Assembly (NCBI GenBank): GCA_013414795.1
Contig: CP058732.1
Span: 1,773,950 to 1,837,949 of the forward strand
Reading direction: 5' to 3'
Origin: Candidatus Kapaibacterium sp.
Lineage (GTDB): Bacteria; Bacteroidota; Ignavibacteria; Kapaibacteriales; UBA2268
Length of the DNA stretch: 64,000 bases
Shown here in pieces: positions 1 through 64,000 of the stretch (within the stretch, counting starts at the first letter, position 1; the number at the start of each line of letters is the position of its first letter). The position numbers and the translations under genes were made by a program. Under the pieces are notes generated by a model. The model saw nothing but the letters and a program-made list of their open reading frames with translations. It was not told the origin of the DNA and did no database searches.

Positions 1-1138
1 CCTTGTATTGCTTAATAAGAGCATTTTCTGGCAAGGTCAATATTTTCACAAAATCATCTTCCGTAAGACTTTGCAATTCCACACGAATTGGAAAACGACC
101 TTGTAACTCTGGTATCAAATCCGAAGGTTTCGACACGTGGAAAGCACCCGATGCAATGAAAAGAATATGGTCAGTCTTAACTGGTCCATACCTTGTGTTT
201 ACAGTTGTTCCTTCAACAATAGGGAGCAAATCTCTTTGAACACCTTCCCGAGAAACATCTGGACCGCTTGTTCTTCCTTCTGTCGATGCAATTTTATCGA
301 TTTCATCAATGAAAATTATTCCCATATTTTCCGCACGTTCAAGTGCCTCTTTGACAACTGATTCCATATCGATTAACTTTTCGGTTTCTTCTTTTAAAAT
401 TTGGTTCCTTGCTTCCGCAACTGTCATTTTCCTTCGTACCCTTTTCTTTGGAAACAACTGGCTCATCATATCTTGCAGTGAAGAGCCTAATTCGTCCATT
501 CCAAAAGGACCAAGTATTTGAACTGGTGGGGCAATTTCGCTCTCCACATCAATTTCAATTATTTTATTATCAAAAAAACCACTTCGATAAAGTTCCCTGA
601 ACTTTTCATAATTTTCGTCAGTAACTTTTTCGGAAGTTTGAACTTCAAAGGAAATGCTTCTTGGGGTACGTGGGAACAAAATATTTAGAATTCTTTCTTC
701 TGTCGCTCGTTTCGCTTCTTCGAGTTTCTCTTGTGTTTTTTCTTGCTTAACCATTGCTACAGCACGCTCGACTAAATCACGCACCATCGACTCCACATCT
801 CGCCCAACGTACCCAACTTCGGTGTATTTGGTTGCTTCAACCTTTACAAACGGAGCGTTAACAAGTTTAGCAAGTCGACGGGCAATCTCTGTTTTTCCAA
901 CTCCCGTTGGTCCAATCATAATAATATTATTGGGTAATATCTCTTCTCTTAATTGGCTCATAACTTTACGCCGTCTCCATCGATTTCGAAGTGCTATCGC
1001 AACAATTCGTTTTGCTTCGTCTTGTCCAATTACATATTTATCCAACTCACGTACAATGTCACTTGGGGTTAGTTCCCAATCCATACGACCAGATTGTGTT
1101 TGGCTATCATCAGTTCCAGTTTTTACAATATCATCCAT
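1..1138 (-). CDS. hslU: ATP-dependent protease ATPase subunit HslU (3' end outside window)
   Basis: HslU is the AAA+ unfoldase that feeds substrates to the HslV peptidase in the cytoplasm. About 379 codons are visible, so roughly the last 60-75 residues of a normal-length protein lie beyond the window edge. The sequence shows VIGQDEAK near residue 36, Walker A GPTGVGKT near 76, the HslU pore-loop signature GYVGRDV near 109, an I-domain insertion, and Walker B IIFIDEID. The ATG at 1138 is preceded by a Bacteroidetes-like promoter (1166-1197). A second ATG at 1084 would align better with the usual HslU N-terminus, so the first 18 residues may be an extension or untranslated. hslV usually lies just upstream of hslU; here the upstream neighbour is the divergent wecB, so hslV must be elsewhere, possibly to the left. 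Confidence 0.95.
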
Positions 1139-1165
1139 TATTAAACTTTCAGAAAATTTAAAAAA

Positions 1166-1197
1166 CAAAATTACCAAAAACCTTTGGTTTATGTCAA
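1166..1197 (-). promoter_or_regulatory. Putative Bacteroidetes-type promoter for hslU
   Basis: On the minus strand TTG (1197-1195) is followed after 21 bases by TAATTTTG (1173-1166). This matches the Bacteroidetes housekeeping pattern TTG-N19-21-TAnnTTTG. Transcription would start near 1159, about 20 bases before the ATG. The match is from sequence only, and AT-rich DNA produces chance matches. Confidence 0.4.
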
Positions 1198-1253
1198 TGT
1201 TTAATAATTATTAACATAAAAAATGCAAAATTTGTGTTTTTTTAAAATCGAAT

Positions 1254-2375
1254 ATGAAAAAGAAGAAGATTCTTTTCATTTTTGGGACAAGACCAGAAGG
1301 TATCAAATTAGCCACCTTAATCAAGAAATTCAAAGAGGATAAGGACTTTGAAGCCATTACTTGCATTACTTCCCAACATCGAGAAATGCTTATGCAAGTT
1401 GTCGAATACTTTAACTTGCCAATTGACTTCGACCTACAAGTAATGATAGAAAACCAAACTCTCGATTATATTACCTCCCGTACAGTTGAAAAATTAGAGG
1501 GTGTATTTGCAAAAGTCAAACCCGATTTGGTTATTGTTCAAGGAGATGCAACCACTTCTTTCATCGGTGCACTTTCTTCCTTTTACCATAAAGTACCAGT
1601 TGCACATATTGAAGCAGGGCTTCGGACTTTCGATAAAAATTTTCCATACCCCGAAGAACTTAATCGGTGCTTGATAACTCAAATTTCTGATTTGCATTTC
1701 GCACCTACAAAGAACGCTGTAAATAATCTAAAACTTGAGCATATACCAGATGAACGTATTTTCCTTGTTGGCAACACAACTATCGACGCTCAACTACACA
1801 CAATTGGTTACGTAGAAAACAACATCGAAATTTTCAAAGATAAGTTTAAATTTATCGATTTCAACAAAAAAGTCATTCTTGTTACTTGTCATCGACGTGA
1901 AAATTTTGGACAACCATTTATCGAAATTTGCAATGCACTCTCGGAAATTGCACAAAAGTTCAAAGAAATTGAAATCGTATTTCCAGTTCATCTTAATCCG
2001 AACATTCGCCAAATAGCGTTTACAATTTTGAAAGCACCTAATATATTTCTTTTAGACCCGCTGGATTATCCCAGTATGTTATACTTAATGAAAAACTCGT
2101 ATTTGATTGTTTCGGACAGTGGCGGAATACAGGAAGAAGCCCCGACATTTGGTAAACCAGTAATTGTGTTGAGGGAAAAGACTGAACGAATTGAAAGCAT
2201 CAAGTTAGGAATTTCCGTTATTGTGGGTGCAAATAAAGATAAGATTATTCATTGGATTGAACAATTACTCACTGACAGCGAACAATATTCAAAGATGTCG
2301 AAAATTTGCTTTCCCTATGGCGACGGAACAGCATCAGAAAAAATTTACCAGAATATTAAAGAGTACTTCATTTGA
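1254..2375 (+). CDS. wecB: UDP-N-acetylglucosamine 2-epimerase (non-hydrolysing)
   Basis: This cytoplasmic enzyme interconverts UDP-GlcNAc and UDP-ManNAc, supplying ManNAc units for surface polysaccharide. The 373 residues match normal family length. Visible signatures are the N-terminal Rossmann loop with GTRPEGIK (residues 11-18, usual form GTRPEAIK), HIEAGLRT, CHRREN (212-217), and SDSGGIQEE (287-295), which binds the UDP moiety. The ATG at 1254 starts a lysine-rich tip immediately before the first beta strand. The gene stands alone, divergent from hslU and convergent with the DUF72 gene, whose stop lies 6 bases away. No other polysaccharide genes are adjacent, so its pathway cannot be read from context. 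Confidence 0.95.
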   Translation: MKKKKILFIFGTRPEGIKLATLIKKFKEDKDFEAITCITSQHREMLMQVVEYFNLPIDFDLQVMIENQTLDYITSRTVEKLEGVFAKVKPDLVIVQGDATTSFIGALSSFYHKVPVAHIEAGLRTFDKNFPYPEELNRCLITQISDLHFAPTKNAVNNLKLEHIPDERIFLVGNTTIDAQLHTIGYVENNIEIFKDKFKFIDFNKKVILVTCHRRENFGQPFIEICNALSEIAQKFKEIEIVFPVHLNPNIRQIAFTILKAPNIFLLDPLDYPSMLYLMKNSYLIVSDSGGIQEEAPTFGKPVIVLREKTERIESIKLGISVIVGANKDKIIHWIEQLLTDSEQYSKMSKICFPYGDGTASEKIYQNIKEYFI

Positions 2376-2381
2376 TATGTT

Positions 2382-3155
2382 TTAGAAATCCAATGTTTGC
2401 GTCTGACCACTGACTTTATCAAAATCATTGTTGGTCAAACCTAACATCGCTTGCAATTTTAATGCATTTGGAATCGAATAGCCCAACATTCCATTATTGA
2501 AAATTACGTAACAGGTATCAATTTTACTTTCCAATTCATCAATTTTTTCTGCTAAATCCTTCAATTCATCATCATCGTAAGAAGACTTATGCAATGCAAT
2601 TCTTCCGTGTAGTCGAAAATATACAGTTCGATTAGTTATAATATTCGTTAATGGAATCTGTGGTGAATCGGGATTTACATAGGTGCAATCCTGTTCAGTT
2701 AAAATTTCAAGAACATCATCATTTTTGGAATAATAATTTCTAAATTCTACTGCGAGCGGGTACTTGGAACGAATGTACATTATTTCGTTTGCAAATATGT
2801 CCAACGTGGTATTAAAACTTGGCGGAAGTTGAAGAAGTAGCATTCCAATTTTTTGCTTTAAAACTTCAATGTTATCAAAAAAATCATCTAAATCCTTTCG
2901 TACACCGACCAATTTTTTCTTATGTGAAATTTCCTGGGGAATTTTTATTATGAACTTGAAATTTTCTCCGACATTTCGTAACCAATTGGAATAGGTTGCT
3001 GGTTTGAACAATCTATAAAATGTAGAATTAACCTCGACACAATTGAAAACTTGGGAGTAGTAATTCAACCACTTGTTTTGTGGTAAACCCTCTGGATATA
3101 GAATTCCGACCCAATTTGGAAAAGCCCAGCCCGAGGTTCCAATGTAGATGTTCAT
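2382..3155 (-). CDS. DUF72 (YecE-like) family protein
   Basis: The 257 residues begin with IYIGTSGWAFPNW, the typical DUF72 opening, and carry the family's pattern of a TIM-barrel-like fold: a conserved NSTFYR, IKIPQEISH, LLLQLPPSF and AVEFR along the chain, with a late VYFRLHG. The biochemical function of DUF72 proteins is not established, so only the family is assigned. It is the last gene of a leftward group after the giant secreted protein (14-base gap). The ATG at 3155 is the natural start because the family motif begins at once. No unusual features were seen. Confidence 0.88.
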   Translation of the reverse strand: MNIYIGTSGWAFPNWVGILYPEGLPQNKWLNYYSQVFNCVEVNSTFYRLFKPATYSNWLRNVGENFKFIIKIPQEISHKKKLVGVRKDLDDFFDNIEVLKQKIGMLLLQLPPSFNTTLDIFANEIMYIRSKYPLAVEFRNYYSKNDDVLEILTEQDCTYVNPDSPQIPLTNIITNRTVYFRLHGRIALHKSSYDDDELKDLAEKIDELESKIDTCYVIFNNGMLGYSIPNALKLQAMLGLTNNDFDKVSGQTQTLDF

Positions 3156-3168
3156 AAATCATCAACAA

Positions 3169-6100
3169 TTAATGTACAATGGGTACAAAGACAACTTTTC
3201 GGTAATGACCATTTGAAAAGACAATGAAGAGGTTTGATTTAGGCGAATTCTCCGAAATAAATTTATTTAAATTTATTCTATTCACACCAGTTTCCAAATC
3301 TAACTCAAAATTACCAAGATTATTACCGAGCACATCGAAACAGAATAAGTTAATTCTCTGTTGGTCAGAGGAATGCAAGATTATAAAAGAGCCGTTTTCA
3401 TCAAAAGACAAGCCCAAAATTTCAAAAACTGGGATTAACTCCAAACGGGTTGCACCAATAGGTTCACAAACTGGGTAAACTTTAAGCCACCCATCAATTA
3501 AATTAAAACTTATTTCTTTTCCTGGAGAAAATCCCGCCACTTTTAAATCCAAAATAGTGGAGTCGGGGGAGGAATACAATGCTCTACCCGTAATAACAAT
3601 TGGTTTACCAAAAATGAGAAAATGTTCAAGGGGACGCTCGCTAATAAGTAACTCCAATTCGCCAAATTCTGATTTAAAGTTAATATTTTGATTATCAATA
3701 GTAATTTGCAAAGGATAGAAAAGAAAATTATCGTATGATACAGTAAGCAACAAGTTCTCCAATTTGAGCAGATTGTTTGGTGTTAAATTCTCGATTTTAA
3801 CATCAACAATTTCATCTGGTTTTACCAAATACTTGCCAATTTTAAATGTTAATTCATACCTTTCTTTTGGAATAATGTAGTGAACGAGAACGCAATATCG
3901 ATACTCGCACTTTGAATATAACTTAAAGCAAATGGTATCCCAATATTCTCCTTCCTTATTTGCCCAAAGTTCAACATTGTATTTTTCCTGTCCACTCGGT
4001 TCTATGCTATGAGAAAAATTCGTATCTATTTTAATATTCTCACTAATTTTACAAGAATCGATTGAAACAATCACAGATTTATCGAATAAGTTACTAATAA
4101 TAAAGCCATCGGTTTTCGACATTCCCATCCAAACTTCTCCGAAATCAAGAATTTGTGGGGAGATTGAAATATTCGGGACTATAACAGAACCTCTTACTAT
4201 AACCGTATCGTAAGATGGGCAATTTTTGAATCCCAAAATTAAGGTATCGACAAAATCACCAGTCTTTTCTCTATCCAAGAAAGAAATGTTAATAATTGCA
4301 GAATCATTGACACTACCGCTCAAAATCCAATTAGAGACTTGAAATTCAAAAACATCATTGGAAAATTCTTTCACTAAAAAAAGCGTATCTGTGATATTAC
4401 CAGAATTATTTACGGAAACAATTTTTGTTAATGGTAACTCGCAAAATTCAAGACTTCCAAAATCAACTTTTTGTGGTGTTATCGCTATTTCTGAAAAACC
4501 ATAAAAAGCAACAACAGTTGTGGTAATATTCCTTGTCGAATCCTGGAATTCAAAAATAACATTAGCAGTATCGAAACCTTTGATTTTTGGTTCAAATGAA
4601 ACCTTAATTTCAATCGAATCGTAAGGTTTTAATACCAATGGCAGATTTGGTAGCACAGCAAAGTAAAATTGACCAAATTTTTGTTCTAAAAAAATATTCG
4701 AAACAGTATCTGGAGTTTCAGATAAATTCTTAACAAAAATGCTTTCAGTTTTAACCGTAGGATTGCAAAGAATTTCACCAAAGTCAATAAAACTGGGTTC
4801 TATTACCAAATTCTTGTCAAATATCTCGAGGACGACAGGAATAGCAACAACAGTATCGCATACTCCGTCGAAAACAAAATAAATTGTTCCAAAGTACCTA
4901 CCCTTTTCTTTCCCTACGAAAGCGAATTCAATTGATAATGTGTCGTTTTGCGAGAAAATCGTGTCAGTTATAAATGTTACCTTTGTCAGAAAATCCTTGA
5001 TTTCACCAGAAACATCGAAATTTATCAATTTAAACGAATCGAGCGAAGAGGTGAAAAAATCAACTAATTGAACTTTGGTTTGTCCTTTCTGGATACGCAG
5101 ATTAATCTGTTTTGGAAAATAGTTAACATTTGTTTTAACGGCTTCGCCAAAACAAATCACTTGGAAAGTATCCTTGCAATTAAATGAGATAAATAACAAA
5201 GTGTCAATAAATTTACCGATTTGATTTGAAACAAAATCCACCCTTACAATCAAACTATCAAAACTTTTAACATTTAATGGAAATGGGTTTTTAACAATGA
5301 AAATCTTTGGAAATTTTTGCTTAACATTTAAGAAAAGTTCTTCAAGATTACCCTTGTTTGAAAAAGTGAAGAAATTTGTAGATGTATTGCCAACGCATAT
5401 TTTCCCGAAATCCAAGAATTTTTTCGAAAGGGCTATTTTGGGTAGAAATATTCGAATATTAATTCTAACTTGTACAATGTTTCTCGGACCACGAATGGTG
5501 CGAAAGTCATTATTTTCAATAATCAAATTAGTTGATATAGTTCCAACAAAAGCCGTATCTATAAACAATATTAAAGTATCGGATTGTTTGGGCAAAATAA
5601 AATTGTCAATCAGAGAGTTACCCGACGCCCATCCTGTAATGATCAATTTAATTGTTTGTGGGCTAAAAGAAAATTTTCGAAAGAAAAGAGTATCGTTACC
5701 AGAGTTAAAGATTGGAATCTTGATTGGACTTGTTGCACACTGAAAGTCCATTTCAATGGCAGAATCGAGGTTGATAATAGGAGAAACAGCATAAACACGA
5801 ATTTTCAAATATTGGAAAGTATCACAAGGTGAGAAGCGAACTCTGTAAGTGATTTCTTTCCATCCAGTATCGTTCGGACTAACTTCAAAATTTAAAGTGT
5901 TTTCCCTTGATGGATTTAATTGTAAAGGAAGGGTTGTCAAGAATTTAAATATATTATCCCCTTTAATTGGAACTACTTCGGAAACAAATTCTCCTATGTC
6001 TTGGACGCTAATTTTTGCAGTTATGGGATAGGTAAATCCACACTTTGCATTATTCAAAATAATAAGAGTATCCAATAACCTGGCAGAAGAATTAATAGCA

Positions 6101-7380
6101 CTACCAGTTAATGAAATATTTATTGGTGCTTGAAAAGGATATTGAATAGTCAAAGTCCCATTTTTATTTCCAGCAGTTTTTGGTACAAAAGCAACAACAA
6201 TTCTCAAAGAATCACAAGATTGAATGTACCCAGAACTACCTGGACTAACAATTTCAAATTCATTAGATGGAGAACTCAATGAAAGCGAAATTGCAACATC
6301 ATTGAAATTGTAGTTTCTGACCCAGACTGTATCGTATTTTTTTAAACCGACACAAAATTCACCAAAGTTTATTGAATTTTTACTTGCAACTCCTTTGGGG
6401 TTGGACAACTTGTAAACGCCTTCGCCAACAACCCATCCATTGTTTTCATCTATGAACCATAAGTCATCAAGATTCCCCGATTCAATGCCACAGTTTCTTC
6501 TTTGCCAATTTATTCCACCATTGGAAGTGTAATAAACTTCTCTTGAAAATCCACAAGCCCAACCTTTTTGTGAATCAATCAGAAAAGTACCAAACATTGG
6601 TAGACCAGTTCGAAAACTATTCCAAGTCGCTCCGTTGTTGGTGGTAAAACGCATTCCACCATCGTTCCCACCGCCAGTGCAAGTTGTTCCTGCATAAGGT
6701 ACTAAAAAGGATTGTCCAATGTTTGTTATTTCCTCTTGCCAAAGTTCAGTTCCAGAAATCGAAAAAACTTGCCAAGTTTTGCCACTGTCTTGTGTTATCC
6801 AAATTCTCCCACTACTACTCGCATATCCCAATCCATTTGGATAGAGCATTGCATCTGTCATTCCAGAATTTTCCTCTGTTCCGATAAATACAGACCAGGA
6901 CGACCCACCATCAGTTGTTAACCAAAAATGTTGGTTGCGACCGTAACAACCGTCTCCAACCAAAACCCCGTAATTCTCGTTTAAGAAGTAACATCCCCAA
7001 AAAGTTGTTGTGTCCCTTGTTCCTGGGGGAGTAATATCGAACCAAGTAGCCCCGCCATCTGTTGATTTAAAAATACCTTCGACGCCTGAAACATAACCAA
7101 CCTGCAGAGTTGGAAAATGAACACTTTCAAGGTGGTAAGCATTCACTGTCGAACCACGCCAGGAATTCCCACCATCGGTAGTCCTTATTATCATACCATT
7201 AAAGCCACAAATCCATCCATAATTAGGATTCGCTGGATGGAAAAAAACATCCAACCAATAATTGTTAGTATAGGGCTGTGGAATATTTATGATTTTCTGC
7301 CAATACTGGGAAATGACAAATTCTGTAGGAATGATTGTTAAAAGGAATAACAGACCAAAGTGTATAATAAACTTTTTCAT
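3169..7380 (-). CDS. Giant secreted protein: Ycf48/Asp-box propeller, ASH-like repeats, T9SS sorting domain
   Basis: This is a 1403-residue exported protein. I chose the ATG at 7380, which gives a clean signal peptide (KKFIIHF, then a hydrophobic stretch, ending VIS-Q), over an in-frame TTG 12 bases upstream. Residues about 30-320 form a Ycf48/photosystem-assembly-like propeller with repeated Asp-box motifs (TTDGGNSW, STDGGATW, TTDGGSSW, TQDSGKTW). The middle (about 325-1180) contains several divergent choice-of-anchor-D/ASH-like beta domains, marked by repeated 'xxxFGEF/DFGK/DFGE' starts. The last 80-90 residues (NLFCFDVLGNNLG and a final strand ending in VVFVP) look like a T9SS type A C-terminal sorting domain. 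The protein is therefore expected to cross the outer membrane through T9SS and be attached to the cell or released. Its ligand or role is unknown. Confidence 0.82.
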   Translation of the reverse strand: MKKFIIHFGLLFLLTIIPTEFVISQYWQKIINIPQPYTNNYWLDVFFHPANPNYGWICGFNGMIIRTTDGGNSWRGSTVNAYHLESVHFPTLQVGYVSGVEGIFKSTDGGATWFDITPPGTRDTTTFWGCYFLNENYGVLVGDGCYGRNQHFWLTTDGGSSWSVFIGTEENSGMTDAMLYPNGLGYASSSGRIWITQDSGKTWQVFSISGTELWQEEITNIGQSFLVPYAGTTCTGGGNDGGMRFTTNNGATWNSFRTGLPMFGTFLIDSQKGWACGFSREVYYTSNGGINWQRRNCGIESGNLDDLWFIDENNGWVVGEGVYKLSNPKGVASKNSINFGEFCVGLKKYDTVWVRNYNFNDVAISLSLSSPSNEFEIVSPGSSGYIQSCDSLRIVVAFVPKTAGNKNGTLTIQYPFQAPINISLTGSAINSSARLLDTLIILNNAKCGFTYPITAKISVQDIGEFVSEVVPIKGDNIFKFLTTLPLQLNPSRENTLNFEVSPNDTGWKEITYRVRFSPCDTFQYLKIRVYAVSPIINLDSAIEMDFQCATSPIKIPIFNSGNDTLFFRKFSFSPQTIKLIITGWASGNSLIDNFILPKQSDTLILFIDTAFVGTISTNLIIENNDFRTIRGPRNIVQVRINIRIFLPKIALSKKFLDFGKICVGNTSTNFFTFSNKGNLEELFLNVKQKFPKIFIVKNPFPLNVKSFDSLIVRVDFVSNQIGKFIDTLLFISFNCKDTFQVICFGEAVKTNVNYFPKQINLRIQKGQTKVQLVDFFTSSLDSFKLINFDVSGEIKDFLTKVTFITDTIFSQNDTLSIEFAFVGKEKGRYFGTIYFVFDGVCDTVVAIPVVLEIFDKNLVIEPSFIDFGEILCNPTVKTESIFVKNLSETPDTVSNIFLEQKFGQFYFAVLPNLPLVLKPYDSIEIKVSFEPKIKGFDTANVIFEFQDSTRNITTTVVAFYGFSEIAITPQKVDFGSLEFCELPLTKIVSVNNSGNITDTLFLVKEFSNDVFEFQVSNWILSGSVNDSAIINISFLDREKTGDFVDTLILGFKNCPSYDTVIVRGSVIVPNISISPQILDFGEVWMGMSKTDGFIISNLFDKSVIVSIDSCKISENIKIDTNFSHSIEPSGQEKYNVELWANKEGEYWDTICFKLYSKCEYRYCVLVHYIIPKERYELTFKIGKYLVKPDEIVDVKIENLTPNNLLKLENLLLTVSYDNFLFYPLQITIDNQNINFKSEFGELELLISERPLEHFLIFGKPIVITGRALYSSPDSTILDLKVAGFSPGKEISFNLIDGWLKVYPVCEPIGATRLELIPVFEILGLSFDENGSFIILHSSDQQRINLFCFDVLGNNLGNFELDLETGVNRINLNKFISENSPKSNLFIVFSNGHYRKVVFVPIVH

Positions 7381-7426
7381 CTTCAAAAGCAAAATTCAAA
7401 AGGTAATTTAACAAATTTTAAGCAAA

Positions 7427-8443
7427 TCAAATACTTTCGTAAATCGAAAGATAGGAAAAATATCTCTCGCTTGAAATTTTACCTCTTTTCAAAGCATTTT
7501 TTACTGCACATTTGGGTTCGTGGATATGAGAACAAGGTTGGAATTTGCATTTTTGAAAATAGGGTTCGAAATCCCTAAAATAGAAAGGTAGTTCTTCTCG
7601 GCTGACACCAAATATTTCAAACTCTCGAAAGCCAGGAGAATCAATAATCACTGTGTTTTCATCAAGATTCAAATAGTAGCAAGAAGTGGTTGTGTGTTTT
7701 CCTCTTAAATTTTTAGCCAACCGACCAACTTTTTGAACTTCTTTTCCGAAAAGAGAGTTAACTAATGTCGACTTCCCAACCCCAGAAACACCAAGGAAAA
7801 GTGTCTCTTTACCTTTAAGGATGTTATAAACTTTATCTATACCAATTGAATTTAACGCAGAGATAAACAAAATTTCGTAACCAAGTTTTTGATATATTTC
7901 AAAGTCTGCATAAACCTTTTCCTTATCCGCAATATCAATTTTATTTACGCAGATAATTGATTCAACACCGCCAAATTCGCAAGCAACAAGAATCCTGTCG
8001 AGCATTCTCAAATTATAAGGAGGATTGTCTGCTGCGAGCATAATTATCGCTTGATCCATATTCGAAGCAATTACATCTTCCTTATTTCCAATTATTGATT
8101 TTCTCATTAAAAAAGTTTTTCGCTCTTCAACTTTAATAATTCTTCCAAGTTCAAAGCCGTTTGCGTCTTTCTTGGAAAGCACAAATTCACATCTATCACC
8201 AACAGTAACGAGGGAACTATGAGGATGATTTACTTCCATCGAACCAGAGGTAACACAACGGTATAAATTATCATCATTTCCAGATTGTTTTTTCACAAAA
8301 AAGAAGCGTCCCTTCGTTGTAACGACAATACCTTTAAAAGACTCAACAGATGTAGTTTTTTGCTTTTTAAGTAAGACTCTTTTTTTAGTTTTTTTGATTT
8401 CTGGACTTACAAAATCCTCGCCAAACTTTTCTAATTCTTCCAT
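7427..8443 (-). CDS. rsgA: Small ribosomal subunit biogenesis GTPase RsgA
   Basis: RsgA is a circularly permuted GTPase that checks late 30S subunit assembly. The N-terminal part has the OB-fold with a basic leader. The permuted G motifs appear in the expected order: NKID (G4), SALN (G5), GVSGVGKST (G1, near residue 217), a TT-containing switch, and DSPGF (G3). A C-terminal zinc-binding cluster (CKFQPCSHIHEPKC) follows. I chose the ATG at 8443 because AGGAGG lies 3 bases upstream (8447-8452). An in-frame GTG at 8473 would add ten residues and lacks such a site. The product is 338 residues. It is the first gene of the leftward group that includes the giant secreted protein, and is divergent from recJ. 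Confidence 0.95.
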   Translation of the reverse strand: MEELEKFGEDFVSPEIKKTKKRVLLKKQKTTSVESFKGIVVTTKGRFFFVKKQSGNDDNLYRCVTSGSMEVNHPHSSLVTVGDRCEFVLSKKDANGFELGRIIKVEERKTFLMRKSIIGNKEDVIASNMDQAIIMLAADNPPYNLRMLDRILVACEFGGVESIICVNKIDIADKEKVYADFEIYQKLGYEILFISALNSIGIDKVYNILKGKETLFLGVSGVGKSTLVNSLFGKEVQKVGRLAKNLRGKHTTTSCYYLNLDENTVIIDSPGFREFEIFGVSREELPFYFRDFEPYFQKCKFQPCSHIHEPKCAVKNALKRGKISSERYFSYLSIYESI

Positions 8444-8543
8444 TAACCTCCTATTTTTTCGCAAAAATTTCACAAAAATAATTAATTAAATTACAAAAAG
8501 TGTGTAAAATTTTACACAATGACAAGATTTTTTAACATTCTTG

Positions 8544-8575
8544 TTTGCTTTTTTAAAAATTTTGTTGTAATTTTG
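8544..8575 (+). promoter_or_regulatory. Putative Bacteroidetes-type promoter for the recJ operon
   Basis: TTTG at 8544-8547 is followed by exactly 20 bases and then TAATTTTG at 8568-8575, fitting the Bacteroidetes consensus TTTG-N19-21-TAnnTTTG. Transcription would begin near 8582, about 20 bases before the recJ ATG. This is the best consensus match I found in the window. Confidence 0.5.
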
Positions 8576-8603
8576 TAACAGTTATGAAAATAAGAGGAAA
8601 AAT

Positions 8604-10331
8604 ATGTCCCAATTTAATTGGAAACTTCGTGGAGAGCCCAAGGAGTCGATTGTTAAAACTATAGTCGATACATTCAAAATACCCCGAGGGCTGGCAAAAG
8701 TCCTCGTTGCAAGAGGTTTGGATTCACCAAAACTTGTTGAAAATTACTTCAATCCTTCTCTCGACAACCTTTACGACCCTTTTTTACTCAAAGATATGGA
8801 CAAGGCTGTCGAGAGGATTCTTCGTGCAATTAAAAACAAAGAACTTATCTGCATTCACGGAGATTATGACGTAGATGGCACGACAAGTACTTCTATGTTG
8901 ATAGAATTCTTACGCAATCTTGGCGGAAGGGTTATCTATCATATACCCGACCGTTTTCAAGAGGGATATGGTATTATCCCCCAAACAGTAAAGCAAGTTT
9001 ATGAAATGGGGGTTAGTCTGATTATTACTGTTGATGTTGGAATAACAAGTGTTGATGCAGTAAAATATGCCAAAGAGATTGGTATTGATACAATTATCTG
9101 TGACCATCACGAACCAGGACCAGAATTACCACCTGCATATGCAATACTCGACCCATTACTACCCGACAGCAATTACCCATTCAAACAACTTGCTGCCTGT
9201 GGTGTAGTTTTTAAATTGGTTCAAGCAATCTCTAAAAATTTGAACCGTGAGGAGGAGGCATTCAAATATTTGGACTATGTTGCTATTGCCTCCGCTGCGG
9301 ATATGGTTCCTCTTATAGACGAAAATAGAATACTTTCCTATTTTGGCTTGAAATTGCTAAACGAAAAACCTCGTCCTGGAATCAAAGGTTTGCTCTATTG
9401 CACTAACTTAAAGCCTGGAAATTTGACAACATTTAGCATAATCTACTCGCTCGCTCCGCTGATTAATGCTGCTGGAAGATTAGGTGATGCAATGCGTTCT
9501 GTTGAAATGATGATACAACAGGACGAAATTGCTGCCTTCCAGATGGCTCAACAACTCGAACAAGATAACCGAATGCGTAGGTACTACGACGAAAAAACTT
9601 TTGAAGAAGCGATACCTTTGGCAGAAAAATTCCTTGCCCAGAAGGAAAGACGTTCATTGATTTTACATAAAGAAGATTGGCACGCTGGCGTGATTGGAAT
9701 CGTTGCTTCAAGACTTGTTGATAAATATAATTTGCCTACTATACTTCTTACCACAATGTACAACCTGGCAAAAGGTTCTGCAAGAAGCATAATTAATTTC
9801 GATATTCATTCTGCATTGAAGGAATGCGGAAATCTCCTCGAAGAATTCGGTGGACATAAGCACGCTGCTGGACTTTCCCTCAAACTTGAAAATCTTCCAA
9901 CATTTATTGAGTGCTTCGACGAGATTGCACATAAATATATTACCCCCGATATGCTTACCCCTGAATTGGTTATCGATGCAGAAATTAATCTTTCCGAACT
10001 TTCCCCAAGATTCTTCCAATTTCTACATAAATTTGCACCTTTTGGATTTGAAAATAACAAACCAGTATTTCTCGCACGAGGTATCTTTTCGAAAAACGGC
10101 TTGAAAATGTTTGGTGCTAATAATTTCCGCTTTCGTGCTGTCCAACCAATAAATGTAAATGGTGGGAATTTGTTCTTCGAAATTGATGCTGTTGGTCAAA
10201 ACCTTGGTGAAAAAATTAAGCATATCAACAGCAACAAACCTTTTTCAATGGTCTTCGTCCTGGAAGAAGTTTCCGCTGGAAATCAAACCCAATTTCAACT
10301 CCGTGTTAAAGACGTAATGCCCGATTCCTAA
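8604..10331 (+). CDS. recJ: Single-stranded-DNA-specific exonuclease RecJ
   Basis: RecJ degrades single-stranded DNA 5' to 3' during recombination and mismatch or base-excision repair. The 575-residue protein is of usual length and has the DHH phosphoesterase motifs: HGDYDVDGTTS (Asp 87, 89 and 91 region), ITVDVGIT, CDHH (166-169), and the later DHHA1 region with GGHKHAAGLS. The OB-fold C-terminus is present. The ATG at 8604 follows AAGAGG at suitable spacing. Only one base separates its stop from the next gene, a Dna2-like nuclease-helicase, so the two are probably co-transcribed and may act together in DNA end processing. A promoter-like element lies at 8544-8575. Confidence 0.96.
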   Translation: MSQFNWKLRGEPKESIVKTIVDTFKIPRGLAKVLVARGLDSPKLVENYFNPSLDNLYDPFLLKDMDKAVERILRAIKNKELICIHGDYDVDGTTSTSMLIEFLRNLGGRVIYHIPDRFQEGYGIIPQTVKQVYEMGVSLIITVDVGITSVDAVKYAKEIGIDTIICDHHEPGPELPPAYAILDPLLPDSNYPFKQLAACGVVFKLVQAISKNLNREEEAFKYLDYVAIASAADMVPLIDENRILSYFGLKLLNEKPRPGIKGLLYCTNLKPGNLTTFSIIYSLAPLINAAGRLGDAMRSVEMMIQQDEIAAFQMAQQLEQDNRMRRYYDEKTFEEAIPLAEKFLAQKERRSLILHKEDWHAGVIGIVASRLVDKYNLPTILLTTMYNLAKGSARSIINFDIHSALKECGNLLEEFGGHKHAAGLSLKLENLPTFIECFDEIAHKYITPDMLTPELVIDAEINLSELSPRFFQFLHKFAPFGFENNKPVFLARGIFSKNGLKMFGANNFRFRAVQPINVNGGNLFFEIDAVGQNLGEKIKHINSNKPFSMVFVLEEVSAGNQTQFQLRVKDVMPDS

Positions 10332-10332
10332 A

Positions 10333-13300
10333 ATGCACGACGCCGAATATTTTTTTTCTGAATTAATTGAAATTCAAAAAAAATTAAAAAGCAATCACGA
10401 ACCAAAATTAATCTTAAAGGATTTATATTCGCTTTTTTACGAATTTATTTTCTTCTTTCTACAAAGAAATCCACAATATTTCCCTTCAAACTTTTCCAGA
10501 ATCATTTTCATAATAAATAATTTTAAACCAAAAGAAGAAATAAAAAGGAAACTCCTTGTTTGCTGTTCTTTGCTGTCAAAAGGAAGAAAACAGGAGTTTG
10601 AAAGGAAAGACATCTCTGATATTATCTATATATTAGCAGATATTTTTTCTTATTTCTTGAAAAAGTCTGCCCCTTCATCCTTGATTCCACCAGAAAGCCA
10701 TTGCTTAACCATATTCGATAAGTTTTTAAAAAACTACATATCGACCAAAGATTTAGTTAACTTGCGAAGAGTTTTTGTAGAAGGAGTAAATCCAAAAGCG
10801 AATTCTATCGTTTGCTACGACGAGTTCAACCATCTTGAAATTGATTGCTCATACAAATGGACTGAAATTCCAAAAGTTGTATCGCAAGGAACAACCCTAA
10901 ATTGTTTTGGATTACTTAAAACTGATGAAGGAAAGTTTGCAACCTGTGAAAATTCCCTAATAGTAATCGAACCCGATTATCTTTATGATATAACCGACAT
11001 ATCTCAATGTTTTACAAAAAAAGGAACTAATGCCTATCTTTATTTTTTAAACAAATTTTTCCCGAAACAAACTTCTTATTACACTTTTCTTGGAACCATC
11101 GTAAATCTTATTCTCGACTTGCTTTTAGTTGAAAAAGAAATTTCTTTTGAAGACGCAATCCAGAAAGCCATTTCAAAGAAGATTTTGTCATTCATTGTTT
11201 TAAAACAAAAAGACCCAAACTTTGAAAAAAATCTATATTCCGAAGTACAATTACATTTCTCTACATTGAAAAAAGTTGCTGAAATAATAACTAAATACCC
11301 TTTCCAAATAGAACCAGCCTTTTTCTCTGCCGATTACGGAATCAATGGAAGGATGGATATTTTGCTTGAAAGCAAAACGGATCCCAAATGGAAAACAATA
11401 GTAGAACTAAAATCTGGAACCCCGCCTACAAATCATTTTAACGTTTCGATTTCAAGTAACCAATCCATTTCCACTGCTATGTGGATTTCCCACTATGCTC
11501 AAACCATTGGATACAATTTGCTTTTGGATTCGGCGATTCCCGAACGAAAAGGTTCCTCGATGATTTTATACTCAAAAGATAGCATAAAGCCTCTGCGAGA
11601 AGCAATTAACACAATCAACTTGCAGAGGGAATTTATCAAAACACGAAATTGGATATTTCTTCTCGAATCGCAACTCGCCAGAGGCAAGTTTCAAATTCTC
11701 GAAACCTTAAATAAATATCTCCAAAAGGAAAACAACGGTTATTTTTCTATTAAAAATTACATTGATTTATTACACAACTCTAATGACGAAATAAAGACTT
11801 TAATTCAAGAATATATCAAATTTACCATAAATGAAAACATACTTGCGAAAATTGGAGAATTTCAAAACTATAATCGTTCTTCCCAATCTTCAATCTGGAA
11901 CATTGCATTTGAAGATAAAAATGAGTTAGATACGACGCTTGTAAATCTTAAAATAAATTTGGAAAAATCTAACTTTGAAAAAGATTATTTACACTTCGAC
12001 ATAATAGACCAACTTTCGAGTGTAACTTCTCTTCGAAAAGGTGACCCAGTTATTGTTTACCATCCAATGTTTATCCAAAATCCATACTCCTTTCAATTGT
12101 TAAAAGGAGCAATAAAAGACATCGAACCAAATTTTGTTGTTGTAACATTACGAAATAAATTCTCCGAGCAAGAAATATTTAATCAAACTGATGGTTGGAT
12201 AATTGAACAAGATTATATCGAAACTACTACAAGAAGCCTTTTCTATTCCCTTTTCAATTTTCTTTTAGTCGACCCAAATAAAATGGACATAATAATTGGG
12301 AAAAAGGGACCAGAATTATTAAACATATCCAATATTGAGACTAAATCCGAAATTTACACCGACATAATTAATATGGCAATTCGTTCCTATCCCTATTTTC
12401 TGGTAATCGGTCCGCCAGGTACTGGCAAAACAAGAATTGTCGTTCGGGGACTTTTAAAATATTACTTATTTAACACAAACCAGAAAATACTTGTATGCAC
12501 ATACACCAACAGAGCAGTAGACGAAATTGTGGAAGTCTTGAAAAATGAAAATTGCCAGAATTTCTTCATACGCATTGGTAACAAAGAAGCCTCGGAATAT
12601 ACTGAAAATATGTTATCCCACCTAACGGAACAAATCTCCAAAACTGAATTAGAGCATAAAATTTTAAATAGCAGAGTTTATCTTGGCACTGCATATTCTT
12701 TCCTCACAAATCCAGAGATTTTCGAACTTAACAAATTCGATTTAGCAATCATCGACGAAGCCTCGCAACTACTGTTTCCACATATTGCTGGAATATTAGC
12801 ACAAGTAGATAAATTTATACTCATTGGTGACGAAAAGCAGTTACCAGCAGTTGTTTTACAAAACTTCAACCAAACAGAGACCAAAAATCCCTTGTTAAAA
12901 GCAATTGGATACGATAATCTTGCAATTTCATACTTCGAATTTCTCCTCAATCGAATTCGCCAAAATGGTTGGACAAATTCGATAGGTATTTTAGATTTAC
13001 AATCAAGAATGCATCCAGAAGTGCTTTCACCAATCAACTCGTTCTTTTACGAAGGCGTTATTAAAACTAATCCCAAACGAAACTCAAACGTTGGAGTTGC
13101 CGAATTAATCTCATTCATTCAGAAAAAATTGAATTTATCAACCAACAGCAGAATAGTCTTTATCGACTTGCCCTGCGAGAAGCGTAGAAAGTCCAACAAA
13201 ATGCAAGCAAATTTGATTGCTAATATAATTAACGAATGCTTTGACAAGTACAATAAAATAATCAACCAGCACACATTTGGCGTTATTTCCCCCTATCGAA

Positions 13301-13626
13301 TTCAAAATGCCGAAATCTATTCTTTGATTAATCCAGAAATTAGAAAAATTGTTACAATCGATACAATCGAACGATTTCAAGGATCAGAACGTGAAATTAT
13401 TTTCCTATCACTACCTTTCAATCGAGTGTCGGAAATTAAAATGTCTTCCAGTATGGTTAAAACCGAAAAAGGCAAGACAATCGATAGAAAACTGAACGTT
13501 GCATTAACCAGAGCCAAAGAATTTCTTGTCATTCTTGGTAATTTTGATTTGCTTTCCCAAAGCATTTTCTACAAAGACTTTTTGAAAAATTTTTTTGACG
13601 GAACAAATTTACTCAAACTTGAATGA
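10333..13626 (+). CDS. Dna2-like fusion: RecB/Cas4-type nuclease plus superfamily 1 helicase
   Basis: The protein has 1097 residues. Its N-terminal half carries the RecB/Cas4 PD-(D/E)XK nuclease motifs: GINGRMD (336-342), VELKSG (357-362), and a downstream HYAQTIGY (the Q-x-x-x-Y motif). Its C-terminal half is a superfamily 1 helicase of the Upf1/Dna2 group: Walker A GPPGTGKT (693-700), IIDEAS (motif II), GDEKQLP (motif III), SRMHPE (motif IV region), RFQGSE (motif V) and LNVALTRAK (motif VI). This architecture equals eukaryotic Dna2, but I see no obvious four-cysteine Fe-S set. It probably processes flaps or ends of DNA. It follows recJ by one base, suggesting a joint repair role, which is inference. 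A defence role cannot be excluded, but the neighbours are housekeeping genes. Confidence 0.88.
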   Translation: MHDAEYFFSELIEIQKKLKSNHEPKLILKDLYSLFYEFIFFFLQRNPQYFPSNFSRIIFIINNFKPKEEIKRKLLVCCSLLSKGRKQEFERKDISDIIYILADIFSYFLKKSAPSSLIPPESHCLTIFDKFLKNYISTKDLVNLRRVFVEGVNPKANSIVCYDEFNHLEIDCSYKWTEIPKVVSQGTTLNCFGLLKTDEGKFATCENSLIVIEPDYLYDITDISQCFTKKGTNAYLYFLNKFFPKQTSYYTFLGTIVNLILDLLLVEKEISFEDAIQKAISKKILSFIVLKQKDPNFEKNLYSEVQLHFSTLKKVAEIITKYPFQIEPAFFSADYGINGRMDILLESKTDPKWKTIVELKSGTPPTNHFNVSISSNQSISTAMWISHYAQTIGYNLLLDSAIPERKGSSMILYSKDSIKPLREAINTINLQREFIKTRNWIFLLESQLARGKFQILETLNKYLQKENNGYFSIKNYIDLLHNSNDEIKTLIQEYIKFTINENILAKIGEFQNYNRSSQSSIWNIAFEDKNELDTTLVNLKINLEKSNFEKDYLHFDIIDQLSSVTSLRKGDPVIVYHPMFIQNPYSFQLLKGAIKDIEPNFVVVTLRNKFSEQEIFNQTDGWIIEQDYIETTTRSLFYSLFNFLLVDPNKMDIIIGKKGPELLNISNIETKSEIYTDIINMAIRSYPYFLVIGPPGTGKTRIVVRGLLKYYLFNTNQKILVCTYTNRAVDEIVEVLKNENCQNFFIRIGNKEASEYTENMLSHLTEQISKTELEHKILNSRVYLGTAYSFLTNPEIFELNKFDLAIIDEASQLLFPHIAGILAQVDKFILIGDEKQLPAVVLQNFNQTETKNPLLKAIGYDNLAISYFEFLLNRIRQNGWTNSIGILDLQSRMHPEVLSPINSFFYEGVIKTNPKRNSNVGVAELISFIQKKLNLSTNSRIVFIDLPCEKRRKSNKMQANLIANIINECFDKYNKIINQHTFGVISPYRIQNAEIYSLINPEIRKIVTIDTIERFQGSEREIIFLSLPFNRVSEIKMSSSMVKTEKGKTIDRKLNVALTRAKEFLVILGNFDLLSQSIFYKDFLKNFFDGTNLLKLE

Positions 13627-13663
13627 TATTATTCTTTAAATTTGTATTTCGATTTTGATTTTT

Positions 13664-14392
13664 ATGAAAAACTCGGTTTTACTCATACTATTTGTTTTTG
13701 TCTTTGTTGCTTGCCAACAGCCGACAAGTAACCTCGATTTAACTTATTTGATACACACAGTTACAAAGTACCAAGTCGACAACAATGGTAAAATAGTTCG
13801 AAAAGTTTATTACAAAGAACTTGACCGTAATCAAAATCTAATATTAGAAGTTTCTTTTCTTCCCGATGGAAAGAAAATCGAACTGCAAGCCAACAATTCA
13901 AATAGCAATGTTAAAACAGAGGTAATTAATTTTTACAACGAACAAAATATTTTAGATTCTCAAAACGTTAAAATTTCTTATTTAAACTCCAATGGTAAAA
14001 TTCTTCAAACAATATTTATTGACAGCAAAGGCGATACTGCAAAAATTATTCAGTTTGCCTACGATTCAAGCGGAAATTTAATAATGCAGAAAGAATTGTC
14101 GACTCGACAAAAAATGGAAATAAGAACCGATTTTATTTACGAGTTTAATCCAAATGGTAATATTGCCAAAATTACCTTATCGAACAACTTAAACCCCGAA
14201 AAAAGAATTGTTGAACAATTTGAATATTTAAACGAAACCCAAACAATTCGAAAAATTGTCATAGACGAAAGCAAAAAAACCAAAGAAGTAATCAATTTTA
14301 AATACAACTACCTTGGCTTAATAATTGAAGAAGAACACATCACCCCAGAAGAAGGAACAATTAAGTTCATCTATAAATATACCTTTTATTGA
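13664..14392 (+). CDS. Putative lipoprotein with YD/YwqK-like repeats
   Basis: The 242-residue protein starts with a hydrophobic leader ending in the lipobox FVAC (Cys17), so it is expected to be lipidated after export. The ATG at 13664 was preferred over a TTG nine bases upstream. The mature part is beta-rich with recurring 'SNGKILQTIFIDSKGD', 'DSSGNLIMQKEL' and 'NPNGNIAKITL' patterns, resembling YD/RHS-like or YwqK-like repeats that often occur in Bacteroidota surface lipoproteins. Function unknown. It trails the recJ and nuclease-helicase pair by 37 bases. Its last 7 bases overlap the 3' end of the convergent relA gene, so no terminator sits between them. Confidence 0.75.
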   Translation: MKNSVLLILFVFVFVACQQPTSNLDLTYLIHTVTKYQVDNNGKIVRKVYYKELDRNQNLILEVSFLPDGKKIELQANNSNSNVKTEVINFYNEQNILDSQNVKISYLNSNGKILQTIFIDSKGDTAKIIQFAYDSSGNLIMQKELSTRQKMEIRTDFIYEFNPNGNIAKITLSNNLNPEKRIVEQFEYLNETQTIRKIVIDESKKTKEVINFKYNYLGLIIEEEHITPEEGTIKFIYKYTFY

Positions 14393-16647
14393 TATGCGGA
14401 CTTTCTTCCAATCCTCTCAAATTTAACATCATAATCATTTACTTCTATCAAGTTGCGAATTACATTGATAAAAGATACATCTTTAGCATCGAAATAAAAA
14501 ATCCAGTAAAATCGATTGGGAGACACTTCTTGTTTTTGCCAGGACTTAATTGCAACATCATTCCTACTTGATAAGGCTTGCGCAAGTAAATTAAAGACGA
14601 AAAGAAACGAGGGACTATGAAATTTTATTCCTATTTCAAAGTTTTCTTGGTTTATCTTTTCCCAATCAAAGTTCACCTTTGCGGCTCCGAGGTCAACATA
14701 ATATAACTTCACCTTTGGACAATCTTTTCTATGAACTATAATGGTCTTACCCAAAAGAAATGCCTCGACCTCGTCGCCCTTCGCTGGTAGACAACATTCG
14801 GACATAATAATTGTGTAACCTTCGGGATTGAAATGGGCTTTCTTTTCGATGAATTCCTCTAATTTTTTCAAGAGGGGATTGTTTTTCAAACTTTTTTCAT
14901 TGAATTTAAAATTGTTTTCTTTCAAAAAAATTACAAAAAATTCAATCGCTTCCTTAAGTTCTTGCGACTTTCCAAGTTCAATAAAAAACTCCCTCGGGTT
15001 GGTATATTTTAAATGTCTTATGATACTATTTATTATCGAAACTCTTTGTTGCGATAGAGATTGCTCATTAATAATTTTATCGAAGAATTGTTTGCCACTC
15101 TTAAAATATTCTTGTGCTTTTTGAGTAAAAAATTCATTTATTGCATTTTTGGCTTTCCTTGTTACAACTTTATCCAACCAATGAAACTCTGGTTCTAAAT
15201 TGCTCCCTTGAATAATTTCAACTATATCTCCGTTGTTAAGTTTCGTAAAGATACTGCAGGTTTTCCCGTTAACTTTTACACCCGCACAACGGTGCCCAAG
15301 TTCAGTATGAATGTAATATGCAAAATCAAGAACAGTTGAATCTTTGGGCAAAATTACCATTTCTTGTTTAGGGGTAAGTACGTAAATTTCATCGCTAAAG
15401 ATTTCATAGTCAAAGCCTTCAAACAACATACTATCTGGAACTTCTTGTCCTTGCGAAAGCAAATCTCGAATTTTTTGAATCCATTTTTCAATTTTTTCAT
15501 CTTCAAAAATTGAATCGATGGAAATTTGCCCAGATTTATATCTATAGTGAGCAGCAACACCTTTTTCCGCTATTAAATGCATCTTAAATGTACGAACTTG
15601 AACTTCAACTTTCTGGTTGCCCTCTCCGACGAAAGCACAGTGAATCGATTTATACCCATTCGGTTTGGGATTTCTTATGTAATCTTTGTAAGTTTCGGGT
15701 ATGAATGGATATATCTTTTTAATCTCATTTACAACTTTTTCACAAATTGTTTCATCTTCTGTATCTAAAATTATTCTTATTCCAATTAAGTCGTAGAGTT
15801 CTTCAACTGGTTTTCCACGAAGCAGAGTTTTGTTATAAATTGAATAAATATGTTTAACCCTGCCGTGTACTTCAAAGTATATATCGTTTTCTTTTAGCAA
15901 AGGGAAATTTTGAAGCATTTCAATGATTGGTGCAGAAAATTTCCGCAAGTACTCATCCCGTTCATGTTTGGTCATTTTCAATTTTCTGACGATACGGTTA
16001 TAGTTATCACGGTCAAGCACACGGAACGCCATATCTTCAAGTTCGCTTTTTATATTATACAAACCAAGCCGATGGGCAAGAGGAATATAAACTTGAAAAG
16101 TATCTTCGGCAAATTTCCTTTGAGTTTCGGGGGAAAGATATGAAATTGTTTTCATATCAATGTAGCGGTCGGCAATTTTAATAAAAATAATTCTCACATC
16201 TGTTGTCAATGCGATAAGCAAACGCCTAAAATATTCAATGTTGGCAATTTCCTGTCTTTCAAGATTTGTTATTCTGTAAACACTTTCGACAATCTTGGCA
16301 ATTTCTTTCCCAAACTCAGATTCAATGTCATTAATTGAATAAAGATTATTTTGACCTAAGACGTCGTGCAAAAGAGCGGAAGCAATTAATTCATCATTGT
16401 AAATTACATTCTCAACTAAAAAGCAAGCAACTTCAAGAGGATGTGTATAAAACGGTTCACCAGATTTTCGTTGTAAGTCTTTATTAGCTTTTGTATTGAA
16501 CTGGAATGCTTTGTAAAGCAAGGGTACATTCAAATTAGAAGTAAAATTTCCACAGAAGTTTAAAAAGGAATGGAAATCCTGCTCTTCTCCTTTACCAAAC
16601 TTTGGAGGATTAACACTAATAACTCGTTTTGTAGGATATAATAGCAT
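14386..16647 (-). CDS. relA: RelA/SpoT-family (p)ppGpp synthetase with altered hydrolase motif
   Basis: The 753-residue RSH protein has the full architecture: HD domain (residues about 40-190), synthetase domain (about 250-370), TGS (about 405-470), zinc-finger/conserved-cysteine region (SECCLPAKGDE, HRKDC) and a C-terminal ACT-like domain. The synthetase residues look intact: HGRVKHIYS (Arg263, Lys265), YDL (Asp286), NPKPNGYKS, and VEVQVRT (Glu348). In the hydrolase domain His69, His94-Asp95 and Asp160 are kept. The usual HDxxED reads HDVLGQN, so the catalytic Glu-Asp is Gly98-Gln99, and ADRxHNM is ADRYIDM, replacing the Asn with Asp164. The enzyme may therefore be synthetase-biased. The loop normally carrying RxKD reads TYKD. 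The ATG at 16647 is clear. Confidence 0.92.
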   Translation of the reverse strand: MLLYPTKRVISVNPPKFGKGEEQDFHSFLNFCGNFTSNLNVPLLYKAFQFNTKANKDLQRKSGEPFYTHPLEVACFLVENVIYNDELIASALLHDVLGQNNLYSINDIESEFGKEIAKIVESVYRITNLERQEIANIEYFRRLLIALTTDVRIIFIKIADRYIDMKTISYLSPETQRKFAEDTFQVYIPLAHRLGLYNIKSELEDMAFRVLDRDNYNRIVRKLKMTKHERDEYLRKFSAPIIEMLQNFPLLKENDIYFEVHGRVKHIYSIYNKTLLRGKPVEELYDLIGIRIILDTEDETICEKVVNEIKKIYPFIPETYKDYIRNPKPNGYKSIHCAFVGEGNQKVEVQVRTFKMHLIAEKGVAAHYRYKSGQISIDSIFEDEKIEKWIQKIRDLLSQGQEVPDSMLFEGFDYEIFSDEIYVLTPKQEMVILPKDSTVLDFAYYIHTELGHRCAGVKVNGKTCSIFTKLNNGDIVEIIQGSNLEPEFHWLDKVVTRKAKNAINEFFTQKAQEYFKSGKQFFDKIINEQSLSQQRVSIINSIIRHLKYTNPREFFIELGKSQELKEAIEFFVIFLKENNFKFNEKSLKNNPLLKKLEEFIEKKAHFNPEGYTIIMSECCLPAKGDEVEAFLLGKTIIVHRKDCPKVKLYYVDLGAAKVNFDWEKINQENFEIGIKFHSPSFLFVFNLLAQALSSRNDVAIKSWQKQEVSPNRFYWIFYFDAKDVSFINVIRNLIEVNDYDVKFERIGRKSAYQ

Positions 16648-16748
16648 AGTGCACTTTTAATATTACACAGTCAACGCAAAATAAAAAAATTTTAGGAAAA
16701 TCTTTGGATATTTGAAAAAAAATTGCGAATTTTGTATTTTGAAAATTT

Positions 16749-16822
16749 CGGGGCGTAGCGCAGGTGGCTAGCGCGTCTGTTTTGGGAGCAGAAGGTCGCA
16801 GGTTCAAGTCCTGCCGCCCCGA
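16749..16822 (+). tRNA. tRNA-Pro (anticodon UGG)
   Basis: A complete cloverleaf can be drawn. The acceptor CGGGGCG (16749-16755) pairs with CGCCCCG (16815-16821), with discriminator A16822. The D stem is GCGC/GCGC, the anticodon stem TCTGT/GCAGA encloses loop TTTGGGA (anticodon TGG), and the T stem GCAGG/CCTGC encloses TTCAAGT. CCA is not encoded. The C1-G72 opening is typical of bacterial tRNA-Pro. Its last 19 bases overlap the antisense end of the J-domain gene. Confidence 0.95.
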
Positions 16823-17073
16823 CTAATCCCGTTCAATTTACCAGCCTGGTTTTGCAACAAATATTTTTGGTATTCAATGCTATATTTAAGTCTTGTCTCA
16901 AGTTTGCCCAGAACTTGATAAGCCTCGTTAATCTCGTAGAAAATTTCTTTCGAACGTGGATTGCCCTGCGAAGCGTCTGGATGATAAATTTTCGCAAGTT
17001 GATAGAATGCTTTTTTTATCTCTTCTTGTGTCGCAGTTCTTTTAACACCCAAAATTTTATAATAATCTTTCAT
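16804..17073 (-). CDS. Small J-domain (DnaJ-like) protein
   Basis: This 89-residue protein is a J domain only: YYKILGVKRTATQEEIKKAF, then the HPD signature (YHPDAS) and the helix IFYEINEAYQVL. J domains stimulate Hsp70 ATPase activity, so it is likely a DnaK co-chaperone of narrow function. No Gly/Phe region, zinc finger or client-binding domain follows. The reading frame finds no stop before the tRNA-Pro gene: the last residues and the TGA lie antisense within the tRNA (16804-16822), giving a basic SRGGRT tail that is probably incidental. It lies 60 bases downstream of flhA in the same direction and could be at the end of that transcript. Confidence 0.85.
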   Translation of the reverse strand: MKDYYKILGVKRTATQEEIKKAFYQLAKIYHPDASQGNPRSKEIFYEINEAYQVLGKLETRLKYSIEYQKYLLQNQAGKLNGISRGGRT

Positions 17074-17133
17074 AATCTTTTGATTTTTTTTTCATTCATA
17101 TTTACACAAAAAGAATTTTTTTTAAATAAGTAG

Positions 17134-19251
17134 TTATACTGATATAGTAGCAACAATATCAATTTCTGTATCTGGGGGTAGTTCAGTATAACTTATAACG
17201 CTTATCATTGGAAATTGCGTCCGAACCATTCGATAAAAGTATGGTCTAATTTGGGCGGAACAAATAACCAAAGGCAAATAACCCATCAAAGTAATATCGT
17301 CGATTGCTTTTGAAAGAGATTCTTGAATTTTCTTAATTGTTTCGACTGAAAGTCCAAGGGTTTGCATCGAAGTCGCCTGGACATTAGTTTGAAGTACGTT
17401 GGATATCATTTGCTCGATTTCTGGGCTTAAAGCAATGCAATGAATTACGCCATTTTGGTCTTGGTACAATCTTTTAATTGTTTCTGAAAGATTGTGCCGT
17501 ACATATTCAGTAAGAACTTCAACATTCTTTGTAACTTTATAATACTCAAGTAGCGATTCGAGTATTATTGGCAAATCTTTGATTGGTATACCTTCTTTGA
17601 GTAAGTTCTGCAAGACCTTCTGAATTACAGACAACGGTAAGTTCTCTGGTGTTATTTCTTCAACTAATGCCGGGTAATCCGATTGAAGATTATCAATTAA
17701 TTTTTTGACTTCCTGGCGAGTTAGCAACTTGTCGGCGTTTCGTTTTAAAAGTTCTGTTAAATGAGTAATTAAAACTGTCGAGGCTTCTACAACGGAATAA
17801 CCCATAAGTTCGGCGTTTTCCCGTTCAGCATAGGAAATCCAAACTGCTGGTAAACCGAAGACTGGTTCCGTTACGTGAATACCAGAAATTTCACCCATTG
17901 CAGTTCCGGGGTTCATTGCAAGCAACATACCTGGTTGTAACGTGTTTCTGCCAACTTCGTTACCCCTTATTTTGATCACATACTCCTCGGGTTCCAGATT
18001 GAGATTGTCCCGAACTCTAACTGGTGGCAATATAATTCCCAATTCCAATGCAAGTTGTTTTCTTACATTCATTATCCTTCGAAATACATCACCACCCTGT
18101 GTCTCATCTACCAAAGGTATAAGATTGTATCCAAGTTCAAGTTCAACGGGGTCTACTTTTAGTAAATCTTCGATTGGCTGCTCTTCAACTTTCTGCGGCA
18201 CTTCTGCTTGAACAAGCTCTTGTCTTAATTTCTCTTCCTCTTCTTTTTTTACCTGTCGGTATCTTAAATATGCAAGAGCGCCCGTCAAACTACTAAGTAT
18301 TAAAAATGGAATTGTTGGAAAACCCGGAATAAAAGCCATAATAAACATAGCAAAAGATGCAAGGGAAATCGCAGTAGGTTTGCCCCCAATTTGCCTACCT
18401 AATTCAATATCCAACTTTTCAGCCGAGGAAGAGCGAGTTACAACAAATCCTGCTGCGACCGAAATCAAAAGTGAAGGTATTTGCGAAACAAGTCCATCCC
18501 CTATTGTCAATATTGTATAAGTAGACAAAGCATCTGTTAATGTCATACCACGTTGAGCAACTCCAATGGCAAACCCACCAATGATGTTTATTCCAGTAAT
18601 AATTAACCCAGCAATTGCATCACCACGAATAAACTTAGCAGCACCATCCATTGCTCCGTAAAAATCCGCTTCTTTAGTTAAATTTTGCCGTCTAATTCGC
18701 GCTTCTTGTTCATCAATATAACCTGCATTGAGGTCGGCATCAATACTCATTTGTTTTCCTGGCAGTGCGTCTAATGTAAATCTAGCTGCAACCTCGGCAA
18801 TTCGCGACGAACCTTTTATGATTACAATGAAATTGATTACCATTAAAATAATGAAGATGATTAATCCAACAATGTAATTCCCTCTAATTACAAAGGTACC
18901 GAAAGATTGGATTATCTCGCCAGCATAAGCATCTGTTAAAATCAACCTCGTAGTTGCAACATTCAAGCCCAATCTGAACAAAGTAGTAACCAAAAGAATA
19001 GTTGGAAAAGCAGAAAATTCCAACGGATTTTTCAGATACAACGAAACTAAAAGAATTAAAACAGCAAGGGATAGATTTGTTGCTATCAACAAATCCATTA
19101 AAATTGGAGAAAGGGGAATTATCAGTAGGCTGATAATTACTAAAATTCCCAGAGCTAACAGAATATCCTTGTTGTTCAAAATGTGGACTAGCCCACGTCC
19201 GACAATGTTATCCCCAACTGTTCTTCTTATGAAATCTTCTGCTTTGCTCAT
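17134..19251 (-). CDS. flhA: Flagellar export gate protein FlhA
   Basis: FlhA is the largest inner-membrane component of the flagellar type III export gate; its cytoplasmic ring docks chaperone-substrate complexes. The 705-residue protein has about eight N-terminal membrane segments (residues about 25-330), with the conserved FHIPEP-type region here containing LDALPGKQM and an intact loop, followed by the long cytoplasmic domain with PPVRVRDN and GNEVGRN. The ATG at 19251 overlaps the flhB stop by 4 bases (ATGA). The order fliP-fliQ-fliR-flhB-flhA is the standard export gate order, and the absence of injectisome genes argues for a flagellar rather than virulence type III system. No flhF or fliA follows; the next gene is a J-domain protein. 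Confidence 0.96.
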   Translation of the reverse strand: MSKAEDFIRRTVGDNIVGRGLVHILNNKDILLALGILVIISLLIIPLSPILMDLLIATNLSLAVLILLVSLYLKNPLEFSAFPTILLVTTLFRLGLNVATTRLILTDAYAGEIIQSFGTFVIRGNYIVGLIIFIILMVINFIVIIKGSSRIAEVAARFTLDALPGKQMSIDADLNAGYIDEQEARIRRQNLTKEADFYGAMDGAAKFIRGDAIAGLIITGINIIGGFAIGVAQRGMTLTDALSTYTILTIGDGLVSQIPSLLISVAAGFVVTRSSSAEKLDIELGRQIGGKPTAISLASFAMFIMAFIPGFPTIPFLILSSLTGALAYLRYRQVKKEEEEKLRQELVQAEVPQKVEEQPIEDLLKVDPVELELGYNLIPLVDETQGGDVFRRIMNVRKQLALELGIILPPVRVRDNLNLEPEEYVIKIRGNEVGRNTLQPGMLLAMNPGTAMGEISGIHVTEPVFGLPAVWISYAERENAELMGYSVVEASTVLITHLTELLKRNADKLLTRQEVKKLIDNLQSDYPALVEEITPENLPLSVIQKVLQNLLKEGIPIKDLPIILESLLEYYKVTKNVEVLTEYVRHNLSETIKRLYQDQNGVIHCIALSPEIEQMISNVLQTNVQATSMQTLGLSVETIKKIQESLSKAIDDITLMGYLPLVICSAQIRPYFYRMVRTQFPMISVISYTELPPDTEIDIVATISV

Positions 19252-20351
19252 TTATTACTTCTCAAGTTATTCTGAGATTCGTTTACATAATACACATAAG
19301 CCAAAACTTGGGCAACGGCTTTAAAAAGGAACTCGGGGATTTCCTCCTCGACTTCAACAGAATAATACAATGCTTGGGCAAGCGGTGGCTCTTCAACAAT
19401 TGGTATTCCATTTTCTTCTGCAATTTCGCGAATTTTCAGAGCAAGGAAATCCACTCCCTTTGCAACTACGACAGGTGCGTTCATTTTGTATGGTTTATAT
19501 TCAAGTGCAACAGCAAAATGTGTAGGGTTTGTCACAACAACATCTGCCCTTTTTTCAAGATTCTTCATAATGATTTTTCTTAATCTTTGCCGCATCAACC
19601 CACGAATTCTTGCCTTGACCATCGGATCGCCTTCGGATTGCCTTGCTTCCTCCTTAACTTCTTCCTTGGTCATCTTTAAATCCTCTTTATAACGACGTTT
19701 CTGGTAAAACATATCCGCAATAGCAATAAGAACATAAATAGCACCAACCTTTGTTATCAATTCAAACGTGACTTTGAACATTATTTCGGGTATTTCCCAA
19801 ATAGGTTTTTCAATCAAACTCAAGTCCCACGTTAAATGTTTTTCCAGAATTGAATAAACTACCCATCCAAGAATAATTAGTTTTGCAAGGCTTTTTACAA
19901 GTTCGAAATATGCTCGCCCAGAAAAGAACATTCTTTTCAAACCACCAAGAGGATTGAAAATTGAGCGAAAATTCAATCCCTTTGTGAATTTCTTTGTTGC
20001 CAGATGAAATCCAACTTGTGCAATTTCTGATGTGAGGACGAAAAAGTAAATAAGTGCTAACAAAGGCAAAATTGTTTGAGCAAGGAAAAAAATTGCGTTG
20101 CTGAAAATTCGAGCAACCTCTTGACTTGTAATTTGAATCACAAATGAATCGGAAAGACTTCTATTGAAATAACCTTGAAGATTTCGAACGATAACACTAA
20201 TATATAGAAGGGTTGCAAGCCCGCCAAGAATAATCATCACCGCGGTAGTAATATCCAAACTTTTGGCAACTTGTCCTCGTTGTCTTGCTTCGCTAATTCT
20301 TCGCGGTGTCGCTGGTTCTGTTTTCTCCCTTCCCTCTGGTGTTTCTGCCAT
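19248..20351 (-). CDS. flhB: Flagellar export switch protein FlhB
   Basis: FlhB switches export specificity from rod/hook to filament substrates. The 367-residue protein opens with the family's hydrophilic leader (EKTEPATPRR, ARQRGQVAKS), followed by four membrane segments and a cytoplasmic domain. The autocleavage motif NPTH is intact at residues 275-278, in the context VVTNPTHFAVAL. ATG at 20351; 6 bases separate it from fliR. It overlaps flhA by 4 bases, implying translational coupling. Length and motif are normal. The tail continues past the usual EEIP motif for about 30 residues. Confidence 0.96.
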   Translation of the reverse strand: MAETPEGREKTEPATPRRISEARQRGQVAKSLDITTAVMIILGGLATLLYISVIVRNLQGYFNRSLSDSFVIQITSQEVARIFSNAIFFLAQTILPLLALIYFFVLTSEIAQVGFHLATKKFTKGLNFRSIFNPLGGLKRMFFSGRAYFELVKSLAKLIILGWVVYSILEKHLTWDLSLIEKPIWEIPEIMFKVTFELITKVGAIYVLIAIADMFYQKRRYKEDLKMTKEEVKEEARQSEGDPMVKARIRGLMRQRLRKIIMKNLEKRADVVVTNPTHFAVALEYKPYKMNAPVVVAKGVDFLALKIREIAEENGIPIVEEPPLAQALYYSVEVEEEIPEFLFKAVAQVLAYVYYVNESQNNLRSNK

Positions 20352-20357
20352 AATCCA

Positions 20358-21143
20358 TTATCCAATTGTCATCAATATATTTAGCGTTTGTTTTTGAAAA
20401 ATTTCTAAAAACTGCTTCGAGGCAAATACGAAAAATGTTACAGCAAGGAAAAACACCAACAAGGCTACAGCAATTTTTACTTGAAAACTAACTACGAAAA
20501 TGTTTGTCTGTGGTGCCATTCTTGCTAACATTGCCAAAGAGACATTCACTAAAAATGTAGAAACAAAAATTGGAGCAGAAATTTTCAATGCAATAACAGT
20601 AACGTTAGCAAAGAACTTTCCAATTTCCGAAATTGTTGTTGAAGTCAGATTGCCCGTACCAATGGGAATTTTTGCGTAACTCAAATACAACGCCTCGAAA
20701 ACTTGGTGGTGTCCGTTTAAAATGAGAAAAAGCATTAGAACAACCATTTCCAAGAACTGTCCAAAAAGAGAAGGAGACGATTCCATAAAAGTAAATAAAG
20801 TTGCGGCTTGGAAACCAAGTTCGAAATCAATAATTCCGCCTCCAAAACGCATACCCCAAAAAACAAGATTGAAAATAAATCCAATCAACAAACCAATTAT
20901 AAATTCTTTGTGTAGAACAAATAATAATGCCCAGATGTCAAAATCCAAATCAATATTTAAATTTAAGGTGATTGCCATAATAAAAGATATCATCAAAGCA
21001 AGAAAGACTTTAAACATTGTAGGAAAAACTTGCATTCGAAAAATTGGCGTAAGTAGAAAAATACCAGAAACTCGTCCAAAAACCAATAGTACCAGAATAA
21101 GTTTTTCAAGGTACAAATTCAGAATGCCACTAAATAGTTCCAT
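20358..21143 (-). CDS. fliR: Flagellar export gate protein FliR
   Basis: FliR forms, with FliP and FliQ, the helical core of the flagellar export gate in the inner membrane. The 261-residue protein is almost entirely hydrophobic, with about six membrane stretches, a GRVSGIFLLTP segment near residue 24, and FGGGIIDFELGFQAA around residue 95, as in the family. ATG at 21143 overlaps the fliQ stop by one base (TAATG), so the two are translationally coupled. Normal length, nothing unusual. Confidence 0.94.
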   Translation of the reverse strand: MELFSGILNLYLEKLILVLLVFGRVSGIFLLTPIFRMQVFPTMFKVFLALMISFIMAITLNLNIDLDFDIWALLFVLHKEFIIGLLIGFIFNLVFWGMRFGGGIIDFELGFQAATLFTFMESSPSLFGQFLEMVVLMLFLILNGHHQVFEALYLSYAKIPIGTGNLTSTTISEIGKFFANVTVIALKISAPIFVSTFLVNVSLAMLARMAPQTNIFVVSFQVKIAVALLVFFLAVTFFVFASKQFLEIFQKQTLNILMTIG

Positions 21144-21409
21144 TACCTCAAGGTTGAAATGATGTTAATAATTTGAACAGTGAAGTACTTTAACTTTTGA
21201 ATAATAAATGGTATAAGAAGAACCACAGTTAAAAAAACTGCAATTATTTTTGGAACAAATGTTAATGTTTGCTCCGAAATTGTTGTTGCTGCTTGAAACA
21301 TAGAAATCATCAAGCCAACGACAAGAGATACCAACAGTATTGGTCCGCTAACCAGCAAAACATAATAAAAAGAATCCCGAACAATATTTAGAATCATTTG
21401 GTCTGTCAT
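21143..21409 (-). CDS. fliQ: Flagellar export gate protein FliQ
   Basis: FliQ is a small two-helix subunit surrounding the FliP-FliR core of the export gate. The 88-residue protein has two long hydrophobic segments (about 15-38 and 52-72) separated by the conserved ATTISEQTLTFVPK. An AGGTG ribosome binding site lies just before the ATG at 21409. It sits 7 bases after fliP and overlaps fliR by one base. Confidence 0.95.
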   Translation of the reverse strand: MTDQMILNIVRDSFYYVLLVSGPILLVSLVVGLMISMFQAATTISEQTLTFVPKIIAVFLTVVLLIPFIIQKLKYFTVQIINIISTLR

Positions 21410-21416
21410 AATTCAC

Positions 21417-22220
21417 CTATGTTATTAACAATCCTTTCAACAATGAGTCAATTACAAGATACCAACCATCGACCAAAACAAAAAGAAGAATCTTCAAAGG
21501 AAGTGAAATTAACTGCGGAGGCAAAAGAAACATTCCCAATGACATTAAAACGCTCGCAATTATCATATCCAAAACAAGAAAGGGTACAAACAAAAGAAAT
21601 CCTATTTGAAATGCAATTCGTAATTCACTAATTGAGTAGGCTGGAATTATAGTCCAAATGGATAATTCGGAAGGGTCTCGAGGTCGTTCTTTTCCCGAAA
21701 GTTTAAGAAACAAAGCAAGGTCCTCTTGCCTTGTATATTTAAGCATAAATTGTTTAAATGGATTTACAATGTTATCAAGTGCTTGTTGTTGAGTAATTTC
21801 ATCTCGAAGATACGGTTGTAAACCTTCTCTATTTGCCTTATCTATAACTGGTTGCATAACAAAAAATGTAAGGAACAAAGCAAGGCTAACAAGCATTTGG
21901 TTCGGTGGTTGTGTCTGTGTTCCAAGAGCCTGGCGAAGGAAATGCAAAACGACGACAATTCGAGTAAAACAAGTCATCATCACAAGTATTGAGGGGGCAA
22001 GGGTCAATACAGTCATCAAAAGGAGAATCTGCAATCCGACGGAAAGTTCGTTCTTTTTTTCCGTTCCCCCAATACTTATTGTAACTTGTGGAATTTGCAA
22101 TTGTTGCCCACTTGGTTGTTGCAGCGTGGGTTGCGAGCGTGCAACCCCATTGATTGACAATAGGAAAACTAACAACAAGATTCCCCAGATGTATACTTTA
22201 TTTCTTTTCAATTTTCGCAA
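21417..22220 (-). CDS. fliP: Flagellar export gate protein FliP
   Basis: FliP builds the pentameric core of the export pore. The family signature is clear: LTLAPSILVMMTCFTRIVVV, LRQALGTQ, PPNQMLVSLALFLTFFVM, and a C-terminal IGFLLFVPFLVLDMIIASVL. FliP is made with a signal peptide, seen here as KLKRNKVYIWG followed by a hydrophobic run ending ARS-QP. I place the start at the TTG at 22220, just before this signal (267 residues). An ATG at 22352 would add 44 unconserved aromatic-rich residues. The start is uncertain because no clear ribosome site precedes either codon. fliO, often found upstream of fliP, was not seen; rsmE lies there instead. Confidence 0.92.
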   Translation of the reverse strand: MRKLKRNKVYIWGILLLVFLLSINGVARSQPTLQQPSGQQLQIPQVTISIGGTEKKNELSVGLQILLLMTVLTLAPSILVMMTCFTRIVVVLHFLRQALGTQTQPPNQMLVSLALFLTFFVMQPVIDKANREGLQPYLRDEITQQQALDNIVNPFKQFMLKYTRQEDLALFLKLSGKERPRDPSELSIWTIIPAYSISELRIAFQIGFLLFVPFLVLDMIIASVLMSLGMFLLPPQLISLPLKILLFVLVDGWYLVIDSLLKGLLIT

Positions 22221-22381
22221 AATGTAATCAAAAGGAGAAATTTCACAAGAAATATACCAATAAAGATGGGATTGTAAGTTCTTTAATTTAAATGAATTAA
22301 AAAATCTGCTTTTCAAAAACCACAAAAAAAAGCAGAAAAACCAACAATGCATTGGTTAAAATAGCACAAATGTATAATAAT

Positions 22382-23035
22382 TTACATTTGATTGAATTGG
22401 TTGGTCAGAATTGCAAGAGCAGAAACAACAGCAGTTTCAGACCTTAAAGGATAGTCGCATATTTTTACAATTTCTACATTTTTCCTTCGAGCCAGAGACT
22501 TTATTTCGCTTTCGGCAAAACCACCTTCGGGACCAACGACAAGCAAAGTAGAATCAAAATCGGAATATTCAAACTTTTTGCCTTCTAGGTCGAACACAAA
22601 CACTTTATCGTATTCTTTAAATTTTTTCATCAATTCGTTCAAATAAATTGGTGGATTTATAATTGGCAACCTACTTCGATAGGTTTGTTTAATCGCAGAT
22701 ATTCCTTTTCTTAAAAGCCGTTCCTCCTCGATTTTCAATTTTTGAGTGTGTTTGGTTATTAATGGGTAAAATTCCGAAATTCGGAATTCGACTGATTTTT
22801 CAAATGCATACTCGTAGCGTTCTTTATTTTCGAGTATTCCAACTGCAATGTCAACTTTCTTTTCAATTTCTCCAAGATTTTCGACAAAGTTGAGTATTTT
22901 CACATCATAATAATTTTTACTGATTCCTTTGACAAAACCAAAAGCGGAGAGTCCTTTTCCATTGACAATGCAAATCCGTTCACCCTTTTGGATTCGAAGT
23001 GCTTTGAGATGTTTATATTCTTCGCCACTAATCAA
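22382..23035 (-). CDS. rsmE: 16S rRNA m3U1498 methyltransferase RsmE, N-terminus lost by apparent frameshift
   Basis: RsmE methylates N3 of U1498 in 16S rRNA. The open frame begins at a TTG (23035) in the middle of the N-terminal PUA-like domain (ISGEEYKHLKALR) and continues through the SPOUT domain with the cofactor-binding knot motifs LLVVGPEGGF and YPLRSETAVV. The usual opening, a Met-x-x-Phe-Tyr strand, is missing from this frame. It is present immediately upstream in another frame (23028-23087), starting at an ATG that overlaps the preceding gene's stop. Removing one base in the A4 run at 23038-23041 restores a normal protein of about 234 residues. A pseudogene, a sequencing or assembly indel, or recoding are all possible. 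Confidence 0.85.
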   Translation of the reverse strand: MISGEEYKHLKALRIQKGERICIVNGKGLSAFGFVKGISKNYYDVKILNFVENLGEIEKKVDIAVGILENKERYEYAFEKSVEFRISEFYPLITKHTQKLKIEEERLLRKGISAIKQTYRSRLPIINPPIYLNELMKKFKEYDKVFVFDLEGKKFEYSDFDSTLLVVGPEGGFAESEIKSLARRKNVEIVKICDYPLRSETAVVSALAILTNQFNQM

Positions 23036-23087
23036 TATTTTCGTTATCTCGTGTGGTTAGAGGCTCGAAGTAGAAACATTCCATCAT
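23028..23087 (-). other. Detached N-terminal fragment of rsmE in another frame
   Basis: ATG at 23087 overlaps the stop of the GWxTD gene (TTATGATGG) and encodes MMECFYFEPLTTRDNEN, then a stop at 23028. This matches the expected start of RsmE proteins (Met, then Phe-Tyr, before the conserved LSGEE segment) and joins the main rsmE frame if one A is removed at 23038-23041. Evidence is by family pattern only. Confidence 0.75.
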
Positions 23088-24418
23088 AAGTCATTTATTT
23101 CAACTAACTCAAACTTACGATATTTAGTAACAAAAGTAAATTTCTTCTTCAATCTATAATATATCCAATGTTCGGTTACCACTCCATCTTTGTCAACTAT
23201 TCTTTGAATATCCGATGGCTTCCCATACAGAATAAAAATTTTCCCTCGTTCGGTCTTTGCACCATCGGGTTCAGCAACTGTTTGAAAATTCAAATAGGCG
23301 AAATCAACCCGTTTGTAATACTCTTCCATTGCCTCGTTGAACATCGTTGTTGTATCGGTATCAAACTTACGCCAAGTTTCAAAAAACTCTTGCCATTGTT
23401 GCATCCTTTTTAAACCGACAAGAAAATTAAATTTTTCATCGTCAAGTATGTAATACATTAATTCAATTGCGTAGTTAACGTTACGCAAAGAAAGAGGTGG
23501 GTTCCCCCAATTTATCTTGAAATTAATACTTACCGTATCATTCGACTTTTCTGCTTGAATCGTCAAAATATAGTCCTGCAAATAAGCCATATTTTCTGGA
23601 AATTCAATTAAATAGAAATTCAAATGGGATTTAGTTGCGGCAAAGGCTTTTTGTTCTACATCAATGAAAATATTATCAGAATCTTTTGAAATTTTCAATG
23701 GTGCCGATGAAAGTAAAATCGGTTGTGAAATAAACTCGATGTCTTTCTGCCAATTCATTTGCAAGGTCTTTATTGGGTTGGATTTCACTTTGAAAGTAAA
23801 ATTTTCTTTTCCTTCTTTGGATAGAATCGGCAAAATAATAACCTTGTCCTTTTTTGAGTAATCCAAAGCATTGTTCATTAATGAAAGGGCGTATTTATTT
23901 GTTTCTTTAAAAGCCCGAGAAGCGAAAATTGGATAGAAAACTTGTGCATTATCGATTTTTGCAACTTTAAGGTCGACTTTAACACTTTTTTGTTTGGTTT
24001 TCTCCTTATCAAACAATGTTACTTCCAATTGATAATTTTGACTTGGCAATCGCACTTGAATGTAATTCAAGTAATTTCGAATGTTCAGTTTATCCTTTTG
24101 CCATATTGGCACAAATAAAGTATCCTTGAAAGTAAATGTTTTTTTGATGATACCATTTTCATCACGCAAAACAAAATCGACCAGAAAATTTGCAAACAAT
24201 TGGTCATTGTCGCTTGCCAACTCGAACGTCAAATAATTCAAAGTGAATTTAAAAGGAATAACTAAATCAATTGAATCGCTCTCTATGGTCGGAAAGAAAA
24301 TAGGTTGAACCGTAAAACTTTTTCTATAATCATTCAAATAATTAACCTCAAAGTCTGGTTGGGCATATATTCGCAGAATTGCTACGACAAGAACAATTAC
24401 AATTAAAATATTTTTCAT
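23084..24418 (-). CDS. GWxTD domain-containing secreted protein
   Basis: The 444-residue protein has a signal peptide (KNILIVIVLVVAILRIYA-QP) and a beta-rich body. Its C-terminal 110 residues fit the GWxTD domain: WQEFFETWRKFDTD, then EEYYKRVDFANF-type helix, and GAKTERGKIFILYGKP in place of the eponymous GWxTD. This domain is common in the FCB superphylum, and its function is not known. The start is the ATG at 24418, with AAGGAG seven bases upstream; an in-frame TTG directly before it is less likely. Its stop overlaps the ATG of the broken rsmE start by four bases. It follows ruvX by 11 bases within the long leftward transcript. Confidence 0.85.
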   Translation of the reverse strand: MKNILIVIVLVVAILRIYAQPDFEVNYLNDYRKSFTVQPIFFPTIESDSIDLVIPFKFTLNYLTFELASDNDQLFANFLVDFVLRDENGIIKKTFTFKDTLFVPIWQKDKLNIRNYLNYIQVRLPSQNYQLEVTLFDKEKTKQKSVKVDLKVAKIDNAQVFYPIFASRAFKETNKYALSLMNNALDYSKKDKVIILPILSKEGKENFTFKVKSNPIKTLQMNWQKDIEFISQPILLSSAPLKISKDSDNIFIDVEQKAFAATKSHLNFYLIEFPENMAYLQDYILTIQAEKSNDTVSINFKINWGNPPLSLRNVNYAIELMYYILDDEKFNFLVGLKRMQQWQEFFETWRKFDTDTTTMFNEAMEEYYKRVDFAYLNFQTVAEPDGAKTERGKIFILYGKPSDIQRIVDKDGVVTEHWIYYRLKKKFTFVTKYRKFELVEINDL

Positions 24419-24429
24419 CAAAATTCTCC

Positions 24430-24870
24430 TTAAAGATTGTTTTCAAGAATGAAATCACGCAAAATTATTGCTGCGGAAATCAAATCTTTATTTTCCTTCT
24501 TTCTTCTATCTTTTTTCTTTTTACCAAGTTCCAACATCAACTTTTCTGCTCGTATTGTCGAATAGGACTCGTCAAAAACAAATATTTGAATTTCTGTTTT
24601 AGTTTTTAACTGATTAATGAAATGCTCTATTTCTTTGGTTACATCTGTTTCTTTATTATCATTTCTAAATGGGTAACCAATAACCAAGGCGGAGATCCTT
24701 TCTTTTTGTATGAAATCTAAAAACTCGTCCCAAAATTTTGGTGAAGAGTAATTGAATACTTTCGAAGGAGAAACAGAAATGTGCATCTCATCGCAGACAG
24801 CAACTCCCAGCCGCTTAAAACCAAAATCCACCGAGGCAAGCCTTTTGCCCTTCAATTCATCCGACAACAT
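24430..24870 (-). CDS. ruvX: Pre-16S rRNA nuclease / putative Holliday junction resolvase RuvX (YqgF)
   Basis: The 146-residue protein has the YqgF RNase H-like fold: SVDFGFKRLGVAVCD at the N-terminus with the first catalytic Asp, LVIGYPFRND in the middle, FDESYSTIRAE, and KDLISAAIILRDF at the end carrying the last acidic residue. The family processes the 5' end of 16S rRNA and has been proposed to resolve Holliday junctions. Length is normal. It is separated by 6 bases from the downstream end of the histidine kinase gene in the same direction. Confidence 0.93.
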   Translation of the reverse strand: MLSDELKGKRLASVDFGFKRLGVAVCDEMHISVSPSKVFNYSSPKFWDEFLDFIQKERISALVIGYPFRNDNKETDVTKEIEHFINQLKTKTEIQIFVFDESYSTIRAEKLMLELGKKKKDRRKKENKDLISAAIILRDFILENNL

Positions 24871-24876
24871 TAAATT

Positions 24877-27132
24877 CTAACTTTCCCTTTTTACAACTTT
24901 TTTCCTTTGTTCCCCCGAAAATGGAATGACGAAAAGCAACTCCGTTCCTTTTCCTTTCTCAGAAGAAACTTTTATTACCCCGCCGTGCAATTCAACAACG
25001 TGTTGGATAATCATTGTGCCAATGCCTGTTCCACCAGTAGTAAAGTATGGCTTTAAAAATTTTTCAAGCATAGATTTATCCATACCTGGACCGTTGTCTT
25101 TTATCGAAAAATAAGCATTTCGAATGTCTTTCCAATTTTTAATTGTAATTTTTCCTGGTTTACCTTGAAATGCTTTAATTGCATTCTCAATTGCATTTCT
25201 TATTGCACGCACCATCTTCGGCTTATCGCAATTGATTTCGAAATGCTGTAAATCGAGTTCGAATTCCACATTTGGGAACATTGTATCATCAAATTCCAAC
25301 CTTGCCTCCATACACAAATCGTACGCATCTACGTTCTGCCGAACGATTTCACCTCTGCCAACAGTAACAATGTCCCTAACTCTTTGCATTAGCAAACCAA
25401 CTTGGTGGATTATTTTTCTACGGCGCTCTTCGTTCTTTTGTATACCGTCTATTTCCAACTGTTCAGCATTAAGGCGAATCGTAGACAAATTGGTTTGCAT
25501 ATCGTGTGCAAGTTGGGCAAGATTGCTAAGTTTTTGACGCCCCAAAACTTCTGTAATATCCATTCCAGTGATTACTGCTCCTTTAAAACTGCCTGTTATG
25601 CTTTTCAATGGTAAAAGTGTGAATAGCCATTCATAATCTGTTTTATTCCGCACAAAAGTAATTTTTTGAACAAAAGATTCCCGTAGTGAAATTACTTTCT
25701 CAACCAATTCATTAAGAGATTTTAAATGATCAAGTGTACAATAGTAACTAAATATTTTATTCATTGGAACACTTTCGGTGATACCAAGCATTTCCTTACC
25801 GCTATTGTTTGTTGCAATTAATCTTCCATACTTGTCTACAATAAAAACTACACCAGTGGTTGGAACTTCAATAAGTGCTTTCAACAATCGCTTTTGCTTG
25901 AAGAACTTCCTCAACACATAAAGTAATATTAAGGTTAAAATCAATGGAATGATTATGTTCCCAAAATTCTTGAAGAATCTGGTCAAATACCAAAAATTAT
26001 GTTTCTGTTCTTCTAACACAATCGAAGAGGAACGAGACGTCAAAACCAGATAGTTATCGATTTTTTCAATATCCAAAGTTTCTGGAAAGTACTCACCAAA
26101 AGTCAAGAAATCCTTTGCAACTACTTCACCATTTAAACTGACAACTGTTATGCCATTATGAAATAGAATGTAAATCAAATTCGAAATCAAGTAAACTCCG
26201 TAAGGTTCGGATAACTCTTTTGGCAATTGAACGAAATCCTCTTTAATCCTGTTTTTAAAACTTTCATAGGTTGCAATAGACAAAACATAACCTTCGCCAA
26301 TATTTCGAAGGGAATAAATGTATTGGAATTGTTCGTCGTTTCGAATTGCTATATTGGAAAACTTTGTCTCCACCCAAAATTTATTGACAATCCCTTGTTC
26401 GAAAGTTGCAACTTGAAACAAAGAACTATTGTAATACTTTGATGAAGAAATTACCAAAATTTTATTTCCAACTTGGGTTATGTAAATATTATCACTTAAA
26501 TCAATTCTGCACAAAAATTTTAAATTATTTTCTGAATCAACAACATAAACGAAACCGTTACCTTCTTCGAATTTCACCAAGCCGATATTATATATCTCAT
26601 TATTCAAAAAACAAGCACTCAATACATTTTTTGAAACCAACTCAGAGTGCAATTTTGAATTTTTTTCTTCCAACAAATACAAGCAATCGTTAAGCAAAAC
26701 AAGCGCCTGTCTTTTTGCTTCGTTTGCAACAATTTGCACCCTATCGAAAGTATAAAACCCATCATCATTGGGCAACTCCACAACTGATTCGAACTTAAGC
26801 GAGGTTTTGATAATTGATGCAAAAACTCGATTGGATTCTGTTGACAGAACTAATAGACCACCAAAAAGTTTAAAAGAACCAACAATGGAGGGTGGAACCG
26901 AAGGCACCCCGAGAACACTATCCCTTTTGATTCCTTTCCAATAGAAAACAGACTCGGAAAACTCTCCAAAAGTAGGCTTGACAAAAAATGACAAATAAGA
27001 ATTGTTTTGTTTAAGAATAAAAAGCCTACCACCAATAAAATTTTCTTGCAGTTTGTATGAAAGTGGATATGTATTATCAGAATACAAATGATTTACACAA
27101 ATTAAAAGCAGAAGAAGAAACGCTTTACTCAA
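24877..27132 (-). CDS. Membrane sensor histidine kinase with extracytoplasmic propeller-like sensor and PAS domain
   Basis: From the TTG at 27132 the product is 751 residues: signal peptide (SKAFLLLLLICVNHLYS), a large beta-rich extracytoplasmic domain (about 20-380) resembling a degenerate propeller, one membrane helix (about 388-410), a PAS domain (VVFIVDKYGRLIATNNSGKEML), a HisKA-like helix with LAHDMQTNLS (His near 542), and HATPase_c with N box NAIENAIKAF, NGPGMD and GGTGIGTMI. The TTG overlaps the ispF stop (ATTGAGTAA). An ATG at 27192 would overlap ispF by 68 bases and add an acidic stretch before the signal peptide, so I prefer the TTG. No response regulator is adjacent; PorX and other receivers in the window are possible partners, but this is speculation. 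Confidence 0.88.
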   Translation of the reverse strand: MSKAFLLLLLICVNHLYSDNTYPLSYKLQENFIGGRLFILKQNNSYLSFFVKPTFGEFSESVFYWKGIKRDSVLGVPSVPPSIVGSFKLFGGLLVLSTESNRVFASIIKTSLKFESVVELPNDDGFYTFDRVQIVANEAKRQALVLLNDCLYLLEEKNSKLHSELVSKNVLSACFLNNEIYNIGLVKFEEGNGFVYVVDSENNLKFLCRIDLSDNIYITQVGNKILVISSSKYYNSSLFQVATFEQGIVNKFWVETKFSNIAIRNDEQFQYIYSLRNIGEGYVLSIATYESFKNRIKEDFVQLPKELSEPYGVYLISNLIYILFHNGITVVSLNGEVVAKDFLTFGEYFPETLDIEKIDNYLVLTSRSSSIVLEEQKHNFWYLTRFFKNFGNIIIPLILTLILLYVLRKFFKQKRLLKALIEVPTTGVVFIVDKYGRLIATNNSGKEMLGITESVPMNKIFSYYCTLDHLKSLNELVEKVISLRESFVQKITFVRNKTDYEWLFTLLPLKSITGSFKGAVITGMDITEVLGRQKLSNLAQLAHDMQTNLSTIRLNAEQLEIDGIQKNEERRRKIIHQVGLLMQRVRDIVTVGRGEIVRQNVDAYDLCMEARLEFDDTMFPNVEFELDLQHFEINCDKPKMVRAIRNAIENAIKAFQGKPGKITIKNWKDIRNAYFSIKDNGPGMDKSMLEKFLKPYFTTGGTGIGTMIIQHVVELHGGVIKVSSEKGKGTELLFVIPFSGEQRKKVVKRES

Positions 27133-27589
27133 TTTGGCAAATGCAAAAGGACGCAATTCCCTCTCCCCTTCCAATAAAACCCATTTTTTCATTGGTTTTT
27201 GCTTTTACATTCACCCTTTGGAAATCAACACCACATAACTCGGCGATTTTCATCCTAATTTGTTGTTTGTAAGGTGATAATTTCTTCAACTCGAAAATAA
27301 TTGTAACATCAATATTCAAAATTTTTCTGTTCGCTTCTTTAAGTTTTTCCAAAACTTTTTCTAAAAGAGAGACACTGCTAATGTCTTTATATTTTACATC
27401 ACTATCTGGAAAATGCTCTCCAATATCGCCCAAGCCAAGAGCACCAAGAATTGCGTCTATCAAAGAATGTAAGACCACATCACCATCACTATGGGCAATG
27501 CAACCAAACTCCTCATCAACAAGAACTCCCCCAAGAAATAATTTCCTACCTTTTTCAATTCTATGAGAATCGTAGCCGAAGCCAACCAT
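27125..27589 (-). CDS. ispF: 2-C-methyl-D-erythritol 2,4-cyclodiphosphate synthase IspF
   Basis: IspF forms the cyclic diphosphate in the non-mevalonate isoprenoid pathway. The 154-residue protein shows GYDSHRIEKG (metal ligands Asp and His), FLGGVLV, AHSDGDVVLHSLIDAILGALGLGDIGEHFPD with the third metal-binding His, and TNEKMGFIGRGEGIA at the C-terminus. Start ATG at 27589 is immediate before GFGYDSH, as usual. It lies 9 bases after the upstream nucleotidyltransferase gene and its end overlaps the histidine kinase start, so it is embedded in the leftward run. Confidence 0.97.
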   Translation of the reverse strand: MVGFGYDSHRIEKGRKLFLGGVLVDEEFGCIAHSDGDVVLHSLIDAILGALGLGDIGEHFPDSDVKYKDISSVSLLEKVLEKLKEANRKILNIDVTIIFELKKLSPYKQQIRMKIAELCGVDFQRVNVKAKTNEKMGFIGRGEGIASFCICQIE

Positions 27590-27598
27590 AGAAAAAAC

Positions 27599-30106
27599 CT
27601 AAAATTCTTCTTGCATCCAATTTTGCACATAACTTTGAAATTTCTTAGCAAGCGAAACAGCCTTTTCGTAATCATCGCTTTCGCCAACGATATGGAACAC
27701 GGGCTTTTCAAGGTCGGGATACAAAAGAACAGAATCATCATCTTTGAACAACTTAACCCCTTCGACTAAAATCCTCTCATAACTTTCGGAAAATTCCAAT
27801 GCATTACGAATAACTTTTCCTTTCAGTTCCCAAGGGCAATCCACCGAAACAGTATGCTGAAAACGTCGAGGAAGAGTTTCGTCGAGTTGCTGGAAAGTGT
27901 AACCAGTTTTTGCAAGCATTTCGAGTATTTTACCAATTGAATACATCCCATCGCTGGCAAAAAGAAAGTCCGTAAAGATATAATTTCCCCAAACACCCCC
28001 AACAAATTTAACTTCTTCATCTCTTGTTGCTTCCATCATAGCAGAATGTGAATTTTTAATTCTAACAACTTCAACATCGTATTCTTTTGCGATTTTTTCA
28101 ATTTCATTCGAGGCTGCAACTGTTATTGCAATTTTATATTTGCCTCGGTTTCTATTGGTTTCAAGGAAAAGTTTTGTAACGATAGAAAGCACTCTCGGAG
28201 GCGGATATAAAATCCCTCTACTGTCTATTACAAGTATCTTCTCTGCCCCTGGTTCAATTATGAAACCAAGTTCATAACCTAATGACTTCATAATTTTACA
28301 AGCCTCTGGACTTTCGATAACTGTTCCTTCAGCCATCGGTTTATGCTTCATCGCATCAACATAGTCGTGTAGCGAAAGAGTTTCCGCATTCAATTTTCCA
28401 AGAATAATTGGGAAAATTGTCGAGGCTAAACCATAAGAATAGTCCATAAGAATTTTAAACTTTCGTTTTCTTATGGTTTCAACATCCAAAGAGTCTAAAT
28501 ATCGGTTAATGTAAATTTCGTTGGTTCTTTCTGGATAATACAAATGCCCAACTTCACTGTAATGAACTCTTTTAATGTCCTCTCCAAAGAAATACCTTTC
28601 TATCGTTTTAGCCTTGGACAAGCCAATATCTCGGCCATCGTTATTTAAAATAATTATATCGGTTTTATCTGGATTTCTTGGGGAACGACGAACGTGCAGA
28701 CCACCAGAATACTTGCCAGTTCGCAATTCCTGGCGCGTTTGAGGAATAGAAGTAGTTTGCAAATCATTGACATTTACCCCAACAGAAGCAAGCCCGGCGG
28801 TTATCGAACGTTTAATAATCCTTGAAACTGGGTCGGGGTCCCGACTGGCAATAATTTTTGCATTCTTCCCAAAAGTCATACCAATAGCCATTCCAAGCTT
28901 AGCGCCAAATTCTGGATGAATTTCCAAATTTGAAATACCCGAAATCCTTGCACCAGTAAAAAGTTCTCTTTGCCATTTTTCCTCTTGAACCAAAGACCGA
29001 GTTAGTTTCGCCCCATCCTCAATATGCTTTAAAGGCCAAAGTTTGAGGTTTGGTGAAATAGTAACCCTATTGCCAATTGTACAACCAACAGAAATGAAAA
29101 CATTCTCTGCAATGGTAACTGAATCACCAATTGTACAATCATAACAAACCACATCATCCGTAAGATCTGAGAAAGCCCCAATTTTTACATTATCCCAGAT
29201 AATCGCCCTCATTAATCGAACACCTTTGCCGATATGTACATTGTCACCAATAATGCAATCGGTAAGTTCTGCAAAATCTTCAATAATTGTGTTATTACCA
29301 ATAATAACTTTTCCATTGAATTTCACATTTGGTGCAATTGTGCAGTTTTCACCCAAGAAAACATTATCTTTCTTTGTTCCTTTGATGTTAATTTTCACAA
29401 CGCCTTTCAAAGCATCCATTTGTGCATTTTGATACTCTTCAAGATTTCCAATGTCTTTCCAATAACCATCGGCAACAAAACCATACAAGGGCATTTTGTT
29501 TCTTAACATTATCGGGAACAAGTCCTTGCTGAAATCAAATTCCGATTGATATGGAATTAAATCCAATACCTCTGGTTCAAGTATATAAATCCCAGTATTA
29601 ATCGTATCGGAAAAAACTTCTCCCCAAGATGGCTTTTCCAGGAAACGAACAATTCGACCTTCTTTGTCTGTAATGACAATACCATACTGCAAAGGAATTT
29701 TAACTCGGGTTAGAACTATTGTTGCAAGGGAACCTTTGGAGATGTGAAAATCAATAGCTTCGCGAAGGTCAAAATCAGTCAGAACATCACCACTAATCAC
29801 CAAAAATCTCTCATCTAAATGTTCATATGCATTTTTCACAGCTCCAGCAGTACCGTAGTCCGCGGTTGCAAGCACATATTTCATTTTAACATCGAACTTG
29901 CTTCCATCTTTGAAATAATCAGTAATCACCTCTGGCTGGAAATACAACAATGTTACAATGTCTCGAATTTGATATTTCTTCAAAAGATTTACCACGTGTT
30001 CCATCATTGGAACATTAACGATTGGAACCATAGGTTTTGGAATTGTCATTGTTAGAGGACGCAATCGAGTTCCAAAACCACCAGCCATTATTACTGCTTT
30101 TTTCAT
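27599..30106 (-). CDS. Sugar-phosphate nucleotidyltransferase fused to phosphomannomutase-like domain
   Basis: The 835-residue protein starts with a nucleotidyltransferase domain (GGFGTRLRPLT, residues 8-18; later SGDVLTDFD with the metal Asp; VTLEKPSW-type region FLEKPSWGEV). A left-handed beta-helix of hexapeptide repeats follows (about 255-355: NNTIIEDFAEL, GDNVHIGKG), then a phosphoglucomutase/phosphomannomutase-like region (about 380-835). This is the architecture of enzymes annotated as mannose-1-phosphate guanylyltransferase/phosphomannomutase. The mutase part lacks a clear phosphoserine motif (TASHNP is replaced around RRSPRNPD) and the DGDGDR metal loop, so mutase activity is doubtful. 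The substrate sugar is not certain: mannose-1-P with GTP is the likeliest, glucose-1-P possible. It heads the leftward run; ATG at 30106. Confidence 0.85.
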   Translation of the reverse strand: MKKAVIMAGGFGTRLRPLTMTIPKPMVPIVNVPMMEHVVNLLKKYQIRDIVTLLYFQPEVITDYFKDGSKFDVKMKYVLATADYGTAGAVKNAYEHLDERFLVISGDVLTDFDLREAIDFHISKGSLATIVLTRVKIPLQYGIVITDKEGRIVRFLEKPSWGEVFSDTINTGIYILEPEVLDLIPYQSEFDFSKDLFPIMLRNKMPLYGFVADGYWKDIGNLEEYQNAQMDALKGVVKINIKGTKKDNVFLGENCTIAPNVKFNGKVIIGNNTIIEDFAELTDCIIGDNVHIGKGVRLMRAIIWDNVKIGAFSDLTDDVVCYDCTIGDSVTIAENVFISVGCTIGNRVTISPNLKLWPLKHIEDGAKLTRSLVQEEKWQRELFTGARISGISNLEIHPEFGAKLGMAIGMTFGKNAKIIASRDPDPVSRIIKRSITAGLASVGVNVNDLQTTSIPQTRQELRTGKYSGGLHVRRSPRNPDKTDIIILNNDGRDIGLSKAKTIERYFFGEDIKRVHYSEVGHLYYPERTNEIYINRYLDSLDVETIRKRKFKILMDYSYGLASTIFPIILGKLNAETLSLHDYVDAMKHKPMAEGTVIESPEACKIMKSLGYELGFIIEPGAEKILVIDSRGILYPPPRVLSIVTKLFLETNRNRGKYKIAITVAASNEIEKIAKEYDVEVVRIKNSHSAMMEATRDEEVKFVGGVWGNYIFTDFLFASDGMYSIGKILEMLAKTGYTFQQLDETLPRRFQHTVSVDCPWELKGKVIRNALEFSESYERILVEGVKLFKDDDSVLLYPDLEKPVFHIVGESDDYEKAVSLAKKFQSYVQNWMQEEF

Positions 30107-30209
30107 ATTTTTGGATTTTTGTGGAACTTTAATTTGTAAAATAACAATTTAGCAATAATTTTTGTTATTATCGTTACTATTTATTGTTTCACAAATATTT
30201 TGAGGTGAT

Positions 30210-31589
30210 ATGAAAAAGGTTACTTTACTCGCAATTGCTTTCTTCATTTCATTTCTATTTGTTACAAATTCTCAAGTTCCAAATGTTCCAATTCCCATAA
30301 CAGTTGGACCACAACCAACTTACATTAACGGTTATTACAATTTTAGCCAAAACGACTACCGTCTTCTTGTTACCAGTCTTGGAGTTGATGCAAATTTCAA
30401 TGGAGTTGAAGACCCTGGCGACCAGAAACCCGCTCTTTACACAATTTCCATAAATGAAATTATGAGTGGTAAATTTTCTGGGACGGTTTTGCGGGAACTG
30501 GACTTTGGTTCTCTACCTTTTCCAACAAGAATCTATGTTGATATCAATGGAAACTTTGCTTATGTACCAAATAAATTAAAAATTGATAAAATATCTCTGG
30601 AAAATGGTGATATAATTTATTCATTAAATCCTTTTGCCAACCAAACACTTCCCGAAGACGCCTTTATACAATCGGTTTTTGTCTATAGTGGACTCGTTTT
30701 TGTAACTGTTCAAGGAACAAATATTAATAATTTCTACATCTTTGAAGAGCAAACCTCTGAAATTTTCTTTGAAAGTGCAGCAGAACTCTATCCACAACAG
30801 ATTTTGGTCATTGGTAATTACCTACTTATTTTATGCGAAGGAACATTTGGACAAAACGACTCAAAATTAATGATTTATCAAATTTCAGATTTAGCTTCAA
30901 AGCTGATAGTATATGTAAATACTATTGATATTGGAGATACTGGAAACCACTTGTATCCTGTTGGTACAGATAAAGTTATTGTTACAATGAATGGGTCCCA
31001 TCAAGTTCATATCATTAATCTTGCTACTGCCGAAATTGAAAAAACAATTCAATTTCCTACAACTGGTTTTGATGGACCAAGGGAATCTGCAATAGTTTCC
31101 CAAAATTACATTGTCTCAACTGCTTACGATGGAAACCTTTACATACATAATTTCGAGGGTGTGAAAACGGGTCAAACTTTCGTTGGAGATAAACTTGAAG
31201 GATTGTTCGCCTACACATTTCCCAACCCAAATATGAATTTCACAATCGTTGCTGCAACCAGCCCATTTAAACCCGACTACACACCCAACGACAAAGTTTA
31301 CCTTTTTGTTAATTTTTCAGATGTAAAAGAAAGCATAGAAGCACTAACCGCCAAACTTTATCCAAATCCAGCAAAGGATTTCGTGCAAATATATTTAAAT
31401 TCAGACAGCTCCAAACCAGTTGAAATTCAAATTGTAGACCAGATGGGTCGAAATGTTGAAAAGTATTCCTTTAACATTGCTGGTAAAGAAATTCTTTTGC
31501 CTATAAACACAATTTCAGATGGATTGTACTTTGCTAAAGTTAGTTCCAATGGAAGAATCCAAAGTATCCCCTTTGTAGTTATCCGTTGA
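30210..31589 (+). CDS. Secreted propeller-like protein with T9SS sorting domain (possible BtuG-type partner)
   Basis: The 459-residue protein has a signal peptide (KKVTLLAIAFFISFLFVTNS), an acidic loop DANFNGVEDPGD resembling calcium-binding repeats, and a beta-propeller-like body with blade patterns such as RIYVDINGNFAYVPN, LYPVGTDKVIVTMNGSHQVHIINL and YDGNLYIHNF. The last 75 residues (LYPNPAKDFVQIYL, then DQMGRNVE and a final DGLYFAKVSS) are a clear T9SS type A sorting domain, so it is secreted through T9SS to the cell surface. Its stop overlaps the ATG of the TonB-dependent receptor by one base. This pairing resembles BtuG-BtuB surface capture of cobalamin, but no riboswitch was seen upstream and the ligand is unknown. 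GAGGTG precedes the ATG. Confidence 0.82.
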   Translation: MKKVTLLAIAFFISFLFVTNSQVPNVPIPITVGPQPTYINGYYNFSQNDYRLLVTSLGVDANFNGVEDPGDQKPALYTISINEIMSGKFSGTVLRELDFGSLPFPTRIYVDINGNFAYVPNKLKIDKISLENGDIIYSLNPFANQTLPEDAFIQSVFVYSGLVFVTVQGTNINNFYIFEEQTSEIFFESAAELYPQQILVIGNYLLILCEGTFGQNDSKLMIYQISDLASKLIVYVNTIDIGDTGNHLYPVGTDKVIVTMNGSHQVHIINLATAEIEKTIQFPTTGFDGPRESAIVSQNYIVSTAYDGNLYIHNFEGVKTGQTFVGDKLEGLFAYTFPNPNMNFTIVAATSPFKPDYTPNDKVYLFVNFSDVKESIEALTAKLYPNPAKDFVQIYLNSDSSKPVEIQIVDQMGRNVEKYSFNIAGKEILLPINTISDGLYFAKVSSNGRIQSIPFVVIR

Positions 31590-33505
31590 TGAAAAATCTG
31601 GTACTTTTGTTTTTATTTTCTTTCAACTTATATCTCTTTGCTTACTCTGGAGATACGCTTGAAAAGAAAATCCAAACCGAAGTAATAGTTGAATCGACGA
31701 AAGACAAAGACTGGAAAGTTAGTTCACTTTCGTATGACAAATTAACTATCGATAACAAAAATGTGTTGGTTTTTAATTCCACAACAAAGGCATTAAGTTA
31801 TCTACCAAGTGTTTATATTCGTGATTACGGAGGCATCGGAGGGATAAAGACAATATCCCTCCGTGGCTTTTCTGCAAATGATGTTGGAATATTACTCGAC
31901 GGTGATAAAGTCAACAACCAACAGAATGGTGTCATTGATTTAAACCTTCTTCCAATAGACTTATTCGAAGAAATTGAACTCGTTCGAGGTGGTTCTTCAT
32001 TCATTCTTGGAAATAATTCAACAGCGGGTTTTGTAAACTTATCCTTTCAAAAGTCGTCGCAAAGGTCTATTTCTTTGTCCTATGGCTCTTTCGAGCAAAT
32101 TAAAATGGCAAGCAATTTCCCTTTTAAATTAAGTGAAAGTTTAAGTGGTGGTTTTGCCGTGAATTATTTCTATGCCCTGGGGAATTATCCTTTTGAAATA
32201 AATGAATTTGGTCAAAACAAAATTACGAGACGGGAAAATAGCAAATCTTCAAACATTTCGCTCCTCTCTCATAGCAAACTCTACATACAAAAAATACTAA
32301 TGAAAATAAACTTTCTTTTTACCCAAAGCGAACGAGGTGTGCCTGGAGCAGTTCTTCAAAATTCGATTGAAAATAAAAATGCCAAGTTGTTCGATAATTT
32401 TTTCCTTGGTTCATTAAAATTCAATCCGTTTATCATCGATTCAAACATTCAAGTTAATTTAAAATTATTAATTCACAATTCAAAATATTACGACCCCGAT
32501 TTGAATTTGCTGTTAATTAAAAAAGAAAATGCCAACTACCAAAATCAAGATTTTGCTTTCAGATTTAACTACCAGAAAAATTTCACTTTCTTTCAAACAA
32601 GAATACATTTGGAGTTAAACCAATCAAATTTTGTAGGTGATTTTTTAGAAAAAATTGATGGAAAAACAATTAACAGAACGAATTCAACACTTGGTCTTGG
32701 AATTAATAAGACATTGGAGTTTAACTTTTTTAAAATAAATTCCGAAACAAATTTTAGATTTGATGCATTCTCTGATTTCGAACCAGTCCTCCTTTATTCA
32801 TTAGGACTTACAGTCGAGGAGAATACCACTAAAACTGGTGCAAAACTGAACATTTCGAGGAATTATCGCCTGCCAACTTTCAACGAAATGTACTTTCTAA
32901 ACTATGGCAATTTGCATTTAAAACCCGAAGATACATACTCTTTCAATATTGAGTTTTATAACCATTATTTTACAACTTTTCATCCAAAGATAACATTCTT
33001 CCTCTACTTTACCAAAGATAAAATTGTATCTGTTCCGAAATCTCCAGTCCAATGGACTGCATTAAATATTGCCAAGACACAATCCAACGGCTTTGAGATT
33101 AGTTTTCTTAATAAGAATAAAATATTCGAAACAACATTTTCCATATCCTTTACCAATGCTGTCGATAAAACTGATGATTCCCCAACTTATAACAAACAAC
33201 TCATATACACACCAAAATTAATTTCAAACTTTGTTACACATTTTCCGCTTACAAAAGGATTTTCAACAACTATTAAAGGTCTTTACGTCGGACAAAGATT
33301 TGCACTTCCAGATAATTCCTTGCAATCAAAACTGGCGGATTATTTCCTTCTGGATTTATCATTAGTTAAGGAAATTGTATTTCACAATTCAAACATTTTT
33401 ATTAGTTTTGAAGTTTCGAACATTTTAAATATCGATTACCAAATTATTTTGAATTATCCTATGCCCCGAAGATATTTTTTATTAACATTTAAGTATCTGT
33501 TTTAA
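31589..33505 (+). CDS. TonB-dependent outer-membrane receptor
   Basis: The 638-residue protein has a signal peptide (KNLVLLFLFSFNLYLFAYS), a plug domain (about 55-155) with ALSYLPSVYIRDYGG, TISLRGFSANDVGILLDGD and IELVRGGSSFILGNNSTAG, and a barrel of alternating beta strands ending in an aromatic residue (final Phe). Such receptors import siderophores, vitamins or sugars using TonB energy. The plug spacing and size (BtuB-like, short) and the adjacent surface propeller favour a cofactor such as cobalamin, but substrate cannot be read from sequence. Start is the ATG at 31589, overlapping the upstream stop by one base; a TTG one codon earlier is less likely. The downstream receiver-CheB-like gene starts directly after its stop. 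Confidence 0.9.
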   Translation: MKNLVLLFLFSFNLYLFAYSGDTLEKKIQTEVIVESTKDKDWKVSSLSYDKLTIDNKNVLVFNSTTKALSYLPSVYIRDYGGIGGIKTISLRGFSANDVGILLDGDKVNNQQNGVIDLNLLPIDLFEEIELVRGGSSFILGNNSTAGFVNLSFQKSSQRSISLSYGSFEQIKMASNFPFKLSESLSGGFAVNYFYALGNYPFEINEFGQNKITRRENSKSSNISLLSHSKLYIQKILMKINFLFTQSERGVPGAVLQNSIENKNAKLFDNFFLGSLKFNPFIIDSNIQVNLKLLIHNSKYYDPDLNLLLIKKENANYQNQDFAFRFNYQKNFTFFQTRIHLELNQSNFVGDFLEKIDGKTINRTNSTLGLGINKTLEFNFFKINSETNFRFDAFSDFEPVLLYSLGLTVEENTTKTGAKLNISRNYRLPTFNEMYFLNYGNLHLKPEDTYSFNIEFYNHYFTTFHPKITFFLYFTKDKIVSVPKSPVQWTALNIAKTQSNGFEISFLNKNKIFETTFSISFTNAVDKTDDSPTYNKQLIYTPKLISNFVTHFPLTKGFSTTIKGLYVGQRFALPDNSLQSKLADYFLLDLSLVKEIVFHNSNIFISFEVSNILNIDYQIILNYPMPRRYFLLTFKYLF

Positions 33506-34513
33506 ATGGAACCAACCAAATATAATATTTTGATTGTAGAGGATGATTTCACTTCATTGTATGTAATTAAAAAGATTCTTGAAAAAGAGAACTATTCATC
33601 AATTTTGGCTGACAATGTTGAAGATGCCCTATCAATTATCAATCGTGAAAAAATCGACCTTGTGATAAGCGACTGGATGATGCCAAATATTGATGGAATT
33701 GAATTTTTATATCGATTGAAAGCACTTAAAGAAGACCCACCGCCCGTAATTATCGTATCTGCATTAGCCTCCGAGATGGCAAAAGAATATGCCATTAGTT
33801 CTGGTGCGGTAGAGTTTTTTTCTAAACCTATTGAAATAGAAAAGTTTAACCAGACAATAAGACGAATTCTTTTAGAGAGAGAAAAGCACAGCGGATATGT
33901 TAAAGTTGAAAAATTCGACCTCCCTCCGTTCATTCCAGTCTGCTTTCTTTCTGGAAACGGGGGAAGTAATGTTCTTGTAGATATTCTCATATCTCTTGCA
34001 AACTACGAAGCAAACGCTTCTTATTTCGTTATTCAGCAAGGAAGTCGTTTTATTTTAGACTCCTTAACCCATAAACTTATTGAATCGCTTCCAAACAAGG
34101 TATTTGTTCCCCACCAGTTAATTGCTCCAAATAAGGGAAACGTCTACATTGCACCAGATGATTTTCATATGTTATTTAATGAGCGATCCGAATTAATTTT
34201 AGATAAAGGACCAAAAGAGAACTATAATAGACCCTCTGCTGAACCGATGTTTCGAAGCCTTGCAAACTACTTCGGCAAATATTCGATAGTGGTTATTCTT
34301 TCGGGGTTGGGTTCAGATGGAGTGCAAAGTGCGATACAAATTAAATCTAAAGGTGGAACAATAATTTGCCAAGATCCAAAAACTGCCGTGGCACCTTCGC
34401 TTCCCAGATCTTACCTGATTGAATCTATTAATCCCATAGTCCTTGAACCATCGAAAATTCCAGATGAAATCAAAAAAATTGTTGCCTCTTTAAAACAAGA
34501 TATAAAAAAATGA
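33506..34513 (+). CDS. Receiver plus CheB-like methylesterase domain with lost catalytic residues
   Basis: The 335-residue protein has an N-terminal receiver domain with the acidic pocket Glu-Asp-Asp at 12-14, phosphoacceptor Asp56 (ISDWMMP) and Lys near 107 (SKPIE). A CheB methylesterase-like fold covers about 143-330, with NVYIAPDDFHM, NRPSAEPMFRS and LSGLGSDG. Aligning with CheB, the catalytic Ser of GASTGG falls at Gly150 (LSGNGG) and the catalytic His at Gln178 (VIQQGS), while Asp271 remains. The domain is therefore expected to be catalytically dead or to have another function, for instance binding a receptor. No chemotaxis genes are adjacent: it follows the TonB receptor with no gap (TAA then ATG) and precedes a lipoprotein. 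Confidence 0.85.
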   Translation: MEPTKYNILIVEDDFTSLYVIKKILEKENYSSILADNVEDALSIINREKIDLVISDWMMPNIDGIEFLYRLKALKEDPPPVIIVSALASEMAKEYAISSGAVEFFSKPIEIEKFNQTIRRILLEREKHSGYVKVEKFDLPPFIPVCFLSGNGGSNVLVDILISLANYEANASYFVIQQGSRFILDSLTHKLIESLPNKVFVPHQLIAPNKGNVYIAPDDFHMLFNERSELILDKGPKENYNRPSAEPMFRSLANYFGKYSIVVILSGLGSDGVQSAIQIKSKGGTIICQDPKTAVAPSLPRSYLIESINPIVLEPSKIPDEIKKIVASLKQDIKK

Positions 34514-34571
34514 AATATAATTTTTTTTGTGTCGTTTTCAAAATTGTATTAGTTTAAATCAAGGAGGTTCT

Positions 34572-35336
34572 ATGCAAAAATCAATCAGACTTTTGGTTCT
34601 CTTATTCACTGCAATTTTCTTTCTATCATCTTGCTCGAAAGATGACTCATCGACAAACGTAACCCCTTCGAATCAGTCCTATTTCCCTACCACAGTTGGT
34701 TCATATTGGAAATACCTTGAATACGAACTGGATTCTCTTGGAGTAAAAGTCCCAGGAACCGAAGACACAATTACCACAACTCTCGCAAGCATACAACCAA
34801 TGCAAGGAAAAAATGCGGGCATATATTTAAGTACTTCGAGCAAAAACCAAACTACCGATACTTCATATTACGCATTCGAAAACGATAAAGTTTACTCTTT
34901 CCTCTCCCTCTTTAATAATGAATTTATTCCAGTTGAAAACGCAAATCAATGGATTGTTGTTGCAGATTTTAACGCAACTGAATGGACGATTTTGAAAGAT
35001 ACTACCCTCGCCGAAGTAGATTTGCAAGGTGTTGGAAAGATGACTCCAACAGTTGGTATTAAAGGAAGAAAAGGCAATAAAACTGATTTAGTCATAAAAG
35101 GGAAACCCTATTCAGCACAAGAGTTTATTATTACATTCTCAATGAAAATTAAATTATCCATACCAAATGTGCCTCTGCCAATAAACCTGAACTTTGACGT
35201 TGTCCAACATACTTGGTATGCACAAGGAGTAGGAATGGCTAAATCCAGACTTGATCCATTTAAGATCTCTGCTGTGCTTTTCGAACAATATATGAATGGT
35301 AATCAATCAGATTTAATTGATTTTAACATTAAATAA
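34572..35336 (+). CDS. Putative lipoprotein
   Basis: The 254-residue protein has a signal peptide with lipobox LSSC (leader QKSIRLLVLLFTAIFF), followed by a Ser/Thr-rich linker and a beta-rich body beginning FPTTVGSYWKYLEYELDSLG, a pattern common in Bacteroidota surface lipoproteins. The start is the ATG at 34572, eight bases downstream of a strong AGGAGG; an upstream in-frame GTG at 34527 was rejected. Function unknown. It is the last gene of the propeller/receptor group and is followed by an intrinsic terminator at 35362-35394. Confidence 0.82.
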   Translation: MQKSIRLLVLLFTAIFFLSSCSKDDSSTNVTPSNQSYFPTTVGSYWKYLEYELDSLGVKVPGTEDTITTTLASIQPMQGKNAGIYLSTSSKNQTTDTSYYAFENDKVYSFLSLFNNEFIPVENANQWIVVADFNATEWTILKDTTLAEVDLQGVGKMTPTVGIKGRKGNKTDLVIKGKPYSAQEFIITFSMKIKLSIPNVPLPINLNFDVVQHTWYAQGVGMAKSRLDPFKISAVLFEQYMNGNQSDLIDFNIK

Positions 35337-35361
35337 AGCAACATTTTAATTTAAATAAAGA

Positions 35362-35394
35362 AAGCCTCGAAATAAATAATTTCGAGGCTTTTTT
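35362..35394 (+). terminator. Intrinsic terminator (probably bidirectional)
   Basis: A perfect 12-bp stem, AAGCCTCGAAAT (35362-35373) with ATTTCGAGGCTT (35379-35390), encloses a 5-base loop and is followed by six T. It sits between two convergent lipoprotein genes; the minus strand also reads T-rich after the stem, so it could serve both. Confidence 0.92.
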
Positions 35395-35413
35395 ACATTG
35401 AAAGAATAAAAGA

Positions 35414-35791
35414 TTAAGGTATATCTGCTCTGGCAGCAATATTCATAATAATTCCTTTTTCTTTGTTTGTTATATAGCCATTCTTTAAAAGCCAATTAGT
35501 AAGATGTGCCATACAACTAACGAAGTCTCCATGGTTTCGGGAATTATTGATACAGTCTTGTATTTTTTGGTTAATTGTAGAACCATCCTCCAACATTTTG
35601 TCTTGAATACCAGTGTCGTAAACAGTGCCATTTTTATCGACAATAACAACAGTGGTTGGTTGAGTGCTCGGTGGCAAGGCAATTTTTGAAATGCTCGGAG
35701 AGTTTACGCTTTCTGGGGCGTTATCCGTTGTGCAAGAAAATATTACCCCAATAAAAACAATGGAGACCAACACTAAAAAGAAATTTTTCAT
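35414..35791 (-). CDS. Small putative lipoprotein
   Basis: The 125-residue protein begins with a leader and lipobox IFSC (KNFFLVLVSIVFIGVIFSC), then a low-complexity Ser/Pro linker and a compact C-terminal helical segment (MLEDGSTINQKIQDCI, then MAHLTNWLLKNGYI) with two further cysteines (DC.., VSC) that could pair. No family was recognised. It is probably anchored to the outer membrane, judging from the lipobox alone. It lies downstream of the butyrate kinase gene by 91 bases in the same direction. The ATG at 35791 is the only plausible start. Upstream, TAATTTTG at 35820-35827 resembles a -7 element, but no matching -33 box is visible. Confidence 0.68.
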   Translation of the reverse strand: MKNFFLVLVSIVFIGVIFSCTTDNAPESVNSPSISKIALPPSTQPTTVVIVDKNGTVYDTGIQDKMLEDGSTINQKIQDCINNSRNHGDFVSCMAHLTNWLLKNGYITNKEKGIIMNIAARADIP

Positions 35792-35882
35792 ATTAACACC
35801 TTTAAATTATTTTAAAAATCAAAATTAATTAAAATCTTCAGTTAAATTTTAAGTAAAAATACTTATTTTTTGCAAAATGTTT

Positions 35883-36956
35883 CTAATAATCCTTAATTGG
35901 AATTTCACCTTTCAAAGCGTAGTAAACACCCTCGGCTAATGCAAACATTTCGTCTTCACCAGGATAGACAAAAATTGGTGCAATGAAATAAACCCGTTCT
36001 TGTATCCATTTGACAAGTAAAGGTGAATTCGCCAACCCACCAGTAATCAGTATAGCGTCAACATTTCCTTTCAACACAGTGCTCGCAGCCCCAATTTCTT
36101 TAGCAATTTGATAAGCCATTGCCTTATAGATTAATTCAGCATAGTCATCCCCACAAGCAATGCGTTCTTCAACTTCAAGGGCGTTGTTTGTGCCAAGATA
36201 AGCAACAAGTCCACCACGTCCAGTAATCATTTTTCTGACTTCGGTGAAAGTATACTTTCCAGAAAAGCACAACCTGGCAAGTTGACCGACTGGAAGAGTG
36301 CCAGAACGTTCGGGCGAGAATGGTCCTTCACCATCCAAACCATTATTTACATCAATTACACGTCCATTGTGATGGACGCCCACAGTAATTCCCCCACCAA
36401 GATGAACAACTATTAAATTCAGTTCTTCATACTTTTTGCTATGCTCACGTGCATATCGTCTTGCGACTGCTTTTTGGTTCAAAGCATGAAAAATACTAAT
36501 GCGTGGCAATTCTGGATGTCCCGAAATTCGAGCAATATCGTCGAGTTCATCAACAACAACAGGATCGACGATGAAGCAAGGAACATTCGGTCCAATTTCT
36601 TTTGCTATCTCGAAAGCAAGGATTGCTCCAAGGTTCGAAGCGTGTTCACCATTAATTTCATTTCGCAAATCGTCAAGCATCTTTTGATTAATTCTGTAAA
36701 CCCCACTGGGAATTGGACGGACCAAGCCACCTCGACCAACCACCGCATTAACTTCTTTTAAATTAATTTTGGCTTTCTCTAATACATCCAAGACCACCTT
36801 CTTACGAAACTCATATTGGTCGAAAATGCGAAGAAATTGCTTTAACTCATCCACACTATGGCGAACTGTAATGGTGAAATCTTCTTCTAAATTTCTAAAA
36901 AGGGCAACTTTTGTCGAAGTTGACCCTGGATTAATTGACAAGATATAGTAATTCAT
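35883..36956 (-). CDS. buk: Butyrate kinase
   Basis: Butyrate kinase converts butyryl phosphate and ADP to butyrate and ATP, or works in reverse. The 357-residue protein shows the acetokinase-family fold: [15 protein letters not shown] at the start, [37 protein letters not shown] (the substrate region typical of Buk), [10 protein letters not shown], and [14 protein letters not shown] near the end. The HPELPR stretch and length favour Buk over acetate kinase. The phosphotransbutyrylase partner (ptb) is not adjacent, so whether it serves fermentation or branched-chain acid metabolism is unclear. ATG at 36956; the receiver-kinase gene is 14 bases upstream. Confidence 0.9.
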
Positions 36957-36970
36957 ATTCCCACCAAGAA

Positions 36971-38083
36971 TTAGATTGTTTCTTTATATTGAAAATGTAA
37001 CCAAAATTTAACTTTTGTTCCTTTTCCAACCTCACTGTCGATTGTCATTCTTCCGTCGTGAAGTTCAACAAGACGACGAGCAATTACCAGCCCCATACCA
37101 ACCCCTTGTTGCTCGTAAACTTCTCTTTCAAATTGTGTTAAAGTATCTATTGACCTCAACTTTTCGGGACTAATGCCCCTACCCTCATCAGCTATTTCAA
37201 AGTAGGCAAAGTTGTTTTCTATCCCAGAAGAAATACGAATTTTCTGACCACGTTCGGAAAACTTTAAGGCATTGTCCAACAATTCGTCCACTATTTTGTA
37301 GAAACTATCTGATGAAATTTCTAATGAAATATTATGCGTTTCATCCTCTATTATGACATCATCTTGTCGAGCAAGATTTGCAGATTTCATTAAAGCAATG
37401 TCTTGGATAATAGCAAAAGGCTCGTCGGTAAAATGTAAACGAAGTTTAGAACGCAACTCTTGATTATTTGCCAATGTCTCGATTTTTGTGTAAATCAAAA
37501 AGTTCTCTGTAATCTTAACTAATCTATTTGAAGACTTAACAATATCACTTGCAATTTCAAGAATGTCTTCCTTTTCCAAATCATCATATGAGGAAAGAAT
37601 AAATTTTGCCAAACCTATGACTTCATTCAATACAGTTCTGAATTCGTGCGGAAGCGCAAAAGATATCGCGCGCCCAACTGTTTCAACCTTTTCCTTGACC
37701 TGTTTTTTAACGGTTTCTAACTTCTTCCATTGAGTTTTCAAAGCCTGGATTAATTCATCGTGAGTAAATGGTTTGGTAATGTAATCATCAGCACCAAGGA
37801 TCATTCCTTCTCGGATATTCTGTTTTTCCCCAAATGCTGTAAGAAAGATAAAAGGAATAGATTCGGTTCTAGGATGGGCACGAATTTTTTCTAACATTTG
37901 GTAACCGTCGAGCACTGGCATTTGTATATCGCATAATATTAGGTCGGGAAGTATTTCCAATGCTTTTTTAAATCCTTCCTCGCCGTTCGTTGCAGTGTAT
38001 ACTTCATACCCTTCAAGGGTTAACAGAACTGACGTACTTTCAAGTATATAATCACTATCGTCGACAACTAAAATCTTCTTCAT
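36971..38083 (-). CDS. Receiver-histidine kinase hybrid (cytoplasmic)
   Basis: The 370-residue protein has an N-terminal receiver domain (LVVDDSDY; Asp53 in LILCDIQMP; Lys103 in ITKPF), a coiled linker, an H-box helix with PHEFRT, and HATPase_c with [22 protein letters not shown] and [18 protein letters not shown]. No membrane segments are visible, so it is a soluble hybrid kinase that probably receives a phosphate from elsewhere or modulates its own kinase. Such receiver-first hybrids are common in environmental bacteria. It lies 14 bases upstream of buk, but a regulatory link is only a suggestion. ATG at 38083. Confidence 0.9.
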
Positions 38084-38173
38084 TTTCCTTATAATTCATA
38101 AAATGCAAATTAAAAAAATTAGTTGTAAATTTGCGTTGAATCGTTTGGATAAATTACTTATTGTATTTTAATT

Positions 38174-38911
38174 GTGATTGTTTCGACGAGAGGGATTGTA
38201 ATCAGAACTTTGAACTATAGAGAAACAAGTAAAATTGTTGAAATTTTTACTGAAAGCGACGGACTTGTTGCTTTGATTGCAAAAGGCTATCGAAAACAAA
38301 CCAAACAATTGGGAATTCTGGAACCATTAAATATTGTTTTCGTAAGTTTCTACAAAAAGAAAAGCCAAGAACTCCATTTGCTTTCAAAGGCTGAAACTCT
38401 ATCGTCCTATTATAAGTTATTAAATTCTACCGAAAAACTATTTGTTGGTTTGACCATTCTAAATTTCATCAAGGAAACACAAGTGCTTGAAAATCCGAAT
38501 GAACCCCTTTTTAGATTAACAGAAAATTGTATTGAGAAATTAAAGGAAGATAAAATTAATCCCTTAATTATACTTGTTTATTTTCTCGTAAGACTTACCC
38601 AGGATTTAGGTTTAGATGCCATAGAAAAATTAGAACCTTGGAAAAACAAAGAGTTTAAATATCTAACTTTTAATTCTATTAACGGAGAATTTCAAGCCGA
38701 TTTTAGTTTCGAACAATTTGCGAAAATTAGCAGGAAAACTGTCGACTTATTCTTTACAATCGATGATTTCGAATTAGAAAATCTTGATAAAATCCAAATT
38801 GTTTCGTTAAAAATAAAAGAAATTATTAATTTCTTCGCAGAATATCTATCGTTCTATTTAGGTAAATCTGTTAAAATTAATACATTAGATATTTTCAATT
38901 ATGATTTTTAA
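38174..38911 (+). CDS. recO: DNA repair protein RecO
   Basis: RecO helps load RecA onto SSB-coated DNA with RecR and RecF. The 245-residue protein has the OB-fold N-terminus (STRGIVIRTLNYRETSKIV, EIFTESDGLVALIAKGYRK) and the helical C-terminal region. Start is GTG at 38174, chosen because the conserved segment begins at once. The zinc-binding cysteines found in many RecO C-termini are not visible. It overlaps the downstream CorC-type gene by 11 bases. TAAATTTG (38126-38133) upstream could be a -7 element, though no good -33 box is present. Confidence 0.88.
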   Translation: MIVSTRGIVIRTLNYRETSKIVEIFTESDGLVALIAKGYRKQTKQLGILEPLNIVFVSFYKKKSQELHLLSKAETLSSYYKLLNSTEKLFVGLTILNFIKETQVLENPNEPLFRLTENCIEKLKEDKINPLIILVYFLVRLTQDLGLDAIEKLEPWKNKEFKYLTFNSINGEFQADFSFEQFAKISRKTVDLFFTIDDFELENLDKIQIVSLKIKEIINFFAEYLSFYLGKSVKINTLDIFNYDF

Positions 38912-40193
38912 TGTTTTAATAACTCTATTTTTCGTTTTTCTAAATGCCTTCTTCGTGGCTGCGGAATTTGCTATAGTTAAAGTACGCAGTACGCAAATAA
39001 ACATTAGGGCGAAGTCTGGTTCGTTCTCTGCCAAAGTTGCTATGCATTTAGTTTCTCATCTTAATGAATATCTATCCGCTTGCCAACTTGGAATTACAAT
39101 TGCAAGTTTAGGGTTGGGTTGGATTGGTGAACCAGTCGTATCTAAGATTATCTTGTACTTTTTCTCTATTTTAGGTATTGAAATGACAATTTCAACAGCA
39201 GAAGGAATTGCACTCCCATTGGCATTTGTTTTGATTACAATCCTTCATATTGTTTTCGGTGAATTAGCCCCTAAATCGCTTGCCATAATCAAAGCAGAAA
39301 AAACAGCATTGTTTGTCTCGCTCCCATTAAGAGCATTTTATTTTGTATTCAAACCATTTATTTGGCTTCTTAATGAATTAGCAAATTTAACCTTGCGAAT
39401 ATTCGGAATAAATATTGCAGATATAACCGAAATTCATTCCGAAGAAGAAATTAGAGATATTCTAAAATCCAGCCACCAACTTGGTGCTATAGAATCTACC
39501 AAAGAGAAACTTCTGCAAAATGTCTTCGATTTCTCACAAATTTTAGCCAAGCAAATTATGGTCCCAAGAAATAAAATAGTTGCAATTAATAAGCAAATGA
39601 ATCTTAAAGAAATATTAAACAAATTTATATCCGAAGGCTATTCACGGATGCCCGTTTATGATTATTCTATCGATGATATCATTGGAACAATTTATGCAAA
39701 AGACCTCTTGAAATTGTCAATTCAAGAAAATTCACACAATTTTGAACTTGAAAAAGTGCTGCGAAAGCCATTGTTTGTAAAAGAAAACCAAAGAATCCAA
39801 GAAATATTAAGACAAATGCAAAAAGAGAAAGTGCATTTGGCGATTGTAATCGACGATTTCGGTGGAACCGCTGGATTAATCACTATCGAAGATATACTTG
39901 AAGAGTTAGTTGGTGAAATTCAAGATGAATTTGACGAGGAGCAACCCTTAATTCGAAAAATAAATGATAAAGAGTATGAAATTCTTGCCGAGGCAACAAT
40001 CGATGATCTCACGGATGTCTTGGGTCTAAAATTTCCAAAATCGAAAGAATACGAAACTGTGGGTGGATTAATATCCTTCATTGCTGGACGTGTTCCCCAA
40101 GAAAACGAGAGATTCTCATTTGAAGACTATTATATCGAAGTAATTTCTGCAACTGAAAGGAAGGTCAATAAAGTTAAATTAGTTATTAAGTAA
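38901..40193 (+). CDS. HlyC/CorC (CNNM/DUF21-CBS) family membrane protein
   Basis: The 430-residue protein has a DUF21 membrane domain (about 1-190; VLITLFFVFLNAFFVAAEFA, QLGITIASLGLGWIGEP), paired CBS domains (about 205-325; IMVPRNKIVAI, GTIYAKDLLKL, VIDDFGGTAGLITIEDILEELVGEI) and a C-terminal CorC_HlyC domain. Members are linked to magnesium or cobalt homeostasis; older 'hemolysin' labels are not supported by this sequence. ATG at 38901 overlaps recO by 11 bases. Its stop touches the stop of convergent lptB with no base in between. Confidence 0.92.
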   Translation: MIFNVLITLFFVFLNAFFVAAEFAIVKVRSTQINIRAKSGSFSAKVAMHLVSHLNEYLSACQLGITIASLGLGWIGEPVVSKIILYFFSILGIEMTISTAEGIALPLAFVLITILHIVFGELAPKSLAIIKAEKTALFVSLPLRAFYFVFKPFIWLLNELANLTLRIFGINIADITEIHSEEEIRDILKSSHQLGAIESTKEKLLQNVFDFSQILAKQIMVPRNKIVAINKQMNLKEILNKFISEGYSRMPVYDYSIDDIIGTIYAKDLLKLSIQENSHNFELEKVLRKPLFVKENQRIQEILRQMQKEKVHLAIVIDDFGGTAGLITIEDILEELVGEIQDEFDEEQPLIRKINDKEYEILAEATIDDLTDVLGLKFPKSKEYETVGGLISFIAGRVPQENERFSFEDYYIEVISATERKVNKVKLVIK

Positions 40194-40943
40194 TTATTGG
40201 TCAAGGTGGTATCGTTCGAGAGTGAATGCTTCGCCAAGGTAAAGTTTTCTAACATCGGGATTCTGTGCAATTTCTTCTGCTGTTCCAGAACAAAAGATTT
40301 GCCCATCAATCAAAATGTATGAACGGTCTGTAATTGTAAGAGTTTCGTGGACATTGTGGTCAGTGATAAGAACACCTATTCCTTTATGTTTCAAATTAAG
40401 AATCATTTTCATAATATCTTCAACTGCAAGAGGGTCGATTCCAGCAAAAGGTTCATCAAGAAGAATAAACTTGGGGTTCGATGCGAGACAGCGAGCAATT
40501 TCACAGCGTCGCCTTTCACCACCAGAAAGCATATATCCTTTCTGCTTTCGGATATTTTGCAAGCCGAATGATTCGAGCAATTCCTCTAAACGTGCTTTTC
40601 GTTCTTTATTTGTTAACTTTTGCAATTGCAAAATAGCCATAATATTATTTTCAACTGAAAGTTTGCGGAAAATAGAAGACTCTTGTGCCAAGTAGGCAAT
40701 GCCATATCTTGCTCGTTTGTACATTGGCAAAGACGTTATATCTTTTCCGTCCAAAAATACTCTGCCGTTGTTTGGTCGAATCATCCCCACAATCATATAA
40801 AAAGTTGTGGTTTTGCCTGCTCCGTTTGGTCCAAGCAAACCGACAACTTCCCCTTGACTGATATTTAAAGAAACGTTCTTGACAACAGTTCTTCGCTTAA
40901 ATTTCTTTACTAAATCTTGGGTTTCGAGGTAGGAAACGCTCAT
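40194..40943 (-). CDS. lptB: LPS export ABC transporter ATP-binding protein LptB
   Basis: LptB powers extraction of lipopolysaccharide from the inner membrane to the Lpt bridge. The 249-residue protein has Walker [13 protein letters not shown]-loop [12 protein letters not shown] (a LptB hallmark), signature [13 protein letters not shown], Walker [14 protein letters not shown] and the H-loop TDHNVHET. Membrane and bridge subunits (LptF, LptG, LptA, LptC) are not adjacent. ATG at 40943; it overlaps the protease stop by 4 bases, implying coupled translation. Presence of Lpt components supports a diderm with LPS. Confidence 0.95.
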
Positions 40944-42142
40944 CTTCTTCTATATTTTTGAACTTTGACAACAAGATCTATTATTCGATCGCCACGTTTT
41001 ACTTTAAAGTTCAAATCATCTCCAATGAAAGAATCGAAAACGATCATTTGATAATCTCTTAAGGAATTTACTTTTTCTCCGTTAATTTCCAAAATTATAT
41101 CCCCAGGTTCAAATCCCGCTTTTGCTGCGGGTGAATTTCGATATACTTCGGTTACAAGAAGTCCTTCATCGAATTTCAAATACAATCTTCGGGCTTCAAT
41201 GGAATTTGGTTCAATTAATGTAATACCAATATCCCAATTCCTTTTCAACTCAATATTATTGGATACTCTATCCAACAATTTCTTCACTCGGTTGATAGGA
41301 ATAGCCCATCCAATTCCAATACTGCCTGCTCCCTCTCTACTAGTTGCTGTAGAGTATATCATCGTGTTGATTCCAATAACTTCACCAAGTGAATTTAATA
41401 AAGGTCCGCCAGAGTTACCAGAACTTATGGCAGCATCGGTTTGAATTAGTCCTTTATACACCCGATTTTCTTGTATTATGTTGATTCCCTTATTCGAAAC
41501 AACTCCAACTGTAACTGTGGGTTTCATATTCAAATCGAACAGACCAAAAGGATTTCCCATTGCAATTACCCATTCTCCCACAATTACATCGTCGGAATTA
41601 CCAAGTTTCAAGTAGGGGAAGTTGTCTCCCTCGATTTTTAGCAGTGCCACGTCGGTCAATGCATCCGCAGCAATAAGTTTTGCATCATATTTTTTGCCTT
41701 CAGTTGTGGTAACTACAATTTTTGAGGCATTGCCAGCCACGTGGTGATTCGTTAGAATATAACCATCTGGGGATATTATAAAACCCGAGCCAAGACCTCG
41801 AACCTGGTATCGTTCATAGAAATAATCTCGAGGTCTCCTACCGAAAAAGAATTCGAAAAAGGGATCCATAAAGGGATCGTATGTTTCCACTGGCACTTCA
41901 ACATACTGAATGACATTGATACCAACAACAGCAGGAGAGGCTTTCGCAACTGCACGAGTAATTGCGTTTTGTCGGGAATTGTAAAGTTCATTTGAAATTG
42001 AATCCTTTTTCGTTGAAACACTTTCTTCGTAAATCTTCGAACTTGAATAACCTTTCTCCCCTCTTTTCTCTTGTGCAGAACAAGCAGTATTTCCAAACAA
42101 AAATAAAATTGTTAATGCAAAGATAATTATTTTAGCATTCAT
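40940..42142 (-). CDS. htrA: HtrA/DegQ-family serine protease (putative lipoprotein)
   Basis: This 400-residue Do-family protease acts in the cell envelope. Residues 1-21 form a signal with a possible lipobox NTAC (Cys21), unusual for this family. The catalytic triad is intact: His134 (TNHHVAG), Asp164 (ALTDVALL), Ser244 (SSGNSGGPL). One PDZ domain fills the C-terminus ([15 protein letters not shown]), whereas E. coli DegP has two. It is divergent from priA with an 18-base gap, so their promoters overlap or lie within the coding regions. It overlaps lptB by 4 bases downstream, suggesting joint control of envelope maintenance. Confidence 0.92.
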
Positions 42143-42160
42143 ATTACATTAAAAATAAAA

Positions 42161-44710
42161 ATGAAAAAACGAAATAATTCAAAAAACATTACACTAAATT
42201 ACAAAACAACTTTACTTGTCGATGTTTTCCCTTTGGCACCTGTGGAGATTTACTATACATACATATTAGAAACATCTGAACAAAAAAACTTCGTTGGCCA
42301 TCGTGTTGTTATACCTTTCAACAAAAGAAAAATAATGGGTATAATTTATCAAGAACATCGAGGCGAATTAGATTTTGATAGGTCGAAACTAAAAAAAATC
42401 ATTGAAGTAGTTGACGATAAACCAATAATTCCAGAAAAAATGTTCCAACTTGCCCGTTGGGTTGCAGATTATTACATTACTCCAATGGGAGAGGTATTGA
42501 AAAACATAATTCCACCAAAACTTAAAATACCAGAAAAAAAATACATTCAATTCATTGGTGTTTCAGATTTCGAAAAAAATATTTTAAACAAGACCGAACA
42601 AAAAATTATAAATTTTCTTAAAAATCGCAAAAATCCAGTGTCTTTTGAATCATTAAAACAACAAATTAAAACTTCGAAACTTGAACAGAACTTGGATTTG
42701 CTTGTCCAAAAAGGGATTGTTAAAATAATTCGCAGAGAAAAAGCAGTTATTCCCAAGAAACAAGTATTTCATATTAATTCACAAATGTTTTCAGAAAATG
42801 TCTTTTCGGAGTATTTGGAGATATTGAAAAGGAAAAAGGCATTAGTTCAAATTCTCCAATATTTGTATGAACTACATAAATCAAATAAAAATGTCTTCGA
42901 ACTGGAAGAATTCAGAAAAGAATTTCCTACAAAGAACATCACCAAACACCTTGAAAATCTTATTGACTTGGGATTTATTGAGGTGGAACTGAAAGACGAC
43001 ACTGATATCAACCCAGAGTACAAGCCATCATTCAATTTCCCTAATGAATTAATTCTAACATTAACAAAAGAACAAGAAATTGCCTTAAATCAGATTACCA
43101 AAGAAATAGAAAATTCGAAATACTCATCTTTTTTGCTTTATGGCGTCACTGGGAGCGGGAAAACATTAATTTATCTGCACTGTATCAAAAAATGCCTTGA
43201 AATGGGAAAATCTGCAATAGTGCTTGTTCCTGAGATTTCTCTAACGCCACAATTAATTGAGCGTTTTAACAACGCTTTTCCTAATCAAGTTGCGGTTCTC
43301 CATTCCAGACTTTCAGATTCCCAAAGAGTTAAACAATGGATTTCTATTTTAAACGAAGAGAAAAAAATCGTAATTGGACCACGGTCAGCGATTTTTGCTC
43401 CTGCGAGTAATCTTGGGCTGATAATTGTCGACGAAGAACACGAACCTACTTACAAACAAGATGAACCAGCACCAAGATACAACGCTCGGGATGTAGCATT
43501 AATTCGGGGGAAATTAGAAAATTGTGTTGTTATTCTCGGAAGTGCAACGCCATCAATTAATTCATATTACGCCGCAAAACTTGGAAAACACAAACTCCTC
43601 ACTATAAACGAAAGAGCCGACGGAGCAAAGTTGCCAGACATTATTCTGGTCGATATGCTTGAAAAAAGAAAACAAAGGAAAGTATTTGGTCAATTTTCAG
43701 ATACTTTGATACACAAAATAATCGACAGATTGACACGCAAAGAAGGAATTATTTTGTTTCAAAATAGAAGAGGGTTTGGACTACTTGTCGAGTGTCGTTT
43801 TTGCGGATACATTCCCAAATGCCCAGAATGCGAAGTTTCGCTTACTTATCATAAATCGGAACAGAAGTTAAAATGCCATTACTGTGGTTATGAACGTAAG
43901 TACGATTCCAATTGCCCCAAGTGTGGAAAAACTCCAATGCTAATTCTTGGGTACGGAACGCAAAGAGTCGAAGAAGAATTGCAAAGTATCTTGAGTGAAT
44001 TTGGTTACGAGCCTAAAATCGAACGATATGATTTAGATGTTGTTGTCAAAAGTTCTGATAGAAATGAAATAATCCAACAATTCTACTTTGGTGAGATTGA
44101 TATTTTGGTTGGAACACAACTTATTGCTAAAGGGCTCGACTTTGAACGGGTAACACTTGTTGGTATAATCAATGCCGATTTACAATTAAATATTCCCGAC
44201 TTTACTGCAAACGAGCGTGCTTTTCAACTTTTCACACAAGTTGCCGGAAGAGCTGGTCGCCGGTCAACACTTCCCGGCGAGGTTGTAATCCAAACTACTT
44301 CGCCCAACGCATATCCAATCCAAGAATTTGTTAATAGCAATTATGATTCTTTCTTTAAAAAAGAACTTTATTACCGAAAACATCTCCATTACCCACCGTT
44401 TTTCCGATTAGTATCGGTTGAAATCCAATGGAAAAATGAAAATCCAAATGAAGAACTGATAAGTTTTATAAAAGAAAAACTTGATGGTTTGAAAAATGCA
44501 ATCGTTCTTGGTCCAGTAATTCCAATAATTCCAAAAATCCGAGGCTGGAACCGCAAAGTCTTTCTTGTAAAAATCAACAGAACAAAAGACCCAAACCTTG
44601 CAAATACAACAAAGTTTTTTAGAACATTGTACAATGAATTCCATTCAAAATTCCACAGCAAAAAATTAAAATTAATTATAGATGTTGATGCACAATTTTC
44701 TTTATTGTAA
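42161..44710 (+). CDS. priA: Primosomal replication restart helicase PriA
   Basis: PriA restarts collapsed replication forks. The 849-residue protein has the 3'-DNA-binding N-terminus (VDVFPLAPVEIYYTY), Walker A GVTGSGKT (near 328), IIVDEEHEPTYKQDEPAPRY (DEEH box and the family's ARW-like region), the zinc-binding cysteine array (CRFCGYIPKCPECE, then CHYCGYE, CPKCGK), and helicase motifs VAGRAGRRSTLPGEV near the end. ATG at 42161 begins with MKKRNNSK. It is about 50-100 residues longer than typical, with extra helical sequence around 140-270. It is 18 bases from the divergent htrA-like gene. Confidence 0.96.
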   Translation: MKKRNNSKNITLNYKTTLLVDVFPLAPVEIYYTYILETSEQKNFVGHRVVIPFNKRKIMGIIYQEHRGELDFDRSKLKKIIEVVDDKPIIPEKMFQLARWVADYYITPMGEVLKNIIPPKLKIPEKKYIQFIGVSDFEKNILNKTEQKIINFLKNRKNPVSFESLKQQIKTSKLEQNLDLLVQKGIVKIIRREKAVIPKKQVFHINSQMFSENVFSEYLEILKRKKALVQILQYLYELHKSNKNVFELEEFRKEFPTKNITKHLENLIDLGFIEVELKDDTDINPEYKPSFNFPNELILTLTKEQEIALNQITKEIENSKYSSFLLYGVTGSGKTLIYLHCIKKCLEMGKSAIVLVPEISLTPQLIERFNNAFPNQVAVLHSRLSDSQRVKQWISILNEEKKIVIGPRSAIFAPASNLGLIIVDEEHEPTYKQDEPAPRYNARDVALIRGKLENCVVILGSATPSINSYYAAKLGKHKLLTINERADGAKLPDIILVDMLEKRKQRKVFGQFSDTLIHKIIDRLTRKEGIILFQNRRGFGLLVECRFCGYIPKCPECEVSLTYHKSEQKLKCHYCGYERKYDSNCPKCGKTPMLILGYGTQRVEEELQSILSEFGYEPKIERYDLDVVVKSSDRNEIIQQFYFGEIDILVGTQLIAKGLDFERVTLVGIINADLQLNIPDFTANERAFQLFTQVAGRAGRRSTLPGEVVIQTTSPNAYPIQEFVNSNYDSFFKKELYYRKHLHYPPFFRLVSVEIQWKNENPNEELISFIKEKLDGLKNAIVLGPVIPIIPKIRGWNRKVFLVKINRTKDPNLANTTKFFRTLYNEFHSKFHSKKLKLIIDVDAQFSLL

Positions 44711-44733
44711 TTTTTTTTATTAACTTTGAATTT

Positions 44734-45336
44734 ATGAAACTGTCTTCAATATTAATTGTTGTAATTATTCTTTGTGCAGTTTTACAAAATTGCACAACTT
44801 CTGTTCAAACTCGATATAATCCTAAAATCCCCAAAATGTCTAAAGATGTAGACTCAGATTCAACCATTTTGGTTGTAGACCAAACCCCACCGAAGGAAGA
44901 AGTTCTACCACCAGAAAAGAACGCAATTTCCATTTATACAGATACTATTGTAATCGATTTAACCCAGCACGAAACCATACCCACAGAAATCAGTCGTGGA
45001 GAAGAACTTTTTGCTAATAGAGACTTCAAAAATGCAATTATCACATTCAATTCATACATTAACCAAGCCAAAAGAAATGATTATTTTGTTTGGTACGCTC
45101 GCATAAGAATTGCAGAATGTTTCTGCGAAATGAATCAAAATGAACTTTGCATAAATGAGTTATCAGAATTAATCCATCTTGATAATATCGACCCCAAAAT
45201 CAGAATGAAAGCAATTTTTCTTCTTGGGAAAATCTACTGCAAAAACAAAGACCCCGAAAAATCACAATTCTACTTTGATATGCTTAAAAAAGAGTATCCA
45301 AATCACCCCTTCTCTGAAATAACAAATTGCCAATAA
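44734..45336 (+). CDS. Putative lipoprotein with TPR-like segment
   Basis: The 200-residue protein has a leader ending in lipobox LQNC (Cys20), a Pro-rich linker, and a C-terminal helical-repeat region (EELFANRDFKNAIITFNSY, RIRIAECFCEMNQNEL, LLGKIYCKNKDPEKSQFYFD) consistent with tetratricopeptide repeats. It resembles outer-membrane TPR lipoproteins such as BamD-like or YbgF-like proteins but lacks enough length to assign one. It follows priA by 23 bases. TAACTTTG at 44721-44728 resembles a -7 element just before the ATG at 44734, which would leave almost no leader. Confidence 0.72.
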   Translation: MKLSSILIVVIILCAVLQNCTTSVQTRYNPKIPKMSKDVDSDSTILVVDQTPPKEEVLPPEKNAISIYTDTIVIDLTQHETIPTEISRGEELFANRDFKNAIITFNSYINQAKRNDYFVWYARIRIAECFCEMNQNELCINELSELIHLDNIDPKIRMKAIFLLGKIYCKNKDPEKSQFYFDMLKKEYPNHPFSEITNCQ

Positions 45337-45430
45337 ATTCATTGTAACAAAGATTACTACAAAAAAATAGTTTTTATTGTTACTTTTTTTAAATTTTTTT
45401 GTTATATTTTAAGGTTTAATTGAGGTAAAT

Positions 45431-48400
45431 ATGAAAAGGTTGGTTATTTTAATTAGCATTTATTTGCTTTCTTCCATATTTGTTTACTGCCAAATTCCAC
45501 ACAACTTTTTTGTAAAAAATTATGGTCAATGGCCCAGCAATGTTCTCTTCACATCTTTTCAAAAGAACTTAACATTTTTCGCCACTAATGAGGGTCTTTT
45601 TTTTGATTATTTTAAAACACAAAACCACGAAGGGCAGTTTATTAAAAGTGGTTCAATAATCAAGTTTAAAATCGATGGTGCGAAATTCAGCAATATTATC
45701 GAAAAAGGAATCTCTTCGTGGAAACTTAACTTCTTTTATGGGAACAACCCATCGAATTGGAAAAAAGAAATTCGTGGTGCCGAACAAATCATCATTCCAA
45801 ATATCTTGGACAAAATTGATTTAGTGCTTACATCAAGTCCAGATGTGAGATACGATTTTGTGGTACATCCGGAAGGCAATCCACAACAAATCAAAATTAA
45901 TATCGAGGGTGCAACAATTGTAAAATGTTCCGGAAAAGAAATAATTTTAAAAACCTCATTTGGTGAAGTAATTCATCGAAATTTATTTGTTTTCCAGAAA
46001 AATGGAAATGAAGCAACCCCAATCGAAGCATCTTTTAAAATCATCGATAATCATACTTTTGGTTTTATTGTAAGCAATTACGACAAAAGTAAAGATTTGA
46101 TAATAGACCCGCTGGTTTTAAGCACTTTGATTGGTGGCTCCAACGCTGAGGAAATTGTTGATATTTGTGAACCAGTTCAAGGAACTATTATCGTGACTGG
46201 GTGGACAGAATCTCCCAACTTTTCAACAACTACTGGCGCATATTCCAGAACATTATCTGGTGGAATAGATATCTTCATTAGCAAGTTCAATGTTAAAGGT
46301 TCTGCAAGAGAGCTTGTGTTTTCAACATTTCTTGGAGGTGCAGAAAACGATTCACCAGTTAATGTTCAGGTCGATCAAAACAGCAACATATACATTGGAG
46401 CAACAACAAATTCCAACGATTTACCCTTGGTTAATGCAATATCAAAATCATCCTACGGTTTGAATGATGCCTACATTTGCAAATTTAATTCCGATTGCAA
46501 CGAAATAATTTTTTCCACTTATTTTGGTGGAAGTAAAGACGATTTTTTAACTTCTGTAAAACTTTCTGGGGACAATGGAATTTATCTTTGTGGTTACACC
46601 AGTTCAAATGATTTGCCAACTACTGGTGGAGCATATCAAGATAAACTTAAGGGAAAATACGACATTTTCTTTGCAAAACTGTCAAATACTGGACAAACAA
46701 TACGAACCTGTACTTATATTGGCGGAATCGAAGACGACTTTGCTTATGATATGTGTGTAACACCTTCCGAATACATTTACATTGGTGGAGCAACTAAATC
46801 AAATGACTTTCCAGCGTTTCCTGTGAAAATCTGGTATTACGGTTCATATGAGTATGTTTTTGAATCACCTTTTGATAGAACTTACAATGGAAATTTCGAT
46901 GGTGTTGTTATTAAAATACTTGGCTCAAGTGGTGCGCTTGAATATGCCTCTTTCTTTGGTGGTCTTGCCGATGACTTTGTTACTGCTGTAGGATATTTTG
47001 GAGCAGAAGAAAAAGTTGTCTTTGCTGGTAAAACTTATAAAGAACCCTCGGTAACCACCTTTCCCCTTAGCCAAACTGCTTATCAAAATACAATTAAAGG
47101 TCAAGCCGAGACATTCGTTGCCTCTCTGTCCAATATAGTCATTACAACTCAATATAATTACACTTATAAAAGCCAAAATTTAGTTTTTTCAACATTTTTA
47201 GGTGGCTCTGGCGATGATATTCCAACTGCAGTTACATTCAACAAAAGTACACAAACCTTCTATCTGGTTGGATATACAAATTCTACTAATTTTCCAATTG
47301 TAAACAACCCAAGCTCCAAAAAACAACAAAAAAACGACATATATTTTGTCTCGATGCTTAATGATGGAAGTGCAATAACTTATAGTAATATTATTGGCGG
47401 AAACAATGATGATATTCCAACTGCACTTTTCTTAAATTATGCTGGTGATTATTATATTGTTGGAAGCACAAATTCAACAAACTTCCCTATCGTTAATCCC
47501 ATAAGTGGTATCTCTGGTGAAAGTCTTCCCGACGCATTTATTTTGAAAAACGTTGATGCGACAATTCGCTTTGAGGCACCCTTTGCCAACGATAAATTCT
47601 GTCCAGAAGCAAATGTCACCGTAAAGTGGGGTGTCGAGGGAATGACCCAACCCGATTCCTTTGATATTGAAATAATGCCCGAATGCACCAGTCAATGGAT
47701 GCTTGTTGCTTCTAATGTTAATGGGCTATCCAAAACAATTACACTTCCAAAAGACATTACTGGAAAAGTTTGGATTAGAGTCTCACACCCCAAGGGCTTA
47801 ATAGCTACTATTGCCGGTCCCATTATCATTCAAGAACCACCCAAACTGGTATCCTTTTATCCTTCAGAAAATAACATCGAACTGTGTGAAGGTGATTCTA
47901 TTTACTTCTTTGTTGAAGCCACTGGGGATGGATTGCGATATCAATGGTATTATGATGGAACCCCAATAAGCAATGCAACCGATTCTATACTGGTTTTGAA
48001 AAATCTTACAACATCAAACTCTGGAAAGTATAAGGTTGGAATTTCGGGAACTTGTCCCCCATTGGTCGAAAGTCCTGAAATATCTCTGACTGTAATACCA
48101 GAAACCAAAATTACCAATCAATCTAAGGATACTATTGTAAAAGAAGGAAAAGAACTTTCCCTTTTTGTTCAAAGCAAAGGACAAAATCTGAAATACCAAT
48201 GGTACAAAAATGACATAAAATTGCTTGGAGAAACAAGACCCAATTTTAATATACAATCGGTTTCTCGATTTGACGAAGGATATTATTACTGCATAGTTGA
48301 AGGAACTTGTGGTAGAGACACATCTCGCAAAATTTTTGTCTCGATTGATACAAATATCACAAAAGTAGAAGAAATGTTGAACAACAATTGTTTTAGTGCA

Positions 48401-48631
48401 AAAGTTATCGACAAAACACTTTACATTTGGTTAAGGTGTCATTACGACGATAATCCAATTGGAATTTATATTTACAATATTCTTGGCGAGAATGTTATTA
48501 CCGAAGAACTACCTTTGCATTTACCCGAACAAGTTTTTAAATTCGACTTAACAAAACTTTCCGTCGGAATTTATCTTTTAAATATTCGCTCCAAAGATTC
48601 TGTATGTAACATTCCTTTCTTTTTACAATAA
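45431..48631 (+). CDS. T9SS-secreted SBBP-repeat protein with two Ig-like domains
   Basis: The 1066-residue protein has a signal peptide (KRLVILISIYLLSSIFVYC-Q), an N-terminal beta domain beginning FVKNYGQWP typical of SBBP proteins, then about seven SBBP propeller repeats (46110-47520; FSTFLGGSGDD, YIGATTNSNDLP), an intermediate beta domain, and two Ig-like domains (GLRYQWYYDGTPIS ... GKYKVGISG; NLKYQWYKNDIKL ... GYYYCIVEG). The last 80 residues resemble a T9SS sorting domain (YIYNILGENVITEEL, a 'VGIYLLNI' strand). It is likely a surface or extracellular protein; ligand unknown. GAGGT precedes ATG at 45431. An intrinsic terminator follows at 48649-48679. Confidence 0.85.
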   Translation: MKRLVILISIYLLSSIFVYCQIPHNFFVKNYGQWPSNVLFTSFQKNLTFFATNEGLFFDYFKTQNHEGQFIKSGSIIKFKIDGAKFSNIIEKGISSWKLNFFYGNNPSNWKKEIRGAEQIIIPNILDKIDLVLTSSPDVRYDFVVHPEGNPQQIKINIEGATIVKCSGKEIILKTSFGEVIHRNLFVFQKNGNEATPIEASFKIIDNHTFGFIVSNYDKSKDLIIDPLVLSTLIGGSNAEEIVDICEPVQGTIIVTGWTESPNFSTTTGAYSRTLSGGIDIFISKFNVKGSARELVFSTFLGGAENDSPVNVQVDQNSNIYIGATTNSNDLPLVNAISKSSYGLNDAYICKFNSDCNEIIFSTYFGGSKDDFLTSVKLSGDNGIYLCGYTSSNDLPTTGGAYQDKLKGKYDIFFAKLSNTGQTIRTCTYIGGIEDDFAYDMCVTPSEYIYIGGATKSNDFPAFPVKIWYYGSYEYVFESPFDRTYNGNFDGVVIKILGSSGALEYASFFGGLADDFVTAVGYFGAEEKVVFAGKTYKEPSVTTFPLSQTAYQNTIKGQAETFVASLSNIVITTQYNYTYKSQNLVFSTFLGGSGDDIPTAVTFNKSTQTFYLVGYTNSTNFPIVNNPSSKKQQKNDIYFVSMLNDGSAITYSNIIGGNNDDIPTALFLNYAGDYYIVGSTNSTNFPIVNPISGISGESLPDAFILKNVDATIRFEAPFANDKFCPEANVTVKWGVEGMTQPDSFDIEIMPECTSQWMLVASNVNGLSKTITLPKDITGKVWIRVSHPKGLIATIAGPIIIQEPPKLVSFYPSENNIELCEGDSIYFFVEATGDGLRYQWYYDGTPISNATDSILVLKNLTTSNSGKYKVGISGTCPPLVESPEISLTVIPETKITNQSKDTIVKEGKELSLFVQSKGQNLKYQWYKNDIKLLGETRPNFNIQSVSRFDEGYYYCIVEGTCGRDTSRKIFVSIDTNITKVEEMLNNNCFSAKVIDKTLYIWLRCHYDDNPIGIYIYNILGENVITEELPLHLPEQVFKFDLTKLSVGIYLLNIRSKDSVCNIPFFLQ
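46110..47520 (+). repeat. Coding repeats: about seven SBBP beta-propeller units
   Basis: Within the SBBP protein, about seven units of roughly 55-85 codons repeat the pattern '(F/Y)S(T/N)xxGGxxDDxxxxV ... YI(V/C)GxTxSxx(L/F)P'. Examples are STYFGGSKDDFLTSVKL, ASFFGGLADDFVTAVGYF and STFLGGSGDDIPTAVTF. The degree of divergence indicates old repeats, not recent tandem duplication. Confidence 0.75.
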
Positions 48632-48648
48632 AACCTACTCTATTGACA

Positions 48649-48679
48649 ACCCTCCGTATGTGTATTATTTACGGAGGGT
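48649..48679 (+). terminator. Intrinsic terminator
   Basis: A perfect 10-bp stem ACCCTCCGTA (48649-48658) with TACGGAGGGT (48670-48679) surrounds an 11-base loop and is followed by ATTTTATTTTT. It closes the SBBP gene; the thiN ATG lies 30 bases further, so readthrough or a promoter inside the hairpin's tail would have to supply thiN. Confidence 0.88.
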
Positions 48680-48708
48680 ATTTTATTTTTGCTTTTTTTA
48701 TAATTGAA

Positions 48709-49455
<747 letters not shown>

Positions 49456-49490
49456 ACTATAGTTGCAAAATTACAAAATTTTCATCAAAT

Positions 49491-51071
49491 TTAAGCCATT
49501 TTTGGCTCTAAAATCACAACTGGTACAATCATTTCTTCCATTGAGATACCACCGTGCTGGAAACTATCTTTGTATCTCTGCAAATAATAGTGATAATCTG
49601 TTGGATAGACAAAATAATAATCTTCTTTGGCTATAATGTTATTTACTGTAATCGATATCTTTGGCAATTTCAATTCTGTCAAATCTGAAATTTGCATAGC
49701 ATATCGAGGTTCACACTTGACATTTTTTCCAAATTTGTATCGTAATGAAGTAGAAGTTTCGCGGTCGCCTAAAACTTTCACCCCTCTCATACAACGAATC
49801 GAACCATGGTCGGTTGTTAGAATTATTTTTACATTAGGGTAATTGGAGAGAACTTGAAGCATACCCAATAAACTCGAATGGCTAAACCAGGAACGAGTTA
49901 AAGAACGGTAAGCAGATTCATTCGGCGCAATTTCTTTCAAAATAGCAAAGTCAGAGCGTGAGTGGGCAATCATATCGACCGAATTGACAACAATAGCAGT
50001 TAAGTGATTCTTTGCATATTTATGAATTTCGGATTCAACCTTTTTACCGAATTCAGTTTCGTGGATTTTAATGTAGGTCAATGGTGTTGTCAAGTTAATT
50101 TTCTTCCTTTTCAGTTGTTCAATTAGTAATTCCTTTTCGAAAGCATTTTGCTTATGGTCCTCGGTATTTAATTCGCCAACCCAATATTGTGGATAGTGTT
50201 TTTGAATATCAATTGGAAACAATCCAGAAAAGATAGAGTTTCTTGCATAGGGGGTTGCAGTGGGCAAAATTGACATATAAAATTCTTTTCTAATCTTGTA
50301 AAATTGTTGCAAGATTTCTTCCATTACAAGCCATTGGTCAAGCCGTAAACAATCAATAACAAAAAAGAACAAGTTGGTTTTAGAGTTAAGATTTGGAATA
50401 ACATAATTTTCAACAATTTCTGGAGAAAGAATCGGGCGTCCGTCGCTTTTTTCAGTATTGATAATGTCTTTATAATTTTTCTCTATGTAATTTGAAAAGA
50501 CAGTGTTTGCTTCTCGAAAAATATCCCGCAAAGAATCATCTAATCCCGCAGAAGGATATTTATCCAATTCCAAAGACCAATTCACAAGTTTTGTATAAAT
50601 TTCCACCCAATCTTCCCATTCAAGGGAATCATTTAACCGCACTCGAATATTTGTTGTATCTGTCAAAAAATTTTGAATTAGTTTTTCCTGGCTAATTCTA
50701 TCCGATTCGAGAAAACGCTTGCAAATTGCAAGAATTTGTGTCGGATTGACTGGCTTTGTCAAATAGTCGTCTATCTTTCGACCGATAGCCTCTTCCATCA
50801 ATGTTTCTGCTTCGTTTTTTGTAACCATAACTACGGGTAGATAAGGATTTATTTCCTTAATTGAAACAAGGGTGTCCAAACCACTCATTCCAAGCATCAT
50901 TTCGTCGAGGAAAATCAAATCATAGATATTGCTTCGAACGAGTTCCAATCCGTCTTCTCCGCTTGTAGCAGTGTCGACTTCGAACCCTTTCTGCTTCAAC
51001 AAAATCAGATGGGGACGAAGGAGTTCAATCTCATCGTCAATCCAAAGAATGCGACCTTTTGGTTTTTCCAT
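49491..51071 (-). CDS. porX: PorX: receiver plus PglZ-type phosphatase-like regulator of T9SS
   Basis: PorX is a response regulator controlling type IX secretion genes in Bacteroidota. The 526-residue protein has a receiver domain (LWIDDEIE; phosphoacceptor Asp56 in FLDEMMLG; Lys near 105 in LTKPVNP), a helical linker, and a C-terminal alkaline-phosphatase-like PglZ domain with metal-site elements FFFVIDCLRLDQW, ILPTATPYARNS, NSVDMIAHSR and ILTTDHGSIR. Length and order match PorX of Porphyromonas (known family architecture). It supports the sorting domains found on three secreted proteins here. Its partner kinase PorY is not obvious. It is divergent from the truncated clpB with a 126-base shared upstream region. 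ATG at 51071. Confidence 0.92.
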   Translation of the reverse strand: MEKPKGRILWIDDEIELLRPHLILLKQKGFEVDTATSGEDGLELVRSNIYDLIFLDEMMLGMSGLDTLVSIKEINPYLPVVMVTKNEAETLMEEAIGRKIDDYLTKPVNPTQILAICKRFLESDRISQEKLIQNFLTDTTNIRVRLNDSLEWEDWVEIYTKLVNWSLELDKYPSAGLDDSLRDIFREANTVFSNYIEKNYKDIINTEKSDGRPILSPEIVENYVIPNLNSKTNLFFFVIDCLRLDQWLVMEEILQQFYKIRKEFYMSILPTATPYARNSIFSGLFPIDIQKHYPQYWVGELNTEDHKQNAFEKELLIEQLKRKKINLTTPLTYIKIHETEFGKKVESEIHKYAKNHLTAIVVNSVDMIAHSRSDFAILKEIAPNESAYRSLTRSWFSHSSLLGMLQVLSNYPNVKIILTTDHGSIRCMRGVKVLGDRETSTSLRYKFGKNVKCEPRYAMQISDLTELKLPKISITVNNIIAKEDYYFVYPTDYHYYLQRYKDSFQHGGISMEEMIVPVVILEPKMA

Positions 51072-51197
51072 TATTTTCTCAAATTATTAAACAAAAGCAA
51101 AAAGGTAGAAACGTACTCTATTTAAAATTTTTTATTAATTTACAATATTTAAAGAATGTTTGAATTGTAAATTATTGTTGAAAAAATATAATAAAAA

Positions 51198-52520
51198 ATG
51201 AATTTCCAGAAATTTACATTAAGGTCGCAAGAGGCTGTTCAAACTGCACAAGAAATTGCAATTAACTACAACCATCAAGCGCTCGAACCTATTCATCTAT
51301 TCGCTGCTCTTGTCCAAGACGAAGATGGATTGGTTGTTGAAATACTTAAAAAATTGGAAGTTAATTTAGCCAAACTTAAAGTAAAAGTAAATGAACTTTT
51401 AGAAAGCCTACCCAAAGTTACTGGTTACACGGGGAATCTATATCTTAGCCCTTCGCTAAACGAGGTGTTCGATACATCATTCAAAGAAGCAAAATTGATG
51501 CATGACGAATATGTTAGCGTCGAACATCTTCTGCTTGCTCTTCTTTCTGTTCGTTCAAATGTTGCAGATTTGCTCAAATCTTATAATGTTACAAAAGATG
51601 ATATTTTGAAAATACTTAAAGAAATTCGAGGTGGACATAGAGTAACCGACCAAAGCCCCGAAGAAAAATACCAAGCACTTCGCAAATATGGAAGAATCTT
51701 GAATGATGAAGTTAGAGAGGGCAAATTAGACCCCGTGATTGGCAGAGAAGAAGAAATCCGAAGAGTACTTCAAGTACTGTCGCGAAGGACAAAGAATAAT
51801 CCAGTTTTAATTGGCGAGCCCGGGGTTGGAAAAACAGCAATAGTCGAGGGAATCGCTCAGATGATTGTTTCTGGAGATGTTCCAGATAATTTGAAGGACA
51901 AAATTGTAGTAATGCTGGATATGGGTGCTTTGGTTGCTGGAACACAATTTCGGGGACAATTCGAAGAGCGATTGAAAGCAGTTATCAAAGAAGTTACAGA
52001 ATCCAATGGCCAGATAATTCTTTTCATCGACGAAATCCATACACTCATCGGTGCTGGAGCAACACAAGGTAGTATGGACGCGGCAAACATCTTAAAGCCA
52101 GCCCTTGCCCGCGGTGAATTGCGTTGTATCGGAGCAACGACACTCGACGAATATCAAAAATACATTGAAAAAGACCCAGCACTCGAACGCCGTTTCCAAA
52201 AAGTCTTTGTCGACGAACCTACAGTTGAAGAAACAATTTCGATTTTGCGTGGTTTGAAGGAAAAATACGAAGTGCATCATGGTGTTAAAATTTCAGATGC
52301 AGCCATTGTCGCAGCAGCAGAACTTTCCAATCGATATATAACCGATAGATTCCTTCCCGACAAAGCAATCGATTTGATTGACGAAGCAGCAAGCAAAATA
52401 AAATTAGAAATCGAATCTATGCCAGAAGAACTTGATTCAATTGAACGCAAAATTCGTCAACTTGAAATAGAGCGAGAAGCACTTATTCGAGAACTTAAAA
52501 GCAAAGGTGTGGAAATATAA
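51198..52520 (+). CDS. clpB: Truncated ClpB: N domain and first AAA+ domain only
   Basis: ClpB disaggregates proteins with DnaK and is normally about 860 residues. Here only 440 residues are encoded: the N domain (about 1-145), AAA+ domain 1 with Walker A GEPGVGKT (206-213), Walker B ILFIDEIH, pore loop [12 protein letters not shown], Arg-finger region ALERRFQ, and the first helix of the middle coiled coil ([23 protein letters not shown]), which stops at KGVEI. The second AAA+ ring is absent, and the next gene's ATG overlaps this stop by one base (TAATG), so the ending looks settled rather than a simple frameshift. No clpB remainder was found in the other frames nearby. Start ATG at 51198. 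Confidence 0.88.
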
Positions 52521-53731
52521 TGGAAGAATTCTTCATTCCATTTTGTCTTGTAGAGAAAAGTGAATCAACCAAAAACTCCTTAAAAAAAGTTATTGAAAGA
52601 ATTTTTCGAAAATCCCCAATTTTCACTGTTAACGATGGAGTTGAATGTTGGGACCTTGTCCAAAAATATAACGATTTAATGATCATCGTTGCAAATTATC
52701 TCGAAGACCAGTATCTAACCGAACAACTTGTTAAAAACATTCGTGAATCTGAAAATACTAACATTCGTAATATTTTTGTAATCTTTATTACATCAAACTC
52801 CAATGCTGAAATAAACTTTAAAGCATTGCAAGTTGGGGCTGATGATTTCATTAATAAACCGTTTTTAATCGATGAAGTGATTGCAAAATTTCAAAATGCA
52901 TACAGAATTATGCATCTTTACAAAACCATAGAATTCCATACAAAAACAATCCAAGATTTGAATGAAGAACTTCGCAGAGACACTTTGAGAATGCGGGACC
53001 TGTTGTACCTTTTTGAATGTTTGCGAATACCAGACGGAGCCGAAAGAATAAATCGTATCACAGAGATTGCCCTTTGGATTGCTAATGAATATGACCCAGA
53101 AGACGAAAAATTAAAAAATCTAATTCAAGAGGCTGCGAAATTATGTTTTGTTGGAAGATTACAACTTCCAGAAAGAAATATTGGTGAAATTCCTACCCAA
53201 AACGGAATTCTTAAAAATGAAAAAATGGAAAAAATTCCATTTTTTTCAAAAGAAGTTTTTTCATTTTTTCGCTCCTATCAAGACGTTGCCGACGTTGTAA
53301 TTCATATTTACGAAAATTACGATGGGAGCGGTTTGCCAGATAAGTTGGAAAAGGGCAATATTCCCCTCGCTTCTCGTATCTTACGAGTTGTTATTGATTA
53401 TGATGATTATTACCAACAGAAAAAGTTTGAAAGCAACAAAATAGTTGCAATGTTGGAAGCAGAGTCTCGAAGATTGTATGATTTTCGTATTGTTGTGCTT
53501 TTAGACCAATATCTTGCCTATCGCTCTTCAATTCTTAAAGTTCCAACTGAACGTCCAATCGAGATCGACGAACTTGCCGAAGGGATGACTCTTTCGAGGA
53601 ACATTGTAACCGAAACGGGATTGAAGATTGCCGTTGCTGGAACCCTTCTAAACGAAGAGGCTGTCGAGAGAATTAAAACTATAGCGAAAGCAGAGCCAAT
53701 TATTGGCAGAATTTACATCAAAATACAATGA
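52520..53731 (+). CDS. Degenerate receiver plus degenerate HD-GYP protein
   Basis: The 403-residue protein resembles a receiver (about 6-125) followed by an HD-GYP-like domain (about 155-330) and a C-terminal beta domain (EIDELAEGMTLSRNIVTETG). In the receiver the acidic pair is VEK and the phosphoacceptor position (MIIVANY) is not Asp, although Lys113 (INKPF) stays. In the HD-GYP part the HD pair reads Cys209-Phe210 (AAKLCFVGRLQLPE) and HHE..DGSGYP reads YENYDGSGLP (268-273). It therefore probably lacks phosphorylation and cyclic-di-GMP phosphodiesterase activity and may be a scaffold or sensor. It overlaps clpB by one base and flbD by four. Confidence 0.8.
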   Translation: MEEFFIPFCLVEKSESTKNSLKKVIERIFRKSPIFTVNDGVECWDLVQKYNDLMIIVANYLEDQYLTEQLVKNIRESENTNIRNIFVIFITSNSNAEINFKALQVGADDFINKPFLIDEVIAKFQNAYRIMHLYKTIEFHTKTIQDLNEELRRDTLRMRDLLYLFECLRIPDGAERINRITEIALWIANEYDPEDEKLKNLIQEAAKLCFVGRLQLPERNIGEIPTQNGILKNEKMEKIPFFSKEVFSFFRSYQDVADVVIHIYENYDGSGLPDKLEKGNIPLASRILRVVIDYDDYYQQKKFESNKIVAMLEAESRRLYDFRIVVLLDQYLAYRSSILKVPTERPIEIDELAEGMTLSRNIVTETGLKIAVAGTLLNEEAVERIKTIAKAEPIIGRIYIKIQ

Positions 53732-53940
53732 TATTAGTTACGAAAATTGACGGTCAAAAGATTGTTATCAACGCAGAAGAAATCGAAACCATTGAAATCG
53801 GTCCGAATTCTGTAATCTCTTTACGAAGTGGTAAAAAGTTTCTCGTAAAAGAGACTTACGAAGAAATTACAAATTTGGTGATTGAATATAAAAAGAAGTT
53901 ACACCATCTTCTTCCCAAAATTGAAGACCACCAGGATTAA
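53728..53940 (+). CDS. flbD: Flagellar FlbD-family protein
   Basis: The 70-residue protein fits FlbD: ILVTKIDGQKIVINAEEIETIE, a GPNSVISLRSGKKFLVKE core and an amphipathic VIEYKKKLHHLL end. FlbD-type small proteins occur with motility genes in spirochaetes and others; their exact role is not established. It is coupled to the previous gene by an ATGA overlap. Combined with the fliP-flhA genes it supports a flagellated ancestor or organism, but its neighbours here (barrel, HATPase, ATPase) are not flagellar. Confidence 0.82.
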   Translation: MILVTKIDGQKIVINAEEIETIEIGPNSVISLRSGKKFLVKETYEEITNLVIEYKKKLHHLLPKIEDHQD

Positions 53941-55813
53941 GTTCTTCTTGTTTTGTCTACTCAATTGCTTGTGTTGTTCTCCAAAACTACTTTCTCAAAT
54001 CTTACTCTTTGAACATTCCGACACTTTGAAAAATGCAAACCATTTATCTCAAGTCTTTGACAAACAATTCAATATCTACCGTTACACAAATTCTTTCTCC
54101 TACATAAAAGAATTATATAAAACTGAATTCGGAATTTCAAACGAATACGAAGGCTTTTTGATACGTGGAAATGAAAATTCAAAAAAAGATGGAGAAAAAT
54201 TTAATTTCTATATTTCTCAAAACCTATTTTCTTTTCTGAAATTTTTTACAGATGTAAACTATCTGTTGAACTCCGATTCTAAAACGATTGGATTAAACGA
54301 AGCAGAAAAACTAAACCTAAATGTTGGCTCTTCTTTTGTTATTACGAATTTTGGCAAAAGTTTTATTTCCTATGGTATTGAAAAAAACAAACAAGTTTCA
54401 ATTTACCAACAAGGTCCACGTTTTGCTTTTGGGTTAAGGACGGAAAAAATAAATATAACTGATGTAAACCTCAATACAAATTTTTTTTGGGAAAAGGTTA
54501 AACTTAAAGACGGAAGGAAAAGTTCTACGATTACTTTTGAAACATTTCTTGATGGAAAATTCGAAGAGGGAAATTCAATATTTCTTGCATTAGATTATCA
54601 AAACATTCAACGGGATTACGTTGTATTTCCCATTTATTTAAATAACTTCTTCGAATCAAGACTTGAAAACAAAATCTTTCCAACTTTTGGTTTGAACTAT
54701 AATTTATTCGACAAAACTTTCGTTTCATTTACTGGTAGAGTTTATTCTTACAAAATCCAACGCTTTTATAATCTCTTCGACCCAACGAATCAATACACCG
54801 CAGTTGAAAGAACCTTATATGAACAATCTTTCGACTTAAATTTTGAATTATTTGCTCAAAGCAAATATTTTAGCCCAAAACTTGGTTTTAGTTACTTTTA
54901 TCGAAATGAGGAAAACGCCCTAAATAAAAGGTTCGACATAGATATACAAACATTTTCACAACTGTCAACAACCGAATTTCAAAAAAACAACTACCAAACA
55001 AGATTGAAATTGTTCTACAATTTGATTTTCTATCCTAGTTCGAGTAATATGACAACATTTTCGGGGAACGTTGGTATTTTGCGATACGATACCCCTTCCA
55101 CACTAAACGACGACGACCGAGACGAATTCCAATTTTTCACTTCTCTATCAACAAGACAACAAATATCCAAACACTACGCCCTTTCGCTCGCTTTGGATGT
55201 ACAAATGTTTCATCTGGTCTTCCTCAAATCTTCACACAGTTCCTTGAACAATTGGAATAGAATCATCAAACTTAGCGCAAGTAATGATTTTCAAACCGAA
55301 AACTTCGTTTGGAAACCAACTTTTGAAATTTTTTCCAACTATCTTGTTTATGATTTCGAAACTTCGGCAACTGGTATTCAAAGTTATGCTTTCCGTCAAT
55401 TCGTGTATAAAGATACATTACAATTATTCTTATCGAAGAACATCAGTTTCTCTGCATTCTTAGTTTACAAATATTCCGAGCGAGGAACTTTGTATTGGAA
55501 AGATTTTGCAATGACTAAAGAATTGGATATCAAGGAACTTTTTGCTAAAACTATGCTCTACTATAATCATCAAAACAAAGTTCAATTTGGCTTTGGAGCA
55601 AGAGCATACAATATTACCCAAAAGCCAATTGGTAAAAGAAATTTACCAGAAAGTTACTCTTATTATTCATTATCCCCAGAAACGGAAATAAAAATTTTTC
55701 TAAGTAAGAATAATGTAATATTTTTGCAAGGTTGGTACGAGTTAAAATTTTTGAATTACAAAATTGTCGGGGAAAACCCAAATTTGATGCTTACAACAAT
55801 GGTAAATTTGTAA
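53882..55813 (+). CDS. Outer-membrane beta-barrel-like protein
   Basis: The 643-residue frame starts at TTG 53882 inside flbD; the exact start is uncertain. A signal-peptide-like stretch (FFLFCLLNCLCCSPKLLSQ) follows a basic leader, and the mature part is rich in alternating polar/hydrophobic strands with many Tyr, Phe and Asn residues (LNFELFAQSKYFSPKLGFSYFY, VQFGFGARAYNI), typical of a large outer-membrane barrel. No family was recognised. A few later start codons (TTG near 53950) would shorten the leader and weaken the signal. The stop shares one base with the ATG of the HATPase gene. In-frame overlap with flbD is 59 bases. Confidence 0.72.
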   Translation: MNIKRSYTIFFPKLKTTRIKFFLFCLLNCLCCSPKLLSQILLFEHSDTLKNANHLSQVFDKQFNIYRYTNSFSYIKELYKTEFGISNEYEGFLIRGNENSKKDGEKFNFYISQNLFSFLKFFTDVNYLLNSDSKTIGLNEAEKLNLNVGSSFVITNFGKSFISYGIEKNKQVSIYQQGPRFAFGLRTEKINITDVNLNTNFFWEKVKLKDGRKSSTITFETFLDGKFEEGNSIFLALDYQNIQRDYVVFPIYLNNFFESRLENKIFPTFGLNYNLFDKTFVSFTGRVYSYKIQRFYNLFDPTNQYTAVERTLYEQSFDLNFELFAQSKYFSPKLGFSYFYRNEENALNKRFDIDIQTFSQLSTTEFQKNNYQTRLKLFYNLIFYPSSSNMTTFSGNVGILRYDTPSTLNDDDRDEFQFFTSLSTRQQISKHYALSLALDVQMFHLVFLKSSHSSLNNWNRIIKLSASNDFQTENFVWKPTFEIFSNYLVYDFETSATGIQSYAFRQFVYKDTLQLFLSKNISFSAFLVYKYSERGTLYWKDFAMTKELDIKELFAKTMLYYNHQNKVQFGFGARAYNITQKPIGKRNLPESYSYYSLSPETEIKIFLSKNNVIFLQGWYELKFLNYKIVGENPNLMLTTMVNL

Positions 55814-56232
55814 TGAGTAGCAAAGAGACAATCGAGATAACTAAAAATTTTAAAACTGATAAAAAAATATTAGCAGAAATAGAAACAATATTAAAGTCAA
55901 TCCAAAAACAGTTCCCATTTGGAGATGACAAATTTCACAACATTTTGATTGCTACTACCGAGGCGTTAATAAATGCAATCCAACACGGGAACAAATTCGA
56001 TCCTAATAAACAAGTAACATTGAAGATAACTGGAAATAAAGAACTGGTACAAGTCGTTGTTCAAGACGAAGGCGAAGGATTCGACCCATCGACAATACCA
56101 GACCCAAGGTCGCCCGACAATATTCTCAAAGAAAGAGGAAGAGGTATTTTTTTGATTCGTGAACTTTCGAATTCGGCACAAATCATTACTGGAAAAACTG
56201 GAACTACTGTTATAATGAATTTTTACATATAA
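55813..56232 (+). CDS. RsbW/SpoIIAB-like HATPase (anti-sigma-type serine kinase)
   Basis: The 139-residue protein has the HATPase_c fold of the RsbW group: FHNILIATTEALINAIQHGN (N box), VVVQDEGEGFDPSTIP (G1 box) and RGRGIFLIRELS (G2 box). Such proteins usually bind sigma factors or anti-sigma antagonists and phosphorylate the latter. No cognate sigma factor or STAS antagonist is adjacent. I use ATG at 55813, which shares one base with the stop of the barrel gene (TAATG); an earlier GTG in the frame was rejected because the extra 27 residues overlap the barrel's last strand. The ATPase gene starts 6 bases later. Confidence 0.85.
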   Translation: MSSKETIEITKNFKTDKKILAEIETILKSIQKQFPFGDDKFHNILIATTEALINAIQHGNKFDPNKQVTLKITGNKELVQVVVQDEGEGFDPSTIPDPRSPDNILKERGRGIFLIRELSNSAQIITGKTGTTVIMNFYI

Positions 56233-56238
56233 AACCTT

Positions 56239-58386
56239 ATGGAAAGAGCAAATTCTTCGGTTATTAAGGAAATTTTGGATTTTTCGTATCCCTTTTTCTT
56301 TGTCAATGGAACTGTCGGTGTTGGCAAGTCTACAATTGTAAACGAGGCATTAAATAGAATTTCCAACGAAGAGGAAAATATTGTTACAATTAAATTAGAC
56401 TTGAACCAATCCCACCATTTCATCCAATTAGCAAATGCTTTGCAAGTCGGCACAAAGTTAAAAGATGTTCAAACACTTTTCGACGAAGTAAAATTCTATC
56501 TAAACAAATTTTCAAATCTTATTGATGTTTTAATCTCAAAAAATAAAAATTTGGCAAGTATTTTTTTCGACGCATACAATTTTAGAGACTATTTTCTTAC
56601 CGAATATTTAAACGAAACTCCTTTCTTGGAACTCCATCGCTACAAAAACCAACTCGATGAATTATTCGAGAAAAAAATCGACAAAAGAGTACTTTTAAAA
56701 TTGTTCGATGTTCTTTCGGAGGCATTTGTCTATTCTCTAATTCAAATTAAGCAGACAAATGAATTGGAGCAAAATCTAAAAGTAGTTTTCGTTGTTGATA
56801 ATTACGAACACGGTGCTGGTATTGTTGACCATTGGGTAATAAATCACCTTTATCGCACTTTTTACTATAAGACTTTTGCAAATTTCGAATCTTATGAAAT
56901 ACATAAAACCTTGTCGAACAAAAAGCCGATAGACTTTTTCGATGTCAAATTTGTTCTTATTTCCCGTGAGCCTTTTACACTTAAAAAAATATTGTACTCC
57001 GAGCCAAAAGAAAAAGTAAAGAACCATAAAATTCAGCCCTACACCAAAGAAGAACTGACATCTTTAGTTGAGAATTATAATTTTCAACAACCCTTGGAAG
57101 AAATTTTGGCGTTAACTTTCGGCATTCCTTATGCTGTTGATTACATTTTTCAAAATTTGAAGTGTGAATTAAACGAAGAGAAACAAAAACGGTTCTTTGA
57201 GGAAATGTTCATAAAAGTCACCCAAAGAACAAATCCAATGATTTTAAGCATTTTAAAATTAATTTCTGTTTTTGATTATTTCACTCCCGAGGCAATTAGA
57301 TGCGTACAAGGAACTTACCCAAAACACGAAAAAATCTTCAAATATTTAGCCGACAATTCGGATTTATGTGAATTTTATCAAAAAGAGTCCGATTTAATTC
57401 GGATTGCACCACACTATAAATTTTTCGTCTCAACATACTTAAAAATTTTCGAGAAAGAAGCATTTGAAAAATTTCAATTTTTGTTTTCGCAGTTTCAAGA
57501 GGGATTCAACGCTTTGAAGGATTTGGAATATGAGGAAAGAAAAATTTTTCGTAACCTTGCTTACTTAAAAGAATTCATTGTTGGCGAAGTATTGCAAAAC
57601 ATTTTTCAAGAGGATTACCCAAAGGTCGAAAAATTCATTAAAGAAAATTCCAATCTATTCCAAGTTGATAATGATATTTACAAAATACCGAAAGAAATTA
57701 GAGAAAAAATCCTTGCATTTAACAAATTGATTGACAACGAAAGATACATTCTTAAAATTGAGTTTATCAAAGAAAGTATTTTAGGTAATTTAAAAGAAAC
57801 CAAACAAAAAATTGAAAATTTGAAAATTCAACAACAACAAAATTTAGACAGAATTAAGAAAATTCAATATATCAAAGCAAGAATTAATGAAGAGATTCAA
57901 GATACTCAAAAGAAGATAGTCGCCTCGGAGAACTATTTAATTGATTTAAACACTAAAAGGTATAGCACAAGTCGCAAATACACTTGGGTTCCCTTCACCC
58001 TATTAGCGATACTTTCAATTATTACATTTATCGTAGGTAACAACATATTGTACATTTTCAACGAAACTATGAATATGGAATCAATTTCTGGGCTTGGAAC
58101 CGCTTTGAAAATACTTTCCATACTGCTTTTTGGCATACTTTTGTACGTCTTGATTGACCATTTTGGTTCGAAGGAAAGGAAAGAATTTATTCGAGGAGCA
58201 GAGGAATTCATCAATACCGAGGAAGAAAAACTTGCCGAACTTAAAGAATGTCTAAACGAATACAAATTAGCATTGAAACAATTTGATGAAGAACTTCAAA
58301 TAAAATTCAAAGAAAACCAATCACTCGAAGGCAAAATTGAATCTCTTGAAAAAATTCTTAAAGTAGACTTTGTCGATGCAACATAA
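56239..58386 (+). CDS. Unrecognised membrane-anchored P-loop ATPase with coiled coils
   Basis: The 715-residue protein starts with a P-loop domain (Walker A GTVGVGKST, residues 24-32; probable Walker B VVFVVDNYEHG near 180-190) of AAA/STAND-like character, with a helical middle (about 300-515) and no recognisable sensor. Then a coiled-coil stretch (about 520-570, rich in Gln, Lys and Glu), two membrane helices (about 583-607 and 622-643) separated by a short loop, and a second coiled coil to the end. The helices make a hairpin, so both coiled coils should be on the same side as the ATPase, in the cytoplasm. I do not know the family. It is the last gene of the six-gene coupled group; 136 bases of AT-rich DNA separate it from sdhC. 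Confidence 0.8.
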   Translation: MERANSSVIKEILDFSYPFFFVNGTVGVGKSTIVNEALNRISNEEENIVTIKLDLNQSHHFIQLANALQVGTKLKDVQTLFDEVKFYLNKFSNLIDVLISKNKNLASIFFDAYNFRDYFLTEYLNETPFLELHRYKNQLDELFEKKIDKRVLLKLFDVLSEAFVYSLIQIKQTNELEQNLKVVFVVDNYEHGAGIVDHWVINHLYRTFYYKTFANFESYEIHKTLSNKKPIDFFDVKFVLISREPFTLKKILYSEPKEKVKNHKIQPYTKEELTSLVENYNFQQPLEEILALTFGIPYAVDYIFQNLKCELNEEKQKRFFEEMFIKVTQRTNPMILSILKLISVFDYFTPEAIRCVQGTYPKHEKIFKYLADNSDLCEFYQKESDLIRIAPHYKFFVSTYLKIFEKEAFEKFQFLFSQFQEGFNALKDLEYEERKIFRNLAYLKEFIVGEVLQNIFQEDYPKVEKFIKENSNLFQVDNDIYKIPKEIREKILAFNKLIDNERYILKIEFIKESILGNLKETKQKIENLKIQQQQNLDRIKKIQYIKARINEEIQDTQKKIVASENYLIDLNTKRYSTSRKYTWVPFTLLAILSIITFIVGNNILYIFNETMNMESISGLGTALKILSILLFGILLYVLIDHFGSKERKEFIRGAEEFINTEEEKLAELKECLNEYKLALKQFDEELQIKFKENQSLEGKIESLEKILKVDFVDAT

Positions 58387-58522
58387 TTTGTTACAAAGAA
58401 AAGAAAATGTTTGATTTTCTAATTAATATAAATCTCATATTAATTTTTTTTAATTTTTTTATCTAATTTGTATGATTTGAAAAATACTCTTTCACAAATG
58501 TTGTACAAACTGACGGGGTTAT

Positions 58523-59236
58523 ATGGGATTTTTTAGTTATCTTCGTTCAACAGTCTTAAGTAAAGTAGTAATGGCAATTACAGGGGCAATAATTGTCCTT
58601 TATGTAATTGTCCACACAGCGGGAAATCTGCTTATCTATCTTGGACGGGATACTTTGAACTCTTACTCTGCGTTCCTACACAGCCTTGGTCCAATTCTCT
58701 GGATTATCCGAATAATATTAATTGTATCAGCCATCCTTCACATTATTACTTCAATTAAGTTGAAATTTGAAAACTGGCGTTCAAAACCCACAAAGTATGC
58801 TGTCAAAAACTATTTAAAAGCCAAATTCACTTCACGAACTATGATTTGGACTGGACTGATGATTTTGGCTTTTGTTATCTATCATTTATTGCATTTCACC
58901 ATAAGAGTTACAAACCCCCAACACTATTATCCCGAGTTTTACCAACCACACAATGCCGTTTCTTCTGTTATTCTTGAAAGATTTGATGTTTACAGAATGG
59001 TGGTTTTGGGATTCCAAAATCCTTTAATTTCAATTGTTTATATTATTGGAGTTATAACTGTTGGTTTCCACTTAGACCACGCTATCCAAAGTATGTTCCA
59101 AACGCTTGGTTACAACCAAAAGCACTATTTTCCAACAATACAAAAGTGTAGTACTGGCATAGCAATAATCATTGCTCTTTGTCTTGTTTCTATACCAATT
59201 TCAGTTATGTTAGGTTTCGTAGGAGGTGGAATATGA
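58523..59236 (+). CDS. sdhC: Succinate dehydrogenase cytochrome b subunit (Bacteroidota type)
   Basis: This 237-residue protein is the single membrane anchor of SdhCAB of the kind used in Bacteroidota, combining roles of SdhC and SdhD. It has five hydrophobic stretches with internal histidines ([43 protein letters not shown]) that would ligate heme b. It starts at ATG 58523, preceded by GGGG-type purines, and its TGA overlaps the sdhA ATG by four bases. Order C-A-B as in Bacteroides/Chlorobi. Confidence 0.93.
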
Positions 59237-61146
59237 TACTTGACGGTAAAGTACCATCGGGGCATATAACAGAAAAATGGGACAAACACCGCTTCGAAAT
59301 GAAGTTAGTAAGCCCAGCGAACAAAAGGAAATACAAAATACTTGTTGTAGGAACTGGATTGGCTGGAGCCTCTGCTGCTGCATCTCTTGCCGAATTGGGC
59401 TACCAAGTAGAGGTTTTCACTTACCACGATAGCCCTCGTAGAGCACATAGTATTGCAGCACAAGGTGGAATCAACGCAGCAAAGAACTACCCCAACGACG
59501 GCGATAGCATCTGGCGACTGTTCTATGATACAGTCAAAGGAGGTGACTTCCGTTCACGAGAAGCAAATGTATACAGACTTGCCCAGGTAAGCAACAATAT
59601 TATTGACCAGTGCGTTGCCCAAGGGGTCCCATTTGCACGTGAATATAGTGGATATCTTGCCAACCGTTCGTTTGGTGGCGCACAACTTTCAAGAACATTT
59701 TATGCAAGAGGACAAACAGGTCAACAGTTGCTACTTGGTGCATATTCTGCACTTATGCGTCAAGTGGGCTTGAAAAAAATCATTCTCCACACCCGAACTG
59801 AAATGCTGGATTTGGTTGTAATAGATGGTGTTGCTCGTGGGATTGTAACCCGAAATCTTCTCAACGGTAAAATTGAATCTTTCGTTGGAGATGCCGTGGT
59901 TTTGGCTACTGGTGGTTATTCAAATGTATTTTTCCTCTCCACAAATGCCCAGGCCTGCAACGTAACTGCCACATACCGCGCCTACAAGCGTGGGGCTTTC
60001 TTTGCAAATCCTTGTTTTACTCAAATACATCCAACTTGTATACCACAAAGTGGGGAACACCAATCCAAACTCACTCTTATGAGCGAATCCTTGCGAAACG
60101 ATGGAAGAGTTTGGGTGCCTAAGAATCCAGGAGATAAGCGAAAACCAACTGATATACCCGAAGACGAACGTGATTATTATCTTGAAAGAATGTATCCAAG
60201 TTATGGTAATCTTGCACCACGCGACATTGCCTCGCGAGCTGCGAAGCGTGTCTGCGACGAAGGTCGCGGGGTTGGACCAACTGGAAACGCAGTTTATCTG
60301 GACTTTTCTGACGCAATTAAACGGCTTGGCAAAAAAGTTATCGAAGAACGCTATGGCAATCTCTTTGAAATGTACGAAAGAATAACTGGGGATAATCCCT
60401 ACGAAACCCCAATGATGATTTACCCCGCTCCCCACTATACAATGGGTGGTCTTTGGGTGGATTACAATTTAATGAGCAATTTGCCTGGATTGCACGTTAT
60501 TGGAGAGGCAAACTTTTCAGACCACGGGGCAAATCGCTTGGGTGCAAGTGCATTAATGCAAGGACTTGCCGACGGGTACTTCATACTTCCATATACCATT
60601 GGTCATTACTTTGCTACCACAAAATTGGAAAAAGTTACCACTGACCATCCAGAGTTTAAGAAATGTGAAGAAGAAGTCAAGGAACGAATCAAAAAACTGA
60701 TGTCGATAAATGGGAAAAAGACGCCTACTCAATTTCACAGGGAACTTGGCAAAATTATGTGGGATAATGTTGGAATGGCTCGTACAGAAGAAAGTTTGAA
60801 AAAGGCGCTCGAATTAGTACCAAAACTACGCGAGGAGTTTTGGAGCAATCTAACAATGGTTGGCGAGGAAGGAGATTTAAACATTGTTCTAGAAAAGGCT
60901 TTGCGAGTTGCCGATTTTCTTGAATTCGCTGAATTGATGATCTGGGATGCACTCGAAAGAGATGAATCTTGCGGTGGTCATTTCCGCGAGGAACACCAGT
61001 ATCCCGACGGCGAAGCCAAACGAGACGATGAACGCTTCTGCCACGTAGCGGCTTGGGAATACACTGGTGTTGGCAACAAACCAATTCGCCACATAGAACC
61101 ATTAACATTCGAGTATGTGCCACTAACTGTAAGGAGTTATAAATAA
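59233..61146 (+). CDS. sdhA: Succinate dehydrogenase/fumarate reductase flavoprotein subunit
   Basis: The 637-residue protein binds FAD and oxidises succinate (or reduces fumarate) at the inner membrane. Motifs: [20 protein letters not shown] (FAD-binding), [15 protein letters not shown] with the FAD-linking His region, [24 protein letters not shown], and the catalytic ARD-like region. The start is ATG 59233, which has AGGAGG six bases upstream (59221-59226) and overlaps the sdhC stop; a TTG at 59179 was rejected. The stop shares one base with sdhB's ATG. The TCA-cycle direction cannot be read, but Bacteroidota members can work either way. Confidence 0.96.
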
Positions 61147-61916
61147 TGAAACTCACATTGCATATTTGGAGGCAAAAAAATTCAAGCGAGAAAGGACATT
61201 TCGAAACTTACCAACTCGATAATGTAATTGAGGATATGTCCTTTCTCGAAATGCTTGATGTTCTAAATGAAAAATTGGTTCTCGAAGGCAAAGAACCAAT
61301 CGCATTTGACCACGACTGTCGAGAAGGAATTTGTGGTGCTTGCTCCTTGACTATAAACGGAATTCCACACGGACCCGAAAAAGCAACCACAACTTGCCAA
61401 TTGCATATGCGAAAATTCAAAGACGGCGATGAAATATGGATTGAACCCTTCCGTGCCAAAGCGTTCCCAGTGATAAAAGATTTAATTGTCGACCGTTCCG
61501 CTTTCGATAGAATTATCCAGGCGGGAGGCTTTATTAGCGTTAATACTGGGCAAGCGCCCGAAGCCAACTCGATACTGGTTCCCAAGCAAAATGCAGAAAA
61601 GGCTATGGACGCAGCACAATGTATTGGTTGTGGTGCTTGTGTAGCGGCTTGTCCCAATGGCTCGGCTATGCTTTTCGTTTCTGCAAAAGTTGCACATTTT
61701 GCTTATTTGCCACAAGGACAACCCGAAAGAAAATTGCGAGTCCTCAAAATGGTCGAGCAGATGCAAAAAGAGGGCTTTGGAAATTGCAGTAATATGTATG
61801 AATGCGAGGCCGCTTGTCCGAAGGAAATTTCCGTCCGTAACATTGCGCTTATGTTCAGAGACTATTTGAAAGCCTCTTGCTCCGAAGAAAAATTAGAACT
61901 TGTCGAAAACGAATAA
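61146..61916 (+). CDS. sdhB: Succinate dehydrogenase/fumarate reductase iron-sulfur subunit
   Basis: The 256-residue protein carries the electron path from flavin to quinone: a [2Fe-2S] site ([11 protein letters not shown] with a further C), a [4Fe-4S] site [12 protein letters not shown], and a [3Fe-4S]-type site with [13 protein letters not shown]. All ligands appear present. It ends with two helices contacting sdhC. ATG at 61146 overlaps sdhA by one base. An intrinsic terminator follows at 61932-61965, closing the operon. Confidence 0.96.
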
Positions 61917-61931
61917 AATATTGTCGCTTAT

Positions 61932-61965
61932 AAAGTACCCTTGGGAAACCAAGGGTACTTTTTTT
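61932..61965 (+). terminator. Intrinsic terminator after sdhCAB
   Basis: A perfect 13-bp stem AAAGTACCCTTGG (61932-61944) with CCAAGGGTACTTT (61949-61961) is closed by a GAAA tetraloop and followed by T run to 61965. It lies 16 bases after the sdhB stop. Confidence 0.95.
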
Positions 61966-61995
61966 ATGTGAACACTAAATCTTATTTTTGCTTTT

Positions 61996-62757
61996 ATGGA
62001 AGTAACAAAAAAAGTAGAAAACTTCTTAAAATTCTTAAAAGAAAATTACGGAGAAACAATTTCTTCTCTTATTTCCTATTCAAAGCAAAGCGAAAACTTA
62101 CTAATCAAAGAGACCAAACAGAGCGACTATTCTTCCAAAATAACTCATTCTCTTGATATTTTTTCAACAAATGATGATTGGTACAATTCAAAAAGTCTCG
62201 AAGAACTTGAAAGTAGAATAAATCGATGCATAAAATGTGAGTTAGGTAAAACCAGAACTAAATTTGTTTTCGGTTCTGGCAATCCAAATGCAGACATAAT
62301 GCTTGTTGGAAAAGCACCCGGCGCCGACGAAGATATTCAAGGATTGCCTTTTGTCGGTCGGGCTGGACAATTGCTTACAAAATTGCTTAAAAACTTTGGC
62401 ATTGATAGAAATGATGTTTACATTTGCAACATATTAAAATGTAGACCGCCAAATAATCGAAAGCCGTTGCCTTCCGAAATTGAAATGTGCAAACCATATT
62501 TGTTGAAGCAAATCGAATTAATACAACCAAAGGTTATTATTGCATTAGGAGCCACAGCAGTCGAGGGACTGTTCAATCTAAAGAAGAAAATGGGCGAGTT
62601 ACGCGGTAAAATTTTAAATTTCAATCAAATTCCAGTTATTGTTACTTATCATCCCGCTGCACTTTTAAGAAATCCAAATTGGGAGAAAGAATTCCTGGAT
62701 GATTTAACAATTTTACATAAACAATTTCCAAATGTCTTGAAAGGGAAAAGAAAATGA
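61996..62757 (+). CDS. Family 4 uracil-DNA glycosylase
   Basis: Family 4 enzymes are iron-sulfur uracil-DNA glycosylases that remove uracil from DNA. The 253-residue protein has a helical N-terminal extension, CIKCELGKTRTKFVFGSGNP with two Fe-S cysteines, motif A GKAPGADEDIQGLPFVGRAG, YICNILKCRPPNNRKPLPSE, and motif B TYHPAALLRNPN. In motif A a Lys stands where the family normally has Glu (GEAPG). ATG at 61996; a possible TATTTTTG element at 61983-61990 leaves no room for a leader. It overlaps ddl by four bases. Confidence 0.92.
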   Translation: MEVTKKVENFLKFLKENYGETISSLISYSKQSENLLIKETKQSDYSSKITHSLDIFSTNDDWYNSKSLEELESRINRCIKCELGKTRTKFVFGSGNPNADIMLVGKAPGADEDIQGLPFVGRAGQLLTKLLKNFGIDRNDVYICNILKCRPPNNRKPLPSEIEMCKPYLLKQIELIQPKVIIALGATAVEGLFNLKKKMGELRGKILNFNQIPVIVTYHPAALLRNPNWEKEFLDDLTILHKQFPNVLKGKRK

Positions 62758-63767
62758 ACATTGCAGTTTTTTTAGGTGGATTGTCCACAGAAAGGGATAT
62801 TTCAATCAAAAGTGGTATTTCTATTTTCAAGGCTCTTATGGAACTTAACCATAATCCAATTCTTGTCGACCCAGCACTTGGCAAAGAAGGAATTTTGGTT
62901 TCAATTGATGAAGTCGATAAACTGCCAAAGTATGAAGATTTAGACAAGGAAAAATATACGCCCCAAAAATATCTTGAAACAATTATTCAACCGGCATTCG
63001 ATACAATTGATTTTGCTTTTATCGCCCTTCACGGAAAGTACGGTGAAGACGGAACAATTCAAACACTACTCGAATTCAAAGGGATTCCCTACTCCGGAAG
63101 TAATCCAAAAGCAAGTGCAATTGGAATGGACAAGAATTTGTCGAAGATTCTTTTCTCCGCTACAGGAGTGCCTACACCTCGTTGGACAATTATTCACTCC
63201 AGCGAGGCAGGTAATTTTGAACTTTGTGAAGAACTACGCAATGAATTTGGAAAACGAATGGTTATCAAGCCAAATGACCAAGGCTCAACTGTTGGTACAA
63301 CAATTATCTCTGATGGAAATTTAGACGAAATACATAACGGCCTTTTAGTTGCAGGCAAATTCTCCGATGTAATCATTGTTGAAGAATACATCGAAGGAAA
63401 AGAAATTACTGTTGGTATAGTAGGAAACGAGGCACTCCCAGTTATTGAAATAGTCCCGCAAAGTGGTTTCTACGATTTTGAACACAAATACACAAAAGGC
63501 AAAACAGAATACATTTGCCCTGCGGAATTGCCCGATGATGTTACAGAATTTGTCCAGGAACTTGCTTTGCTTGCTTTTCGTGTGGTAGGATGTAAAGGTT
63601 TTGCCCGCGTCGACTTTCGTTTGAACGAAGATTTTCAACCATTTGTACTTGAAATCAACACAATTCCTGGTTTCACAGATACATCACTTGTTCCAAAAGC
63701 AGCCAAAGCCATTGGAATAGAATTCCCTGAACTTTGTCAAAGAATAATTGATATAGCAATTAAATAG
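62754..63767 (+). CDS. ddl: D-alanine--D-alanine ligase
   Basis: Ddl makes the D-Ala-D-Ala dipeptide for peptidoglycan in the cytoplasm. The 337-residue ATP-grasp protein shows VFLGGLSTERDISIKSG, FIALHGKYGEDGTIQTLLE, PYSGSNPKASAIGMDK, VIKPNDQGSTVGT, VEEYIEGKEITVGI and the metal/ATP end VLEINTIPGFTDTSLVPKAA. The start is ATG 62754, overlapping the glycosylase stop (ATGA). Length is normal for the family, and all ATP-grasp hallmarks are present. Its position next to the glycosylase gives no functional hint, since this is a common accident of compact genomes. Confidence 0.97.
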   Translation: MNIAVFLGGLSTERDISIKSGISIFKALMELNHNPILVDPALGKEGILVSIDEVDKLPKYEDLDKEKYTPQKYLETIIQPAFDTIDFAFIALHGKYGEDGTIQTLLEFKGIPYSGSNPKASAIGMDKNLSKILFSATGVPTPRWTIIHSSEAGNFELCEELRNEFGKRMVIKPNDQGSTVGTTIISDGNLDEIHNGLLVAGKFSDVIIVEEYIEGKEITVGIVGNEALPVIEIVPQSGFYDFEHKYTKGKTEYICPAELPDDVTEFVQELALLAFRVVGCKGFARVDFRLNEDFQPFVLEINTIPGFTDTSLVPKAAKAIGIEFPELCQRIIDIAIK

Positions 63768-63876
63768 ATATTGTAACCAAATGAACACAAAACTAAATAG
63801 AAAACATATGCAAAGGCATTGTTTCACAATTTTGTTTTAATTTGCATTTTTTGACGCTCAATTTTGGAGTAAATCT

Positions 63877-64000
63877 ATGAGTATTTTAATTAACAAACGG
63901 ACAAAAGCCATAGTTCAAGGCATAACTGGTTCGGAAGGTACTTTCCACACCGCTCAAATGCTCGATTACGGAACAAAAATAGTCGGTGGTGTTACCCCAG
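63877..64000 (+). CDS. sucD: Succinate--CoA ligase alpha subunit (start only)
   Basis: The first 41 codons read [20 protein letters not shown], then [20 protein letters not shown], the conserved CoA-binding start of SucD, before the window ends. The enzyme interconverts succinyl-CoA and succinate in the TCA cycle, so it fits near sdhCAB though a different operon. ATG at 63877. Confidence 0.93.

Follow-up and report, generated by a model that had tools for sequence, protein, structure and literature searches.

Does a closely packed set of genes for a chaperone, degenerate signalling domains, a predicted outer-membrane protein and an ATPase constitute a single machine, or do its members belong together in some other way? 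The question is raised by six genes on the + strand of Candidatus Kapaibacterium sp. (genome G000), located in a window, here meaning the whole stretch of DNA analysed, of 64,000 nt (CP058732.1, positions 1,773,950-1,837,949). They encode the N-terminal half of ClpB (clpB-N), a degenerate receiver with an HD-GYP-like domain (RR/HD-GYP), a small FlbD-family protein, a predicted beta-barrel, an RsbW-like protein and a P-loop ATPase.

Layout of the locus

The close succession of the six open reading frames (ORFs) described in an earlier note is confirmed, in coordinates and spacing, by ORF calls. Consecutive ORFs overlap by 1, 4, 59 and 1 bases and the last two are separated by a 6-base gap, the 59-base value applying if the barrel gene (53882..55813, + strand, 643 aa) starts at TTG 53882; from the alternative start, TTG 53921, it would overlap the FlbD gene (53728..53940, + strand, 70 aa) by 20 bases. 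The longer overlap probably reflects start-codon choice, because FlbD/barrel spacing in the loci of 22 relatives, measured on the longest ORFs, spans -173 to +132. The longest ORF of the RsbW-like gene begins at TTG 55732, and the lengths in relatives agree with ATG 55813 (55813..56232, + strand, 139 aa).

The divergent position of porX is likewise verified (49491..51071, - strand, 526 aa; NF052313, 678 bits vs. a cut-off of 300), and porX is the only match to type IX secretion system (T9SS) models among the proteins scanned. It lies divergently beside clpB-N in nine genomes (G000-G004, G009, G024, G027, and G028), and the intergenic region that both genes share (51072..51197) is partly conserved within the genus, with 60% mean column identity in an alignment of five sequences. 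Promoter-like matches over the cluster are fewer than in shuffled sequences (17 vs. 27), and terminator-like sites number 9 vs. 4.9 in shuffles. On the + strand the latter occur at 53373, inside the RR/HD-GYP gene, where it speaks against a single transcript, and at 58618, after the ATPase gene; the whole-cluster scan of this strand found none between the six genes.

ClpB encoded by two unlinked genes

This genome encodes ClpB as a pair of intact, unlinked genes; the break falls within the M-domain, and both halves have catalytic motifs. The first gene of the cluster, clpB-N (51198..52520, + strand, 440 aa; two Clp_N domains, NBD1 and the first part of the M-domain), had been described as a truncated clpB, i.e., a chaperone fragment; it is not a remnant but a complete N-terminal half whose counterpart, clpB-C, is an intact 439-aa ORF on the minus strand (G000:C1:1754329-1755648), outside the window and about 70 kb from clpB-N. 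The two proteins tile the ClpB model TIGR03346 with a 2-position overlap (clpB-N, positions 1-428 of 853, 679 bits; clpB-C, positions 427-852, 636 bits), and the NTD, NBD1, M-domain and NBD2 are all present, spread over the two genes. The break is taken to fall in the first helix of the M-domain, and the limits of this domain, hence its share on the C chain, are likewise assumed. Walker A/B, arginine-finger and sensor motifs, presumably with their usual ClpB roles, occur in both halves, the number of sequences that conserve them ranging by motif from 61 to 74 among 74 N halves and from 23 to 26 among 26 C halves. ClpB-N, in which these motifs are conserved, gives an ungapped alignment with residues 3-433 of ClpB 6oax, carries Phe in place of the pore-loop Tyr and has a pN/pS of 0.07-0.09 in two comparisons.

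Searches of the host genome with clpB-N as query, TIGR03346 and PF10431 did not find a full-length ClpB. The clpB-N query matched itself and an 856-aa protein (982 bits vs. the ClpB cut-off of 1232), labelled as a putative ClpC, and PF10431 matched that same protein, clpB-C and two others (about 425 and 490 aa). That the apparent truncation stems from gene decay or misassembly is extremely improbable. In the class relative G273 an A-run close to the corresponding position does carry a frameshift-like break, but many genomes, among them the single contigs G000, G045, G104, G147, and G169, have both halves as open, conserved reading frames at unlinked sites, and the intact, conserved C half contradicts a pseudogene or misassembled clpB.

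The split arrangement is common throughout the order of the host, in which at least 85 of 100 genomes contain the N half, at least 59 the C half and at least 52 both, and in which a full-length ClpB (TIGR03346 above 1232 bits) occurs in 0 of 100 genomes, that of the host included; over the phylum sample TIGR03346 exceeds its cut-off in 152 of 247 genomes. A strong N-half match is missing from some genomes, for example from G036, whose completeness is rated at 100% and whose best match has E 9e-153, and defective C halves are found in G037 (broken), G046 (in pieces) and G010 (interrupted by a stop). Several other candidates were set aside: G273, where the frames differ by a slip at the A-run, was excluded from the counts; G297 and G300 probably carry a full ClpB cut by contig ends; and five order members have ClpB-like proteins of about 900 aa that probably represent TssH/ClpV, the one tested scoring 1218 bits with that model (cut-off 885).

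The break has the same position across lineages, including Chlorobia-like families. In one of these, f26, taken for Chlorobiaceae, all 12 genomes examined for the N half and all three examined for the C half possess it, and for Chlorobaculum tepidum UniProt has two ClpB entries, each about 440 aa long. These counts contrast with a 2007 signature survey that, in its accessible part, records ClpB in only one Chlorobi species (PMC1887533). The split conceals ClpB from length-based annotation, and no report of a natural ClpB split was found in the literature searched, which covered subscription journals to a limited extent. Whether the split arose once or twice was addressed with quick trees. A single origin is not rejected by the C-half tree (AU p 0.678), in which the held-together topology is 12.3 log units better, and is rejected by the joint N + C tree (AU p 0.0165). 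Two origins, one in Kapabacteria with their near relatives and one in the Chlorobia-like families, are a lean rather than a result, because all of these trees are quick ones.

It is unlikely that the halves act apart, ClpB-N as a single-ring AAA+ protein near the envelope and ClpB-C as a single-ring unfoldase comparable to human CLPB/Skd3, an active relative with one ClpB-like NBD according to the available part of PMC7343390. The unlinked genes and the occurrence of the N half alone beside the barrel genes would fit such a division, but the halves cover the ClpB model jointly and divide one M-domain helix between them, and a C half was found in 27 of the 30 genomes selected for having the N half or ClpB. 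The same partial source (PMC7343390) reports, moreover, that NBD2 taken alone, from Hsp104 or ClpB, is inactive.

The barrel-RsbW pair and its variable companions

The most widely conserved element of the cluster, and its deep core, is the barrel-RsbW pair. The barrel is present in 57 of 60 relatives and in 97 of 247 phylum genomes, nearly always as a single copy; the RsbW-like gene lies directly downstream in 45 of the 50 barrel loci examined, and the pair extends outside the order (Kapabacteria, their class and family f39). No family model describes the barrel: Pfam matches are lacking in 22 of 22 members of its alignment (A3), and a profile search against PDB sequences gave a single match at chance level (E 0.91). 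Its AlphaFold2 model (pLDDT 78.6, pTM 0.66; residues 1-51 of low confidence) contains 30 strands and resembles outer-membrane barrels, and a putative N-terminal signal peptide was judged by eye. In the RsbW-like protein, the ATP-binding N, G1, and G2 boxes are present and the E, N-A, HGN, D-G-GF, and GRG residues are invariant (17/17 sequences for both).

The remaining members vary more. FlbD (PF06289, 72 bits vs. a cut-off of 24.7) is the sole match to its family in the genome, and the FlbD-barrel-RsbW order spans four families, although FlbD is apart from the barrel in five of 18 regions examined. RR/HD-GYP (52520..53731, + strand, 403 aa) occurs in four genera and matches PF00072 (Response_reg, 34.8 bits, cut-off 30.2) and PF13487 (HD_5, 60.7 bits, cut-off 27.2). 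The view that it is catalytically degenerate held up: of the HD, HH, and GYP motifs of HD-GYP phosphodiesterases, the HD and HH metal ligands are missing from all seven aligned sequences and GYP is kept only in L039. At the phospho-acceptor Asp position of the receiver, the window protein and its genus have Ala, L083 has His and L039 has Asp. The pN/pS of this gene is 0.12-0.13 in two comparisons with synonymous sites near saturation.

The ATPase (56239..58386, + strand, 715 aa) is found in 21 of 60 relatives, of which 20 belong to the family, and all its Pfam AAA matches fall under their cut-offs; it is described as a membrane-tethered STAND/AAA+-like P-loop protein from its AlphaFold2 model (pLDDT 85.7, pTM 0.67) and structural matches. 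In the model, an NTPase with a winged-helix-like region is predicted to be followed by a long coiled coil and a transmembrane hairpin, and hydrophobic stretches lie at residues 581-608 and 615-644.

The complete six-gene order recurs in the five genus members examined, with the host as one of them, and in G022, which belongs to another genus; it is thus more than chance. A conserved neighbourhood therefore exists, as the earlier note had proposed to check, but it is layered, with genes that differ in range. Across the 50 barrel loci, some with short flanks and that of the window too short to show clpB-N, FlbD lies upstream in 22, clpB-N in 12 and RR/HD-GYP in 8, and the ATPase downstream in 14; the genes flanking the loci of relatives also differ (YmdB, ZIP, an M28 peptidase, GT87, and others). 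Since these ranges differ, a dedicated envelope-spanning machine of six parts, driven by ClpB-N together with the STAND/AAA+-like ATPase, is not the default reading and appears very unlikely: the tight coupling in the window, the recurrent order and the predicted barrel and membrane ATPase speak for it, but the genes are not passed on together as one set. The envelope link suggested earlier stands in the form of a predicted barrel and a putatively membrane-tethered ATPase, and not as one machine spanning the envelope. A relation to phages, also suggested earlier, was not borne out: PHROGs gave no match for the barrel and, for the ATPase, one weak match in its coiled coil (E 3e-4), and PADLOC matched none of the four cluster proteins other than ClpB-N and FlbD.

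A functional tie of clpB-N to the barrel genes is weak because it precedes them in only 12 of 50 loci; it adjoins the block in at least nine genera of the family and one distant genome, and elsewhere was seen non-adjacent. None of the 97 barrel-bearing phylum genomes is an f24 or f26 genome with a split ClpB, and the split is therefore independent of the module.

That FlbD, barrel, RsbW-like protein and ATPase form a flagellar accessory module is doubtful. FlbD belongs to a flagellar family, flhA, flhB, fliR, and fliP lie in the window, and FlhA occurs in 27 of 29 genomes with FlbD vs. 21 of 31 without (Fisher p 0.022) and in 20 of 21 with the ATPase vs. 28 of 39 without (p 0.042), statistics that ignore shared ancestry and repeated testing. 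However, the barrel-RsbW pair is present in order members devoid of FlhA (G028, G036, G041, G043, G045, G049, and G059), two of which (G028 and G043) also have FlbD. The presence of FlbD was accordingly rejected as proof of a flagellar role, being an association that disregards kinship.

Proposed reading and comparison with known systems

The favoured reading, given a probability of about two in three, is that a co-assembling two-chain ClpB is encoded beside a five-gene envelope regulatory module, rather than one six-part machine. ClpB couples its two rings via the M-domain, which is also the site of DnaK binding. The ClpB-N and ClpB-C chains would associate into the customary double-ring hexamer, each contributing part of a restored M-domain coiled coil; together with DnaK this hexamer would thread proteins out of aggregates, and with separate genes the cell could adjust N-ring and C-ring levels independently. 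The barrel, RsbW-like protein, FlbD, ATPase and RR/HD-GYP would constitute the module, in which the RsbW-like protein may act as a partner-switching kinase, and the ATPase and the catalytically dead RR/HD-GYP may serve as switches and not as c-di-GMP enzymes; clpB-N would be placed with them, beside porX, for shared stress expression and not as a structural part. A bolder version, put forward tentatively and at well below even odds, holds that ClpB was cut twice, once in Kapabacteria and their near relatives and once in the Chlorobia-like families, at the same point of the M-domain helix to give separately dosed rings, and that in the Kapabacteria family the N ring became linked to a module for envelope stress, founded on a hitherto undescribed outer-membrane barrel with its RsbW-like kinase.

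The module proteins depart from their known counterparts in different ways. The RsbW-like protein shares the HATPase_c_2 family (PF13581, 88 bits on the longer ORF) and ATP-binding residues with the anti-sigma kinases RsbW/SpoIIAB, but it falls below curated cut-offs (43.8 vs. 145 bits for the NCBIfam RsbW equivalog), and its gene follows that of a predicted outer-membrane barrel, with neither a sigma nor an anti-anti-sigma gene among the neighbours identified. The best structural match of the barrel, 6r2q_B (entry title Mtr complex), which we take to be an MtrB-type barrel, reaches Z 16.4 over 478 residues but differs in sequence and detail (6% identity, rmsd 7.3), with further barrels close behind (Z 15-16). 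Residues 1-429 of the ATPase model match the NTPase and winged-helix-like region of STAND/AAA+ proteins (Dark, Sso1545, NLRs, and CED-4, Z 12.6-14.2; Cdc6/ORC, Z 11-12 and first in Foldseek), to which the window protein appears to add a coiled coil with a transmembrane hairpin, its model showing no repeat sensor domain. The barrel, nearly always single-copy, lacking in Pfam and accompanied by an RsbW-like ATPase, deserves attention in studies of envelope biology.

With ClpB/Hsp104 (TIGR03346) the window genome shares all domains and catalytic motifs, the model being covered from end to end, and differs in that its ClpB is made as two chains, each from its own unlinked gene and with the break in the M-domain, instead of one. 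Separate NBD1-M and NBD2 pieces of ClpB are described in the available text of PMC4239642, and an engineered bacterial ClpB consisting of NTD-NBD1-MD and NBD2 is active in trans (Beinker, 2005, as cited in the accessible part of PMC7343390). Judged from those excerpts, an N chain with NBD1 and a C chain with NBD2 are common to the engineered Thermus protein and the natural pair, whereas the M-domain is on the NBD1 chain in the former and mostly on the C chain here. The separate-chain lineage is a natural counterpart of the engineered split and offers a way to test which couplings of this chaperone need a covalent link.

The gene cluster and its barrel-RsbW core

The earlier note had described six consecutive genes divergent from the T9SS gene porX, the first of them as a truncated clpB. 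The set comprises clpB-N (the N half of ClpB), a degenerate receiver/HD-GYP gene (RR/HD-GYP), flbD, a predicted outer-membrane beta-barrel, an RsbW-like HATPase_c_2 gene and a membrane-tethered STAND/AAA+-like ATPase. As an observation this cluster holds: the positions, single strand and overlaps of the six ORFs in the window are all borne out, as is the divergence of porX, which 126 bp separate from the cluster. The flbD/barrel overlap amounts to 59 bases only if the barrel starts at TTG 53882 (the TTG at 53921 would give 20 bases), and among relatives the spacing of the longest ORFs ranges from -173 to +132. The window genome (G000) is a single contig (C1) of 2,660,650 bases, and all six genes occur in order in G000-G004 and G022. 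At 49382-49455 on the minus strand, a tRNA-Ala overlaps the final 35 bases of a thiamin pyrophosphokinase ORF (ending at 49416), so that the listed tail of this ORF may not be its true end.

The barrel-RsbW pair is widely conserved and is the most useful part of the cluster. The barrel is found in 57 of 60 relatives, as a single copy in 55 of these (multiple matches reflect duplicate contigs in G003 and two pieces in G056). Beyond the order Kapaibacteriales, the class was sampled with 41 genomes, of which 40 carry the barrel, and so do 97 of 247 genomes of a phylum sample, none of these 97 coming from families f24 or f26. No Pfam match was obtained for any of 22 family members and no relative was found by sequence search among PDB sequences; the predicted structure is similar to large outer-membrane barrels, the top match being MtrB-type. 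RsbW directly follows the barrel in 45 of 50 fetched loci (order, 33/35; rest of the class, 5/5; f39 genomes, 2/3). The barrel loci without RsbW (G037, G081, G173, G202, and G102) include some with short flanks and two further families.

Other partners are less constant. Upstream of the barrel, the 50 loci carry FlbD (22), RR/HD-GYP (8) or clpB-N (12, a count that omits the window's own clpB-N since its locus is short there), and the ATPase lies downstream in 14. By coordinates, 13 of the 60 relatives, from 9 genera of the family, have clpB-N adjoining the barrel block. In G173, a distant f39 genome, 88 bp separate it from the barrel and the locus lacks RsbW; in G017, G020, and G034 FlbD comes next after clpB-N, with no barrel at that locus. 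The genes flanking barrel blocks are otherwise variable. In three genomes (L269, L282, and L283) a YmdB-family phosphoesterase gene is located upstream of the FlbD-barrel-RsbW block.

The ATPase occurs in 21 of the 60 relatives. In its predicted structure, residues 1-429 resemble NTPases of the Apaf/NLR type as well as an archaeal ATPase (Z 12.6-14.2); scores against Cdc6/ORC are somewhat lower (Z 11-12), yet ORC was ranked first by Foldseek. A coiled coil and a hydrophobic hairpin lie beyond residue 429. The degenerate catalytic sites previously noted in RR/HD-GYP were confirmed: because the HD and HH ligands are absent from 7/7 sequences, yet identity to genus relatives is 77-84% with pN/pS of 0.12-0.13, the protein seems to be retained in a non-catalytic form.

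The FlbD of the cluster is the only one in the genome. FlhA is present in 27 of 29 genomes with FlbD versus 21 of 31 without it (kinship ignored), an association that is a lead toward a flagellar link; the barrel-RsbW core is also found in genomes lacking FlhA. The flagellar export genes flhA, flhB, fliR, and fliP lie within the window (17134-22352), so that in this genome they coexist with the T9SS gene porX.

ClpB as two genes

The most surprising part of the cluster is the two-gene ClpB, rather than its functional mixture. The 440-aa clpB-N product matches positions 1-428 of the 853 in the ClpB model and aligns without gaps to residues 3-433 of the E. coli ClpB chain 6oax. Besides itself, an N-half search of the genome returned a single match, an 856-aa protein labelled ClpC (982 bits, full-length ClpB cut-off 1232, TIGR03346). 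The C half was located by searching with the C-terminal domain of ClpB: it is a 439-aa ORF (C1:1754329-1755648; model positions 427-852; 1qvr residues 428-846) on the opposite strand, about 70 kb away from clpB-N; neither search found a full-length ClpB. The C half is followed by an OmpA-domain gene and preceded by a gene without family, itself preceded by proline dehydrogenase.

None of 100 order genomes, the window's own included, reaches the full-length cut-off; among the matches listed, at least 85 have the N half, at least 59 the C half and at least 52 both. In the phylum sample 152 of 247 genomes pass; of the 95 that miss it, 21 belong to this order and 28 of the remaining 74 were examined. 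A strong N-half match was found in 25 of these 28, as a separate ORF of 437-463 aa in 22; G137 and G309 gave weaker matches only and G204 none. The C half is present in 27 of 30 selected genomes, counting G010 (internal stop) and G273; it is fragmented in G037 and G046, and no separate C half was seen in G300. Families f24 and f26, which presumably correspond to Chloroherpetonaceae and Chlorobiaceae, have split ClpB without the barrel, so the split does not need the barrel module.

In G297 and G300, two of the 25 strong matches, full genes are probably truncated at contig ends. G273, another of the 25, carries a frameshift-like break: its clpB consists of two abutting ORFs (L195, L225) whose frame changes at an A-run shortly ahead of the M-domain junction, through either a recent mutation or an error in sequencing, and other sampled members of its family have mostly full-length ClpB. 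G036, which belongs to the order and is rated 100% complete, may have lost one half; the N halves of related genomes match the ClpB model more strongly than its best hit does (E 9e-153). Five order members carrying the N half also encode ClpB-like proteins of about 900 aa (L048-L052); L048, the only one tested, was identified as TssH/ClpV at 1218 bits, which hints at type VI secretion. In records titled Chloroherpeton thalassium (L120, L121), clpB-N and FlbD are of Kapabacteria type, and the title of at least L121 is probably wrong; L120 is placed outside the Kapabacteria clade by the N tree.

Junction, origin and assembly of the halves

The junction is presumably within the first M-domain helix. 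The protein ends 2 to 12 residues past an 11-residue motif, or a variant of it, in 67 of the 74 distinct N halves (2 are longer and 5 outside the pattern), and 21 of the 26 C halves begin 6 to 14 residues ahead of the next conserved stretch (the remaining 5 either extend upstream in a longer open frame or are outside the pattern). Both ends coincide at a short variable spot of full-length proteins, three residues shorter in 5 of 15 aligned. A 2007 paper (PMC1887533) reports that the ClpB of many Bacteroidetes has a deletion of 3 residues and that ClpB occurs in only one Chlorobi species; we think that the deletion and the split junction probably share the same site.

In the C-half tree (88 rows), the order, with 14 rows, is a single clade (99, starred) and so are the 8 f24/f26/f39 rows (100, starred), split rows of f16, f18, and f20 have no resolved placement, and forcing all 26 split rows into one group is not rejected (p 0.678). 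The N tree (66 rows) places 16 order rows plus G217 (99, starred) apart from the 8 f24/f26/f39 rows (100, starred), with five split rows, including L120 and L123, lacking resolved placement. The joint N+C tree (48 rows) contains two split groups, order plus f16/f18/f20 (88) and f24/f26/f39 (100, starred), and rejects all split rows as one clade (p 0.0165). We lean toward two fissions at one site.

Searches of open PubMed Central papers yielded no description of a naturally split ClpB. Walker, arginine-finger and sensor motifs are retained in both window halves, and clpB-N is subject to purifying selection: two comparisons, with near-saturated synonymous sites, give a pN/pS of 0.07-0.09. Since an engineered bacterial ClpB split into NTD-NBD1-MD and NBD2 regains activity in trans (Beinker, 2005, as cited in PMC7343390), the simplest inference from these features is that the two natural halves would likewise assemble in trans; separate NBD1-M and NBD2 are also described in PMC4239642.
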